Shown here piece by piece: positions 1 through 64,000 of a DNA stretch of 64,000 bases. The number at the start of each line of letters is the position of its first letter. Within the stretch, counting starts at the first letter, position 1. Source of the DNA: Lachnospiraceae bacterium (GTDB taxonomy: Bacteria; Bacillota; Clostridia; Lachnospirales; Lachnospiraceae); assembly GCA_024687305.1 (NCBI GenBank), contig JAILEQ010000064.1:1-64000 (forward strand), read 5' to 3'. The position numbers were made by a program, and so were the translations under genes. The notes under the pieces were generated by a model, which saw only the letters and a list, made by a program, of their open reading frames with translations, did not search any database and was not told the origin of the DNA.

Positions 1-1
1 C

Positions 2-15
2 TTACAAATTTGTAA
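2..15. repeat. 14-bp perfect palindrome TTACAAATTTGTAA at the window edge
   Basis: Read directly; TTACAAATTTGTAA is its own reverse complement. Confidence 0.6.
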
Positions 16-77
16 CATTTCCCATAACCAAGAGACTACGTGCACATCGCTTTACAATGTGATGTTACATCGCGTTA

Positions 78-118
78 GTCAAGAAAGCGGACAAGAAATA
101 GTCAAGATTTGGTCAAGA
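78..118 (+). promoter_or_regulatory. Phased direct repeats GTCAAGA / GACAAGA / GTCAAGA / GTCAAGA starting at 78, 90, 101 and 112 (11-12 bp spacing)
   Basis: Read directly from sequence upstream of the toxin-antitoxin pair. Confidence 0.4.
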
Positions 119-161
119 AGTGACGCTATGATAACAGGGACGACAATTGCAGTGTTGATTA

Positions 162-181
162 TATAACGTGAACGCGTTATA
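162..181. promoter_or_regulatory. Operator-like inverted repeat TATAACG-N6-CGTTATA just upstream of the HTH gene
   Basis: Perfect 7-bp arms, 6-bp spacer, ends 8 bp before the ATG at 190. Confidence 0.5.
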
Positions 182-189
182 ATTATTCC

Positions 190-633
190 ATGATGAATGA
201 GAAATTGCTTGAAATCGTTGCCAAATCGGGTAAAAGCGCCTATAGGATCAGTAAAGAAACCGGCATACCATATACGACTATAAGTGAATTACTCACAGGC
301 AAAAAGTCAACAAACAGCATTGCTGCGGAGACACTTTGCAAAATTTGTTTATACTTCGAGTGTGAAATGTTGGAATTGATGGACTACCCTTTACTGTTCA
401 ATAATATCTCCGGTAAATATAAAAAGATCAATTACAAATGGCTTGTTGAAAACAATTCCATAAATTTGTATATAATCGATAATAATGATTGGAAACTATT
501 GGCTTCATATGATAAATGCAACACTAAGCATCCGTCGCTTTTTGCAAATGCATGTGCAGAAATACATATAGACGATTGGCTTAAAAAGAAAGAAAGAGAG
601 CAATTATATGAAAAACTACACATTAATGCATAA
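190..633 (+). CDS. HTH (XRE/Cro-like) protein, probable HipB-like antitoxin with an extra C-terminal domain
   Basis: N-terminal HTH (SAYRISKETGIPYTTISELLTGKK); overlaps the start of the HipA-like gene. Confidence 0.75.
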   Translation: MMNEKLLEIVAKSGKSAYRISKETGIPYTTISELLTGKKSTNSIAAETLCKICLYFECEMLELMDYPLLFNNISGKYKKINYKWLVENNSINLYIIDNNDWKLLASYDKCNTKHPSLFANACAEIHIDDWLKKKEREQLYEKLHINA

Positions 634-1783
634 AAATGAAGAGTGTGGAATCCTTACTATAGATGAGACGACCGGCCGATTTGAAGATTATCGAGATTAT
701 AATCGCGGATTCTCACCGTTTCTTAATAATGCAACTCTTGAGAATATGAAAAAATGGTGGGAACTTCGTGCAATTCCTGCCTCAAGGGAAACTATTCGAG
801 ACCTCATTGCATCTTTGGACGTAGTGACCAACGAAGAATACCTCGCCAAGAACCTTGCTCTGTCTGTAATTGACAGCTATTGGATAAAGCCTTTTGAAGC
901 AAGCATTGATTATAATGCCATAAATTTTTACAGTCTGATCAATTATAATGAAGGTAAAATACCCTATCATAATCCTACTTCTTACGATCCCAATGCATCG
1001 TTAAGCGGACAGATGGAGAAATATTGGGACATTTCCGGAACGGTTCCCGTTCTTGTCAAAGAAGCTTACAAATCTTTCGGTCAGCAGTCCGTAAATGAGG
1101 CTTTTGCATCCTTACTCCATTCAAAACAAATGGCCGATATTCCATTTGTAAAGTACAATATTACTTCTCGAGATGACGGTTCAATCGCATCAATGTGTAA
1201 CGCATTTACAACAAAAGACATAGAATACGTATCTGCTTACGAAATTCTTTATTCCGAAAAGCATTCTAATGATGTCAATGATTATAATGCATATATCGAA
1301 ATATGTCAGAAGCATGGGATTGATGTTCGCGACTTTATGGACTATCAGACGCTCACTGATTTCGTCCTCACAAACACTGACGAACATCTCATGAATTTTG
1401 GAATCTTACGCGATTCAAATACTCTTGAATTTATTGGACCTGCTCCGATATTTGATAGCGGAAACAGCATGTTCTTTGATAATCTCGGCAAAAATCCATA
1501 TACACGCGTTGAATTGTTAAACCAAAAGATGACTTCATTCTATAAGTCTGAAGAACGAATGTTGTCAAATGTGAAGAATAAGTTAATAGTTGATACTGAT
1601 CTTTTGCCTTTACCCAATGAAGTGGCTGATTTCTATAGAGAAAAAGGAATCCCGGATAGTCGGGCAGACATAATTGCCGCAAATTATGCAAACAAAGTGA
1701 TCATGTTGCAGGAATTTCAACATGGCAAAAGCATCTCTTTGTATAACGAAAAACATAAACATCAAAAATTGAAAAGAACATAA
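608..1783 (+). CDS. HipA-like serine/threonine kinase (toxin-like)
   Basis: Kinase-like motifs FVLTNTDEHLMNFGIL (catalytic Asp/Asn) and PIFDSGNSMF (DFG-like). Alternative start at 626. Overlaps the upstream HTH gene. Confidence 0.75.
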   Translation: MKNYTLMHKNEECGILTIDETTGRFEDYRDYNRGFSPFLNNATLENMKKWWELRAIPASRETIRDLIASLDVVTNEEYLAKNLALSVIDSYWIKPFEASIDYNAINFYSLINYNEGKIPYHNPTSYDPNASLSGQMEKYWDISGTVPVLVKEAYKSFGQQSVNEAFASLLHSKQMADIPFVKYNITSRDDGSIASMCNAFTTKDIEYVSAYEILYSEKHSNDVNDYNAYIEICQKHGIDVRDFMDYQTLTDFVLTNTDEHLMNFGILRDSNTLEFIGPAPIFDSGNSMFFDNLGKNPYTRVELLNQKMTSFYKSEERMLSNVKNKLIVDTDLLPLPNEVADFYREKGIPDSRADIIAANYANKVIMLQEFQHGKSISLYNEKHKHQKLKRT

Positions 1784-1800
1784 GAAAGCCTTAAACGAAA

Positions 1801-1829
1801 ACCCGGGGCGGCAAAGGCCGTCCCCGGGT
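1801..1829 (-). terminator. Intrinsic terminator hairpin ACCCGGGG...CCCCGGGT, followed on the minus strand by TTTTCGTTT
   Basis: GC-rich inverted repeat immediately after the mscL stop on the minus strand. Confidence 0.65.
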
Positions 1830-1844
1830 TGTAAACGCAACAGA

Positions 1845-2273
1845 TTATTTGCTTTCTTTAAGGAGGTCTCTGATTTCGGTAAGAAGTTCTTCCGAAGTGG
1901 GCTTTGCGGGCTCCTCGGGCTTCTCTTCTTTCTTGGCAAGTTTGTCCTTCATCTTGTTAATAGCCTTGATGAAGAAGAAAATGCAGAGCGCGATAAGCAG
2001 GAAATCAATGATGTTCTGAATAAAGCTTCCGTATAAAAGAGCAGCTTCTTCTTTTACGACTTCGCCGCCTTCGATGACTGCGGGACTCATGACAAGCTTC
2101 TTGGTGGAGAAATCAACTCCGCCTGTAGCAAGGCCCAGAAGCGGCATCAAAATGTCGTTTACAAGGCTTGTAACGATCTTGCCGAAAGCGCCGCCGATGA
2201 TAACACCGACTGCCATGTCGATAACATTGCCTTTTGCAATAAACTCTTTGAACTCTTTAATTGTTTTTTTCAT
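1845..2273 (-). CDS. mscL: Large-conductance mechanosensitive channel MscL
   Basis: MKKTIKEFKEFIAKGNVIDMAVGVIIGGAFGKIVTSLVNDILMPLLG is typical of MscL. Confidence 0.95.
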   Translation of the reverse strand: MKKTIKEFKEFIAKGNVIDMAVGVIIGGAFGKIVTSLVNDILMPLLGLATGGVDFSTKKLVMSPAVIEGGEVVKEEAALLYGSFIQNIIDFLLIALCIFFFIKAINKMKDKLAKKEEKPEEPAKPTSEELLTEIRDLLKESK

Positions 2274-3324
2274 CTTTTCCTTCTCCTTTGATCAAAAAGT
2301 TCGCAATCCTCAAAGCACCCTTTCCGTCAACGCACTTTTTCTGCGCGTCTGAATACATAACCCTTTGTTCGTAGCACTCTTCGATTGTGTAAATACAGTG
2401 TAGCAGATTACTTATCGTCTCGTCAAAATGCTTTTGCGCATTTCCCGCACTTTTTATTATTATTTTGCTGTCAAAAGTTATGTTTATAAGGTCCTGATTG
2501 TCGGCCATCGAAAAGATGACACTCGGAATACCCATACGGCAAAGCTCATAAGTGGTGCTTCCCGCGGCACTTATCGCATAATCGAATCGCGACAGAAATT
2601 CCGGCATATCGGTTATATCAGACCATATCTTCAACATATCGGGATGAGCTTCTTCCAGATTACAAAGGTAATCATAGTCCGAAGAAAAAGGTCCCACAAG
2701 AATGTTGAGTTTTATCCCATCCTCCGGCTCTTTAACAAATCTGTCGGCGATCGTCTTCGCTATGTGAAGCGAATCGGAGCCACCCGTGGAAACAAGGACG
2801 TTAAACGGTGGCTTTTCTTTTATTTCAATGGGCTTTGCTTCTATGAACTCTTTTCTAAGCGGAGCGTAGTCCGTTCCAAGGATAAGTTTTGGAAGCTTTA
2901 CATTCGCCTTTTTGTATATACTTTCGTAATCGGTCAGGTCCCCGTATATGTTGTAGTTGATGAGCACATCAACGGGATAGGCATCTTTGGAATAGTCGTC
3001 AAGGTAAACCGTCTCGGCGTATTTACCTATTTCTTCAAAGTACAAAGAAGAAAAATAGTATCCGTCACATATTATAAGATTGGGGTTTTCCTGTCTGATA
3101 AGAGCGGAAAACTTGGGAAGTTCGTCGATAGTCTTGTCAAAATCGGTATCAAGCACCGATACGTCAAAGCCTCTTTTGTTGATGAGTTCTTTGGCGTCAC
3201 TTTTTGCGCAGACAAACAAGACCGATGCACCCAAAGACTTAAGTGCATCGGCTATCGAAAGGCATCTCATAACATGTCCCATCGATACCGTTTTGTTGGC
3301 ATCGGCTCTTATCAGTACTTTCAA
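2257..3324 (-). CDS. PseG/SpsG-like glycosyltransferase-fold protein (UDP-2,4-diacetamido-2,4,6-trideoxy-beta-L-altropyranose hydrolase family)
   Basis: N-terminus MKVLIRADANKTVSMGHVMRCLSIADAL and C-terminal AAGSTTYELCRMGIPSV match the PseG/SpsG family. Confidence 0.8.
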   Translation of the reverse strand: MKVLIRADANKTVSMGHVMRCLSIADALKSLGASVLFVCAKSDAKELINKRGFDVSVLDTDFDKTIDELPKFSALIRQENPNLIICDGYYFSSLYFEEIGKYAETVYLDDYSKDAYPVDVLINYNIYGDLTDYESIYKKANVKLPKLILGTDYAPLRKEFIEAKPIEIKEKPPFNVLVSTGGSDSLHIAKTIADRFVKEPEDGIKLNILVGPFSSDYDYLCNLEEAHPDMLKIWSDITDMPEFLSRFDYAISAAGSTTYELCRMGIPSVIFSMADNQDLINITFDSKIIIKSAGNAQKHFDETISNLLHCIYTIEECYEQRVMYSDAQKKCVDGKGALRIANFLIKGEGKDEKNN

Positions 3325-3340
3325 ACCGTTACCTCACGTT

Positions 3341-4237
3341 CTAATTTTCAGGATAAAACACTCCGGGAACGGGAGTGCGCATATTTGCATGTGCGTAATT
3401 CATCGCACGTTTTAAACATTCGTCATATTTGCAATGCTCAAGCAAACTTACGACAAGCCCGGCAACGCAGCAGTCACCGCTTCCGACGGTCGATACTACT
3501 TTCACATTTTTCCCTGGGTCGCTGTCTTTATACATCTTATCGGTTTCAAATGAGTACAGTACTCCGCCTTTTTCTCCGAATGTGGCCAGAACGATCGGAA
3601 TATCGTACATTCCCGATATCTTCTTTACTATTTTTTCCGTCTCTTTATCGTTTTCCGGAATCATGCCCGTGATCTCGCTTAATTCCTCTTCATTGGGTTT
3701 TATGGCATAAGGCGACGACTCAAGTCCGAGCAACAATGCCTCACCCGATGAATCAAGGAGCGTATATGCTCCTTTCATCTTACACAATGCTATAAGCCTT
3801 TTGTAAGCGTCTGAGGGCATTCCTTTGGGAAGTGAACCCGAAAAGATGACCCAGTCACCTTCAAAAACGTTCTCAAGAAGAATATTGTATACTCGCGTAA
3901 GATCTTCTTCGGAGGCGGTAAAACCTGTGCTCTTTTTGTGATGCTCAAGTCCGTCCGACGTGTCCGTGATAGTGGTGTTTTTCCTGGTGGAGCCCTTTAC
4001 CGTTAAGAATATCGCATTGACCTTGTCATCCTTTATGGTGTTGAAAAGCCTGACATCCTTTATGCCGACAAGTGCAACGGCTGTTGACGGTATACCTGCG
4101 CTTCTTAGCGCTCTCGATACGTTTATCCCTTTTCCCGCGGGAATGTTTAACGCCTTCTTTTTGTTCTTTTCAAGATAATCTTTTTCGCTTATCACGACAT
4201 CGATCGCCGTGTTAAGAGTCACGGTATAGACAGCCAT
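3341..4237 (-). CDS. PfkB-family sugar kinase, probable 1-phosphofructokinase/tagatose-6-phosphate kinase-like
   Basis: MAVYTVTLNTAIDVVI, NIPAGKGINVSRAL and VVSTVGSGDCCVAGLV are PfkB motifs. Confidence 0.85.
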   Translation of the reverse strand: MAVYTVTLNTAIDVVISEKDYLEKNKKKALNIPAGKGINVSRALRSAGIPSTAVALVGIKDVRLFNTIKDDKVNAIFLTVKGSTRKNTTITDTSDGLEHHKKSTGFTASEEDLTRVYNILLENVFEGDWVIFSGSLPKGMPSDAYKRLIALCKMKGAYTLLDSSGEALLLGLESSPYAIKPNEEELSEITGMIPENDKETEKIVKKISGMYDIPIVLATFGEKGGVLYSFETDKMYKDSDPGKNVKVVSTVGSGDCCVAGLVVSLLEHCKYDECLKRAMNYAHANMRTPVPGVFYPEN

Positions 4238-4306
4238 TTTAAGGAAATACCCTCCAAACGAATCTAAGGAAACACCTTTCGATGTTTCCTTATCATGTAA
4301 GTTACA

Positions 4307-4708
4307 TTATTCTTTTACGCTTAATCTCACGAGTGCTCGATTAAGCTTTGCGGTAGCGAGTGCAAAGTCTTTGTCGCTTAAGCCTTGGGTTTTAAGGATG
4401 GCTTCAGCTTTTTCCTTGGCCCTCTCTGCCCTTTCTTTGTCTATATCCTCTTCCCACTCCCATGTAGTGGCAAGAAGGTGACAGGAACCGTCCATAACGC
4501 TCAACATTCCGCCGATACAAGCGGCATGTCTTTCGGTTCCGTCTTCAAGTCTTATGAATGCTTCGCCCATACCAAGCGCGGTCACATAATTGATGTGCTC
4601 TGCAAGGATGGCTACGTCACCTGTAATGGAACGGCACTTGACGCGCTCGATATTGCCTTCGTACAACAGGCCGTCCGGTGTACCGATACGTATCGGAAAT
4701 GTCTTCAT
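4307..4708 (-). CDS. atpC: F-type ATP synthase epsilon subunit
   Basis: Position at end of atp operon; epsilon-like sequence (MKTFPIRIGTPDGLLYEGN). Confidence 0.9.
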   Translation of the reverse strand: MKTFPIRIGTPDGLLYEGNIERVKCRSITGDVAILAEHINYVTALGMGEAFIRLEDGTERHAACIGGMLSVMDGSCHLLATTWEWEEDIDKERAERAKEKAEAILKTQGLSDKDFALATAKLNRALVRLSVKE

Positions 4709-4720
4709 AGACGACCTCCT

Positions 4721-6115
<1,395 letters not shown>

Positions 6116-6147
6116 TTACGAATCTCCTTTAATATTTTCTCGGGGTA

Positions 6148-7002
6148 TCAAAGACCCTCGGCACCTCCGACTATTTCGGTAATTTCCTGCGTAATGCTTG
6201 CCTGACGTGCACGGTTGTACTGAAGATTTAATGTTCCTATCATCTCTTCGGCATTGCTGGTGGCCGATTCCATGGCGGTTCTTCTGGCCGCCTGTTCACT
6301 TGCCACACTGTCACATACCGCTCCGAATACGACTCCCGCCATATATTCGGGAACGATCGCATCGAAAACTTCCGTGCTCTCGGGCTCATATAAGATGAGG
6401 TTTCTTACCGGCTCGGTTTCTTCCTCATCGGTAAGCTCGGATAAAGGTAACACGGGAACAAAATGCGGTTCCTGTGAAAGCATTGATACAAACTCTGTGT
6501 AAACAAGTCCGACGGTAGAATATTCTCCCGTTTTGAACTCGTCACATATAAGCCTTGCGACTTCAAAGGAGTCACCCACTGATATGGATGCGATCTCAGC
6601 GAATTCTTCGCTTAAGATATCTGCCTTTCTTCTCTTAAAATATTCGACTGCCTTCTTTCCTATGGGAAGAACGGTATATTCTTTTCCCGCAGCATCGGCT
6701 TCGAAACATTTAAAGAGGTTGTTGTTGTATCCGCCTGCCAGTCCTCTGTCACCGGCGATAACCACATAGCAGACTTTAGTTCCTTCGGATGCTTTCGCAT
6801 ATATCGATGAAAAATCGGTATTTCCGGCAGCTATCGTCTTAAGTGTATCGTACAGTTCTTCGAAGTAAGGACGGCAATTATCCGAACGTTCTTTGGCTCT
6901 GCGCAGTTTGGAGGATGCCACAAGTTCCATTGCTTTTGTGATCTGCATGGTGTTTTCAACACTCTTTATACGCAGCTTCACGGCTTTCATGTTTGCAGCC
7001 AT
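6148..7002 (-). CDS. atpG: F-type ATP synthase gamma subunit
   Basis: AANMKAVKLRIKSVENTMQITKAMELVASSKLRRA; operon position. Confidence 0.97.
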   Translation of the reverse strand: MAANMKAVKLRIKSVENTMQITKAMELVASSKLRRAKERSDNCRPYFEELYDTLKTIAAGNTDFSSIYAKASEGTKVCYVVIAGDRGLAGGYNNNLFKCFEADAAGKEYTVLPIGKKAVEYFKRRKADILSEEFAEIASISVGDSFEVARLICDEFKTGEYSTVGLVYTEFVSMLSQEPHFVPVLPLSELTDEEETEPVRNLILYEPESTEVFDAIVPEYMAGVVFGAVCDSVASEQAARRTAMESATSNAEEMIGTLNLQYNRARQASITQEITEIVGGAEGL

Positions 7003-7020
7003 AAACTTCCTCCATCCTTT

Positions 7021-8550
7021 TTATTTTCCGTACTTAAGATCAACGAACTCTTTGGTAAATCTTTCAAGTGCGTTCTTTAAGTTGTTTTCGGTTTCTTCTT
7101 CAAGCTTTCCGGTGGATACGATGGCATCCATAGCCTTTGAACCGTCTACGTCGGTATCAAGGAATGCATAAAGTTTTGCTTCGTATTCCTTAACGTCCTC
7201 GACAGCTACATTCGTTAAGTAGTTCTTGGTAACTGCGTATATGATGGCAACCTGCTTTTCAACCGCAACGGGTGAATTCTGGTTTTGCTTCAAAACCTCA
7301 ACGATTCTCGCACCCTGATCGAGACGTGCCTTAGTATCGGCGTCAAGATCCGAACCAAACTGTGCGAATGACTGAAGCTCTCTGTACTGAGAATAAATAA
7401 GCTTTAATGTTCCGGCAACTTTCTTCATCGCCTTGATCTGTGCGTTACCACCTACTCTGGATACCGAAATACCGGGGTTAACAGCCGGCATAACGCCCGA
7501 GTGGAAAAGCTCTGTCTCAAGGAATATCTGACCGTCGGTAATTGAGATAACGTTCGTGGGAATGTATGCAGAAACGTCACCTGCCTGGGTCTCGATAACG
7601 GGAAGAGCGGTAAGTGAACCGCCGCCGTGTGCTTCGTCAAGTTTTGCCGCACGTTCGAGAAGTCTCGAGTGAAGATAGAATACATCACCGGGATATGCTT
7701 CACGTCCGGGGGGACGACGAATCAACAATGAAAGTGCTCTGTATGCTACGGCGTGCTTGGAAAGATCGTCGTAGATAACAAGCACGTGCTTGCCCTTATT
7801 CATGAAATACTCACCCATGGCGCAGCCCGAATAAGGAGCTATATACTGTAAGGGGCTTGCTTCCGATGCCGTAGCGGCAACTACGATCGTGTAGTCCATT
7901 GCCCCGTTCTTTGCGAGATTCTCAACAAGGTTGGTAACGGTTGAACGCTTCTGACCGATCGCAACATAGATACAGATAACGTCCTTGCCCTTCTGGTTGA
8001 TGATCGTATCGGTAGCTAGGGTTGTTTTACCTGTCTGACGGTCACCGATGATAAGCTCACGCTGACCACGTCCGATCGGGATCATAGAGTCGATAGCTTT
8101 GATACCTGTCTGAAGGGGCTCGAAAACTGACTGTCTTTCACAGATACCGGGTGCCGGGCTTTCGATCGCACGGAACTCATCTGTGGTTATGGGTCCGTTT
8201 CCGTCGATGGGCTGACCGAGTGCATTAACGACACGACCGATCATTGCATCACCTACCGGTACCGAAACAACCTTACCGGTACGCTTAACTGTCTGGCCTT
8301 CACCAATCTTCTCATCCGATCCGAACAATACTATCGAAACACTGTTTTCTTCGAGGTTCTGAGCCATACCGAAGCTTCCGTCTTCGAACTCAAGAAGCTC
8401 GCCGGCCATTACGTTAAGCAGGCCGCCCGCTCTTGCGATACCGTCACCTACGTTAAGTATCGTTCCGGTCTCGTTTTGCTTTATCGTGTTTTCGTAATAT
8501 TTGATCTGACTGCGGATGACCTTGGATATTTCTTCGGGTTTTAATTGCAT
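7021..8550 (-). CDS. atpA: F-type ATP synthase alpha subunit
   Basis: [49 protein letters not shown]. Confidence 0.98.
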
Positions 8551-8563
8551 AATCCATCCATCC

Positions 8564-9109
8564 TTATATAATCGTATTGTTTATACTTGCGGAAATGTCC
8601 GACATACGGGTTGCTACCGTACCATCCAACTGCTTTCCTTCAATCTCTACCTTGATGCCCGCAAGCACCGATGCATCCACCTTTGAGATGATGTTTACCG
8701 TCTTCCCTGTAGACGCTTCGAGTTTTGCCTTAAGTGCTTTAAGCTGTCCGTCGTTTAACGAAACGGCACTCGTTACATAAGCATCGCAGATATTGTTGTC
8801 CGCATTGAAGCGCTTTATGAACTCTTCCAAACAACCTTCGTATTCGTTAAAAATACCTTTTTCGCATAAAAGCTTCAAAAAGTTCTTAAGATAGGGCTCG
8901 ATACCGTCTCCAAAGGCCTCATCGATAAGCTTAGTACGCTCGGTCTTTTTAATGGCAGGTTCGTTTAAGAGTTTCAAGTAATCGGGGTTTTCTCTGAAAA
9001 TATCCCTGATCTGAAGCATCTGCTCTTTTACAGATGCCGTTAAACCTTCCTCGGCGGCAAGATCGTACAGACTGCCACCGTATACTCCGGCACGTTCTGT
9101 CATGATCAC
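8564..9109 (-). CDS. atpH: F-type ATP synthase delta subunit
   Basis: OSCP/delta-like sequence and operon position. Confidence 0.92.
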
Positions 9110-9681
9110 GCCTCTCCTACTTTTTCAATAAACTCATTTATCAGCTTATTATGGTCTTCTTCGTTGATCTCACGCTCGATAACCTTGCCGGCAATTTCCA
9201 TTGCCATGCCGCCGATCTCTTCTTTGAGCTCGTTAACCGCTTTACGCTTCTCCTGTTCGATATCCTTCTCGGCTTTTGCCTTGATGGCAACAGCGTTTGC
9301 GGAAGCCTCTTTTAAGATCTCGTCGCTCTTTGCCGAAGCAGTCTTTGTTGCGTCGGCAAGTATTGCGTTGGCCTTATCGCGTGCCTCAAGCATGTTCTGC
9401 TCATATTCGGCTTTCATTGCCAATGCTTCTTCTTTAGCCTTTACAGCATCGCTTATCTCTGCGTCGGCTTTCGCTTTACGCTTTTCAAGCACTTCGCGGA
9501 TGGGCTTAAAAAGAAACTTCTTGATCAGAAACATCTGAAGAAAAAGGTTTAATATCTGCGCTATGAAGTTCCATGGTACGAGTGTTACCAGCTCCTGATA
9601 ACGGGGAGTTTCTTCACCTGCGGTGAGAAGCACGTTCGTTATCGAAAGCATGGCATTTATCAGTTCCTGATGTTCTGCCAC
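9106..9681 (-). CDS. atpF: F-type ATP synthase subunit b
   Basis: FIAQILNLFLQMFLIKKFLFKPIREVLEKRKAKADAEI; operon position. Start may be internal. Confidence 0.93.
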   Translation of the reverse strand: MAEHQELINAMLSITNVLLTAGEETPRYQELVTLVPWNFIAQILNLFLQMFLIKKFLFKPIREVLEKRKAKADAEISDAVKAKEEALAMKAEYEQNMLEARDKANAILADATKTASAKSDEILKEASANAVAIKAKAEKDIEQEKRKAVNELKEEIGGMAMEIAGKVIEREINEEDHNKLINEFIEKVGEA

Positions 9682-9718
9682 TCTTCATAACCTCCTGTTC
9701 TTAGTGATGTTTCAATAA

Positions 9719-10039
<321 letters not shown>

Positions 10040-10043
10040 TTAA

Positions 10044-10802
10044 TCATTCTTCCGCCGCATTGGCGATATACATTACGGTCAACATACAGAAGATGTATGC
10101 CTGCATAACACCCGTGAACCAGTCGAAGTATACCGACAGTATCGCAGGTAATCCGACATCCAGGATCGGTATGCACGAAAGGAACTTTCCTACCGCTCCG
10201 GGAATGAGTCCGAGCAATGCCTTGCTTGCAACCGCAAGTGCCGCATAGATAAGTCCGTTGATTACTATACCCGATAAAATGTTACCGAAGTGACGACAAG
10301 CCAAGCTTATCGGTGTAGCAAGTTCCGAAAGAACGTTGAACGGAGTCATGACCGCGATGGGAGTCGTAAAACCTTTTAAGTAACCTCCGACACCGCTTGT
10401 CTTTATCTTTTGGGCGGTTATCATGGTGAATACCACGATCGCCCACGCAGCCTCTGTACTAAGATCCGCCGTAGGACTTCGAAGTCCCGTAAGGCTTATG
10501 AGGTTTGACACCAAACTTGTCGAGAACAATGCCGCTACAAACGGAACCATGTACTTAAACTTGGGGCCCATGTTGCCGACCACGAAATTATCGGCCGCCT
10601 CAACGAGCATCTCCGCGAAAGCCTGTCTCTTACTTATGTTCTCAACTTTTAAGTCGTGGGTAAGCCAAATGCAAAGACCCGTGATGAGTAACATTACTAT
10701 CCAGCTTACAACAAGCGTTTCGTTTATCTGGAGCCTTCCGAGTATCGGTATGTCAAACGGTAACTCATAATATATCTTGGCGCCGTTAACACTGATTTCC
10801 AT
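10044..10802 (-). CDS. atpB: F-type ATP synthase subunit a
   Basis: Multi-TM protein with subunit a C-terminal pattern; operon position. Confidence 0.93.
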   Translation of the reverse strand: MEISVNGAKIYYELPFDIPILGRLQINETLVVSWIVMLLITGLCIWLTHDLKVENISKRQAFAEMLVEAADNFVVGNMGPKFKYMVPFVAALFSTSLVSNLISLTGLRSPTADLSTEAAWAIVVFTMITAQKIKTSGVGGYLKGFTTPIAVMTPFNVLSELATPISLACRHFGNILSGIVINGLIYAALAVASKALLGLIPGAVGKFLSCIPILDVGLPAILSVYFDWFTGVMQAYIFCMLTVMYIANAAEE

Positions 10803-11238
10803 CTTGCTTTACGTCCACCTCCTTATTGATAGTTCTTTTCGATTTGATTATTCCGACCAGTTTTATTCCCGCACTGGGGAACAAAAGAGGTAAAAAGCCT
10901 GCCACCCAGAAAAAGCACGGAGCCGCAAGGGCGGCAATAAGCCATATGACCTGAAGTAACATTCGACGCGAAAAGCTTATCTTCATAAGCGATCTCGCAC
11001 GTTTTTCGTCCTCTTCGGACGCAACTTTCTGAACGGTTATCGCCATTAAAAAGAAATTGAGAACCGCTACGATAAATCCGCCAACACCGCCGAGAATAAC
11101 GGTGTGATCAAAAGGGACCGTATCGGGAATGAACCTGCTAAACACAAAGAACAAAACGAACATAACAACCGTACCGACTCCGGTATAGATCGCTATATTT
11201 TTTGTTTCTTTCTTGACTGCCGGTTGAAGTTTTCCCAT
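10786..11238 (-). CDS. AtpI-like membrane protein
   Basis: 4-TM small protein preceding atpB with 17-nt overlap. Confidence 0.6.
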   Translation of the reverse strand: MGKLQPAVKKETKNIAIYTGVGTVVMFVLFFVFSRFIPDTVPFDHTVILGGVGGFIVAVLNFFLMAITVQKVASEEDEKRARSLMKISFSRRMLLQVIWLIAALAAPCFFWVAGFLPLLFPSAGIKLVGIIKSKRTINKEVDVKQDGNQC

Positions 11239-11253
11239 AAAAACGACTTACCC

Positions 11254-11511
11254 CTAATGTTTATTAAATGAAACCTTGGGTTTCTTTTCTTTTTTCTGAC
11301 GGTTGATCACAGATAAATAGAATTTGTATGCGGTCATGAACGATGCACCGATACCAAGAATAAATCCTATAATGTAGATCCAGGGACCAATTGAAAAACG
11401 GTCACACAAAAACCAGCATATCCCGACACAGACAAGCATCGGCATAATGAACGACAGTCCCAACTGCGTTAACAAAGTCAGTTTTTGCGCTATCTCACGC
11501 CATTGTTTCAT
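11254..11511 (-). CDS. AtpZ-like small membrane protein
   Basis: MKQWREIAQKLTLLTQLGLSFIMPMLVCVGICWFL...; start adjusted to the Met after GCAGGATC. Confidence 0.65.
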   Translation of the reverse strand: MKQWREIAQKLTLLTQLGLSFIMPMLVCVGICWFLCDRFSIGPWIYIIGFILGIGASFMTAYKFYLSVINRQKKEKKPKVSFNKH

Positions 11512-11558
11512 AAATGATCCTGCACGATGTGATGTTAAATATCCCAAAACCACAAAGG

Positions 11559-11587
11559 ATTGTATCAGATAATCATTTAATAATCAA
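11559..11587 (-). promoter_or_regulatory. Predicted sigma-A promoter of the atp operon: TTGATT-N17-TACAAT
   Basis: -35 (revcomp AATCAA 11582-11587), -10 (revcomp ATTGTA 11559-11564), 17-bp spacer. Confidence 0.65.
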
Positions 11588-11648
11588 TGGATATATATAT
11601 TATAATAAGTAAAAATCTTATATATTCTACATTGCACCGATTAACCGC

Positions 11649-14600
11649 TTATTTTCCTAAAGAAAGGTATCTGTCCATATCTTCAAGAACCATCTTTGAA
11701 TTTTCCATAAGCCTGTTTTCATCGGATATGACTTCTCCGGTGGGCGCATACGTATATATAAACGTCGGAATACCGTAATTTTCAAGCTTTAAATGCCCTT
11801 TGTGAGCCTTAAGGAACGTGTCAATATTCGCGACATTTATCTTTGCATCGGGCTTGAAGGCAAAAGAAACCTCTCCGAACTTGCCCTTTATTTCCGAGAT
11901 GTAAAGTGAGTTGGCAACGATCTTCAGATCTGCGATCTTTAAAAGATTGACAGCACTTTCGGGCAGTTTTCCGAAACGGTCTTTAAGCTCGTCGGCCATC
12001 TCTTTCACGTCATCGTGGTTGGACAGTCCCGCTATACGCTTATAGGTGTCCAGCTTTTGAAGCTCATTGAGTATGTAATCGGGCGGAATGAACGCATCGA
12101 CGTCTAAGTCTATCGAAGTCGAAAACTCTTCTTTTTCCTCTATTCCCTTTTGTTTTTGGACCGCTTTGTTAAGGAGCTTACAGTACATGTCATATCCGAC
12201 CGCTTCCATATGACCGCTCTGACTCTTTCCGAGGATGTTTCCCGCGCCTCTTATTTCAAGATCTTTCATGGCGATCTTGTAGCCGCTTCCGAGATCGGTA
12301 AAATCTCTTATTGTCTGAAGACGCTTCTCGGCGATCTCTTTAAGCGATTTGTCACGTTTGTACATAAGAAACGCATATGCGGTACGCCCCGATCTGCCCA
12401 CACGACCTCTTAACTGGTAAAGCTGTGAAAGGCCGAGCGAATCGGAATCGTGGATTATCATTGTATTTACGTTGGGGATGTCTATGCCGGTCTCGATTAT
12501 CGTGGTCGCAACGAGTACATCGATGTCTCCACGGATGAAATCGTACATTATCCTTTCAAGTTCGGATTCTTTCATCTGACCGTGTGCAAACGCGACGACA
12601 GCTTCGGGCACAAGTTTTTGCACCGCTGCCGCGGCGTCCGCTATGGAATTCACTCTGTTGTAAACATAGTAGACCTGCCCGTTTCTCGAAAGTTCCCTCG
12701 TGATCGCCTCTCTTACCATCTCCTCATTGTACTCAAGCACATATGTCTGAATGGGAAGCCTGTCTGACGGCGGCTCCTCGAGAATACTCATATCTCTTAT
12801 GCCTACAAGACTCATGTGAAGCGTTCTCGGTATAGGCGTCGCGGTAAGCGTAAGCACGTCAACGTCTTCTTTTATCTGCTTTATCTTTTCTTTATGGGTC
12901 ACGCCGAAGCGCTGCTCTTCGTCCACAATAAGAAGTCCCAGGTCCTTAAACGAGAGGTCGCTCGACAAAAGCCTGTGAGTTCCTATAACTATATCGACCG
13001 TGCCCTCTTTTACGGCCTTTATGATCGCGTTCTGCTTTGATTTCGGTACAAAGCGGCTTAAAAGCTCTATCTTGACCGGGAAGTCCTTCATTCTTTGAAC
13101 AAACGTATTGTAATGCTGCTCGGCAAGAATGGTGGTCGGGACCAGAAGCGCCACCTGCTTGCTGTCCTGTACAGCCTTGAACGCCGCTCTTATGGCGATC
13201 TCCGTTTTTCCGTAACCGACATCGCCGCAAATGAGACGGTCCATAATCTTTGAGCTTTCCATATCTGCCTTGGTAGCTTCTATCGCATCAAGCTGGTCGG
13301 AGGTTTCCTCGTAAGGGAAAAGCTCCTCGAACTCCGTCTGCCAGGGCGTATCTTCGGGAAACCTGTGTCCTTCGCGGCTGCTTCTTTTTGCATACAGTTC
13401 CACAAGTTCGTTGGCGATAACGTCCACCGCTTCGCGAACCTTTGAAGTTGTCTTTGCCCACTCCTGGGTGCCGAGTTTGTTTATCTTCGGCTTTCTGCCG
13501 TCGGCGGAGGAATATTTCATGATCGTATTGAGGCCGGTTGCCGGAACGTAGAGCACTCCGCCTTCACGGTAATCGATCTTCATATAGTCTTTCGAGACTC
13601 CCGAGACGGTCATTGTCTCGATGCCTTTATATATACCCACGCCGTAACGCTCGTGCACGACGTAATCGGCCACGTGAAGGTCGTTAAGATTGTTGACCTT
13701 ACTGCCTTCGTACTGTTTCTTTCTTCGTTTCTTCTTCTCTTCGGTAAATATGTCGCTTTCGGGAATGACTACGAACTTTATTTCCGGATATTCAAAGCCC
13801 TTCACCACGTTTCCGTACATCGTGGCGATCTCACCGGTACAAAGAACACGTTCACGATCGTCCGAAAAGAACGCTGAAACCTCATATTCTTCAATGTTCT
13901 TTGCCAGGCGCTCGGCTCTTGTTCTGGATGCGGACAGCAAAAGAGTCCTGTAGCCGCGCTTTTTAAACGATTTAAGATCTTTTATGAGCGCCGTGAAATC
14001 GTTGCCGTAGGTCGGAATACTGTGAGCGTTCACCATGGCGCTCTCGGTCGGTTCAAATCCTCTCACGCGATTTTCCATCGTTGACAAAAGCAGTATGTTC
14101 TGCTTTTTAAGTATCGACAGCACTGCATTTTTTGCAAAAAGAATGTCTGCCTGACCGGGTACGATGTAGCCCTTTTCAAGTCTGGCTTTCATACTTTCTT
14201 TAAACTCAAGTTCCACTGCGTCGGCATGCTCGAAGGTTCTTGAGGGTTCATCTATAACAAAGATCGCATCTTCGAAGTAATCCGCAAAGGATCGCGGTTC
14301 TTCCACGAAATATCTGATGTAGCCGTCAGCGTTAAAGCTCCATGGAAATTCACGTATAGTCTCATCTATCTCGTCAAATGCCACTTTTAATCTGTGTGCG
14401 GCTTCGGGGTTAGTGTTCTTTTCAAACTTTGCGACGAGTTTTTCTTTGTCACTTTCTATCCTTCTTAAACCGTCAAAGAGTTCACCCTGTGACAAAGGAA
14501 GCTCGTTTGCGGGGAAAATGTCCACAGTTTTTAAGTTCTCTACCGAGCGCTGGCTTTCTACGTCAAAGCTCCTAAGACTCGTTACCTCGTCTCCCCAAAG

Positions 14601-15176
14601 TTCTATCCTGTAGGGGTTTTCCTCGGTAAGATCGAATATGTCGACTATTCCGCCCCTGACTGAAAACTGTCCGCCGGTCTCAACCTGATATGATTTTTCG
14701 TATCCCATGGATACAAGTTTTTTCGCAAGTTCGCTTTCGTCGACGGATGAACCGATGCTTAGGTTTATTATGTTCTTCTTTAAAAGGGAGATGTCTGCTC
14801 CTGCGTTCATAAGACCGCTGAAGGTAGTGACGATCGTGCTGCCAAGCCCCTTCATGACACGCTTTATAGTGGTCAATCTGTCTTTGGTGAGCCTGTTTGA
14901 GTGAACGTCGGCTTCATAAAAGATCACATCCTTAGCAGGGAAAACATGAACGTTCTTGTCGTAAATCTTCAGATCTTCGTAGATCTCTCTCACCCTCGCG
15001 TCCGAATAAGTTACGATTATCCTGTCATGGAAAGACTCCGAAAGACCCCAGGCCAGATTTATCTTCTGTGAATCGGCACAACCTGAAATAAGAGCCGAAG
15101 TCCCTTTATTTCTAAAGGTTTCTTCCGCTCTCTTAAAACACTCAAGCTCTTTTAAAGGTTCTGTAAGGACTCTCAT
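11649..15176 (-). CDS. mfd: Transcription-repair coupling factor
   Basis: 1175 aa; [50 protein letters not shown]. Confidence 0.97.
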
Positions 15177-15832
15177 GTATCTCTCGTAACTTTCTTGTTG
15201 AACCTGTTCATTGCTTCGTCGGTCTCATCATTTAGCATGAGTTCGACCGCTTTTACCGCGTTATCTATCGCATTGTCGAGATCTTCGCGCTCTTCGGGTT
15301 TAAATCTGCTAAGCACCCAGTCAGCCAGATCCATCTTTGAGGGTTTCTCTCCGACACCGACACGTACTCTTTCAAATTCGTTCGTGCCAAGCTGCTGTAT
15401 AATATTCTTCATACCGTTATGTCCGCCGGCGCTTCCTGATTTTCTGACTCTTATGCCTCCGACATCAAGTGTTATGTCGTCGTAGACCACAATAAGTTTT
15501 TCGGGTTTGTAATAATCAAAAAGCGCTCTCACGCTCTCGCCCGAAAGATTCATGAACGTCTGCGGTTTTGCGAGTATTATCTTCTTTCCGTTAAATATCG
15601 CCTTTGTTACAAGCGCTCTGTGCGCCTTTTGCGATATGTCGGCTCCGCACATTTTTGCAATCTCGTCGACTACCATGAACCCCGCATTGTGCCTTGTGTT
15701 CTCGTAATTTTTCCCGGGATTGCCAAGCCCCACTACCAAATCCATTTTTTCATCCTCCGCGGTCGCTTTCTTTAACGCTCTTAACAGTTTAAAAGCACGC
15801 CGGATTTTTTCTTTCTCCACTTTCACGACCAA
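15173..15832 (-). CDS. pth: Peptidyl-tRNA hydrolase
   Basis: LVVGLGNPGKNYENTRHNAGFMVVDEIA, SAGGHNGMKNIIQ; overlaps mfd start. Confidence 0.96.
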   Translation of the reverse strand: MVVKVEKEKIRRAFKLLRALKKATAEDEKMDLVVGLGNPGKNYENTRHNAGFMVVDEIAKMCGADISQKAHRALVTKAIFNGKKIILAKPQTFMNLSGESVRALFDYYKPEKLIVVYDDITLDVGGIRVRKSGSAGGHNGMKNIIQQLGTNEFERVRVGVGEKPSKMDLADWVLSRFKPEEREDLDNAIDNAVKAVELMLNDETDEAMNRFNKKVTRDT

Positions 15833-15889
15833 AACCTCAAAACGGGGATGTCATAAAGACACCCCCTGTTGTCACTTCATATAACTATA

Positions 15890-17011
15890 TTAAATGATAA
15901 ATCTGTCGTTGTCTTCAACAACTATCTTTACGCCGTCCTCGCCTTTAAAGAAGGAGTTCGCGCGTATGGTTCCGTGACTTTCGACGATACAGTTCTCGAT
16001 GTGAGTATTGTCGCCGATGTATACGTCATTTAAGATGATCGAATTCTTGATAAAACAGTTGTTTCCGATGTAGGTCTCTCTGAATACCACCGAATCTTCG
16101 ACCGTACCGTTCACGATCGTTCCGCTTGCGATAAGGGAATTGTGAACTTTTGCTCCCACATTGTACTTTGCGGGAGGAAGGTCGTCAACCTTTGAATAGA
16201 TATCGGGATACTGCTTGAAGAAATAGTCACGCACCTCGGGCTTTAAGAAGTCCATGTTCGTTGCGAAGTAGTCGTCAACGGATGCGATATTTCTCCAGTA
16301 TTCCTTTATCTTGTAGCCGTAGATCCTCTTAATATCTTTAAAGCGGATAAGCACATCACGAACAAAGTCGTAACGGTCCTCTTCGGCGCACTTTTCGATC
16401 ATTTCGATAAGTGCACGACGACGGACAACGTAAATACCGCAAGAGATCGTAGAAGATTTTGCCACGATGGGTTTTTCTTCGAACTCTTCTATGCGGAAGT
16501 CCTCGTTCATCTTAACGGTACCGAATCTGTCAAGGCCGGCAATGTTGTCGGCATCTTTGCAGACCACGGTGATGTCCGCTTTCTTTTCGATATGATATTC
16601 AAGAAGCTTGTTGAAATCAATCTTGTATACACAGTCGCCCGAAGCGATCACAACGTAAGGCTCGTGACTGTTCTTCAAAAACGAAAGATTCTGGTAGATA
16701 GCGTCTGCCGTTCCTCTGTACCAGTAGTTGTTCTCGGCGGTAACGGTAGGCGTGAACACCAAAAGTCCGCCCTGCTTACGTCCGAAGTCCCACCATTTTG
16801 AAGAACTTAAATGCTCTCCGAGGCTTCCTGCATTGTACTGCGTAAATACTGCAACTTTCTGAATGTGAGAATTCGACATGTTACTCAAAACAAAGTCGAT
16901 ACTTCTGTAACTGCCGGCGATGGGCATTGCCGCTACGGCACGCCTTATACCGAGCTCTTTCATGCGGTGGCTTGAATTACCTCCCGCCAAAACAATTCCT
17001 ATAGCTCTCAT
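15890..17011 (-). CDS. glgD: Glucose-1-phosphate adenylyltransferase-like GlgD subunit
   Basis: Nucleotidyltransferase with degenerate N-terminal loop ([15 protein letters not shown]); overlaps glgC. Confidence 0.9.
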
Positions 17012-18282
17012 TCCCAGTCACCTGCCTTTACTAAAGATCTGCCGCTCTCAAGTCGGCCGTTTTCATAATCCGCAGGCTCGGTCTTACCGAATATGACGGT
17101 ATTCTTGCCGACGGTCACATGACTCGGTATCTCCGTCTTTTCACCTATCGTTACGAGTCCGGAATTGTAGATCTTGGGGTTTGTCTCGTTGGGGATCTCG
17201 TCTCCGACACCCAGCTTACATCCATCGCCGATCTCAACACCTTCGGCAACGATCGCCTTGTAGCACTCGGTTCCGGCACCGATCTTTGTTTCGTTCATGA
17301 TGATCGAATCGCGAACTACCGCATCTTTTCCGATCACTACGCCGCATCCGATAACGGAGTTGAACACCTTTCCGTAGATCTCACTTCCTTCTCCGACAAT
17401 GCTTCTTTCTATAACAGAGTCCGAAGAAAAGTACTGCGGAGGAAGCGTATCCGATTTGGTGTATATCTTCCAGTATTCTTCGTAAAGGTTGAAGTCGGGA
17501 ACTATATCGATAAGCTCCATGTTTGCCTGCCAGTACGACTCAAGAGTTCCGACATCTTTCCAGTAACCGTTAAATTCATATGCATACAAAGGTGCACCGT
17601 TGTCATGGCAATGGGGAATGACATGCTTTCCGAAATCAAGCGCGGGCTGATCTGCCATCTTGATAAGTGCATCCTTAAGTGTTTTCCAGTTAAATATGTA
17701 GATACCCATGGAAGCAAGATTGCTTCTGGGATGCTCGGGCTTTTCTTCGAATTCGGTGATACGACCTTTATCGTCGGTGATCATGATACCGAAACGTTTT
17801 GCTTCTTCCATCGGAACGGGCATGACGGCTATCGTTACCTCGGCCTTGTTGGCTTTGTGGTAATCAAGCATCATCTCATAGTCCATCTTATAAATGTGGT
17901 CACCCGAAAGAATGAGAACGTAATCGGGGTTGTACGTCTCCATATAATCTATGTTCTGATATATGGCATTAGCCGTACCCGTATACCACTCACTGTTCTC
18001 GCTCTTTTCATAAGGAGGTAAAACTGTGACACCGCCGATGTTTCGGTCAAGGTCCCACGGAATACCGATCCCGATATGAGTGTTAAGCCTAAGAGGCTGA
18101 TACTGTGTAAGCACACCTACCGTATCAATACCCGAATTGATACAGTTGGAAAGCGGAAAGTCGATGATACGATATTTTCCGCCGAATGACACAGCCGGCT
18201 TTGCCATTTTAGATGTTAAGACCCCAAGACGACTTCCCTGTCCTCCTGCCAAAAGCATGGCAATCATTTCCTTTTTGATCAT
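17008..18282 (-). CDS. glgC: Glucose-1-phosphate adenylyltransferase
   Basis: [40 protein letters not shown]. Confidence 0.96.
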
Positions 18283-18538
18283 TATGGATCCCTCGCTTTT
18301 GCATTTCGGCGTATAGTACCGCCGATTTTATGTATACTACTATAATTTTATACCATATCACCTGTTTTCGCAAACCTTTTTGCTTAAAATTGTGCAATTC
18401 TCACATACATTTTCATGATTTTGACGGAAAAAGACAAACTTTTTGGAAGAACACTCTAAAAATGGTGTGAAAATTTACAAATGACACCTTCGAAAATGAA
18501 TCGGCACCACCGTCCCACGGGGGCAAAATTGCCTATTC

Positions 18539-18567
18539 GGGTTAAGGGTGATACAATTAGAAAAGTT
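18539..18567 (+). promoter_or_regulatory. Predicted murC promoter TTGCCT-N17-TACAAT
   Basis: -35 18539-18544, -10 18562-18567, spacer 17. Confidence 0.55.
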
Positions 18568-18593
18568 TCTTTGATGTATATTAAGGAGAATAT

Positions 18594-19973
18594 ATGAGTA
18601 TCAGATTTGATAAACCGATGAATGTTTATTTCATAGGTATAGGCGGAATAAGCATGTCCGGACTTGCGAAGATATTGTTAAAGGAAGGTTTTAGGGTTTC
18701 GGGTTCCGATCCCACAAAAACCGAACTCACGACAGCACTTGAACAGTCGGGAGCTACGATATACTACGATCAGACGACTCACCATATAGAAGATGATACG
18801 GACCTTGTTGTTTACACCGCTGCCATAAGAGAAAACAACCCCGAATATGTGTATATGATCGAAAAAGGTTTTAAACACATGACCAGAGGACAGTTCTTGG
18901 GCGAACTCATGAAAAACTACAGCGTTCCGATAGCCGTGAGCGGTACGCACGGAAAAACGACCACAACGTCGATGCTTGCGGAGATCCTTCTCGGTGCCGA
19001 TACGGATCCGACACTTTCCGTCGGAGGCGTGCTCAAATCGATCGGAACAAACATAAGAGTAGGCGGTCCCGAATATTTTCTTTTTGAAGCCTGTGAATAT
19101 ACCAACAGCTTCCTGGACTTTTTCCCCAAGATAAGCATTATCTTAAATGTGGAAGAAGACCATCTCGATTTCTTTAAAGATATCGATGACATAAGAAATT
19201 CATTTAACAGATTTGCACGCTTAAACCCCGCGGACGGGCTTTTGGTGATAAACGGAGAAATGGAAGGGTTTGACAAAGTTGTGGCAGGTGTTTCCTGTCC
19301 GATCGTCACTTTCGGTCACGATGAAAACTGTGACGTCTACGCAAGCGATATCACTTTCGACGAATCCGCTCACGCATCGTTTAAGTGCCATATCAAAAAG
19401 ACGGGCGAGTGCTTTGACATCAAATTGAACGTGACCGGCGAGCATAACGTTTACAATGCTCTCTCCGCGATCGCAGTCGCAAGATATCTTGGTATTCCGG
19501 TCGACGTCATCGCCTCTTCTTTGCTTCGATGCGGCGGATCAAAAAGACGTTTCGAGATACGCGGAAGCTTTAACGGCGTTACCGTAATAGACGATTATGC
19601 GCATCACCCGACCGAGATAAACGCCACTTTGGATGCCGCGATGAAGGTTTCACACAGAGAACTCTGGTGTGTCTTCCAGCCTCATACTTATACACGCACA
19701 AAGGCTTTTTTGAAAGAATTTGCCGACGTTTTGTCCAAAGCCGACCACGTGGTACTTGCGGATGTTTATCCGGCCAGAGAAAAGGACATTTACGGCTGCA
19801 ATTCTCAGAATCTGTACGAAGAGATAAAAAAGCTTGGGACCGACTGTCATTATTTTCATTCTTTCGACGAGATTTTGGACTATTTGTACAAAAATTGTAT
19901 CAACGGGGATTTGTTGATAACCGTCGGTGCCGGAGATGTAGTTAAAATCGCAGACCGCATCGTTTCAAAATAG
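18594..19973 (+). CDS. murC: UDP-N-acetylmuramate--L-alanine ligase
   Basis: GIGGISMSGLAKILL, SGTHGKTTTTSMLAEIL. Confidence 0.97.
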   Translation: MSIRFDKPMNVYFIGIGGISMSGLAKILLKEGFRVSGSDPTKTELTTALEQSGATIYYDQTTHHIEDDTDLVVYTAAIRENNPEYVYMIEKGFKHMTRGQFLGELMKNYSVPIAVSGTHGKTTTTSMLAEILLGADTDPTLSVGGVLKSIGTNIRVGGPEYFLFEACEYTNSFLDFFPKISIILNVEEDHLDFFKDIDDIRNSFNRFARLNPADGLLVINGEMEGFDKVVAGVSCPIVTFGHDENCDVYASDITFDESAHASFKCHIKKTGECFDIKLNVTGEHNVYNALSAIAVARYLGIPVDVIASSLLRCGGSKRRFEIRGSFNGVTVIDDYAHHPTEINATLDAAMKVSHRELWCVFQPHTYTRTKAFLKEFADVLSKADHVVLADVYPAREKDIYGCNSQNLYEEIKKLGTDCHYFHSFDEILDYLYKNCINGDLLITVGAGDVVKIADRIVSK

Positions 19974-20089
19974 TTTTCCACATTGTCCACATTTTTTAAG
20001 GATTTTATGTAACTTAAAAAATGTGGATATTTTTTGCGGTTTTTCCCAGTGTTTTTGTAAGTTCTTAATTTTTATCCACATTATCCACA
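19974..20089. promoter_or_regulatory. Cluster of DnaA-box-like 9-mers: TTTTCCACA-TTGTCCACA (19974-19991), TGTGGATAT (20022-20030, reverse), TTATCCACA-TTATCCACA (20072-20089)
   Basis: Two exact consensus TTATCCACA boxes in tandem plus three near-consensus boxes. Confidence 0.65.
19986..20027. terminator. Possible murC terminator hairpin TCCACATTTTTTAAG-N12-CTTAAAAAATGTGGA followed by TATTTTTT
   Basis: Perfect 15-bp inverted repeat followed by T-rich tract; overlaps the DnaA-box-like sequences. Confidence 0.5.
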
Positions 20090-20226
20090 ATTTCTCCTCT
20101 ATTTGCGAATCCTCGCAAACCCTTGATTTTTCGGCTTTTTTTCGGCACTTTTTCCATTTGATTTTTCATAAATTTTTGCTAAAATTCCGTTTGACGAAAC
20201 ATAGAACAAGGGCGAGTGTAACAGGA

Positions 20227-21294
20227 ATGGATTTATATGTAACCAGCGAGGATAAAGCTGAGGCTACCGTCGTTTCGAATCTTTTTATCGACAAATATCT
20301 TAAAGATGCGAACGATGCGCAGATCAAAGTTTATCTTTACTTATTGAGAATGATGAGTGCGGGGCTTTCTACCGACATTTCAAAGATTGCGGATCTTTTC
20401 AATTATACCGAAAGAGACATCGTCAGATCTTTGGAATACTGGAAAAAGTGCGGACTTTTGGAACTGGATTACGACAGTTTCGGGCTTATTTCGGGTGTCA
20501 AATTTTTGGAAATGGGCAAAACAAAGAAATCATCCAAGTCTGAGAACGTTAACGATGCTTTTCTTGGCGAACCTGCATCAAACGTCACTCTCAAGGTCGT
20601 TCCCGACGAAGAGCCGGTCGTTAAGATCCGTGAAAATGTGACTTATTCTCTCGAGCAGTTAAAGACTTTCAAGGAGTCCGGAGAAACCGCCCAGATAGTC
20701 TTCGTGGCGGAGCAGTATCTTAAACGTACTCTCTCACCTGCCGACATACAGTCTCTGTGCTTTATATATGATGAGCTTAAGTTTACCTGTGAGATGACTG
20801 ATTACCTTTTACAGTATTGCCTCGACAAAGGCAAGGACAGCTTTTCTTACATCAAGAAAGTTGCCATCAACTGGGCTCAGGCAGGGATAACCACTCCCAA
20901 ACAGGCCAAGGCTTTATCTGCCACCAAATACGAAAAGTATGTTTATACCATACTCAAAGCGCTCGGAAAATCGAACATCCCTCAGGCGCCCGAAGTGGAC
21001 ATGGTCAACAAGTGGTACAAGGAGTTCGGCTTCGATCTCGATGTGATACTTGAAGCATGCAACAGAACCGTTTTGGCCACCGACTCCCACAGGCTTGAAT
21101 ATTGTGACAAGATTCTTTCCTCTTGGAAAAAAGAGAACGTTCACCATATTGCCGATATAGCAAAAGTCGATGAAAAGTTCAAACAAAGCCGCACAAAGAC
21201 CGCGAGCAATGATAAATCAAGCGGTACATTCGGGCAGTTTGCAAAGACCGATTACGATTTCGATTCACTTGAAAAGATCTTAAGCGGTCAATAA
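20227..21294 (+). CDS. DnaD-domain replication initiation protein
   Basis: Winged-helix N-terminus plus DnaD-like C-terminal region (KYVYTILKALGKSNIPQAPEVDMVNKWYKEFGFDLDVILEACNRTVLATDSHRLEYCDKILSSWKKENVH). Start chosen at MDLYVTSEDKAEATV. Confidence 0.85.
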   Translation: MDLYVTSEDKAEATVVSNLFIDKYLKDANDAQIKVYLYLLRMMSAGLSTDISKIADLFNYTERDIVRSLEYWKKCGLLELDYDSFGLISGVKFLEMGKTKKSSKSENVNDAFLGEPASNVTLKVVPDEEPVVKIRENVTYSLEQLKTFKESGETAQIVFVAEQYLKRTLSPADIQSLCFIYDELKFTCEMTDYLLQYCLDKGKDSFSYIKKVAINWAQAGITTPKQAKALSATKYEKYVYTILKALGKSNIPQAPEVDMVNKWYKEFGFDLDVILEACNRTVLATDSHRLEYCDKILSSWKKENVHHIADIAKVDEKFKQSRTKTASNDKSSGTFGQFAKTDYDFDSLEKILSGQ

Positions 21295-21348
21295 GCATAA
21301 GAGTTTTCTTTATACCTGAAGTAACAAACAAAGATTTACGGGGTCACT

Positions 21349-22326
21349 ATGGGATTAACCAACACACAGTACGATTCGATCATCAGAAAATACGATGAAA
21401 CCCAAATGAACAACAGACGTATTCTTGACGAAAGAAAAGAATATGTCTATTCTCATGTTGAGGGGTTTAAGGAGCTTGAAGATTCCGTCATTACGGTTTC
21501 TATGGATTACGCCAAGAAAAAACTCTCCGGTGATGAAAGCTCGATCGAGGAGCTTCACGCTTTGCTTGAAGATCTTAAGGAAATGAAGGCACATCTTTTA
21601 AAAGGTGTGGGGCTTCCCGAAGATTACCTCGATCCGATCTATACCTGCAAAGACTGCAAAGATACCGGCTATATCGGCAATACGAAGTGTCACTGCTTTG
21701 TAAGACAGATAATCGAGCTTCTTTACGACAGTTCAAACATGCGCTCTTTTATCGAGGAGAACAATTTTTCAAAGCTTTCCTACGATTATTACAAGGGCGA
21801 AGGGCTTTCACTTTTTAAGAACGCCGTTGACAAATGTAAGAGTCTCATCGAGGATTTTGAGACCGAGAAGCGAAATATATTACTTTACGGCACGGTAGGT
21901 ACCGGCAAATCATTCCTTTCGGGATGTGTGGCAGGCGAGCTTATCGAAAAAGGCTATTCATGTGTTTATTACAGCAGCATCTCACTTTTTGAGACGATCG
22001 CCAAAGAGACTTTCCACTCCGCTTCCGCTACCAAAGACGAACTTTACAATCTTTATGATTGCTTATATAATTGTGACTTGCTTATCATAGATGACCTTGG
22101 AACCGAAACGGTGAATTCCTTTGTGGCATCGTCGCTGTTCGCTTTGATAAACGAACGGCATCTGAGGAAAAAATCTACGATAATATCCACGAATCTTTCT
22201 TTGGAACAGATACGTGACATTTATTCAGACCGTGTTTTCTCGCGAATGGCCAACAGTTACAGTCTTTTAAGGCTTGTCGCGGATGACATCCGTATACAGA
22301 AGAAACAGTTGAATATCAGAAAGTGA
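21349..22326 (+). CDS. DnaC/DnaI-like AAA+ ATPase (helicase loader-like)
   Basis: ILLYGTVGTGKSFLSGCVAGELIEKG (Walker A), LLIIDDLGTE (Walker B), Cys-rich TCKDCKDTGYIGNTKCHC N-terminal segment. Confidence 0.9.
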   Translation: MGLTNTQYDSIIRKYDETQMNNRRILDERKEYVYSHVEGFKELEDSVITVSMDYAKKKLSGDESSIEELHALLEDLKEMKAHLLKGVGLPEDYLDPIYTCKDCKDTGYIGNTKCHCFVRQIIELLYDSSNMRSFIEENNFSKLSYDYYKGEGLSLFKNAVDKCKSLIEDFETEKRNILLYGTVGTGKSFLSGCVAGELIEKGYSCVYYSSISLFETIAKETFHSASATKDELYNLYDCLYNCDLLIIDDLGTETVNSFVASSLFALINERHLRKKSTIISTNLSLEQIRDIYSDRVFSRMANSYSLLRLVADDIRIQKKQLNIRK

Positions 22327-22338
22327 GGTTAACTTTTC

Positions 22339-23529
22339 ATGGCATCTCGTGAAGAGAAAAGAAACCTGGAAACCATTCCCGTTGGGTCGCTTGGGATCAT
22401 CCCACTTGAAGGCTGCAAGGAAATGGGAGCCAAAATTGACAGTTATCTTGTTAAATGGCGTGAAGAACGTGAAAACGAGCACAAAGAAAGTCTTGCGTTT
22501 TCGGGTTACATGCGCCCCTCTTACATTCTAAAAGCAAAGGTTCCGCGTTTCGGTTCGGGTGAAGCCAAAGGTCTCATCCTTGAATCGGTCAGAGGTACCG
22601 ATCTTTACCTTTTGGTAGACGTTTGCAACTATGCGCTTACCTACTCGATGGGTGGATTTGAAAATCATATGTCACCCGACGATCACTATCAGGATCTGAA
22701 AAGAATAATAGCGGCTGTGGGCGGTAAAGCGCGCAGGATCACCGTTATCATGCCTTTCTTATACGAAAGCAGACAGCATAAGAGAACTTCAAGAGAATCT
22801 CTCGACTGCGCAATGGCTCTTCAGGAGCTTACCGCCATGGGCGTTGACAACATCATCACATTTGATGCACACGACCCCAGAGTGCAGAATGCTATCCCGC
22901 TTCACGGTTTTGAAACGGTTCAGCCCGCTTACCAGTTCATTAAGGGCCTTTTAAAGAGCGAAAAGGATCTTTCGATCGATTCGGACCACATGATGGTCAT
23001 AAGCCCCGACGAAGGCGGTATGGGTCGTGCCATTTATCTCGCCAATGTCCTCGGACTTGATATGGGTATGTTCTATAAGCGCCGTGATTACACCCGCATC
23101 GTAAACGGAAGAAACCCTATCGTTGCTCACGAGTTCTTAGGCTCAAGCGTTGATGGAAAAGACGTTATCATCATGGATGACATGATATCTTCCGGCGAGA
23201 GCGTATTGGAAGTAGCCAACAATCTTAAGACAAGAAACGCAAATAAGATATTTGTCTGCGCTTCGTTCGGTCTTTTCACGAACGGCCTCGACAGATTCGA
23301 TAAAGCATTCAATGACGGCATAATCACAAAGGTACTTACCACAAACCTCATTTACCAGTCACCCGAACTTCTATCGAGACCCTGGTATGTATCGTGTGAC
23401 ATGAGCAAGTACATCGCTTACATTATCGATACACTTAATCACGATACTTCAATAAGCGACCTTCTCGATCCCGTTGAACGTATCCAGAAGGCAATAAACC
23501 GCTACAAAATGGGTGAAGACATTTCGTAA
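22339..23529 (+). CDS. prs: Ribose-phosphate pyrophosphokinase, divergent
   Basis: FDAHDPRVQNAIPLHGFE and VIIMDDMISSGESVLEVANNLK (PRPP-binding loop). Confidence 0.85.
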   Translation: MASREEKRNLETIPVGSLGIIPLEGCKEMGAKIDSYLVKWREERENEHKESLAFSGYMRPSYILKAKVPRFGSGEAKGLILESVRGTDLYLLVDVCNYALTYSMGGFENHMSPDDHYQDLKRIIAAVGGKARRITVIMPFLYESRQHKRTSRESLDCAMALQELTAMGVDNIITFDAHDPRVQNAIPLHGFETVQPAYQFIKGLLKSEKDLSIDSDHMMVISPDEGGMGRAIYLANVLGLDMGMFYKRRDYTRIVNGRNPIVAHEFLGSSVDGKDVIIMDDMISSGESVLEVANNLKTRNANKIFVCASFGLFTNGLDRFDKAFNDGIITKVLTTNLIYQSPELLSRPWYVSCDMSKYIAYIIDTLNHDTSISDLLDPVERIQKAINRYKMGEDIS

Positions 23530-23560
23530 AAAGAAAACGCGTATCACATGCAATAAAAAA

Positions 23561-23584
23561 AAGGACCGTCGGTCCTTTTTTTAT
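23561..23584. terminator. Bidirectional intrinsic terminator AAGGACC-gtc-GGTCCTT flanked by A7/T7
   Basis: Inverted repeat with poly-T on both strands, between convergent genes. Confidence 0.85.
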
Positions 23585-23590
23585 TGCTCT

Positions 23591-26125
23591 CTAAGAGTTC
23601 GGAACATATGTGATGAATTGATTTCCTTCATTTTCAAACATCTTTTCGGCTTCGTTTATTCCGATCTTGTACCAGTTGTTGTCGGGATCGAGAACCACTA
23701 TCGCCAGCTGATTGAAACCTATTATCAGATATGCCTTGTCGCTGTTTGTAAGCGCGAGTACCGGTATGTCTCTGTTTACGTAGTAAAGAATGCTATCCAG
23801 GCTGCATCCGGTAAGATCGAGCACGTTCTTTCCTTCAAGTCCGTCCTTTAAAACCGAAAGAACGGTATCACCTTTGCTCAAAAGATATTCGGAATTTCTT
23901 ACAACTCCCTCATATTCCATCATCCGGTCCATACACCATGCGGTACGATTCTTTTCTTCGGTAGAGACCGCATCAAACGAAAGAGCCATTATCTGATTTC
24001 TCAGATCCCTGTTCGCTCTGTACCAGACATAACATCCGGCGTCGTTCAACACCGTTCCGTAATTCGAATTGGCAAGATTGACGGCCATCGATTCTTTCGT
24101 ATATATACGCTGGAGTTTTCCCTTGTAATAAACATAGTAATGATTTTTCTCCGAAAGCGAATCGCCAAGGTAAAGCTCTTTGTTGCCTTCGTATATCGTC
24201 TGCTCGGGCGTAAGAAGGATCATCTTGCCTTTTGTATCGTGTAAGAACTTGATCCTGACTATCGTCTCGAAAGAATCGTCTACGGCGGTCTGAACTACGT
24301 TCTGACGCTCTTCACCGGGCTGATTGTTGGTCATGTAATCGTCATCGCAGGCATCGTAGCGCAAAATGTCACCGTCAAACTTCTTAACTCTGTACACCTT
24401 CAAAAGATTGTCGTTCAGATCGACTCCGGTCACATAAAAGCCTTTTTCTTCGTATGTCTTTAACAGTTCTCCGAATTCATTTTGTATCTTCAATATGTAC
24501 ATCGGGAAGATCGTTCTTCCCGTCGCATCCGTAAGCACATCCGTTTTGACACAAAGACCGTATATAAGATCTTCATTCATGAAAGCAAGAGGCTTTATAT
24601 ACTCTCCTTCAGGAGCGTTTATGGTCGTTATCTGCTCGGTATTCAAGTTCATTACCATAAGGTTTTCAGACGAGTTCACATCCTCGCCGTTCTGCCATAC
24701 GAGCATCGATTCCGAACGTGACACGGAGTACATGTTTTCCTCGAGATCTCTGACTATCTCTTCTATCTCCATTGAGTCTAAGTTTATGGAATAGATCGAT
24801 CGGTCTATCATAAAAAAGAATGTGTTATTTTTGTTTAAATATGCAAGCTCGTCCAGATCCTTTTCCACCATCTCGGGTGATTTGTTGGATGATATGAACA
24901 GCTTTTCTTCTATCGTGTTTGTAAGACCGTTATATTCGTAAAGTGTCATTCCCACTTTACCTTCGTACGTTCCGCGGTTCATGTACCCATATACCAAAAA
25001 CCAGACGCTTCCGGCCTCATCGGCCCGTAAAGTCTTAATCTTGTGAGACTGATTTAACGTACGCTTGTCAAAATTGTCACTGTCGTAAAAAGTAAAGAGC
25101 TTGGCAAGCTTGTTTTCGGATATGTTATATGAAAACAGTTTATTCTGATTAACGAAAGCAAAAATGTTTCCGTCTTCGCTTTCGGCCATTTCAACGTCGT
25201 AATCGGTTATACCGAGTGTGAACGTTCCTTCGTTTAACTCCGGATCGTTCTCGTTTGTTATCTCACCCATAGTTCTTTCGTAATCAAGAAGATAGATGGT
25301 GTCGGTAGTATATTTGATCCTGTAAAATTCACTGACAAAATACTTTCTTTCATTTTTGCCGTCCTTTATGCCCGCAATGTAATCGATGGTAAAGACAGCA
25401 GTCTCTATGTTGAGCTCTTTGAACGTTATCACAGGTTCCGTTATGTTATATACGGAAAGACCGGCAAATGCCAGCTGTTCCATAGAGCTGTGGATATTTA
25501 CATATGCGAGCGTCGTATTGTCACCCGTATAATTCGATTCCATATACTCCTTAAGGTCAGCGTTCGTTTCAACAGAGCGTTCCTTTTCATAGAAATCGGT
25601 TATGAAGGCAAGTTTTTCCCTTGCGCAGTACAAAGGGGCGTCAATGACACGCGTATGGAACATCACTTCCTGTCCCATGCCGGTGGTGACACATATCTGC
25701 ATGCAATATTCTTTGTAGGGATCGATAAGACCTTTGAAATTGACCGATGCCGAAAGAGAATAATCGTCTTCTTCGAAATCTGTTATCTCAATGTTCTCTA
25801 TAAGACGGCTTCCGTCGATACTTCTTAATTTAACGCTAACGTCTCTTATAAGAGCGTTATATTTTACTATTCGAAAAGAAACCCCTCTGTTGTCATCCAA
25901 AGGAGTTATGGAATCTCTTAACAAAGCAACATCCATATCCTGGGTATATCCGTGGAGTTCGTTTACCGTAGTGGCACCGACACTCATATACACCACCGGA
26001 AGAGTTGCCTTTTCCATGTTGTGAGTCGTATTAACGTTGCCCTTGTTCATAAAGTAACCCGAGATAAAGAGGGTTACGACAAAAGTAACAAGAGATGCGA
26101 TGATCTTTAATATCGTTCTCTTCAT
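23591..26125 (-). CDS. Membrane-anchored extracytoplasmic protein (844 aa) with a C-terminal degenerate C39-peptidase-like region
   Basis: N-terminal TM/signal anchor (ILKIIASLVTFVVTLFISGYFM), long beta-rich extracellular region, C-terminal VNRDIPVLALTNSDKAYLIIGFNQLAIVVLDPDNNWYKIG. Confidence 0.7.
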   Translation of the reverse strand: MKRTILKIIASLVTFVVTLFISGYFMNKGNVNTTHNMEKATLPVVYMSVGATTVNELHGYTQDMDVALLRDSITPLDDNRGVSFRIVKYNALIRDVSVKLRSIDGSRLIENIEITDFEEDDYSLSASVNFKGLIDPYKEYCMQICVTTGMGQEVMFHTRVIDAPLYCAREKLAFITDFYEKERSVETNADLKEYMESNYTGDNTTLAYVNIHSSMEQLAFAGLSVYNITEPVITFKELNIETAVFTIDYIAGIKDGKNERKYFVSEFYRIKYTTDTIYLLDYERTMGEITNENDPELNEGTFTLGITDYDVEMAESEDGNIFAFVNQNKLFSYNISENKLAKLFTFYDSDNFDKRTLNQSHKIKTLRADEAGSVWFLVYGYMNRGTYEGKVGMTLYEYNGLTNTIEEKLFISSNKSPEMVEKDLDELAYLNKNNTFFFMIDRSIYSINLDSMEIEEIVRDLEENMYSVSRSESMLVWQNGEDVNSSENLMVMNLNTEQITTINAPEGEYIKPLAFMNEDLIYGLCVKTDVLTDATGRTIFPMYILKIQNEFGELLKTYEEKGFYVTGVDLNDNLLKVYRVKKFDGDILRYDACDDDYMTNNQPGEERQNVVQTAVDDSFETIVRIKFLHDTKGKMILLTPEQTIYEGNKELYLGDSLSEKNHYYVYYKGKLQRIYTKESMAVNLANSNYGTVLNDAGCYVWYRANRDLRNQIMALSFDAVSTEEKNRTAWCMDRMMEYEGVVRNSEYLLSKGDTVLSVLKDGLEGKNVLDLTGCSLDSILYYVNRDIPVLALTNSDKAYLIIGFNQLAIVVLDPDNNWYKIGINEAEKMFENEGNQFITYVPNS

Positions 26126-26161
26126 AATCCAAATGCTTGCGAAATTATATTTAAATTTAAT

Positions 26162-27346
26162 TTATTGACGTTCGGTTTCCTTTTTATATTCGTTCAAAAG
26201 ACGTGTGAGAGTGATATCACAACCCGCTATTTCTCTAAGTTTGTCAAGCTTTTCATCGTCGCTTTTAACAGCCATCGATCGTTTCTTTACAGCTCTTATA
26301 AGAATGTTTTTCGGAGTGTGTTCCATGTCGATGAATTCCAAGACACTCGTATCATATCCCCACTGTTTTAAAAGATCGGCGCGTATCGCATCGGTAAACA
26401 CCGCACATAAACGATCTTTCAAGATACCGTATTGAAGTACGCCTTCAAGCTCTTTGCTCATTATATTCTTATTAAGTTCATGCTGGCAGCAGGGTACTGC
26501 CATTATTATCGACGCGTTCCAGGTTATTCCTTTAAACAGCGCATAGTCCGTTGCGGTATCGCATGCATGAAGCGAAATTACCATATCGACATTATTGTCG
26601 CTTGTGAAATGTTCGATGTCTCCCCGAATGAACTCAAGATGCTCATATCCGTATTTATTGCGCAATTTAGAGCAATTTTCGATCACATCCGGTTTAAGAT
26701 CAAGGCCGATCACACGGATACGCATGTTATTTTTGATCGCAAGAAAGTAATAAAGAGCAAATGTCAGATAAGACTTTCCGCACCCGAAATCAACGATAAC
26801 GGCTTCACGATCTTTCGGAAGTCTGTCCTTTACATCGGCTATAAATTCAAGATATCTGTTGATCTGCCTGAATTTATCGTATTTGGCCTTAACTATCATG
26901 CCCGACTTGGTCATTACGCCAAGGTCTTCAAGAAAAGGAACGTACTCACCCTCGGAAATGATGTAGTTTTTCTCTTTATTATGCGTCACCGACTGCTCTT
27001 TTGCCGTAACGGTCCTGTTAACACATACCGTTATATTTCCCTTTTTTCCCGCAAGAACAGTAAATCCCTCTGTCTTTGTCTCAAACAAAAGCTGTCTGTA
27101 ATCAGCGGGAAACACGCTCTTTGTCAAGTTTTTAAGCTGTTCGGCGTCAAGGTTTTCAAACACCTCGCGAACAGTCCTTTCTTCTTTGGAACCGGTCTGT
27201 CTTGTAACCTGATACATCCCTTTTCCTTTTATAACAACGGGACGCACCTTCATTTTTTGTGAAGATACGTCCTTGCCTGCTTTTGAAAAGACCATTCGTA
27301 TAAGATCGCCGTCGTCAATCTTTTTAAGTAATTCGTCGAATGTCAT
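26162..27346 (-). CDS. Class I SAM-dependent methyltransferase
   Basis: AVIVDFGCGKSYLTFALYYFLAI...RVIGLDLKPDVIENC; HNKEKNY motif. Confidence 0.85.
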   Translation of the reverse strand: MTFDELLKKIDDGDLIRMVFSKAGKDVSSQKMKVRPVVIKGKGMYQVTRQTGSKEERTVREVFENLDAEQLKNLTKSVFPADYRQLLFETKTEGFTVLAGKKGNITVCVNRTVTAKEQSVTHNKEKNYIISEGEYVPFLEDLGVMTKSGMIVKAKYDKFRQINRYLEFIADVKDRLPKDREAVIVDFGCGKSYLTFALYYFLAIKNNMRIRVIGLDLKPDVIENCSKLRNKYGYEHLEFIRGDIEHFTSDNNVDMVISLHACDTATDYALFKGITWNASIIMAVPCCQHELNKNIMSKELEGVLQYGILKDRLCAVFTDAIRADLLKQWGYDTSVLEFIDMEHTPKNILIRAVKKRSMAVKSDDEKLDKLREIAGCDITLTRLLNEYKKETERQ

Positions 27347-27496
27347 TGTTGTTAAAATTTCACCTGAAACGTCTTAATTGTCTGAAATATATATTCAATT
27401 TAACAAATTTATTTCCCGATTGGTGTATCTCGGTCACTGTTTTGTCGTTTTGCAAGTTTTCCGCCAAAACGTCGTTTTCCCTTGATCTTACGCCAT

Positions 27497-28690
27497 TTAG
27501 TAGAAGATATGACCACCAATCTGTGTTCCGCTCAGTCCCTCAATGGGGGTTCTAAAGTATACACAATTCCCTACATTTGAAAATCCGCTCATTGCTTCGT
27601 CTGCTGCCTTGTAACAGCTCGCCGTAGCTTTGTTTACAGAGAGTGCATAAGCAAGTCGACCGCTGCCGGCCGGCGAAAATTGGGACCTTTGATAGATAAC
27701 GCCCGATACCGTTGAGGGATATACGGGACTCAAAACTCGGTTTATAACTACCGATCCTACAGCCACCTGACCGTCATAAGGTTCACCGCCCGCCTCACAG
27801 TAAATAAGGTTTGCAAGAAGATATCTGTCTCCGTCATCAAACGATACTTCCGAGATATCTCGCCATACCGAATTGGCCGACAGCCTCGAGAGCCTCAATT
27901 CTTCTTCGTACTGCTTCTTTAAAGCCGCTATATCTTCCTGCTGCTTCTTTAGCAGTGCCTGTTCTTCCTGAATTAAAGCCTCATACTCGTCGATCTTCCC
28001 TGTATACTCCGTCACCTTGGCGGAAGTCTTGTTGATCACGACAATAACGTTGGCTTTCTCTTCTTCGGCTTCTTCTTTCAGAAGATTTAACTCTACGTTC
28101 TCGCTTTGAAGTCTGGCTTCAAGTTCTTCGACCTCAATACGATATTGCTGATATTCGTCGAACTTCTTCTTGTCGTAAGAAGCAAGCGCATCAACGTAGT
28201 TGCTTAAAGTGATGAGCTGTGAAAAGTTCTTTGCCTGAAACATTATCTCAAGATATAAAGTTTCGCTGTCTTCGTACATGAAACGTATACGTTTCATCAT
28301 TGCTTCGTACTGGACTTTTTCACGCTCTCTTGCGTCTTCAAGCTCTGCCTGCGTTTCTGCGATCTCCTGCTCCTTTTTCTCTATCTGATCGTAAAGATCG
28401 TCAAGATGAGCGCTTATCGTTTCAAGATCCGAATTCAGGCCGTTTAGTTCTTTTCGAAGAGATGACCTCTTTTTATCGAGGGAATCGAGATTCTGCTTTT
28501 CCTCATCGATCCTTTGTTCAGTTTCTTTTTTACCTTTCTCGGCTTCATCGATTTTTTCTTTCGTGGTCTTTGTAGCCTCAACATAGTAAGGCGTACTGTG
28601 TGCGGCCACGACGGCGATCAGGATGACGGCGAGAACTCTTCGGATTGTGTGTTTCAACCGCATTCTCCGTTTGTACCCGGCAGAAAGCAA
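27497..28690 (-). CDS. Secreted cell-wall hydrolase: coiled-coil N-terminus fused to SleB-type hydrolase domain
   Basis: Signal peptide, long Glu/Lys coiled coil, then LLANLIYCEAGGEPYDGQVAVGSVVINRVLSPVYP (SleB/Hydrolase_2). Confidence 0.88.
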   Translation of the reverse strand: MLSAGYKRRMRLKHTIRRVLAVILIAVVAAHSTPYYVEATKTTKEKIDEAEKGKKETEQRIDEEKQNLDSLDKKRSSLRKELNGLNSDLETISAHLDDLYDQIEKKEQEIAETQAELEDAREREKVQYEAMMKRIRFMYEDSETLYLEIMFQAKNFSQLITLSNYVDALASYDKKKFDEYQQYRIEVEELEARLQSENVELNLLKEEAEEEKANVIVVINKTSAKVTEYTGKIDEYEALIQEEQALLKKQQEDIAALKKQYEEELRLSRLSANSVWRDISEVSFDDGDRYLLANLIYCEAGGEPYDGQVAVGSVVINRVLSPVYPSTVSGVIYQRSQFSPAGSGRLAYALSVNKATASCYKAADEAMSGFSNVGNCVYFRTPIEGLSGTQIGGHIFY

Positions 28691-29185
28691 TTACAGATCG
28701 ATCTCGATCTTTCTGCCCGTTCTTTCGTATTTATAATACTCAACGCCGGCGGCATCGAGCATCATTTTCGAAGCTTTCGTGGAGGGAGTGTCGGCATATT
28801 TGTCGCTGTCATAGACTATCGTCTTTATCCCTGCCTGAATTATGGCTTTTGCACATTCGTTGCAAGGGAACAGCGAAACATATATCTTCGCCCCTTCAAG
28901 ACTTCCTCCCCGATAGTTAAGTATCGCATTAAGTTCACTGTGTGTTACGAAAGGATACTTGGTGTTAAGCGAATCGCCTTCTCTGTCCCAGGGAAATACA
29001 TCATCGGAACAGTTCTTCGGAAATCCGTTGTAACCCATGGAAAGTATCTTGTTATCGGGACTGACTATGCATGCGCCGACCTGTGTGTTGGGATCTTTTG
29101 ATCTCATGCCCGACAGCACCGATACACCCATAAAATATTCGTCCCACGAAATGTAATCGCTGCGTTTCACTCTGTTACCCTCCAA
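28691..29185 (-). CDS. dCMP/cytidine deaminase family (ComEB-like)
   Basis: SKDPNTQVGACIVSPD, HSELNAILN, LFPCNECAKAIIQAGI. Confidence 0.92.
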   Translation of the reverse strand: MEGNRVKRSDYISWDEYFMGVSVLSGMRSKDPNTQVGACIVSPDNKILSMGYNGFPKNCSDDVFPWDREGDSLNTKYPFVTHSELNAILNYRGGSLEGAKIYVSLFPCNECAKAIIQAGIKTIVYDSDKYADTPSTKASKMMLDAAGVEYYKYERTGRKIEIDL

Positions 29186-29207
29186 ATACTTTTATAGTCC
29201 CCAAAAC

Positions 29208-29837
29208 TTATTTTGTGCCGAAAATCCTGTCTCCCGCATCTCCGAGACCCGGAACGATATAAGCATGATCGTTAAGATGATCGTCCAAAGCGCCCACATA
29301 CATATCAACATCGGGATGTGCTTCTTTCATGCGTTCGATTCCTTCGGGCGCAGCGATGATGCACATGAAGTGTATCTTCTTGCAGCCTTTGTCTTTAAGC
29401 ATCTGAATGGCTGCTACGGATGAACCGCCCGTTGCGAGCATGGGATCTACTACAAATACTTCTCTTTCGTTGCAATCAGCGGGAAGTTTGCAATAATATT
29501 CAACCGGTTCATGAGTTTCGGGATCTCTGTAAAGACCGATGTGTCCGACTTTTGCGGTAGGAATGAGGGTGAGCATACCGTCTACCATACCAAGACCTGC
29601 TCTTAAAATGGGAACGATAGCCATCTTCTTACCTTTAAGTTCTTTTACCGTAGTCTTGCAGATGGGTGTCTCGATCTCCACGTCAGAAAGTTCAAGATCT
29701 CTTGTAGCTTCATAACAGATAAGCTGAGCGATCTCCGAGATCGTCTGTCTGAAATCCTTTGTACCCGTGTCCTTTCTTCTGATGTAACCGATCTTGTGCT
29801 GGATCAGCGGATGATCCATAACTACTACTTTTGCCAT
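29208..29837 (-). CDS. upp: Uracil phosphoribosyltransferase
   Basis: [36 protein letters not shown]. Confidence 0.96.
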
Positions 29838-29852
29838 ATCGTCCTCCTGGTT

Positions 29853-30287
29853 TTACATTATATTATTGATCTTTGCTACTCTGCGTTTGTGTTTTTCTTC
29901 TTCCGAAAAAGGCGTATCCAGAAACGTATCCACTATCTCAAGTGCCTGAAGAGTACCTATCATACCGCCTCCCATGGCAAGCATGTTCGCGTCGTTGTGC
30001 TCTCTTGTAAGTCTTGCGGATGTTTTCTCCGAACAAAGTGCACATCTTACGCCCTTTATCTTATTGGCTACCATTGAGATGCCTATTCCGGTTGTGCAAA
30101 TAACGATACCTCTGTCACATTCTCCGGAACCCACCGCTTCTGCCGCGGGCTGTCCGAAATCGGGATAATCACATGAATTCATATCGTGTGTTCCAAAATC
30201 CTTGTACTCAAGTCCTCTCTTCTCCAGATGCTTTTTTACAGCTTCTTTAAGTTCAAATCCGCCGTGATCGCTTGCGATAGCTATCAT
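29853..30287 (-). CDS. rpiB: Ribose-5-phosphate isomerase B
   Basis: MIAIASDHGGFELKEAVKKHL, CTTGIGISMVANKIKGVRCAL. Confidence 0.96.
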   Translation of the reverse strand: MIAIASDHGGFELKEAVKKHLEKRGLEYKDFGTHDMNSCDYPDFGQPAAEAVGSGECDRGIVICTTGIGISMVANKIKGVRCALCSEKTSARLTREHNDANMLAMGGGMIGTLQALEIVDTFLDTPFSEEEKHKRRVAKINNIM

Positions 30288-30305
30288 ATCGTTTCTCCTT
30301 TTTCT

Positions 30306-31361
30306 TTATACTTTGAGAACGTGGTGTCCGGCTGCCTTCATGAGTCTGTTCATGGTGGCACATCCCACACCGGTCTCCTTAAATGCTTCCGAATATATGA
30401 CCTGCGCATCCTCGTCGTCAAGTTCACGCAATATTGCAAAAAGAAGCCGTGCCGCTTCATCCTCATTGTAAAATGAGCCTGCGCTCTTTATTAAAAAACG
30501 CTTGTCATATTTCGCTGTATTTTCAGCTGCCGCTATAACGGCAACTTTTTTACCTTCGATTATGTCTTTAGCTCCGAGTCGATTTATCGCATCGGCCACC
30601 TTGTCCGCGTCACCTTCGACTATCGTGAGCGGAGCATTGGGGGCATAGTGTCTGTATTTCATTCCCGGAGCTTTCGGAGCCACATCAGCGGCAGGTTCCT
30701 TTATTGCTCTGTCCCACAATACCTTTATACCCAGTGCCTTCGAAAGCATATCTTCCGTAATATAACCGGGTCTTAAGATCACGGGTGTTTCCTCTGTCAG
30801 ATCGACTATCGTGGATTCGAGTCCCACGAGCGAACGACCGCCGCACAGGATCATATCTATTCGCCCGTCCATATCTTCTATGACATATTTATCTTCTGTC
30901 GGGCTCGGTTTTCCCGAAAGGTTAGCACTGGGTGCAGCCACATATCCTCCCGCAGCCTTTATGAAGGCATTTGCGATCTTATCGGAAGGCATACGTACCG
31001 CAACCGTCGAAAGACCTCCTGTCGTTTCAAAGGGAACCGCATCCGACTTTTCAAATATCATTGTGAGAGGTCCCGGCCAGAAAACTTCAGCAAGGACATA
31101 AGCTTCTTTCGGTATATACTTTACGATCTTAGAAAGCGCTCCAAGGTCGGCTATGTGAACGATGAGCGGGTTGTCACTCGGACGTCCTTTTGCGGCATAT
31201 ATCTTTTTTGAAGACTCGGGATTGAGGGCATCTCCTCCGAGTCCGTAAACCGTCTCGGTAGGAAAAGCAACCAGTCCGCCGGCCTTTATAACATCCCCGG
31301 CTTCCCTTATAAGTGCTTCGTCTATATCGTTTTCTTCTACTCTTATTATCTTAGTATTCAC
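30306..31361 (-). CDS. ywlC: L-threonylcarbamoyladenylate synthase (Sua5/YwlC)
   Basis: GGLVAFPTETVYGLGGDALN, KGRPSDNPLIVHI, APKAPGMKYRHYAPNAPL (Sua5 C-domain). Confidence 0.95.
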   Translation of the reverse strand: MNTKIIRVEENDIDEALIREAGDVIKAGGLVAFPTETVYGLGGDALNPESSKKIYAAKGRPSDNPLIVHIADLGALSKIVKYIPKEAYVLAEVFWPGPLTMIFEKSDAVPFETTGGLSTVAVRMPSDKIANAFIKAAGGYVAAPSANLSGKPSPTEDKYVIEDMDGRIDMILCGGRSLVGLESTIVDLTEETPVILRPGYITEDMLSKALGIKVLWDRAIKEPAADVAPKAPGMKYRHYAPNAPLTIVEGDADKVADAINRLGAKDIIEGKKVAVIAAAENTAKYDKRFLIKSAGSFYNEDEAARLLFAILRELDDEDAQVIYSEAFKETGVGCATMNRLMKAAGHHVLKV

Positions 31362-31403
31362 ACCATTTCCATTATATCATTATTTGAAAATTCTGTACAC
31401 GAA

Positions 31404-31426
31404 AATGGGGCTTTAAAAGCCCCATT
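31404..31426 (-). terminator. Intrinsic terminator AATGGGGCTT...AAGCCCCATT
   Basis: 10-bp arms directly downstream of the GH18 gene stop (minus strand). Confidence 0.7.
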
Positions 31427-31428
31427 GT

Positions 31429-33129
31429 TTACTGATTCATATATACTTCGATGCTGTCCCAGATATCCGGTGTTTCCTGCCCGAGCTTCCACGACGCAAC
31501 ACCTGCGACACCGGCCTGTTTCATGACGTTAAGTCTTACTTCAAGAGAATCCTTGTCTTCCATCCATACCTGGTAGAAAACGCCTCCGATAGTCGCCTCG
31601 CCGTAGTTTTGGTATGTTGACTCATCCCATTTGGTCTCTATGCCGTTTCGCTTTAAGAAATCCTGCGAAACCTGCATCGTAACGGCTTCCGAAGAAAGAT
31701 CTTCGCCTTCCGTCTTCCACACTCTCGTATAGAAAGGAACGGCATTTATGACTCTTTCCTTGGGTACAAGATTGACAGTCGTCTCGATGCCTTTCTGCAT
31801 CCAGGGAATCGAAGAAACCGAACCTGCTTCGGGAGAACCTTTGTAATGCTCATCGTAGCCCATTATTATAATGTAATCTACGAATTCACCCTGCGAATGG
31901 CGGTTATAATGTGCCGTATACTCAGTAGGCACATAGTTGTCGACCGAAATAACAAGACCATTCTCGTGACAGGCGATCGCAAGTTCTCTTATGAACTGAA
32001 CATAGTGATCCGCACACTGCGATGTAACGTATTCAAAGTCCACGTTTATTCCGTCCGCTCCGTAAGAGAGGACCGATGCGACCAGTTCATTCACCAGATT
32101 TCTTCTTTTACTTGTATAGGAAAGGATCTCGTAATCGTCTATTTCGACGCCGGTATGGAAGTCGGAAATAAGAGCCCATACTTCAAGCCCCATATCGTGT
32201 GCCGCTGCCGTATAATCGGTGTTGGCAACATGCGTAAACGAACCTTCGTTGTCAACAAGCCAATACCATGTGGGAGAAATGACGTTTAGTGCCTTTGTGG
32301 CTGCAACAGCCGAACGCAGTTCGCTTCCGCCCATAGCAAACTCGATATTGTGCCATGTAAGGTTTATCTTGTGATCTCTTGTAAGATAATGAAATTCTTC
32401 TTTAGCCGCATCGCTGACGGGAGTCAACGTATCGGTTCTTTCATCTTTTAATCTGAAGTTTTCGACATAACCTATGAAACAGTCATCGGTCTTAACCTTT
32501 GTCCATTCATCCATAGGTTCAATTATCTCGACGGTGGTCCCTTCCGAAATGTCGCAAAGTATCTCGCTTTTAACACCGCCTTTTCTGCGGACCTGAGTAT
32601 CGCTCTTTATCGTTGCAACGGTTCTTGTCCCCCATTCGGTGTAAACCTGAACTCTGTGGGGATCATCAAATACCTCGTATGAGAAATTCACAAACTGCTT
32701 TATGTAGTCTGCGGCAATATAAAGTTTATCGTTCTTTATATAGGAAATAACGTATCCGTAATCTTTGGATTCACCGGTCTTAACATCGGTCATCATTTTT
32801 CCGTCCACGGGACTTTCGTAAGTCGTTGAAGGAGTCGAAAACAGTAAAAGACCTTCGTTCGTGTCAAGATAGAATCTTTCCGTGAAAAGTTCTTCGATGA
32901 TCTCTCTTTCAAAATAGAGATTTCCGTCGTAGAGCTTGGCATTTTTTCCGTACTTTTCGTTCTGAAGGATGATCGGAACGTCATCCTTTGCAAATATTTC
33001 AAAATAATCGTTTAAATCGGCATAATCGTGTCCGTAAGAATACTTCTCGTAAAGACCTTTTCCGAAGCTTAGAGCAAATACGATTATAATAAGGGCGATC
33101 GCGATGACCACCGGAATAACTTTCTTCAT
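31429..33129 (-). CDS. Glycoside hydrolase family 18-like protein with SH3-like domain, membrane-anchored (YaaH/peptidoglycan-type)
   Basis: N-terminal TM; SDTQVRRKGGVKSEILCDISEGTTVEII (SH3b); DGINVDFEYV (GH18 DxxDxE-like), GVASWKLGQETPDIW. Confidence 0.85.
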   Translation of the reverse strand: MKKVIPVVIAIALIIIVFALSFGKGLYEKYSYGHDYADLNDYFEIFAKDDVPIILQNEKYGKNAKLYDGNLYFEREIIEELFTERFYLDTNEGLLLFSTPSTTYESPVDGKMMTDVKTGESKDYGYVISYIKNDKLYIAADYIKQFVNFSYEVFDDPHRVQVYTEWGTRTVATIKSDTQVRRKGGVKSEILCDISEGTTVEIIEPMDEWTKVKTDDCFIGYVENFRLKDERTDTLTPVSDAAKEEFHYLTRDHKINLTWHNIEFAMGGSELRSAVAATKALNVISPTWYWLVDNEGSFTHVANTDYTAAAHDMGLEVWALISDFHTGVEIDDYEILSYTSKRRNLVNELVASVLSYGADGINVDFEYVTSQCADHYVQFIRELAIACHENGLVISVDNYVPTEYTAHYNRHSQGEFVDYIIIMGYDEHYKGSPEAGSVSSIPWMQKGIETTVNLVPKERVINAVPFYTRVWKTEGEDLSSEAVTMQVSQDFLKRNGIETKWDESTYQNYGEATIGGVFYQVWMEDKDSLEVRLNVMKQAGVAGVASWKLGQETPDIWDSIEVYMNQ

Positions 33130-33253
33130 TCCCGTTCCTCCTGACCGCCCATAATTATAACAGACTATTTTAAGTCCGTCATTAAAATAAATCCTTAATA
33201 TTCTTCAAATATTGTCCGATAATCTTTCAAAGAGAACCGCACGCTCTCCGGCT

Positions 33254-33451
33254 TTATGCCGATAATACATAATTTAATATCGAAAGATCACCGGTAACCG
33301 AATACGAAAACCTTGCTTTATAACACCCCCTGTCCTTGTTAAGTTTCGAAGCGACGCACTCAGGCGACGCCGGCTTTCCGTTTAGGAGCAGAACAACGCC
33401 GAACTCAGAAAGGCGAATCAGTTTTTCGTATAAATTTTCACTCCACTCCAT
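33254..33451 (-). CDS. 65-aa hypothetical protein
   Basis: ORF from MEWSENLYEKLIRL... preceded by GGAGG-N7-ATG on the minus strand. Confidence 0.55.
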   Translation of the reverse strand: MEWSENLYEKLIRLSEFGVVLLLNGKPASPECVASKLNKDRGCYKARFSYSVTGDLSILNYVLSA

Positions 33452-33550
33452 AAATATACCTCCGGATGATATTCGTGATGATAACAAAACCGGTCATGTA
33501 CGGTTTTACAGGGGTCCATCGGCATTCATATAATTATTTGTAAATTGACG

Positions 33551-33571
33551 GGATACATAATAAATGTATCC
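33551..33571. repeat. Inverted repeat GGATACAT-N5-ATGTATCC
   Basis: Perfect 8-bp arms, intergenic. Confidence 0.6.
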
Positions 33572-33888
33572 GAATCACACTTGTCCCAATACGGGTGATT
33601 GTTGAATTTTTGTTTCAAATAAATGCTGATTTCCGTCGGATCCAAAACATGTTCACTTATGTGCTGTCCGGATATTAACGTTAACAGAAATATAGAACTG
33701 AAAAGAATTTCAGAACTTTAAAAATGTAACCCCACCATCTCTCCTTCCCGAATGCGGATTGATGGATTCCCTGTGTGGTAATAATACACAATTTCCAAGA
33801 TGATTGCAAGTACTTTTTTGTGTATTTTACATAAAGAAATGTGGGTAAACAAACTTCTTATTTTTTTATAAACTAAACTCTCGATTAC

Positions 33889-33917
33889 TTGACTTAAGTT
33901 ACCTTTGATACTATATT
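33889..33917 (+). promoter_or_regulatory. Predicted mecA promoter TTGACT-N17-TATATT
   Basis: -35 33889-33894, -10 33912-33917, 17-bp spacer. Confidence 0.65.
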
Positions 33918-33954
33918 TACATCATAATAAAGAAGGATGAAAGGAGGCCCTTAC

Positions 33955-34677
33955 GTGAAAATTGAAAAAGTAAACGATTATCAGATTCGGTGCACATTGA
34001 CCCGTGAGGATCTTGCCTCCCGTAAACTTAAGATAAGCGAGTTGGCATACGGCACCAAGAAAGCCAAAGATCTCTTCAGAGATATGATGGAGATGGCTCA
34101 TTGCGAATACGGCTTCGAAGCGGACAACATTCCTCTTATGATCGAAGCGATCCCCATGAATTCGGAATGTATCGTCCTTATCATCACCAAAGTTGAAGAT
34201 CCCGACGAGCTCGATACCAGATTTTCCAAATTCGCCCCGGGTGTTCACGACGATGATTACGATGAAGACGAAGAAGACGAATTCGAAGAAGACAACGACG
34301 AGACCGGCTTAAGCGATCTGTTCAACAGATTCAAAGACGCTCTCGAAAAGAAATCACAACAGCTTGCAAACGGCGAGATCAAGCTTGATGGAATGGCATT
34401 TTCTTTCTCCTCGATGGCAGATATCTCTACCATCGCAAAGGGTTTGAAAGATTTCTATACCGACGACAGCAAACTGTATCGCAATAAAGAGACCGGTGAG
34501 TATCTTCTTATATTAAAACGTTCGAAGATGGATATGATAGATTTCGTGAAAGCATGCAACCTTGCTTCCGAATTCGGAGGACCCATCAAGAGCGGAAAGC
34601 TCGGCGAAGCATATCTTGAAGAACACTACGAAGTCATCTGTGCAAAAGATGCGATCGAGATAGTATCATTTTTATAA
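33955..34677 (+). CDS. mecA: Adaptor protein MecA
   Basis: VKIEKVNDYQIRCTLTREDLASRKLKISELAYGTKKAKDLFRDMM...; GTG start after AAGGAGG. Confidence 0.9.
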   Translation: MKIEKVNDYQIRCTLTREDLASRKLKISELAYGTKKAKDLFRDMMEMAHCEYGFEADNIPLMIEAIPMNSECIVLIITKVEDPDELDTRFSKFAPGVHDDDYDEDEEDEFEEDNDETGLSDLFNRFKDALEKKSQQLANGEIKLDGMAFSFSSMADISTIAKGLKDFYTDDSKLYRNKETGEYLLILKRSKMDMIDFVKACNLASEFGGPIKSGKLGEAYLEEHYEVICAKDAIEIVSFL

Positions 34678-34691
34678 TTTTACAAAAAGAA

Positions 34692-34720
34692 AACTCGGAT
34701 GAAACCATCCGAGTTTTTTA
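34692..34720. terminator. Bidirectional intrinsic terminator AACTCGGATG-AAAC-CATCCGAGTTTTTT
   Basis: 10-bp arms, T-run; lies between convergent mecA and DUF1858 genes. Confidence 0.85.
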
Positions 34721-34734
34721 ATGTCTTTTGTTAC

Positions 34735-34926
34735 TTAAGCTTCTGCGATTACCTTCATTAATTCTTCAATATCTATGCCGTGAACCATTGCGGCTTCCTC
34801 GAGGCTTTCACCCTGAGCCGAAGGGCATCCGAGGCAATGCATGCCTGCTTCCATAAGGATGGGTGCTATTTGGGGAGCCGTGCGTAAGATCTCGCCTATT
34901 GTCATTTCTTTTGTGATTTCGCTCAT
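34735..34926 (-). CDS. DUF1858-like protein (hybrid-cluster-associated disulfide motif)
   Basis: [52 protein letters not shown]. Confidence 0.88.
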
Positions 34927-35060
34927 ATATTTTCCTCCTGACAATCTTCATTAACAATTACAATCAAACTATATAACATACAAATTACCTTAGCAAGCAT
35001 TGAAAAAGTAAAAATACTATAAAATCTCCGAATGTACTTAAAAAAGAACACTGTGCATTA

Positions 35061-35089
35061 TTGACCGCGAATAAAGGTGAGACTATAAT
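35061..35089 (+). promoter_or_regulatory. Near-consensus promoter of the pfl operon: TTGACC-N17-TATAAT
   Basis: -35 35061-35066; -10 35084-35089; spacer exactly 17. Confidence 0.8.
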
Positions 35090-35111
35090 TGACTTACACT
35101 TCATAGACAGC

Positions 35112-35130
35112 ATTTGGGACTGTCCCAAAT
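35112..35130. promoter_or_regulatory. 19-bp perfect palindrome ATTTGGGAC-T-GTCCCAAAT in the predicted 5' UTR of the pfl operon
   Basis: 9-bp arms, 1-bp centre; between predicted TSS and SD. Confidence 0.75.
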
Positions 35131-35161
35131 GAGCACAAATACAAAACAGGAGGCATTTCAA

Positions 35162-37201
35162 ATGAGACCGGAATGGACAGATTTTGTAGGCGGCAAGTGG
35201 GATCATGAGATCAACGTTCGTGATTTCATCCAGAAGAACTATCATCCTTATGACGGTGATGAGTCTTTCCTTGCTGGACCTACACAGAACACAAAAGACT
35301 TATGGGCAATGGTAACAGAGCTTAGTAAGAAGGAAAGAGAAGCAGGCGGCGTTCTTGATATGGACACCAAGGTTATCTCTACCATTACTTCTCACGGCCC
35401 CGGATATCTTGACAAGAGCAAAGAGACCATCGTTGGTTTCCAGACAGATAAGCCCTTCAAGCGTTCAATGCAGCCTTATGGCGGTATCCGTATGGCAGAA
35501 AAGGCTTGTTCCGACAACGGATATACAGTAGATCCTGAGATCAGTGAGTTCTTCTCAGTTCACAGAAAAACACACAACGCAGGATGTTTCGATGCTTACA
35601 ACGATGAGATGAGAGCTTGCCGTTCTTCTCACGTTATCACAGGTCTTCCGGATGCATACGGAAGAGGACGTATCATCGGCGACTACAGACGTATCGCTCT
35701 TTACGGTATCGACAGACTTATCGAAGACAAGATCGATCAGAAGAACTCCACCGGACGTGTTATGACAGATGATGTTATCCGTCTTCGTGAAGAGATTTCC
35801 GAGCAGATCACAGCATTAAAGCTTATGAAGGAAATGGCAGCTTCTTACGGTTGCGATATTTCCAAGCCCGCATCAAACGTACAGGAAGCTATCCAGGCTA
35901 CATACTTCGGATACCTTTCAGCAGTTAAGGAGCAGAACGGTGCAGCTATGTCACTCGGACGTACCTCTACCTTCATCGACTGCTTCGCAGAGAGAGACTT
36001 AAAGAACGGAACCTTCACCGAAGAACAGATCCAGGAATTCGTTGATCACTTCATCATAAAGCTTCGTTGCGTTAAGTTCGCTCGTACTCCCGAATACAAC
36101 CAGATCTTCGCAGGCGATCCCGTATGGGTTACCGAGTCGATCGGTGGTGTTGGTGTTGACGGCCGTCACATGGTAACAAAGATGAGCTTCAGATATCTTC
36201 ACACACTTGAGAACCTTGGCGCAGCTCCCGAGCCCAACCTTACGGTTCTTTGGTCAACAAGACTTCCTGAGAAATTCAAGAAGTTCTGTGCTAAGATCTC
36301 TATCACAACATCTTCCATCCAGTATGAGAACGATGACCTTATGCGTGTAACTCACGGTGATGACTACGGTATCGCATGTTGCGTATCCTCCATGAGAATC
36401 GGTAAGGAAATGCAGTTCTTCGGTGCTCGTGCTAACCTTGCAAAGTGCCTCCTCTATGCTTTAAACGGTGGTGTAGACGAAGTTACCAAGAAGCAGGTTG
36501 GTCCCAAGTATCGTCCTGTTGAAGGTGATTACCTTGACTACGACGATGTAATGGCTAAATACACCGACATGATGGAATGGCTTGCAGATGTATACGTTAA
36601 CACTCTTAACGTTATCCACTACATGCACGACAAGTACTGCTATGAGAGAGCTCAGATGGCTCTTCATGACAGAGACGTACGTCGTTACTTCGCTACCGGT
36701 ATGGCAGGTCTTTCGGTTGTTGCCGACTCGTTATCTGCTATCAAGTATGCTAAGGTTAAAGTTATCCGTGACGAAGACGGTATCATCACCGATTTCGAGA
36801 CCACAGGTGACTTCCCTAAATACGGTAACGATGATGACCGTGTTGACTCCATCGCTCAGGAGCTTGTACACAAGTTCATGACCATGATCAGAAGACATCA
36901 TACATACAGAGACGGTTTCCCGACCATGTCAGTTCTTACCATTACCTCTAACGTTACATACGGTAAGGCAACAGGTAACACCCCTGACGGACGTAGAAAG
37001 GGACAGCCTTTCGCTCCCGGTGCAAACCCGATGCACAGACGTGATACTCACGGTGCAGTTGCTTCACTTTCATCTGTTGCTAAGCTTCCTTTCATGGATT
37101 CTCAGGACGGTATCTCAAATACCTTCACGATCATCCCCGGAGCACTCGGTAAGGAAGATCAGATCTTCGCAGGTGATATCGAAGTAGATCTTAACAAATA
37201 A
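35162..37201 (+). CDS. pflB: Pyruvate formate-lyase catalytic subunit lacking the C-terminal glycyl radical domain (split PFL)
   Basis: PFL sequence ([79 protein letters not shown]); stops at DIEVDLNK before the glycyl-radical domain. Confidence 0.93.
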
Positions 37202-37230
37202 ATTTACAACAATTACAGGAGGTGAACCCA

Positions 37231-37431
37231 ATGGATTCAAATGCAATGATCGATGACCTTGTAAAAATGCTTGACTCAGACATGAGCAACGGTGTAGGAC
37301 ATGTGAACGTCGACTTCGACGAGAACTCTCAGGGAAAGACCGTTCAGACCATGGGATGCACCGATTGTTCAAGAACTCCCCTGGCATGCAGTGTTCCGAC
37401 ACTTCATCAGGGACTCGACGATTACGAATAA
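37231..37431 (+). CDS. 66-aa Cys-rich small protein (C-x2-C-x6-C) within the split PFL operon; N-half resembles the start of the glycyl radical domain
   Basis: Own SD (AGGAGGTG); [66 protein letters not shown]. Confidence 0.88.
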
Positions 37432-37450
37432 TCATAAGGAGGACAAAAAT

Positions 37451-37693
37451 ATGGCAGCTAATGCAGCTCAGGTTTCAAACCTTGTTTCATTACTTGATGG
37501 TTACGTTACCAAAGGTGGACATCACCTTAACGTTAACGTTTTAAACAGAGATACTCTTTTGGATGCACAGGCTCATCCCGAGAATTATCCTCAGCTTACA
37601 ATCCGTGTATCGGGTTACGCTGTTAACTTCATTAAGTTAACTCCCGAACAGCAGGCTGATGTTATTTCCCGTACATTCCACGAAGCTATCTAA
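37451..37693 (+). CDS. Stand-alone glycyl radical domain of PFL (GrcA/YfiD-like, 80 aa)
   Basis: [59 protein letters not shown]; own SD (AAGGAGG). Confidence 0.95.
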
Positions 37694-37707
37694 TCAAGCT
37701 ACAACGA

Positions 37708-37738
37708 GAGCCCGGAGAAATACTCCGGGCTCATTTTT
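37708..37738 (+). terminator. Intrinsic terminator GAGCCCGGAG-AAATA-CTCCGGGCTC-ATTTTT between the glycyl radical domain gene and pflA
   Basis: 10-bp GC-rich arms and T-run. Confidence 0.85.
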
Positions 37739-37751
37739 ATAGGAGATCAGT

Positions 37752-38522
37752 ATGCAGGGAAGAATTCATTCACTCGAAAGCTTCGGTACGGTTGACGGAC
37801 CCGGAGTAAGATATGTAGTGTTCTTTCAGGGTTGTCCCATGAGATGTGCTTATTGCCACAATCCGGACACCTGGGAACTTAACGCAGGCGAACTCATGGA
37901 TTCGGATTATATCATCGAACAGTTCGAGCGTAACCGCAGTTTCTATACTACCGGCGGTATCACCGCAACAGGCGGAGAACCGCTCATGCAGATAGACTTC
38001 CTTACGGAACTCTTTACGAAAGCCAAAGAAAAGGATATCCATACGTGTCTCGATTCATCGGGTATTGCGTTCAATCCAAACAATCCCGAGCTTATGGCTA
38101 AGTTTGACAAGCTTATCAAAGTTACCGATCTTGTCATGCTTGACATTAAACATATCGATCCCGAAAAACACTTCGCACTTACCAAACAGCACAATGAAAA
38201 CATTCTTGCATTTGCACAGTATTTAAGTGATAACGGTGTTGATTTATGGATAAGACACGTTGTTGTTCCGGGACTCACCGATGATGATGTTTATCTTGAG
38301 AAGCTCGGATACTTTATCGGCGGTCTTAAGACATTAAAGGCTTTGGATGTACTTCCATACCACACTATGGGTGTGGTCAAATATGAGAAGCTAGGTATCG
38401 AATATCCGTTAAAGGGTGTACCCGCCATGAGCCAAAAGACCGCTTTGGAGAAAAAAGAAGTTATTCTTAAAGGCATAAAAGAACGTCGTAAAGACGACAA
38501 TACGGAACATACGAATCTTTGA
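37752..38522 (+). CDS. pflA: Pyruvate formate-lyase-activating enzyme (radical SAM)
   Basis: QGCPMRCAYCHNPDTWE (CxxxCxxC), TATGGEPLMQIDF. Confidence 0.96.
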   Translation: MQGRIHSLESFGTVDGPGVRYVVFFQGCPMRCAYCHNPDTWELNAGELMDSDYIIEQFERNRSFYTTGGITATGGEPLMQIDFLTELFTKAKEKDIHTCLDSSGIAFNPNNPELMAKFDKLIKVTDLVMLDIKHIDPEKHFALTKQHNENILAFAQYLSDNGVDLWIRHVVVPGLTDDDVYLEKLGYFIGGLKTLKALDVLPYHTMGVVKYEKLGIEYPLKGVPAMSQKTALEKKEVILKGIKERRKDDNTEHTNL

Positions 38523-38636
38523 TCCGTTATTCTCCGTCTTTCTTTCGATTCTTCATTAAAAATTTACTTGTTAATTTTTCAGGTATATATTAGAATGGTT
38601 ACGACAAATAAGTATAAATACAAGGAGGAAAAAGTT

Positions 38637-38807
38637 ATGGCATTTTGTATTGGTGACAGCTGCGTATCTTGCGGATCTTGCGAATCTCAGTGTCCTGTAG
38701 GAGCTATCAGCGCAGGCGATTCAAAGTTTGAGATCGATCCCGCTGTTTGCATTTCTTGCGGCGCATGTGCAGGCCAGTGTCCTGTAGGAGCTATTTCCGA
38801 GGAATAA
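38637..38807 (+). CDS. 2[4Fe-4S] ferredoxin
   Basis: CVSCGSCESQCPVGAIS and CISCGACAGQCPVGAIS; SD AAGGAGG. Confidence 0.95.
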   Translation: MAFCIGDSCVSCGSCESQCPVGAISAGDSKFEIDPAVCISCGACAGQCPVGAISEE

Positions 38808-38840
38808 TATAAGATTGCAGGTTATACTAAAAGAATAAAA

Positions 38841-38866
38841 AAAGAGCCTTACGGCTCTTTTTTTTA
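38841..38866. terminator. Bidirectional intrinsic terminator AAAGAGCC-TTAC-GGCTCTTT with T-run
   Basis: Inverted repeat with flanking A/T tracts between convergent genes. Confidence 0.85.
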
Positions 38867-40207
38867 TTCTCTCTTATTGTCTCTTGCGAGATTTGCGAAT
38901 TTGGTAAGTTCGGGCAGCCACGCAAGCTCAACCGTTCCGATGGGACCGTTACGCTGCTTGGCTATTATTATCTCAGAGATGCCTTTTCTTTCGGTATCTT
39001 TAAAATAATAATCTTCTCTGTATATGAACATTACAACGTCGGCATCCTGCTCAATCGCTCCGGACTCACGAAGGTCCGAAAGTATGGGGCGTTTATCGGG
39101 ACGCTGTTCAACGGCACGGCTTAACTGCGAAAGTGCAATGATAGGAATGTTAAGCTCTCTTGCAAGACCTTTGAGCGATCTTGAAATGTCCGATATTTCC
39201 TGCTGTCTGGATTCGGTTCTTCCCGATCCCGACATGAGCTGTAAGTAGTCGATCATGACAAGCGAAAGACCGTGCTCAAGTTTATACTTTCTGCACTTTG
39301 AACGAAGCTCCGATACCGTTATACCCGGAGTGTCATCTATGATAAGTTTGGATTCACCGATCTGTCCGGCTCCGTCAACAAGCTCTTCCCACTCTGAATC
39401 GGTAAGATTACCGGTCCTTAACTTCTGAGCATCAACACCCGACTGAAGTGAGAACATACGGTTTACAAGCTGTTCTTTTGACATTTCGAGAGAGAATATC
39501 GCCATACACGTTTTGTTACGGATGGCAACGTTCTGCGCGATATTTAAGGCAAACGCCGTCTTACCCATTGAAGGACGGGCAGCCACAAGTATAAGATCGG
39601 CATTCTGAAGTCCCGCAGTCTTATAATCAAGATCGATAAATCCGGTTGCTATACCGGTCACGGCTCCCTTGTTTCGGGCCGCGATCGCTATCTTATTAAG
39701 CTGATTGTTTACGGCAACGCTTATCGGAACATAATCGTTAAAGTTACGTTTCGATGCAACCTTAAACACATCCTTTTCGGCAGTGTCAAGGATGTAATCA
39801 AGTGGTTCTTTTGCGTTGTAACAGGAATTGGCTATCCCTTCCGTTACGGTGATAAGCTTACGAAGCGTGGACTTTTCCGCAATAATGTTAGCATAATGTT
39901 TTGCGTTTGCCGCCGTCTGAACGGTATTGATTATATCGGTGACAAACGACATATCTGATACTTCGGGCGGAACATCCTTTTCTTTAAGCCTGTCATGGAT
40001 GGTGATAAGGTCTGCCGGTTTTCCCTCGTTATAAAGTTCTACAATAGTTTCAAAAAGGATCCTGTTTTGCTTTATATAGAAATCTTCTCCGGTAACTATC
40101 TCGGAAACGACCATTATCTGGTCTTTATCCATAAGCATGGCACCAATCGCGGATTTCTCTGCAGCCGCATCGTACGGCATGATCCTCTTCTGCCATTCCT
40201 CAGCCAT
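38864..40207 (-). CDS. dnaB: Replicative DNA helicase
   Basis: [54 protein letters not shown]. Confidence 0.97.
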
Positions 40208-40649
40208 TTTCTTCAACCTTTACTTTAAGTTTGGCCTGAACTTCGGGATGAAGTTTTACCGTTATCTCATAAGCACCGAATGCTTTGATCGCTTCGGGAA
40301 GTACTATCTTTTTCTTGTCTATCTCGACACCGTGCTGTTTCTTCGCCTCTTCGGCTATCTCTTTGGAAGAAACCGAACCGAATGCTCTTCCGCCTTCTCC
40401 GGCTTTCATCTTAACGACTACGGTAAGCTTTGAAAGCTCTTCTGCAAATTCTTTGGCTTTTGCCAGGTTCTCGGCAGCAACTTTTGCCTCGTTTGCTTTC
40501 TGCAGTTTAAGAGTGTTTAAATTGCCCGAAGAAGCCTCAACACCGAGCTTCTTGGGAAGAATGAAGTTACGTGCGTATCCGTCGTTAACTTCAACTATCT
40601 GATCTTTCTTACCAAGAGATTTAACGTCCTGAAGTAATATTACCTTCAT
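40200..40649 (-). CDS. rplI: 50S ribosomal protein L9
   Basis: [35 protein letters not shown]. Confidence 0.97.
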
Positions 40650-42703
40650 TAAATTTCTCCTCCTTCTATCATACTGTCGAGCGTGCTCTTCAATCTTTCG
40701 ATAACCTCTTCGACAGTACTGTTCTCTATCTGTGTTCCGGCGATACTCATATGTCCGCCGCCGCCCATCCTTTCCATGACGATCTGAACGTTGAGTTCGT
40801 CGATTGAACGGGCACTTATATATATCGTACCCTGGAAATCCGTAAGTACGAAGCTAGCCTTGATACCCTTGATGTTAAGAAGCTCATTGGCAGCCTGCGC
40901 GCCGATAACCGTCGGACTTGAAATTCCTTCGGTAGCACATACCGAGATCGCATAAAACTCTCTGTATATTTCGGCATCGCTTACGCAGTCCGCTCTTGTC
41001 TTGTATTCGATGGCATCTTCCCTGAACATCTTTCTGACTCTAACGACATCTGCGCCGTTTCTCTTTAAGAAAGCGGCAGCTTCAAACGTCTTAACGCCGG
41101 TCTTTTGATTGAAGTTGTTGGTATCGATCATGATACCCGAATATAGGCAATCTGCTTCTTCGTTCTTTATCTTGATGGCATCGGTAGTGTACTGCATGAT
41201 CTCTGATACCATTTCACAGGCAGAAGACGCATAGGGCTCAACATATGACAATGTTGCGTTCTCAACATATTCCGCACCCTGTCTGTGGTGATCGAGAACG
41301 ACTATCGATTTTGCTTTCTTTATAAGCTCTTCGCATTCGGTCATCTTTGGCTTGTTAACGTCCACGATCACCAGAACGGCGTTGTTGCCTATTTCCTCAA
41401 GAGCACGGTTGGAGTTTATTATCATGTCCTGATCGTACTCGGGATTGTCCGAGAACATATCGACCATGGGCTGCATGGAAGTCGTGACCGTATCCAGAAC
41501 GATATGTGCCTTACGGTCAAGAGTTTTAGCGATCCGGTATATTCCGACACTGGCACCGAAGCTGTCCACATCGCCTCTCTTGTGACCCATGATGAATACC
41601 TGATCTTTACTTGTGATTATTTCCATCAGAGCATGTGCTTTAACACGCGCCTTAACTCTGGTATTCTTATCAACCTGCTGGCTCTTTCCGCCGTAGTAAT
41701 TTATCTGATCCGGAGTCTTAACTACCGCCTGATCTCCGCCTCGACCGAGTGCAAGATCGATCGCCGCTCTCGCAAACTCGTAATCCTGTGCGTATGAAAG
41801 TCCGTCAAGGCCGACACCGATACTGAGCGTAGCAGCCATATCGTTACCGATATTTACCGTCTTTACGTCTTCAAGAAGATCGAACTTCATCTCTTTGAGA
41901 GCCGCTACCGCGCTCTTTCTTAAGATGACCATATACTTGTCTTTTTCCATCTTCTTTGTGATACCGTCAACGGAAGACATGTATTTGTTGATCTTTCTTT
42001 CGATGAGAGCCGTAAGGAGCGAACGTCTTACTTCTTCGACACTTTCCATTACTTCATCGTAGTTGTCCAGATAAACAAGACCTATAGCAAGACTCTGATC
42101 GTCAACTTCTCTTAATGCAAGCTTTAAAGCCGTATTGTCAAAAAGATAAAGAGCGATAAGATAACCGGCAAAGTTCTCTGTCTCGATGAGGTTGGAATTG
42201 TCGGCCATCTCCTTTACGGAGACTTTCTTTAACTTACATATATAGTCGAGATTGTTGTACTTTATCTCAAGTTCATTCTCGTTGAAATCGTCCACACCGT
42301 CCGGGATCTTATCCTCGGTCAGTTCGGGAAAATAAGATGTTATGGATCTGTCGAGACCCTTATCGGCTGCCGTTACCTTATCGAAAGCGGTATTGGACCA
42401 AATGATCTTACCGTTCTCGTCGAGTATCGCGTGAGGAAGATCGAGAGACTTTAACAGCTGTCTTTGGATCTGCCCGTATTGTGTGGCAAAGCTTATAAGC
42501 TCATATACTATCGCCGGAGAATTCCTATAAAGAAGCGTACAGATAACCGCAAAATACAATACCAGGAAAACGCTTAAAACCACACCTGCTTTAACATTCA
42601 ACAGATAAATGTAAACATTTACCAGAACAAGAACAAGTCCCAGCACCAGCGATGCCAGAAGATATCTTTTTATCCTGCCTCTAACCTTAACTTTACTTTT
42701 CAT
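40649..42703 (-). CDS. gdpP: c-di-AMP phosphodiesterase GdpP-like (2 TM, PAS, degenerate GGDEF, DHH/DHHA1)
   Basis: N-terminal TMs, [32 protein letters not shown]; gdpP-rplI-dnaB order. Start chosen at MKSKVKV. Confidence 0.92.
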
Positions 42704-42822
42704 ATCGTTCCTTTTTAACCCAACCTCATTAAACAAAAAACCATCCACATAATAATATAGCACAAAGATGTCAACAGGGCGAGAAAAATAACGCTTAATC
42801 GTGACATATTTGTGCTTATTGT

Positions 42823-43773
42823 TTACATATCAAAATCCGGAATAAAACTCTCTTTTGCGACTTCTCTTTCCTGAATGTAGGCGTTCTCTATTCCAAGAGA
42901 GAGTGCATAATCGACAACCTTGTCATATTCTCTTTTGGTAATTCGTCTGTTTAATTCCGCGTGTTCTTTAAAGGGACCGCATATGGGTGTGTACTGGCTC
43001 ATTATGCTTATCTTTATTTTCGATCCGTATGTGTCGTAAAGATATTTAAGTACCTCTTTTGAGTTGTTCACGTGTCCGGGAAGTACCAGATGCCTCACTA
43101 TCACGGACGTCTGGCTCACCATCTCTTCTATCGCTTTTTTAGCAACTTCGGGGTAGTCGGGGGCCAAAGAAAACTCTTTCGAAAGTGCGGGGTCTAAATA
43201 TTTAAGGTCGGGAAGATATATGTCCACGTAACCCTTTAACAGCTTTAAAGTTTCAACGGATTCATAACCCGATGAATTGTAGACCACAGGAATGGTAAGG
43301 CCTTTTTCTTTGGCCATGTCCAATGCATCAAGAATTGACGGTACAAACATCACAGCTGTTACTAAATTAATATTAAGTGCACCCTTATCCCGGAGATTTA
43401 AGAAGACATCTGAAAGCTCGGATACGGAGAGTTCCCGTCCCGACTTTGTATCGGCTCTTGATATCGTATGATTCTGACAATAGATACACCCAAGATTACA
43501 CCCTGTAAAAAACACGGTTCCGGAGCCTTCTTTACCGGAAATTTCCGGTTCTTCCCAAAAGTGAAGATCGGCCCTGGCTATCTTTACCGTATTCTTCTGT
43601 CCGCAATATCCTGTTTTTCCTTCGTTCCGATCGACTCCGCATTTTCTTGGGCAGAGCATGCATCGATCGTACAATCTTTCCCGTTCCACTCTTTTCTCCG
43701 GGGCAAAAACCCGCCTGTTTGCTGCAGGCGGGATGCTTTCTTTATCACTTATTATCATATACTGCTTTTGCAA
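42823..43773 (-). CDS. PflX-like radical SAM protein
   Basis: CMLCPRKCGVDRNEGKTGYCGQ and FFTGCNLGCIYCQNHTIS; overlaps the preceding gene by 29 nt. Confidence 0.87.
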   Translation of the reverse strand: MQKQYMIISDKESIPPAANRRVFAPEKRVERERLYDRCMLCPRKCGVDRNEGKTGYCGQKNTVKIARADLHFWEEPEISGKEGSGTVFFTGCNLGCIYCQNHTISRADTKSGRELSVSELSDVFLNLRDKGALNINLVTAVMFVPSILDALDMAKEKGLTIPVVYNSSGYESVETLKLLKGYVDIYLPDLKYLDPALSKEFSLAPDYPEVAKKAIEEMVSQTSVIVRHLVLPGHVNNSKEVLKYLYDTYGSKIKISIMSQYTPICGPFKEHAELNRRITKREYDKVVDYALSLGIENAYIQEREVAKESFIPDFDM

Positions 43774-44974
43774 TGACTACATCGGGGCGCAAATACGGTA
43801 TCAGCATAGCCTGAAAAGCATGATAAAGATCTGATTTTCCCGGCCATACCGTGCCTTTCAATCTGTTGTTTCGATCGAGCTGATGATACCAGGAGCCGAC
43901 CGAATGATCGATCACCGTTGAGTCAAGATACTTCATGAACGACGCATAGTCGTCGGCGTATTTTTTATCGTTCGTTATCCTGTAAAGCACGGCTGAAGTA
44001 TTGATCGCTTCGGCAAGAGTCCAATGCATGCGGTCATGCACGACCGGTTTGCCTTCCCAGTCCGTGGTATATACTATACCTTCCGCTCCGTCCGCACACC
44101 AGGCGTCTTTGATCGCACGATCGTACAGTTTAAGAGCCGCTTCCATATAGTGGGAGTTATCACTTTCTTTGAACCTTTTTGAGATGCACCACTGAGCTAT
44201 GAGGCGCGCCCACTCGATTCCGTGACCGGGAGTGGCGCCGTAGGGCTTAAAAGGATCGTCCGGTTTTTCCCTGTTCATATCAAGATCGGGCTTCCAGTCC
44301 GAAGTGAAATGCTCCGGGATACGGTAATCGTTATCCTTTGCCCAGTTTATGACATGATCGATTATGCGGCCGGCTCTTTGATGATACTTATCATCGTCAA
44401 GGCAATCGGCAACAGCCAGGAACGCCTCTACCGTATGCATATTTGCATTAAGTCCTCTGTAACTGTCAAGGACCTTAAATTCGGTGTTCCAGGTATCGCA
44501 GGAAAGCCCTTCTTCTTCGTTCCAGAAGTATTTGTCATAGGTTTCCAGCGCATCTTTTAAAAGATCAAAAGAACCTTCTATCCCTGCAAGATATGCGCTC
44601 GTAGCCGCAAGTATCACAAATGCATGAGCGTAACATTGCTTTTGAGGAACAATATCTCCGGTCGCGGTCACTCCGGCATACCAGCCTCCGTGAGTCACAT
44701 CTTTCAGTTCACCGGTAAGACCCTTTAAAGCCGCTGCCGCGAGCTTATCCGCACCTTCGTATTTCATCATGGAACCTATGCTGTATACATGCGCCATTCT
44801 GCAGGTTATCCAGGTCTCTCTGTTTCTGTCGACCCAAGGTGTTCCGTCATCCGAAAGGTAGTAGCTTCCGCCTCCCGGTGAAGGAAATCTTTTTCCGAAG
44901 TTTAACAACGCCAATGCGTTTTCAGTGAGAAACTCCTTATTTTCCTTTGTGTCGATCATGTATCTTTCGTCCAT
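43745..44974 (-). CDS. AGE-family sugar 2-epimerase/aldose-ketose isomerase, YihS-like (probable mannose isomerase)
   Basis: TWITCRMAHVYSIGSMM, GGWYAGV, YRGLNANMHTVEAFLAV, GATPGHGIEWARL. Confidence 0.82.
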   Translation of the reverse strand: MDERYMIDTKENKEFLTENALALLNFGKRFPSPGGGSYYLSDDGTPWVDRNRETWITCRMAHVYSIGSMMKYEGADKLAAAALKGLTGELKDVTHGGWYAGVTATGDIVPQKQCYAHAFVILAATSAYLAGIEGSFDLLKDALETYDKYFWNEEEGLSCDTWNTEFKVLDSYRGLNANMHTVEAFLAVADCLDDDKYHQRAGRIIDHVINWAKDNDYRIPEHFTSDWKPDLDMNREKPDDPFKPYGATPGHGIEWARLIAQWCISKRFKESDNSHYMEAALKLYDRAIKDAWCADGAEGIVYTTDWEGKPVVHDRMHWTLAEAINTSAVLYRITNDKKYADDYASFMKYLDSTVIDHSVGSWYHQLDRNNRLKGTVWPGKSDLYHAFQAMLIPYLRPDVVIAKAVYDNK

Positions 44975-45009
44975 GAAATTGCTCCTTGAAAACTGTTTTT
45001 ACCCCTTAA

Positions 45010-47475
45010 CTATCTTATGGAATAGACGCTTCTCACTTCCAGTCCCGCAGGATCACCCTTTAAGATCTTAACTTTTCTTTCGCCCTTTTCCATATCAAAG
45101 AAATTGTCCGACAGTATAAGATCGTCGGAAGCGTTCCTTATCTCAACACTCTTTGCATAATGCTTTGCGAAGACCGTTATCTCGTCATTTTCTACCTTTA
45201 CCGTAAGCTCGGGATCGGAAAAATCAAAGTGTTTGGGCGGACAGAAAAGAACACTGCCCTGCGATACCGCTTCGCCGTTTTCGATAAGTCGATAGCTTAC
45301 GTGATCTTGATAAAGTGAGGCATCGGGAAGCATTACGACATCGAGCCACTTTGAAGACATGGCATCTACATCAACATTTATGCTGTCTTTCTTGATAACT
45401 TCATCGTTTTCGTTTATAAGTTCCCACTCTACCGTGGCGTTTCTTGCTTTCATGGTCTCGTTTGAGACGTTAAGCCTTACAGACTTCTTAACTTCGTAGG
45501 GCTCTGCATTCACATTCATGTTCTGCGTAAGAAGCCCTTCTTCCTCACATGATACCATAAAAGGAGCAAAGAATCTTTTTGCGTAGTAATGAAGTGCCTT
45601 CCAGCGTCCGTAGTAGTCTATCGACGACCAAGAAGCCACGGGCCAGCAATCGTTTAGCTGCCAGTATACCGTTCCCATACAGCGGCCCCTGTTTCTTCTG
45701 AAATGCTCTACGCCGTAACGGATGGCCTCGGCCTGAAGAAGCTGAGACGCATATATAAGAGTATCAAGCGTAGTGGGATAAAGAAACGTCTGCTCCATGT
45801 AATTCATGATCTTGCCGTTTGCGGAGGCATTTCTCTGGTGCTTCTCCATCACGTAAGAGAATACGTTTCTGTCCTTTGGCAAAGTGAATTCCTCGATCGT
45901 TTTGATCGAAGGGAACGACTGGAAGCCAAACTCGGATAAGTATCTGAAATAGAACTTTCTGTATTCGGTGAACGGTTTGTTTCCGTGCCATACATCCCAG
46001 TAATGAACATCTCCTCTGTCGGGGGAGTTTGGATCGTCAAATCCGCCTCCGCACGAAGGCGATGCAGGCCAGTAAAATCTGTCCGGGTCTTCCGTTTCAA
46101 GAAGTCTGGGAAGCAGATACTCATACATCTTTACATAGTCGCTCTTTATCTCGTTTTTGGCGCCCCACTCTCCTTTGTCGACAAACATCTCCATTTCGTT
46201 GTTGCCGCACCAAAGTCCCAAAGAAGGATGGTGGTAAAGACGTCTTATATTATCTCTAAGCTCTGCCAGTATATTTTCTTCAAAATCTCTTGTCAGTCTG
46301 TAGTTTGCGCAGGCAAACATAAAGTCCTGCCATACCACGAGACCGAGTTCATCGCACGCATCGTAAAAATCGTCGGAAGGATAAAGACCGCCGCCCCAGA
46401 CACGGATACAGTTAAAGTGGGCATCCGCACACTGTTTTAAGAGATTGCGCGTTCTTTCTTTGTTACATCTTGGAAGAATATTGTCCTCGGGGATGTAATC
46501 CGCACCCATGGCGAAGAACTTTACATTATTTATCACATGAGCAAACTCGGAACCGAACTCATCCTTTTTCGTGCTCATCTCAAGTTTTCTGAGACCGATA
46601 CGTTTTTCACATTTGTCGCAGACTTCTCCCGCTTCGTCAACAAGCTCAGTGATCACGGTATATAAAGGCTGCCCGCCCAGACCGTTTGGCCACCAAAGAA
46701 GCGGATCGGGTATTGAGATCTCGCTTTCTTTTGATATATCGTGCCTGTCGACTGCCGTTTTTCCGCCCGGATCGATAACACTTACAAGTGTCTTAAGGCC
46801 GTCCGTCAACGGGCCTTCCAAAGAAACTTCCGCGCGAAGGGTTACGTTTGAAAGATCGGCATTAAACGACTGCCTTAAGTATACGCGGGTAAAGCGGGCT
46901 TTCTTTACCTGCAACAGTTCGATATCTTTCCATATCCCGGCGTCGGGAAGTCTCGGACCCCAATCCCAGCCAAACATGTAATGACCTTTTCGGATCTTCG
47001 GGAAGCCTCTCATGGCGTCCTCTGTTCCCAAAATGGCGGGATCTTTTTCGAACTCTTCCTGTATGAACCGTACAGGTGAATGAAATAATATCACCAGCTT
47101 ATTAACACCGGGCAAAAGAAGCTCCTTCACCGAATATTCCCATGTCCGATGCATATTGTCAGCACTTGCCAGTGCCTTACCGTTAAGCGTTATATCCGCA
47201 AGCGTATCAAGTCCGTTAAAACGAAGGATGACTTCGTCGGAAGCGGCCAGATCATCCGCGTTTACATTGAATTCGCCCTTGTACTCAAAATCATTTTTCA
47301 TGAGTTCAAGAGCGAAGTTTTCGTTGTCCCTGTAGTAAGGATCGTCTATCATGCCTGCATTTAACAGGTCGTTATATACCGAACCCGGAACCGAAGCGGG
47401 AATATAATCCTCTTTGGCGTCGGGACCGTTTACAATGCGCATTTTAAATCGCATATTGTTTTCTATTCGTTTCAT
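45010..47475 (-). CDS. Glycoside hydrolase family 2 beta-mannosidase
   Basis: GHYMFGWDWGPRLPDAGIWKDIEL, NCIRVWGGGLYPSDDFYDACDELGLVVWQDFMFACA, LWCGNNEMEMF, YLSEFGFQSFPS. Confidence 0.92.
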   Translation of the reverse strand: MKRIENNMRFKMRIVNGPDAKEDYIPASVPGSVYNDLLNAGMIDDPYYRDNENFALELMKNDFEYKGEFNVNADDLAASDEVILRFNGLDTLADITLNGKALASADNMHRTWEYSVKELLLPGVNKLVILFHSPVRFIQEEFEKDPAILGTEDAMRGFPKIRKGHYMFGWDWGPRLPDAGIWKDIELLQVKKARFTRVYLRQSFNADLSNVTLRAEVSLEGPLTDGLKTLVSVIDPGGKTAVDRHDISKESEISIPDPLLWWPNGLGGQPLYTVITELVDEAGEVCDKCEKRIGLRKLEMSTKKDEFGSEFAHVINNVKFFAMGADYIPEDNILPRCNKERTRNLLKQCADAHFNCIRVWGGGLYPSDDFYDACDELGLVVWQDFMFACANYRLTRDFEENILAELRDNIRRLYHHPSLGLWCGNNEMEMFVDKGEWGAKNEIKSDYVKMYEYLLPRLLETEDPDRFYWPASPSCGGGFDDPNSPDRGDVHYWDVWHGNKPFTEYRKFYFRYLSEFGFQSFPSIKTIEEFTLPKDRNVFSYVMEKHQRNASANGKIMNYMEQTFLYPTTLDTLIYASQLLQAEAIRYGVEHFRRNRGRCMGTVYWQLNDCWPVASWSSIDYYGRWKALHYYAKRFFAPFMVSCEEEGLLTQNMNVNAEPYEVKKSVRLNVSNETMKARNATVEWELINENDEVIKKDSINVDVDAMSSKWLDVVMLPDASLYQDHVSYRLIENGEAVSQGSVLFCPPKHFDFSDPELTVKVENDEITVFAKHYAKSVEIRNASDDLILSDNFFDMEKGERKVKILKGDPAGLEVRSVYSIR

Positions 47476-48404
47476 TTAAGATTCCTTTCAATTTCCTCTC
47501 TTCCCGGAATTGCCGGTATTCCGCCGGGTTTTTGAACACAAAGTCCTCCCGATACTGCTCCGTATCTGCCGGCGATATTAAGCTTTTCGCGGTTCAGATC
47601 GGAAACGGTGGTGACGTTTTGCATTATAAGTGAAGAAAGAAAGCCTCCCCAATAAGCGTCACCTGCACCGGTGGTATCGACTGCTTTAACGTCCAAGGCG
47701 GGGATATCCGTCGACGTGCCGTCATAGAATATCCTGGCACCTTTACTGCCGAGTGTTTCCACTACAACACTTATATCGTATTGTTTCATGAAATCAAAGA
47801 TGTTTTCTTCCCCTCCCACAAAGACAAGTTCTTCGTCGGATATTTTAAGAAAGTCGGTATAGGGGAATAACACTTCGGATTCTTTAAGGCAATCCTCCAC
47901 GCTCCATATCTTATCTCTGTAATTGATATCAAAACTTACCATTTTACCGTTTTCTTTTGCTTTCTTTACGGCATAGAGAACGGCGTAACGTTCGGCTGTT
48001 ATGCCGGACTGGCTGACAGACCCCACGTGAATGATGTCCCAAGAAGAAATATCCGCTTTATCAACATCATCTGTATCAAGAAGCATATCCGCTCCGGGTT
48101 TTCTGGCGAACGTAAACGATCTGTCACCCGTTTCGTCCAAAGTTACAAATGCCAAAGTGGTCGTAGCTTTGTCGGTAAGTTTTGGAACAGGTATCTTCAC
48201 ATCGTTGTCTTTTAAAGTCTTTACAAGAAGCTTTCCGAAATCATCATTTCCCATGCACCCCAGAAAACCTGCTTCTATTCCGTTTTTTGCTACACTTACG
48301 GCCACATTTGCCGGTGCGCCACCGGGATTGGCTGTATAAGTGTTTGTCATTCCCTTAACGGGTGTAAAATCTATTAAAATTTCTCCGATGCAGAGTACTT
48401 TCAT
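47472..48404 (-). CDS. PfkB-family fructokinase-like sugar kinase
   Basis: MKVLCIGEILIDFTP, GGAPANVAVSVAKNG, VDTTGAGDAYWGGFLSSL. Confidence 0.88.
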   Translation of the reverse strand: MKVLCIGEILIDFTPVKGMTNTYTANPGGAPANVAVSVAKNGIEAGFLGCMGNDDFGKLLVKTLKDNDVKIPVPKLTDKATTTLAFVTLDETGDRSFTFARKPGADMLLDTDDVDKADISSWDIIHVGSVSQSGITAERYAVLYAVKKAKENGKMVSFDINYRDKIWSVEDCLKESEVLFPYTDFLKISDEELVFVGGEENIFDFMKQYDISVVVETLGSKGARIFYDGTSTDIPALDVKAVDTTGAGDAYWGGFLSSLIMQNVTTVSDLNREKLNIAGRYGAVSGGLCVQKPGGIPAIPGREEIERNLK

Positions 48405-48428
48405 TACCGTTTTTATTTCCTTTCAAAG

Positions 48429-49439
48429 CTATATTGCCTTAACTGAGCTTCTTTCTATGAGTGAGCCCATGACCAGCACACGACCGGCCGTATATTCCGC
48501 ATTTTCAAGTTTTTCGAGCATTATCTTTATAACATTTCTTACAAGCGCATCGGTATCGACACCGTAAGTCGTTATCTTGGGCGAGCTCATCTCGGCATAA
48601 ATAAAGTTATCGAATGCCACTACCGAAACATCGTCGGGTACGTTGTAGCCCATATTTTGAAGCTTTTGAACAAAATTGAACGCTACGGCGTCGGAATTGC
48701 ACACAAAAGCGGTGGGCATTTCTTTCGGAAGTTCAAACTCGATAAAATCGCCTTCCTCGTCTCTGTCCTCTATGCGCCACTCATCCTTTACGGGAAGCCC
48801 CGCCGACAGCATTGCCCTGTAATAGCCGACATACCGGTCCATAATACTTGAAGTGCTGCCTATGCTGCCTACAAATCCGATCTTTTTGTGTCCTTTATGT
48901 ATAAGATAATTGGTAAGTATGCTCGATCCGAAAACACTGTCGCTTATAACAGCATCTTCGGTCACATCCTCGTCGTAGAAGTCCATATATAAAATAGGGA
49001 GGTTATAGCTTCTTAACATGTTGAGGTATTTCTTGGACATCTGGCCGAGGATGATGATACCTTCAATCCTGCCCGATGAGATAAGCGCAGGCGGTTCAAG
49101 TATCTTTTCAGACTTTCGCATTATTATCTCGAGCATTCCCATCTGACCCGCATCGGTCAGCTTCATCATGGTTTTCTCGTACAGTCTGCTGTAATATGCA
49201 TCCTTTGTGATGAAGTGCTCGCTTACGATAATGCCTATATTGTGACGCTTCTCAACAGTTTCTTTGGTCCCTTTTGTATAGGTGTAACCCATCTCGGCAG
49301 CTTTCTTTATTATCATTTCTCTCACTGCGTCGCCAACGCCGTCTTTACCCGACAAAGCCTTTGAAACAGATACGGTACTAAGTCCAAGTTCCTTTGCTAT
49401 ATCGGACATTGTAACGGTTTTTCTGGTCATACCGGCCAC
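48429..49439 (-). CDS. LacI-family transcriptional regulator
   Basis: VTMSDIAKELGLSTVSVSKALSGKDGVGDAVREMIIKKAAEMGY. Confidence 0.94.
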   Translation of the reverse strand: MAGMTRKTVTMSDIAKELGLSTVSVSKALSGKDGVGDAVREMIIKKAAEMGYTYTKGTKETVEKRHNIGIIVSEHFITKDAYYSRLYEKTMMKLTDAGQMGMLEIIMRKSEKILEPPALISSGRIEGIIILGQMSKKYLNMLRSYNLPILYMDFYDEDVTEDAVISDSVFGSSILTNYLIHKGHKKIGFVGSIGSTSSIMDRYVGYYRAMLSAGLPVKDEWRIEDRDEEGDFIEFELPKEMPTAFVCNSDAVAFNFVQKLQNMGYNVPDDVSVVAFDNFIYAEMSSPKITTYGVDTDALVRNVIKIMLEKLENAEYTAGRVLVMGSLIERSSVKAI

Positions 49440-49450
49440 CTCCGTTTGTT

Positions 49451-49485
49451 TTACTTAATAACTTAATTATAGTTAAATTAAGTAA
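49451..49485. promoter_or_regulatory. Inverted repeat TTACTTAAT-N17-ATTAAGTAA upstream of lacI-like gene
   Basis: Perfect 9-bp arms. Confidence 0.6.
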
Positions 49486-49512
49486 TTCTGACAATCGTAA
49501 GGGAGATCATTT

Positions 49513-50361
49513 TTATCCTTTTACCGCACCGAGAGTAAGTCCGGCATATATCTGTTTCTGGCAGAGGATAAAGACTATCAAAGCCGGCAGCATTGAGATG
49601 ATAACACCTGCGCATATGAGATTATATTTACTTCCGAGAGGCCCCACGAAAGTATACAAAGATGTGGCCACGGTGGAAAGCCTGTTCTTATCCTGAAGAT
49701 ACAGCTTTGCCATGTAGTACTCGTTGTAGGTTCCCACACCTTTTAAAATGCAGGATGTAACGATGGCCGGCTTAAGAAGCGGAAACAATATCTTATAAAA
49801 GATAGTGAAATAGGAGGCTCCGTCAACTATAGCCGATTCATCGAGCGACACATCTATATTTTCAAAGAACTGTATATAGATATAGATCGCTATTACATCC
49901 GTACCGCACATCAAGACAATGTATCCCGGAAGGGTATTGATGAATTTCAGTTTATACATTATCTCATATACGGATATCTGCATGGCAATTCCGGGAAGCA
50001 TTGTTGCAAAAAGAAACATATTCCTGATAAGCGTATTCCCCGGGAATTTGAAACGATTAAGCACATATGCCAGCTGTGTTCCGAACATAGTTGAAAAGAA
50101 CAGCACGCATACGAGTATGATCGTAGAATTCAAGAAGGCGCGCCCCATACCGGCTTTATTAAAAGCACTGATAAAATTATCAAAGTTAAGCCAGTTTTGC
50201 GGCAGCGTCATAACATTTGTATTTTGATATTCATAGTCATCCTTAAATGCCGTTATTACGCACGATACTACCGGTAACAATGCGAAAAATGAGAAGAATA
50301 CCAGTGAAAAATACTTAACTGCAGTAAGAACGATCTTACCGGCTTTTTCAAGTGCATTCAT
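49513..50361 (-). CDS. ABC sugar transporter permease (MalG-type)
   Basis: Multi-TM; VDGASYFTIFYKILFPLLKPAIVT (EAA-like loop). Confidence 0.93.
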   Translation of the reverse strand: MNALEKAGKIVLTAVKYFSLVFFSFFALLPVVSCVITAFKDDYEYQNTNVMTLPQNWLNFDNFISAFNKAGMGRAFLNSTIILVCVLFFSTMFGTQLAYVLNRFKFPGNTLIRNMFLFATMLPGIAMQISVYEIMYKLKFINTLPGYIVLMCGTDVIAIYIYIQFFENIDVSLDESAIVDGASYFTIFYKILFPLLKPAIVTSCILKGVGTYNEYYMAKLYLQDKNRLSTVATSLYTFVGPLGSKYNLICAGVIISMLPALIVFILCQKQIYAGLTLGAVKG

Positions 50362-50386
50362 TGCGTTTTCCTTTCTTTTTACCTAT

Positions 50387-51316
50387 TTATGCATCACTGT
50401 TCTTAAAGACATATTTGAAGAACAGCTTTTGCAATATGGTCACCGTAAAGATTATTAAAAGAAGTACCACCGCCATTGCCGATGCCAGACCGACTTTTTG
50501 CTGTGTATGCGCTATCTCGTGCATGACCACGAAATACGTTCCCGTTCCGTTCGCACCGTCGGTGATAACAAAAGGAGGCTCGAAAGCACTAAGCGAACCC
50601 GATATCGAAAGAATGACATTCAGAACAAAGATCGTCTTTATGCTGGGAAGGATGATGTACTTAAACTGTTGGAACCTGTTGGCTCCGTCAAGCATCGCTG
50701 CTTCGTAGAGTTCACCGTCTACCGACATTATCGCTCCGATGAACAGCACCATGTTTTGACCGAAATATCTCCATACGGAGGTCCCCACCAGGGAAATATT
50801 GTTAATGCTTCGGTCTTTTAACCAGTAAGGAAGATTTTCCAGTTCAAATCCGCACCACTGAAGTACGGTATCAAACACAAAACCTCTTGTATAAAAGAAT
50901 TTGAAGATAAAACCTATCGCTATACCGTTTATAAGGAAAGGGAAGAACATAAAGCCCTTAAACAGATTTCCTCCCTTAACCTTAAAACTTAATATGGTGG
51001 CCAGGTACAGTGCCAAAGTCAGCTGTACCACCGAACCGCCCATATAGTACAATGACAGCTTAAGAGCCCCGAAGCAGTCGCTTCTTGAAAATACCTTCGC
51101 GTAGTTTTTAAGTCCTACAAATTTTCTGACCCCGACGTACTTCATGTTAAAAAAGCTGAATTTGACAGTCTCGGCAAAAGGTATATATGTAAAGACCAGC
51201 AAAAGCAGCAAGGGAACTACCATGAAGGCTATCATCACAAGCACTTTCTGTCCGTCACGGCTCCTAAGCCATTCTATGAATGATCGTTTTCTGTGTACAG
51301 TCACATTCTTAGTCAT
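50387..51316 (-). CDS. ABC sugar transporter permease (MalF-type)
   Basis: Multi-TM; EAAMLDGANRFQQFKYIILPSIKTIF (EAA loop). Confidence 0.93.
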   Translation of the reverse strand: MTKNVTVHRKRSFIEWLRSRDGQKVLVMIAFMVVPLLLLLVFTYIPFAETVKFSFFNMKYVGVRKFVGLKNYAKVFSRSDCFGALKLSLYYMGGSVVQLTLALYLATILSFKVKGGNLFKGFMFFPFLINGIAIGFIFKFFYTRGFVFDTVLQWCGFELENLPYWLKDRSINNISLVGTSVWRYFGQNMVLFIGAIMSVDGELYEAAMLDGANRFQQFKYIILPSIKTIFVLNVILSISGSLSAFEPPFVITDGANGTGTYFVVMHEIAHTQQKVGLASAMAVVLLLIIFTVTILQKLFFKYVFKNSDA

Positions 51317-51331
51317 TGCACTATCTCCTGT

Positions 51332-52750
51332 TTATTGATCGACAGATATGCCAAGCTCTTCCTGAGCTGCGTTCCACTTGGAGGTCCAATCCGCATAAAT
51401 GTCGTCAAGAGTCTCCGAACCTGTTGCTGCCGCTTCAATAATCCTCTGAACCTTGTCATTTCCGCCTGCATTGAAAGAAAGCTCGGACTCTGCGTTCATA
51501 TCGTTAAGATATGTTTCTTCTCCTGCCTTTGCAGGCTGATCGGAAGCCACTTCACATCCGTTGAATGCTGCATACATATCGGGGTTCTTACCGCCCTTAA
51601 CTACGGTGTAACCGCCTTCGTTGTAGCACCAGTCGGACTTCTCAACCATCCACTTAACAAAGATGAGAGCTGCGAGTTTGTTGTTGTCGGAAGCATTTAC
51701 ATTGATACAGTAGTTGTAGTCACCGCCTGCTGCGACGTACTGTTTTCCGCCTACAGTCATGGGGAAAGGCATATATCCTACGTTTTCGGGCGTATCGCCT
51801 GCTTCCTGCATCTGAGCATATGCCCACGATCCGAGAACCATCGTTCCGATCTCACCGCGGTTTAACATGCCCTTGCAGCCTTCCCAGTCGGTTGTTGTGT
51901 AGTCGTCTTCGATAAGATCGTTTGCAACTGCGTCAAAGAGAATTCTGTAAAGATTGTAGATACCTGTGTCATCGCCGGGATCTTTGAAAGGCTCTGCTGT
52001 GTGAACAAACTTCTGATTCATAAATGTGTTGTCACCGTTTGATACAACGCCGATGTATGCATCCCATGCACCCATTGTCCAGCCTGCGGCATAGTTGGTG
52101 TAAAGCGGGATGGCGTCGGTATTGTCTTTGATGAGCTTAAGATCTGCAAGGAACTCGGTAGGAGTTGTGGGAAGTTTATCGATTCCCGCATCTGAAAATA
52201 CCTTCTTGTTGTAAAGAACGCCCTGCGCATTTGCCATGTAGGGGATACCGTAGCATTTGCCATCGAATTCCCAGGAATCAACAAAGTTAAGTTCCTTGGA
52301 AAGATTGTCCAAAGAATCGAAAGGCATGAAATATGTTGCAAGATCGCTCTTGTCAACTGCGGGTATGAACATTACGTCGCCCCAGTCGCCTGTTGAAAGA
52401 CGAAGTAAAGCATCTTCCGCATAATCGGTTATTGCTTCCATTTCAACTTTAATGTTAGGGAACTCTTTGTTAAATTCAGCTACCATCTTGTCCATCGTTC
52501 CGTCTTCCGCACGGTCCGTTTTGTGATGAACGAATTTAATGGTTGCTGCCGTGTCGGTATACTTTGAAAGATCAAGCTGTGTATAAGTGGGAATATCTCC
52601 TCTTTCAGCGATCACTTCCGCCGTAACGTCCGACTTTCCTGTGTCTTCCGAAGAAGACTGTCCGCCTGTCTCATTGCCGCATGCAACCAACGATAACGTC
52701 AGAACCGAAGCAAGACAGATCGATAAAACCTTTTTCAACTTCATAAACAT
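51332..52750 (-). CDS. ABC transporter extracellular solute-binding lipoprotein (carbohydrate)
   Basis: Signal peptide with lipobox LSLVACGN; SBP family 1 sequence. Confidence 0.93.
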   Translation of the reverse strand: MFMKLKKVLSICLASVLTLSLVACGNETGGQSSSEDTGKSDVTAEVIAERGDIPTYTQLDLSKYTDTAATIKFVHHKTDRAEDGTMDKMVAEFNKEFPNIKVEMEAITDYAEDALLRLSTGDWGDVMFIPAVDKSDLATYFMPFDSLDNLSKELNFVDSWEFDGKCYGIPYMANAQGVLYNKKVFSDAGIDKLPTTPTEFLADLKLIKDNTDAIPLYTNYAAGWTMGAWDAYIGVVSNGDNTFMNQKFVHTAEPFKDPGDDTGIYNLYRILFDAVANDLIEDDYTTTDWEGCKGMLNRGEIGTMVLGSWAYAQMQEAGDTPENVGYMPFPMTVGGKQYVAAGGDYNYCINVNASDNNKLAALIFVKWMVEKSDWCYNEGGYTVVKGGKNPDMYAAFNGCEVASDQPAKAGEETYLNDMNAESELSFNAGGNDKVQRIIEAAATGSETLDDIYADWTSKWNAAQEELGISVDQ

Positions 52751-52767
52751 TTCCTCCTTAATGTGTT

Positions 52768-52827
52768 TTGCTTAAAATTAGTTTAAGCAATGTTTGTTTT
52801 ACTTAATTTAGTATAAGTGTTAAGTAA
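52768..52827. promoter_or_regulatory. Two operator-like elements: TTGCTTAAA-N5-TTTAAGCAA (52768-52790) and TTACTTAA...TTAAGTAA (52799-52827)
   Basis: Perfect 9-bp and 8-bp inverted repeats upstream of the solute-binding protein gene. Confidence 0.6.
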
Positions 52828-52981
52828 TTTTAGTCAAGGAGATTTAGGAAATTTTACTCGATTTCTTGTTGATTTTTACCTAATTAACAATTTTGCGTGT
52901 TGTCGTTTGTGCATTTTCAACAACAAAAGGGTAATCATGTTTACTTGGGATTGTTTTTGATGAATGAATTGTTTGAGAAAT

Positions 52982-53009
52982 TTACTTAATTAGAACTTAA
53001 TTTACTTAA
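52982..53009. promoter_or_regulatory. Direct TTACTTAA repeats (52982-52989, 53002-53009)
   Basis: Same half-site as in the 49451-49485 and 52799-52827 elements, 20 bp apart. Confidence 0.5.
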
Positions 53010-53048
53010 CTTTAATTAATGAAGAAATGTATTTCGAAGGACTAAAAA

Positions 53049-53073
53049 ACCCGCCTGTAGATCAGGCGGGTAT
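53049..53073 (-). terminator. Intrinsic terminator of rpsF-ssb-rpsR: ACCCGCCTG-N5-CAGGCGGGT, T-run on the minus strand
   Basis: 9-bp arms followed by TTTTTT on the minus strand. Confidence 0.85.
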
Positions 53074-53092
53074 TTTCTCTACCGTATAATCA

Positions 53093-53365
53093 TTAATCCT
53101 GCTGGTAAGGCATGAGTGCGATGTGACGTGCACGCTTGATGGCAAGAGTAAGAGCTCTCTGATGCTTTGCGCATGTGCCGGTGATTCTTCTGGGAAGAAT
53201 CTTACCACGCTCAGATACGTATCTCTTTAACTTGTTGACATCCTTGTAATCGATAACATTATCTTTACCACAGAATGCACATACTTTTTTACGTCTGCGC
53301 ATGCCACCTCTTCTTCTTACAGGTGCATCTGCCTTATCGCCTTTTTCAGCTTTATTAAATGCCAT
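53093..53365 (-). CDS. rpsR: 30S ribosomal protein S18
   Basis: [59 protein letters not shown]. Confidence 0.97.
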
Positions 53366-53383
53366 AATTAGCCTCCTTAAAAA

Positions 53384-53836
53384 CTATCTTCCGGGTTGTG
53401 CAAAGGGAAGATCCTCGTCGATTCCTTCAGGCACGTTCATGAAGCCGTCGCCTGCCGCAACCGGAGCGGGTGCTGCTGCTTCCTGGTATCCCCCACCGTT
53501 GGAAGAGCTTGCATTCTTGCTCTCTGCAAATTCCTGATCCTCAGCGATAACATCAGTGGTATAAACCTTAACACCGTCTTTGTTGGTATAAGAACCGGTC
53601 TGAATACGTCCGGTAACGAGTACCTTTGTGCCCTTGTGTAAATACTTCTCAGCAAATTCACCGGCACGACCGAAAGCGGTAATGTTAATGAAGTCAGCGG
53701 TTTGATCACCTTCCTGACTTCTGCCTCTTCTGTCTACTGCCAAAGAATATTTGGCGATAGCCATTGAGGACTCACCCTGGCTGTATCTGACTTCGGGATC
53801 TCTTGTCAATCTTCCCATAAGAATAACTTTATTCAT
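53384..53836 (-). CDS. ssb: Single-stranded DNA-binding protein
   Basis: MNKVILMGRLTRDPEVRYSQGE, DLPF-type C-terminus. Confidence 0.97.
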   Translation of the reverse strand: MNKVILMGRLTRDPEVRYSQGESSMAIAKYSLAVDRRGRSQEGDQTADFINITAFGRAGEFAEKYLHKGTKVLVTGRIQTGSYTNKDGVKVYTTDVIAEDQEFAESKNASSSNGGGYQEAAAPAPVAAGDGFMNVPEGIDEDLPFAQPGR

Positions 53837-53860
53837 CTTCTCTTTCTCCTATAATCAATT

Positions 53861-54151
53861 CTACTGTTCGTCAGCGCGTACGATTAAGAAACGGAGAACA
53901 TTGTCCATAATGCGAAGACGGCTCTCAAGTTCACCGGGAGCTGTTGCTTCAGCATCGAACTGTACGAAATAGTAGAAAGCTTCACTCATTTTCTGAATCT
54001 CGTAAGCAAGTTTCTTCTTACCTGCCTCATCGATATTCGTAATCTTTCCACCGAATCTTTCAACGTAAGCCTTCACCTTATCAAGTGTAGCGGCTCTTTC
54101 ATCGTCTTCGATTTTCGCACTGACAACTACGGTTAATTCATACTTGTTCAT
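53861..54151 (-). CDS. rpsF: 30S ribosomal protein S6
   Basis: MNKYELTVVVSAKIEDDERAATLDKVKAYVERFGGKITNIDEAGKKKLAYEI. Confidence 0.96.
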   Translation of the reverse strand: MNKYELTVVVSAKIEDDERAATLDKVKAYVERFGGKITNIDEAGKKKLAYEIQKMSEAFYYFVQFDAEATAPGELESRLRIMDNVLRFLIVRADEQ

Positions 54152-54224
54152 GCTCGGTTACCTCCTTTTGGTCTCTGGCCTCTTCTCAAAGAAGAAGCAA
54201 GGAAAATTATCATCACGGACTATT

Positions 54225-54253
54225 ATGATATCACAACAATCCCGTGTGTGCAA
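54225..54253 (-). promoter_or_regulatory. Predicted rpsF promoter TTGCAC-N17-TATCAT
   Basis: Revcomp GTGCAA 54248-54253, ATGATA 54225-54230, spacer 17. Confidence 0.6.
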
Positions 54254-54280
54254 GGAAAAAATCAGGAAAATGCAACGTTT

Positions 54281-55795
54281 TTACAGGCTTATCTCCGCTT
54301 TTCCGCGGCTCTTGTACGAATACCATCTTGCATTCTCACCAAGTATCTCTCTTATGAGTTTGTACGACAACTCTTCACCGTATTCGCTCTTAGAGTTTTC
54401 AAACAGAAGTATCATCCGCATATGATCATCGGCTTCTTCTTCCATTGAGAGCTTTCCGTAATAATTTCCGGCAAAAAGCGTTGCAGCCGACATAACTCCC
54501 ATTACGATCTTTAATACGGCTCTGTAAAATTCAAGTCTTTCATAACTCATCAGAGGATTGCCCGAAAAGAGACCGCCTGCGGTTATCTCAAATACAAGTG
54601 CCGCAACATAGGAAATGATCGTTATTATAAGGGCGATCAGAAGAATATTCTGATTCGTCCGATCCTTCTTTTCCACGCGTTTAAGAGCCTTCTCGTGATA
54701 TCTTTTCTGCGATTCGATAAATTCCTTACCGGTTCCTTTCGATTCTTTTCCTTGTTCGATAACATGTATGGCTCTTACGGCCCACCCGACCCACGGATTG
54801 TCGGTCCACATTGACCAGGTGAAAAGATCGGAAGCACAGATCGATGACTTTTTATCCATGTACTCCCCTATGCGCAAGGCTTCCGCCAGCACTCGCGCTT
54901 CAAGATATTTTAAGAGGTATCGGTTTCTTTCGGCAATTTTTACTATGAGTATCAAAGAAACAATAAATATCCCGCATGCGATTATGAGCATGTGTAATGA
55001 GGCTTCATCGTAAAGAAGAAAAGCTGTCGTTAAAGAAGTGGCGATGATCGCGATAAAGAGCAGCACTCTTCCCGAATATTTCTGATTTGACATACTTACT
55101 GCATCGGCTGCGCAGAGTCGGTCTTCCGCATCCGTTTTATCGACTGCTTTATTGTATTCATCAGTCTTTTTCATGACAGATTCAAAGCAAGCCCTGTCAC
55201 CCTTCCATTCAAGGCGGCAGAGAACCGGCTCCGATGTCTCTTCTCTCGAAACTATAATATGTGCAACAAGACCGTTATCCGGGCAGATGTTTCTTTCTTC
55301 CGGTGCTGTGAAAGTATTGTTTAAACGAATATCAACGGTCTCCGCCGTGCCGCATCCGCCTTCGACAGGCTCGGAACCGTCCCAAAGAGCCATAAGCAAG
55401 TGACAATGCTCGGCAATATAAATATCCGCCTGTCTGTAGCAATACTCTCTTGTTTCTTTATGCGGCTCGGTGTCGGGCACAATGAAAACATCCTCCGCTT
55501 TCGAAAGGAGTTCTTCAAATTCTTCCAAAGATTCTTTGGAGAAGTCGTTGGCATATTCGCTTTTCTCCATGGGGAGAGCCGCGATCATCGTATACCCTTC
55601 TTCCAAAGCGATCTTTGCACACTGCCTGTCCGCCCCGTCCGCAAGTGACGACAATATCACAAGGGGTGAATTGGGACACATGGCCTTTATTCTTTTAAGT
55701 TCTTCTCTTATCACCGGATCCACAGAATCTTTTTCATTGTACTGTCTGTGCCCCGTTACCCCGACCACTATCGGGATCTTTTTAACGTCCTGCAT
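54281..55795 (-). CDS. SLOG-like nucleotide-binding domain fused to about 4 TM helices (SLATT-like membrane effector)
   Basis: VVGVTGHRQYNEKD, LSSLADGADRQCAKIALEEG, LLMALWDGSEPVEGGCGTAETVDIRL; two pairs of hydrophobic helices around a cytosolic helical region. Confidence 0.75.
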   Translation of the reverse strand: MQDVKKIPIVVGVTGHRQYNEKDSVDPVIREELKRIKAMCPNSPLVILSSLADGADRQCAKIALEEGYTMIAALPMEKSEYANDFSKESLEEFEELLSKAEDVFIVPDTEPHKETREYCYRQADIYIAEHCHLLMALWDGSEPVEGGCGTAETVDIRLNNTFTAPEERNICPDNGLVAHIIVSREETSEPVLCRLEWKGDRACFESVMKKTDEYNKAVDKTDAEDRLCAADAVSMSNQKYSGRVLLFIAIIATSLTTAFLLYDEASLHMLIIACGIFIVSLILIVKIAERNRYLLKYLEARVLAEALRIGEYMDKKSSICASDLFTWSMWTDNPWVGWAVRAIHVIEQGKESKGTGKEFIESQKRYHEKALKRVEKKDRTNQNILLIALIITIISYVAALVFEITAGGLFSGNPLMSYERLEFYRAVLKIVMGVMSAATLFAGNYYGKLSMEEEADDHMRMILLFENSKSEYGEELSYKLIREILGENARWYSYKSRGKAEISL

Positions 55796-55820
55796 CTTTT
55801 AAAATGCCTTTCTTAATGTA

Positions 55821-57839
55821 TCATTCCTCGTCATCGTCATCTTCGATCTTGTAAATGCGAAGACCTTCGAATTTCTTGATAAGCTTAAGCATCGTCTCGA
55901 AGGGAAGGATGTCCTTGCCCTGCTCGTCATAAGGAAGGGCGAGATAATGCTCTTCGATCATCTTATCGGTAATGTCACCGTCCATGGTATATTTGTGCAT
56001 TCTCAGCCGTTCTCTCTCGTCGCTGTTTTCATAAACATCGCCGTGAGACCAGCCGTAAAGTCTGTGATCTTTCACCCAGCGTCCGTGCTCCAAAGGTGCA
56101 ATGATATCCACCTGCTCGGGCGTAAAGTTTGTAAGCATGGGGTAATCAACCGGTCTGTCGGTATAGAAGCATCCCACGCATCCAAGATAATCGTCGAAAG
56201 ACTTGGCCTGATTTATGTTGGCAAGCTTGTATTCCAAAGACAGCTCATCAAACTCATCCAGCAGCTGTTCCGCATCGACTTCCATTTCTTTGCCCTGCCA
56301 TTTGTAACGAGCGTTTAAAGCAACCGCGAAATCGTATATATGCAGGAAACCGCTCACGGAAATATACAGATGTTTTCCGCGTCTGTCGGCTTTCTTCATG
56401 GAAGCCTTTACCGTCAACGGACAGATCGAAGTGTTTACTATCTTCTCTATATCGGTAACAAACGGCTGTGATCCGACAACCATGTCACTGTATGCCTTAA
56501 GTCTGGGAGCCTTTCCATTTGAGCCCGCTGCCACCCATGCATTGTACTTTTGGGTGAACTCATCGATCTTGTCTTTTTCTTCCATGTCGTAATAATATAC
56601 CGCGTCGATACTGCCGTTCGAAAAGTCGAAGTCTGCGGCCATGGGATGGAGTTCGGTCCTTGAGTTGCGTCCGTACGCCGTTCTGTCCCAGCACTGAAGC
56701 TCATCACATATCATCAATAACCACGCCAGAGGATGAACGGAAGCATCCAAAGGAGCCTTACGCTTGGAATCGCTTTTATAAAATGCGATCGCGAACTTGT
56801 AGAGACTGTTATGGAGTATTATGGATGACAATGCATCTATATGCTTTTTTGTAACGGATTCGATACCAATGGTCATGATGATCTCGCCAAGAAGTCTTGT
56901 GGCAGAAAACCAGGCATGGTCCATGAAGTACCCAAACTCATCGGGTTTTGTGGGTTTTCTTACAAGAACATCCGTCATATATTCTTCGGTGAAGTTGTAC
57001 GCTTCTCCCATTTTGGCAGTCAGGTCAAAAGAAAACAGTTCGTTTGTATTGTCAAAATCTCTTCCGTAAAGCTTTTTAAAATGTGCTTTTACCTCATCGG
57101 AGAGTTTTGTGAGAGTCTCCAGATCATGATATGCCACATAAACTATGCCTTTGTTTCTTTCGGCCTTATTAACTTCGAAATAACTCATGACCTGCTCAAA
57201 GGGAAGTTCGAAAGGATAGCCTATATCGTGGAACAGTGACGTAAGACCCCAATATTCCAAGAAACAATGAGCCGCCTTCTTTTCGCTGTCACTTCCGGTA
57301 AATCCGTAAAACTTTGCAAAGGTATCGCGATAGTCTTTGTTGGTCTCATAAATTGCCAGTCCGAGAGCAAATACGTATACGGAATGGGAATAGTGATCTC
57401 TGTGCTTCATCAAAAGAGAACTGCCGTTTTGCTCAAACTCCGAAAGAAGCTCGATCATCTCCCTCGATTTATCGTAGTTACCAAGGAACATCTCAAGGAA
57501 GCAATAGTAGATGTTGAAGGCATCTTCCGTAGTACCCGAATCGATAAAGCGCTCGAGTTCCCGTTCAAGACAGAGTCTGTCTATGTCCATTTCCATGTTG
57601 TAAGGGATCTGTCCGGGCTTAATGGAATCCCCTAGAAACATGTTATTTTGCTTTTCCTGCAGGGCCATCTCTTCGTCGAAACGAAGGTCTTCACATCTTT
57701 CATGAAGAAAACGAAGCGCAGCGGATTTAAGATCGCAGGCATCCTTTTCGTAATTAGCCGCCGGCTGCTTGGGCCCCAGATCCTTTCCGTATTTTTCTTT
57801 GTTGCTAAGCCTCATCGATTCCAGTGCGTTGTATGCCAT
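55821..57839 (-). CDS. HD-domain phosphohydrolase with C-terminal RyR-like domain
   Basis: KHRDHYSHSVYVFALG, LTSLFHDIGYPFE, ALSSIILHNSLY, LLMICDELQCWDR (HD); APLEHGRWVKDHRLYGWSHGDV...LALPYDEQGKDILPFETMLKLIKKFEGLRIYKI (RyR-like). Confidence 0.75.
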   Translation of the reverse strand: MAYNALESMRLSNKEKYGKDLGPKQPAANYEKDACDLKSAALRFLHERCEDLRFDEEMALQEKQNNMFLGDSIKPGQIPYNMEMDIDRLCLERELERFIDSGTTEDAFNIYYCFLEMFLGNYDKSREMIELLSEFEQNGSSLLMKHRDHYSHSVYVFALGLAIYETNKDYRDTFAKFYGFTGSDSEKKAAHCFLEYWGLTSLFHDIGYPFELPFEQVMSYFEVNKAERNKGIVYVAYHDLETLTKLSDEVKAHFKKLYGRDFDNTNELFSFDLTAKMGEAYNFTEEYMTDVLVRKPTKPDEFGYFMDHAWFSATRLLGEIIMTIGIESVTKKHIDALSSIILHNSLYKFAIAFYKSDSKRKAPLDASVHPLAWLLMICDELQCWDRTAYGRNSRTELHPMAADFDFSNGSIDAVYYYDMEEKDKIDEFTQKYNAWVAAGSNGKAPRLKAYSDMVVGSQPFVTDIEKIVNTSICPLTVKASMKKADRRGKHLYISVSGFLHIYDFAVALNARYKWQGKEMEVDAEQLLDEFDELSLEYKLANINQAKSFDDYLGCVGCFYTDRPVDYPMLTNFTPEQVDIIAPLEHGRWVKDHRLYGWSHGDVYENSDERERLRMHKYTMDGDITDKMIEEHYLALPYDEQGKDILPFETMLKLIKKFEGLRIYKIEDDDDEE

Positions 57840-57875
57840 TTATTCCCCTCTCTTTCAGTCGGCTGACTATGCAAA

Positions 57876-57914
57876 AATAACAAGCAAGACTGCATGAACA
57901 GTCCGCTTGTTATT
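57876..57914 (-). terminator. Nested hairpin AATAACAAGC-aa-GACTG-N6-CAGTC-c-GCTTGTTATT with TTTTT on the minus strand
   Basis: 10-bp outer and 5-bp inner arms, between DUF951 gene and HD-RyR gene. Confidence 0.6.
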
Positions 57915-58101
57915 CATTCGCTTCTTTTTTTATTATCTCTTTGACGCTCTTTTCTATCTTTTTTCTAGGCGCAAAAACCTGGTGGGAACAGCCGACGCAT
58001 TTGATACGGATATCCGCACCTGTTCTCAGCACTTCCCATCTTTTTTCACCGCAGGGGTGTTCCTTTTTCAAAACAAGAATATCGCCTACATTTATTTCCA
58101 T
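57910..58101 (-). CDS. DUF951-like small protein
   Basis: MEINVGDILVLKKEHPCGEKRWEVLRTGADIRIKCVGCSHQVFAPRKKIEKSVKEI. Confidence 0.85.
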   Translation of the reverse strand: MEINVGDILVLKKEHPCGEKRWEVLRTGADIRIKCVGCSHQVFAPRKKIEKSVKEIIKKEANE

Positions 58102-58114
58102 GAATTCCACCAAA

Positions 58115-58834
58115 TCACAGTTTAGAGAATACTTCGCCGATCTTTTCATGGATCACCAGATCCGCATATTGATCCTGAGAGGTTTCCGAAAGGTTGACCA
58201 GAACCAGTTTTTTGCCTCTGTAATACTGTACCAGGCCGGCGGCCGGATACACTACCAAAGATGTGCCGCCTATTATGAGAATATCCGCTCTTTCGATGTA
58301 TCTTACGGCCTTTTCCATGACATTCATGTCAAGACCTTCTTCGTATAAGACAACGTCAGGTCTTATCGTTCCTCCGCACTCACACCTGGGAACACCGTCA
58401 CAGGCAAGGACATGGTCCACATCGTACTTTTTCCCACACCGATCGCAGTAATTCTTCATGATGGTTCCGTGGAGTTCCAGCACTTCCTTGCTGCCTGCGG
58501 CCTGATGAAGACCGTCGATATTCTGGGTAATGACGGCTTTCAGTTTCCCTTCTTTTTCCCACTCGGCAAGTTTGTAGTGAGCCTTGTTGGGCTTTGCCTT
58601 CAGTGCCGGAGCAACCATCTTTTCTTTGTAAAACTCAAAAAACTCATCCGTTCTTTTTGTAAGGAATGTATGACTTACGATAGTTTCCGGGGGATATTTG
58701 TATTTCTGCGAGTAAAGGCCGTCAACAGAACGAAAATCCGGAATGCCGGATTCCGTCGAAACACCTGCGCCTCCGAAGAAAACTATGTTGTTACTTTCAT
58801 CGATCCACTGTTTTAATGTTTCTATTTCGCTCAT
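58115..58834 (-). CDS. NAD-dependent protein deacetylase (Sir2 family)
   Basis: FFGGAGVSTESGIPDFRS, TQNIDGLHQAAGS, YCDRCGKKY...PRCECGG Zn site. Confidence 0.95.
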   Translation of the reverse strand: MSEIETLKQWIDESNNIVFFGGAGVSTESGIPDFRSVDGLYSQKYKYPPETIVSHTFLTKRTDEFFEFYKEKMVAPALKAKPNKAHYKLAEWEKEGKLKAVITQNIDGLHQAAGSKEVLELHGTIMKNYCDRCGKKYDVDHVLACDGVPRCECGGTIRPDVVLYEEGLDMNVMEKAVRYIERADILIIGGTSLVVYPAAGLVQYYRGKKLVLVNLSETSQDQYADLVIHEKIGEVFSKL

Positions 58835-58853
58835 ATGACCCTCCTTTACTTAT

Positions 58854-60020
58854 TTACCAATCTTTCAATGCAATGTTAAGATCCACATCGGTCTTGATAC
58901 CGTCCACTTTTCCTTTGGCACTGTACTGCCATATGCCTATTTCATACGGGAAGTAGATCGTGTCGTTATAGAATGCGAACCACTTTTCATATCCCTCAAG
59001 CTTATCCATTTCAAGCATCTTGATAAAGAACTTGAGATTCGAATAGATCATCGGTTCATAGCCTGCCTCTTTAACCTTATCCATGAACGCGAGACATATC
59101 TTCGTACGCTCTTCGTTTGTAAGATTGTCGGTTCTTGCTTTATCTGACACTTCCTCGATATCGATCGCTATCGGGAGTTCAATGTCGTAGGGGCTGATAA
59201 GATCGAGTACGTACTCGGCTTCGGCAATTGCTTCTTCTTCATTTATTGCCTGAGTAAAGAAGTATACGCCGACCTTTATTCCCGCGCTTGTAGCTTCTTC
59301 AATGTTTGAAATGAAATATGTGTCTTCAACGATCTTGCCTGTGCCGTAACCTCTGAAGCCGCATCTGATAAGGGCATACTCGACGCCCGAAGCCTTGACC
59401 TTGTCCCAGTTTATTTCCTTTTGGAAGGAAGAAACGTCTATGCAGATATGGGATTTCTCGACACCGTCGACAGTGTAAGCGATAATGCCTGTCGCAGCGT
59501 CCTTAACAAGAAGAGAGTTATCGATCGTGTTGGGCGCAAGATTTCTGTTTATCGGATAATACTCATATTTCGTGCCCGTAATGAATATCATGTCGTCGGG
59601 ATTGTATTCGCGAAGCATCATGAGAACACCGTTGTCTTCTTCGGATACCTGTCTGAACAGTTTCTTCATGACATCTTCGGTTTCACGCTGCTTTTCTTCT
59701 GAAGCCTTGTTTACCGCATCCTCGATCATTTTATCGACGTCGGTCTGCGTGTAGATCGGAGTCTCCTCGGTTATGATCTCCTCAGCCTGCTCCTCTTCTC
59801 GGATAAAGAGGTCTCTTCCGGCATAAAGGATCAATATCGCAACCAAAGTTGATGTAAGCAAAAAGGCGATCACCAACAAGACCACAAAAAGAGGCTTTCT
59901 GCGGGTTCTGTCAGAATCGTCGTCATATTCGTATTCAACGTAATTCGTTTTTTCTTCGGTTTTGTCGGGAAGATCCACAGCGAAATCTTCCTCTTCAAAA
60001 TCAATGTCCTTAAGCTCCAT
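58854..60020 (-). CDS. Membrane-anchored GH25 lysozyme-like protein
   Basis: Acidic cytosolic N-terminus, TM, HICIDVSSFQKEINWDKVKASGVEYALIRCGFRGYGTG, LPIAIDIEEV, IGIWQYSAKGKVDGI. Confidence 0.88.
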   Translation of the reverse strand: MELKDIDFEEEDFAVDLPDKTEEKTNYVEYEYDDDSDRTRRKPLFVVLLVIAFLLTSTLVAILILYAGRDLFIREEEQAEEIITEETPIYTQTDVDKMIEDAVNKASEEKQRETEDVMKKLFRQVSEEDNGVLMMLREYNPDDMIFITGTKYEYYPINRNLAPNTIDNSLLVKDAATGIIAYTVDGVEKSHICIDVSSFQKEINWDKVKASGVEYALIRCGFRGYGTGKIVEDTYFISNIEEATSAGIKVGVYFFTQAINEEEAIAEAEYVLDLISPYDIELPIAIDIEEVSDKARTDNLTNEERTKICLAFMDKVKEAGYEPMIYSNLKFFIKMLEMDKLEGYEKWFAFYNDTIYFPYEIGIWQYSAKGKVDGIKTDVDLNIALKDW

Positions 60021-60864
60021 TCCGGGTCCGTTCCCCCTTGGCATCGGCCTCGGGTTTTTTCTCGAATATTACAGCGTCGTAGTGCTTTTCCGCACTCTCG
60101 ATCTCCTTATCGCCTCTGGCGGTCCAGGCTATCCACATGGGTCTGTAAAGAAGTCTTGTGATCCTCCAGCCTATACTTTTGTGCTTGTGATTAAAGGCAA
60201 CAAAGTCGGGTTTTGAGATGATGTTAAGCCATAGCTCCGACATAAAAAGGTGAATGGGTGTAAAACCATATGTTTTTACAAAGTTTTCCGAAAGCTGTCC
60301 TCTTATTATCTCGGGATGGTTCTTTCTAAACCATGCTACAAGGAAAGGGCTGAAGGATTCTATACAGAATTTGCCCCCATATGTTTTAAGCTTGTCATAT
60401 GTCTTTTCGCACAGCTCATAGTTTCTGGTTCCGTTGTCTGCTTTGATCTCACAGATCAGGTCGACATCTTTAAGCGTTTCGAGTGCCTCGTCAAGAAGCG
60501 GGATCTTTTCATCGGTACCGCTTAATCTGTAAGTGCTCAGTTCTTCGTATGTACACTCTTTGAGTTTCTTGTCGACGCCGCACATACGTCTCAAATTTCC
60601 GTCATGGAAGACTACGAGTATACCGTCTTTGCTCATCTGAACGTCGAGTTCAACACCGTAACCGTTCTCTCTCGCAAGTCTGAATGCGGTAAGGGAGTTC
60701 TCGGGTACACCGTCCCCGTGAAGTCCTCTGTGAGCATACATCTTATGCCTGAAATATGATGTGTCTCTCTTACGTCCCGGCTTCGTCATTATAATAAAAG
60801 CAAACACAAAAAACGCTAATAAAATAACAGCTATTACTATTGCTATGATCAATATAGCGCGCAT
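60010..60864 (-). CDS. Glycerophosphodiester phosphodiesterase family
   Basis: YAHRGLHGDGVPENSLTAFRLARENGYGVELDVQMSKDGILVVFHDGNLRRM. Confidence 0.94.
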   Translation of the reverse strand: MRAILIIAIVIAVILLAFFVFAFIIMTKPGRKRDTSYFRHKMYAHRGLHGDGVPENSLTAFRLARENGYGVELDVQMSKDGILVVFHDGNLRRMCGVDKKLKECTYEELSTYRLSGTDEKIPLLDEALETLKDVDLICEIKADNGTRNYELCEKTYDKLKTYGGKFCIESFSPFLVAWFRKNHPEIIRGQLSENFVKTYGFTPIHLFMSELWLNIISKPDFVAFNHKHKSIGWRITRLLYRPMWIAWTARGDKEIESAEKHYDAVIFEKKPEADAKGERTRNGA

Positions 60865-61000
60865 GAATAAAAACGCCTCTTTTCAATTAAATTTCCGATG
60901 GAAACATTGTACCACTAATTGCCTGCGAAAACCATTTAGCGGAATTATTTAACAGAATTATTACATCAAATTCACAGTTTGGTTATTATTCTCTTCTGTA

Positions 61001-64000
61001 TCAATCTTCAATCTCCAATTCAAAGTCGTGATTGTTTCCGACTGACCGTATTGCCTGCCTCATATTATCCGAAACGACAACACGACGTAAGTTTTCCAAG
61101 GATAAAACGGGCGATATATCTGTCAGATCGTCATTCCATCTTATATCTATTTCTTCGAGTTCGGGATGAGCCTCGATGAAATCTTTGAAACCGTCATTAT
61201 CAAAGCCGCAATTGAACATATCTATCCGCCTTATGGGAGTATTTTTAATCCGATCTGCCCACAATTTGTAATCTCCCTCACCGAGATTTAAATAATCAAA
61301 ATACGGGATCTTTGAGATAAAATCATATGTCTCCTCGGTATATTGCCTAAAGTGATCATAAAAATCGAGTCCAAAATGAGGAACCCAGCCTCCTTCATCG
61401 GGCTCCATGCAATAGGAATAGTCCACTTTTCCAAGCGGAGAATAATCATTTACCTTCTCTGCTCTTAACGATAGCCACGTAAGTTTCTTTAAGTTTTCAA
61501 TGCCACTTATAGAACTGATGCCCACTTCGTCCAAACGAAGCGTACTTAAGTCTTCGAAGGTAAAGATCTGCGAAATATCTGTAAGTTTCGGGCAATTTTG
61601 TACTTCAAAATCACTTAACTCCTTAAATCTGTCTATTCCGTCCAACGTCTTTAAAGGTTCCATACAAACAATAAGATAATCGAGCCTGTTCATCTGAGGA
61701 AGATCCTTAAGGTCTGTAAGTGAACCCTCTTCTGTTAAGGGGATCTTCTCTCCTGTCCAATTATCACTAATAAAATACGTGTCGGTTTCGGTTTCTTCGT
61801 CCCATCTTTTCTCGACCCATCTGTGATTGCGAGAGACCGCATATTTACCCGCTATGATCAGGTTTCTTATATTGTTAAGCACCGGTAACGGAACATTTTT
61901 CAATTCATCCGATTCGATCATCGGAAGGTCGATCGATAAAAGCAGATCTTCCGAAAGACCGTCAAACTGCGAAAGATCTTCAAGTTCAAGACCTTCTACG
62001 TTCAACGCCTCGAGATCGTACAGATATTTTAATCCCTCGACGGAGGTAACGGAAGTACATCGCAAACTCAGCCTTTTAAGATTCTGAAGAGTAAATGCTG
62101 CCGAAGCATCCGTAAGCTCCGGACAGAATTCGATAAACAGGTTCTCCAAAGACTCAAGGTTCTGAATGCCTTCAAGCGATTTTACGGGAACACACCTTAA
62201 ACTCAATTCCTTTAATCCCGTGAGGTTTTCAAGCATACTTAGATCCGTGAGTCTCGTCCCGTTTTCAACCGCCACACGCTCACCGTCTTCGGAATTGTTT
62301 GCAATGATGTACAAAGAAACCGGATTGGTCGCCCAGTCTTCCTCGATCCAATATTTATCCGGATCGTAAATAACATCTCCCGCCATATACAATCTTTCCA
62401 CTCTTGCCAAAACCGTTTTGGGCAACACTTCGAGTTCATCCAATGAAGACAAAACGATCGGAGCGTTATTCGGATGCCACTCCGAATTGGGATAGCTTAT
62501 CTGATAAAAAGTAAATATATTCTCCATAACGAGCTCTTGAGCCTGGTCACCAAGCATGGGAGGTACCTCGAGTCTTCCTCCCCTAAGATTGAACAGCGGT
62601 ATAAGATCGGTTATGTTTTCCTGCCCGACGAGATTAAAATTGTAACGTTGCTCTTTGTCAAGTCCATCCAATACGGACAAATCGGGTAAGGCTTCTTCCA
62701 TAACATGCTCAAAAGTGAAAAATCTGGCATTTGTCTTACCAAAATCAGGCAAAGAATACGTACCGACAAATATCATACGATCAAGACGCATACCGTCAAG
62801 TGCCGTCCAATCGGTAAGACGCGGACACCCTTCAACACGTAATGTGCCCTTTTCTTCTCCAAACTTTTCAAGATACTGTATTCCCTCTAACGATGTCAGA
62901 TACTGGCAATCGATCAACTCAAGCGAAGCAGCCTGAGTGTCGATACCTTCAAGCGAAGTAATATTGCCGTCACAGATAAAAAGACTGTTAGTAACATTGC
63001 CAAACTGCGAAAGATCATAACCGGTACACTCATACATTTCCAGATCGTATATAGGAGTATCCTGTAAATATGGCATTATATCTTCCGAAAGATCGACCTT
63101 TGATACATTAAGTAATCTAAAAGAATCTATAGCTTCAAGCCCCGAGAAATCCGTTATGTTCCATCCGGAAAAATCGAGATGAAGGTCACCTTTTTGTTGG
63201 ATATCTCTTAAGAAATTCAGATTGGTTATCCCGGAAGCCTGGACAGAAATATCTTTCAATTTCGGCAATTCCCCAAGCGAAGCAAGATTTCTCAATCCTT
63301 CATTTTCATTTCCGTCCAATCGAAACGTCTCTAATTCCTTACAGTTTTCTACTGCGGAAATATCGCTTAACCTCACGTTATTCAGACGAAGATATCTCAA
63401 CTTCTTAAAGTTTTCGATACCATTCAATGAACCGATGTTCATTTCCTCCAAATAGATATCTTCAAGCGATACACATTTTGAAATAGCCTCGAGGGAATTT
63501 ATCGGTACCTGTTTTAATTCAAGCTTCTTAAGATATGTGCACTTGTTTAACGAAAAATCGGCACTTACAGGCATATGTTCAATAAATGCCTCTTCAAGAT
63601 ATACACATTTGTTAAGGCCACTAAGATCCACAGAATTCAGTTCATGCCCGTTACCGATATTTATACTTCTAAGTTTCCATGGATGGAACTCGGAAAAATC
63701 GACACTCCTTGAAAAAACCAGATCAAATCTCGCGTCGGTCAATTTTTTACAATCTGTAAGCGGAGAAAAATCAACTACATCGCTGCCATGATATTCGATA
63801 TGCTCTATTGATGAACCGCGAAGCCACTCAAGACTTCCGATATTATTGTCACAACAGGTGACGTTATTGAGATTTTTCAATTCCGAAAGATTGGGAATTT
63901 CGACATCGACGGCACAAAGAGTAAGACTCTGCAGATTTGGCAACAGAGTTATCCAGCTGATATCATCGTATTGAGTTATTGGATATTCATGACCGTCTTC
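61001..64000 (-). CDS. Leucine-rich repeat protein, truncated by the window edge (5' end missing)
   Basis: Many L-x2-L-x-L-x2 repeats; frame open to position 64000 beyond the alternative start at 63943. Confidence 0.85.
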   Translation of the reverse strand, partial: EDGHEYPITQYDDISWITLLPNLQSLTLCAVDVEIPNLSELKNLNNVTCCDNNIGSLEWLRGSSIEHIEYHGSDVVDFSPLTDCKKLTDARFDLVFSRSVDFSEFHPWKLRSINIGNGHELNSVDLSGLNKCVYLEEAFIEHMPVSADFSLNKCTYLKKLELKQVPINSLEAISKCVSLEDIYLEEMNIGSLNGIENFKKLRYLRLNNVRLSDISAVENCKELETFRLDGNENEGLRNLASLGELPKLKDISVQASGITNLNFLRDIQQKGDLHLDFSGWNITDFSGLEAIDSFRLLNVSKVDLSEDIMPYLQDTPIYDLEMYECTGYDLSQFGNVTNSLFICDGNITSLEGIDTQAASLELIDCQYLTSLEGIQYLEKFGEEKGTLRVEGCPRLTDWTALDGMRLDRMIFVGTYSLPDFGKTNARFFTFEHVMEEALPDLSVLDGLDKEQRYNFNLVGQENITDLIPLFNLRGGRLEVPPMLGDQAQELVMENIFTFYQISYPNSEWHPNNAPIVLSSLDELEVLPKTVLARVERLYMAGDVIYDPDKYWIEEDWATNPVSLYIIANNSEDGERVAVENGTRLTDLSMLENLTGLKELSLRCVPVKSLEGIQNLESLENLFIEFCPELTDASAAFTLQNLKRLSLRCTSVTSVEGLKYLYDLEALNVEGLELEDLSQFDGLSEDLLLSIDLPMIESDELKNVPLPVLNNIRNLIIAGKYAVSRNHRWVEKRWDEETETDTYFISDNWTGEKIPLTEEGSLTDLKDLPQMNRLDYLIVCMEPLKTLDGIDRFKELSDFEVQNCPKLTDISQIFTFEDLSTLRLDEVGISSISGIENLKKLTWLSLRAEKVNDYSPLGKVDYSYCMEPDEGGWVPHFGLDFYDHFRQYTEETYDFISKIPYFDYLNLGEGDYKLWADRIKNTPIRRIDMFNCGFDNDGFKDFIEAHPELEEIDIRWNDDLTDISPVLSLENLRRVVVSDNMRQAIRSVGNNHDFELEIED

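Follow-up and report, generated by a model that had tools for sequence, protein, structure and literature searches.

A small cysteine-bearing protein encoded between the two halves of a permanently split PFL is a candidate third part of the enzyme in Lachnospiraceae

PFL is a central enzyme of anaerobic fermentation. In E. coli, its glycyl domain starts with a helix and the barrel strand beta-10 (PMC8683613). After cleavage of the E. coli enzyme, residues 696-733 are needed both for YfiD binding and for radical installation by PflA; deletion of these residues makes YfiD binding undetectable and lowers radical installation 32-fold, the core truncated at 695 showing no detectable YfiD binding (PMC8683613). 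For other glycyl-radical enzymes, gating of the glycyl domain by an accessory subunit has been proposed, with BSS-beta as a precedent and MASS-delta as a proposed case (PMC12358834), and PFL is not among the enzymes that the HPAD/BSS/MASS literature lists as having such subunits.

In the window, by which we mean the whole stretch of 64,000 nucleotides analysed here (contig JAILEQ010000064.1 of a Lachnospiraceae bacterium), the two parts of PFL are encoded by separate genes with a 66-aa ORF between them, the features being as follows.

35061..35089, +, promoter-like site TTGACC-17-TATAAT upstream of the pflB core (consensus scan, 11/12 matches)
35129..37201, +, PflB core (TIGR01255 reaches position 664/744; PF01228 1-50 only)
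37217..37223, +, Shine-Dalgarno sequence AGGAGGT of the 66-aa ORF (7 nt upstream of the ATG, read directly)
37231..37431, +, 66-aa ORF, proposed PFL accessory subunit (ATG start, TAA stop, read directly)
37249..37317, +, N-terminal half of the ORF, residues 7-29, copy of the glycyl-domain start (profile-profile, HMM and shuffle tests)
37357..37419, +, Cys module of the ORF, residues 43-63 (family alignment; related tails fused to PflB cores elsewhere)
37451..37693, +, GrcA3, free 80-aa glycyl-radical protein with the RVSGYAV loop (NF038360, PF01228 51-106)
37708..37732, +, intrinsic-terminator-like hairpin between grcA3 and pflA (10-pair stem, T tail)
37752..38522, +, PflA, radical-SAM activase (TIGR02493, E 5.8e-84)

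The original prediction of a 66-aa ORF with a strong Shine-Dalgarno sequence between the PFL halves is thus exact. The Pfam Gly_radical profile PF01228 is divided at the gene split, with positions 1-50 in the core and 51-106 in the 80-aa ORF; in the C-terminal domain of the core, the helix, strand beta-10 and the glycyl loop are missing, and the core has no Cys tail of its own, and GrcA3 scores 157.1 bits (E 8.6e-47) against NF038360, the cut-off of which is 158. Because the terminator-like hairpin stands before pflA, the pflB core, the 66-aa ORF and grcA3 likely form a three-gene transcription unit. It is noted that promoter-like sites in the region are no more numerous in the consensus scan than in shuffles. 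The cluster is flanked on one side by a gene for a redox-disulfide protein (TIGR03980; window 34735-34944, -) and on the other by a gene for a 2[4Fe-4S] ferredoxin (window 38568-38807, +), which are found in 39/42 and 38/42, respectively, of the full-flank loci where the ORF is a separate gene (trans loci); few fused-tail or intact loci carry the TIGR03980 gene.

This locus resembles the YfiD/GrcA spare-part system in having a free glycyl-radical protein for a PFL core without its own loop, into which it docks in E. coli and would dock here, and, as we propose, in needing a beta-10-containing segment at the C-terminal end of the core for docking and activation. By contrast, the E. coli element is a same-chain remnant left after damage and carries half a glycyl loop, whereas here the split is genetic, and the proposed element has a gene to itself or forms a tail fused to the core, with a conserved Cys module. 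The likeness to the HPAD, BSS and MASS accessory subunits is that a small Cys-bearing protein is encoded next to a glycyl-radical enzyme (for the ORF, in 80/80 loci) and, for BSS and MASS, that a role in gating the glycyl domain has been proposed. Unlike those subunits, the ORF has no four-Cys HiPIP-like or rubredoxin-like site, only two near-invariant cysteines, and its N-terminus is related to the enzyme's own glycyl domain; its family HMM has no related match among the PDB chains, the solved HPAD, BSS and MASS small subunits included. The neighbouring 80-aa protein takes its name from NF038360 (GrcA3, autonomous glycyl radical cofactor), with which the first 25-30 residues of the ORF align weakly; unlike GrcA3, the ORF has no glycyl loop, and it scores only 14.8 bits against the cut-off of 158. 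No named family for the ORF was found in Pfam, NCBIfam or PHROGs, it has no Pfam Gly_radical match, and its match to the membrane-fusogenic family PF04380 (E 0.18) is due to chance. In the open-access literature no paper was found on GrcA3 or on the 66-aa ORF.

The 66-aa ORF is a real gene, conserved and under selection, with a median dN/dS of about 0.11 (525 pairs) and with copies in 32/97 related genomes in a single-sequence search. A scan of named genomes gave 382 encoded relatives, 80 of which were kept for locus reading; these 80 loci, mainly of Lachnospiraceae with Acetatifactor and Eisenbergiella labels among them, have the core upstream and GrcA3 downstream of the ORF in every case, and PflA is also in the locus in 72. 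Conservation beside split PFLs, which had been set beforehand as the test of the original prediction, is thus borne out in 80/80 loci. In a sample of 349 genomes of the phylum, the ORF was matched only in the window's own genome and in one genome of the same family. Note also that in two genomes, G029 and G043, the ORF ends just past a C-x2-C, and that there are orphan copies beside a CheC-like gene (L023:1477-1677) and beside a MoxR-type ATPase gene (L024:1501-1704).

Co-occurrence was counted, among the matches listed, in 294 genomes of the source's order that are at least 90% complete, with the window's own genome excluded and with an ORF called present at E below 1e-10. All 54 genomes with the ORF also have free GrcA3, which occurs in 73 genomes, so that 54/73 of the latter carry the ORF, while among the matches listed the ORF is in none of the approximately 158 genomes whose glycyl-domain match is an intact PFL only (Fisher p 7e-37 for ORF versus free GrcA3, shared ancestry being ignored). 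This comparison of split with intact PFL, which the original prediction had called for, is strong evidence from comparative genomics that the ORF belongs to the split enzyme; together with the neighbourhood it supports the suggestion that the ORF may be a third PFL component. Some genomes have second free grcA copies without the ORF, which look like spare parts (L046:2431-2673, L048:2429-2671 and L047:2159-2404); two of the three lie shortly after a CRP/FNR-like regulator gene, and the one in L046 also lies before a thioredoxin gene. Intact PFL is also encoded on IMG/VR contigs that are listed as viral (L180-L233, up to 233 kb), and in L207 and L219 the PFL frame has in-frame stop codons at positions where an amino acid would be expected, perhaps as recoded stops.

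The ORF was originally taken to be a glycyl-domain paralogue in which the glycyl loop is replaced by C-x2-C-x6-C. For the first approximately 30 residues, the profile and shuffle comparisons indicate that the ORF and the beginning of the glycyl domain are indeed homologous, the N-terminal half being the counterpart of about residues 682-709 of E. coli PFL. The ungapped 20-residue alignment with the glycyl-radical ORF, with 8 identities, is as had been claimed and is beyond chance, since the best ungapped score of 48 is equalled by 0/2000 shuffles; hhalign of the ORF against the glycyl domain gives a probability of 94% and E 1.4e-7 over 30 columns, and in whole-genome searches free glycyl ORFs are matched by positions 1-33 of the ORF HMM, the best E being 3e-6. 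For the C-terminal half, the paralogy does not hold: no relation to the glycyl domain or its loop was detected (502/2000 shuffles equal the score), and the RVSGYAV loop with the radical glycine is absent from every family member read. The half follows the pattern D-C-x(4-6)-A-C-x-[IV]-P-[NT]-L-x-x-G-[LM]-D, in which Cys46, Cys53 and Pro56 are near-invariant. Of the residues Cys43, Cys46, Cys53 and His59 that had been singled out, the middle two are therefore the conserved ones in 91 unique sequences, where Cys43 is replaced by Ser in 6 and position 59 is occupied by H in 55 and by E in 25. As the tail is an independent module, which in other genomes is joined to the core with no piece of glycyl domain, and as C-x2-C is not its conserved part, the wording of a replaced loop is unsupported. 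Two further candidates for this half were rejected, namely a mimic of the PFL active-site loop (LACSVPTL versus IACCVSSM), where 207/2000 shuffles equal the score and the likeness is not significant, and a metal site using His59, which is ruled out by the E in 25/91 sequences. A second paralogue family has a similar N-terminus (IDDIVSMLDNF..GRLKVKVS) and a different tail (YHHGRCDIGSAFACGIPFD) and is not beside pfl (L041:3013-3339, L042:2895-3134, L044:2396-2605 and, in the window's own genome, G000:C19:2073-2240); in L041 it adjoins a DUF2201 VWA-like gene and an AAA ATPase-like gene.

Among the split loci lacking the ORF that were fetched, 19 PFL cores have their own C-terminal fused tail with 2-3 Cys, examples being EECGNQACNIPNIMESIDNE, LECGVDSACAIPNLMVAVDD, GAGCGPNEACNIPNLNV, ECCSGGACDGATLFEGLD, DDCLCCEP and PDCACCEP, and 0/108 cores with an adjacent ORF have a Cys in the tail, so that the trans state (ORF) and the cis state (fused tail) are mutually exclusive. 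Sister pairs carry the same module in the two states, for example the ORF SLDCASGDMACKVPTLFEGMD (L029) against the fused tail GECCSGGACDGATLFEGLD (L136), and the ORF GSLDCAKGNLACKIPNL (L025) against the fused tail DLCSVGDSACNIPNL (L033). The tails with DCACCEP and DCLCCEP depart from the A-C-x-[IV]-P pattern, and thus their homology to the ORF tail is only putative. In G019, G320 and G343 the core is tail-less with no ORF adjacent, and the ORF is located elsewhere in the genome, as it also is in G300, where the core end is unread. Split status thus goes together with either ORF or tail, and the single clear exception is G216 (L137), a split enzyme with neither the ORF nor a two-Cys tail; G263 was left out of this judgement, its contig having no core.

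In a tree of PFL cores (65 rows), all split forms belong to a single clade (support 99/97) in which cis and trans are intermixed, and the well-supported branches alone require at least 5 changes for each of the two labels. Four intact PFLs (L156, L157, L164 and L175) are nested in the split clade and have a plain linker with no Cys module, from which it seems that re-fusion let the module go. Genus g129, which is also intact inside the split clade, has its core joined to the glycyl domain by a Cys-rich linker (NDTPDVTCGCEEVTCAVDAND; MDSGCCDCGDGNETAVAMDAND), giving the order core-Cys module-glycyl domain in a single chain. Comparative genomics thus shows that what all forms share is a short module with thiols, present in trans as the ORF or in cis as the core end or the re-fused linker. 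In genus g104 (L147-L152) the order is core-pflA-grcA in L150 and L152 with the ORF distant; in each of the three g104 genomes read, the ORF has a glutamate 5-kinase-like gene nearby.

Based on these comparisons, we propose that the ORF may be an accessory, third subunit of the permanently split PFL, which docks or gates GrcA3 at the core junction via redox-sensitive thiols, a reading to which we give slightly less than an even chance. That a shared element is tied to the split state comes from comparative genomics, while docking, gating and redox control are what we infer. When the module is in trans, the copy of the helix and beta-10 would anchor the ORF where the glycyl domain begins, so that the Cys module would land at the core/GrcA3 junction, its place in the cis and re-fused forms, and could serve there as a docking or recognition element for GrcA3. 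In the oxygen-cleaved E. coli PFL, residues 696-733 have this role in YfiD binding, and the module would take it over in a core that is cut before beta-10; since the split cores end even earlier than the E. coli core truncated at 695, a replacement docking element would be expected. The cysteine pair would tie docking, or radical installation by PflA, to reducing conditions, with GrcA3 seated and activated only once oxygen is gone. Counted against the accessory-subunit reading are G216, the re-fused clade of L156, L157, L164 and L175 without the Cys module, and G019 and genus g104, where the ORF is far from pfl. As for structure prediction by AlphaFold, the read-through core-ORF-GrcA3 chain had a mean pLDDT of 44.9 and was discarded; in the read-through core-ORF chain with phage PFL rows the core was usable, with a mean pLDDT of 73.6, and its best match was E. 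coli PFL (2pfl). In the second run the ORF had a pLDDT of about 70 in the helix, below 50 in the strand and about 26 in the tail, and neither of the two runs gave a confident placement of the ORF on the core.

The original prediction had also offered the ORF as a placeholder at the glycyl-docking site, where its helix/beta-10 copy would plug the open core barrel while GrcA3 is absent, shield the active-site cysteines and leave when GrcA3 docks. We consider this unlikely: the N-terminal half does copy the docking segment, and in E. coli the YfiD strand has to displace the resident beta-10 (PMC8683613), but no copy of helix or strand is present in the fused tails that stand in for the ORF in 19 cores, and one chain holds both the module and the glycyl domain in g129, and therefore plugging cannot be the shared function and does not by itself explain the fused-tail forms. 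Less probable still is the metal or Fe-S accessory subunit that had likewise been suggested, akin to the small subunits of HPAD, BSS or MASS. Nearly every form has two or three Cys, known accessory subunits of glycyl-radical enzymes bear Fe-S or Fe (PMC12358834), and a site could be shared between two chains; however, many ORF members have only two Cys and variable spacing, several tails likewise have only two, with spacings of x2, x4, x5, x6 and C-x-C-C, which makes a canonical metal site less likely, His59 is not conserved and there is no similarity to the solved small subunits. A similarly low probability is assigned to the cysteines acting as a quencher that returns the glycyl radical to glycine, or intercepts oxygen, before the backbone is cut; the thiols would be positioned near the glycyl domain and the redox-disulfide gene adjoins 39/42 trans loci, yet most fused-tail loci lack that gene, intact PFLs do without the ORF and the HPAD precedent is unconfirmed. 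Finally, it is very improbable that the target of the ORF is PflA, with a part in activase docking or cluster repair, and not the core or GrcA3, as pflA lies beyond a likely terminator that ends the three-gene unit and the alternative fusion partner is the core in the loci read, even though the two share a gene neighbourhood and radical installation needs an encounter of PflA with GrcA3.

In many gut and rumen Lachnospiraceae and related families, the main pyruvate-cleaving enzyme is split in two genes, and its almost constant pairing with a small Cys-bearing tail, be it as a tiny in-between protein or as a core fusion, suggests that the enzyme has a third part which has gone unrecognised. For the accessory-subunit reading in its wider form, namely that this is a PFL accessory subunit, possibly the first described, and a cis/trans-exchangeable thiol module that gates how a permanently split enzyme, whose glycyl-radical part is replaceable, is assembled or activated, we see the chances as evenly balanced. 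A dedicated third part, if true, would reveal what controls docking and the installation of the radical. That the module has repeatedly switched between cis and trans is a natural experiment, and it gives clear predictions on the role of E. coli residues 696-733 in YfiD rescue. Moreover, a permanently split PFL with a small, exchangeable, oxygen-sensitive part could itself be an oxygen-tolerance strategy.
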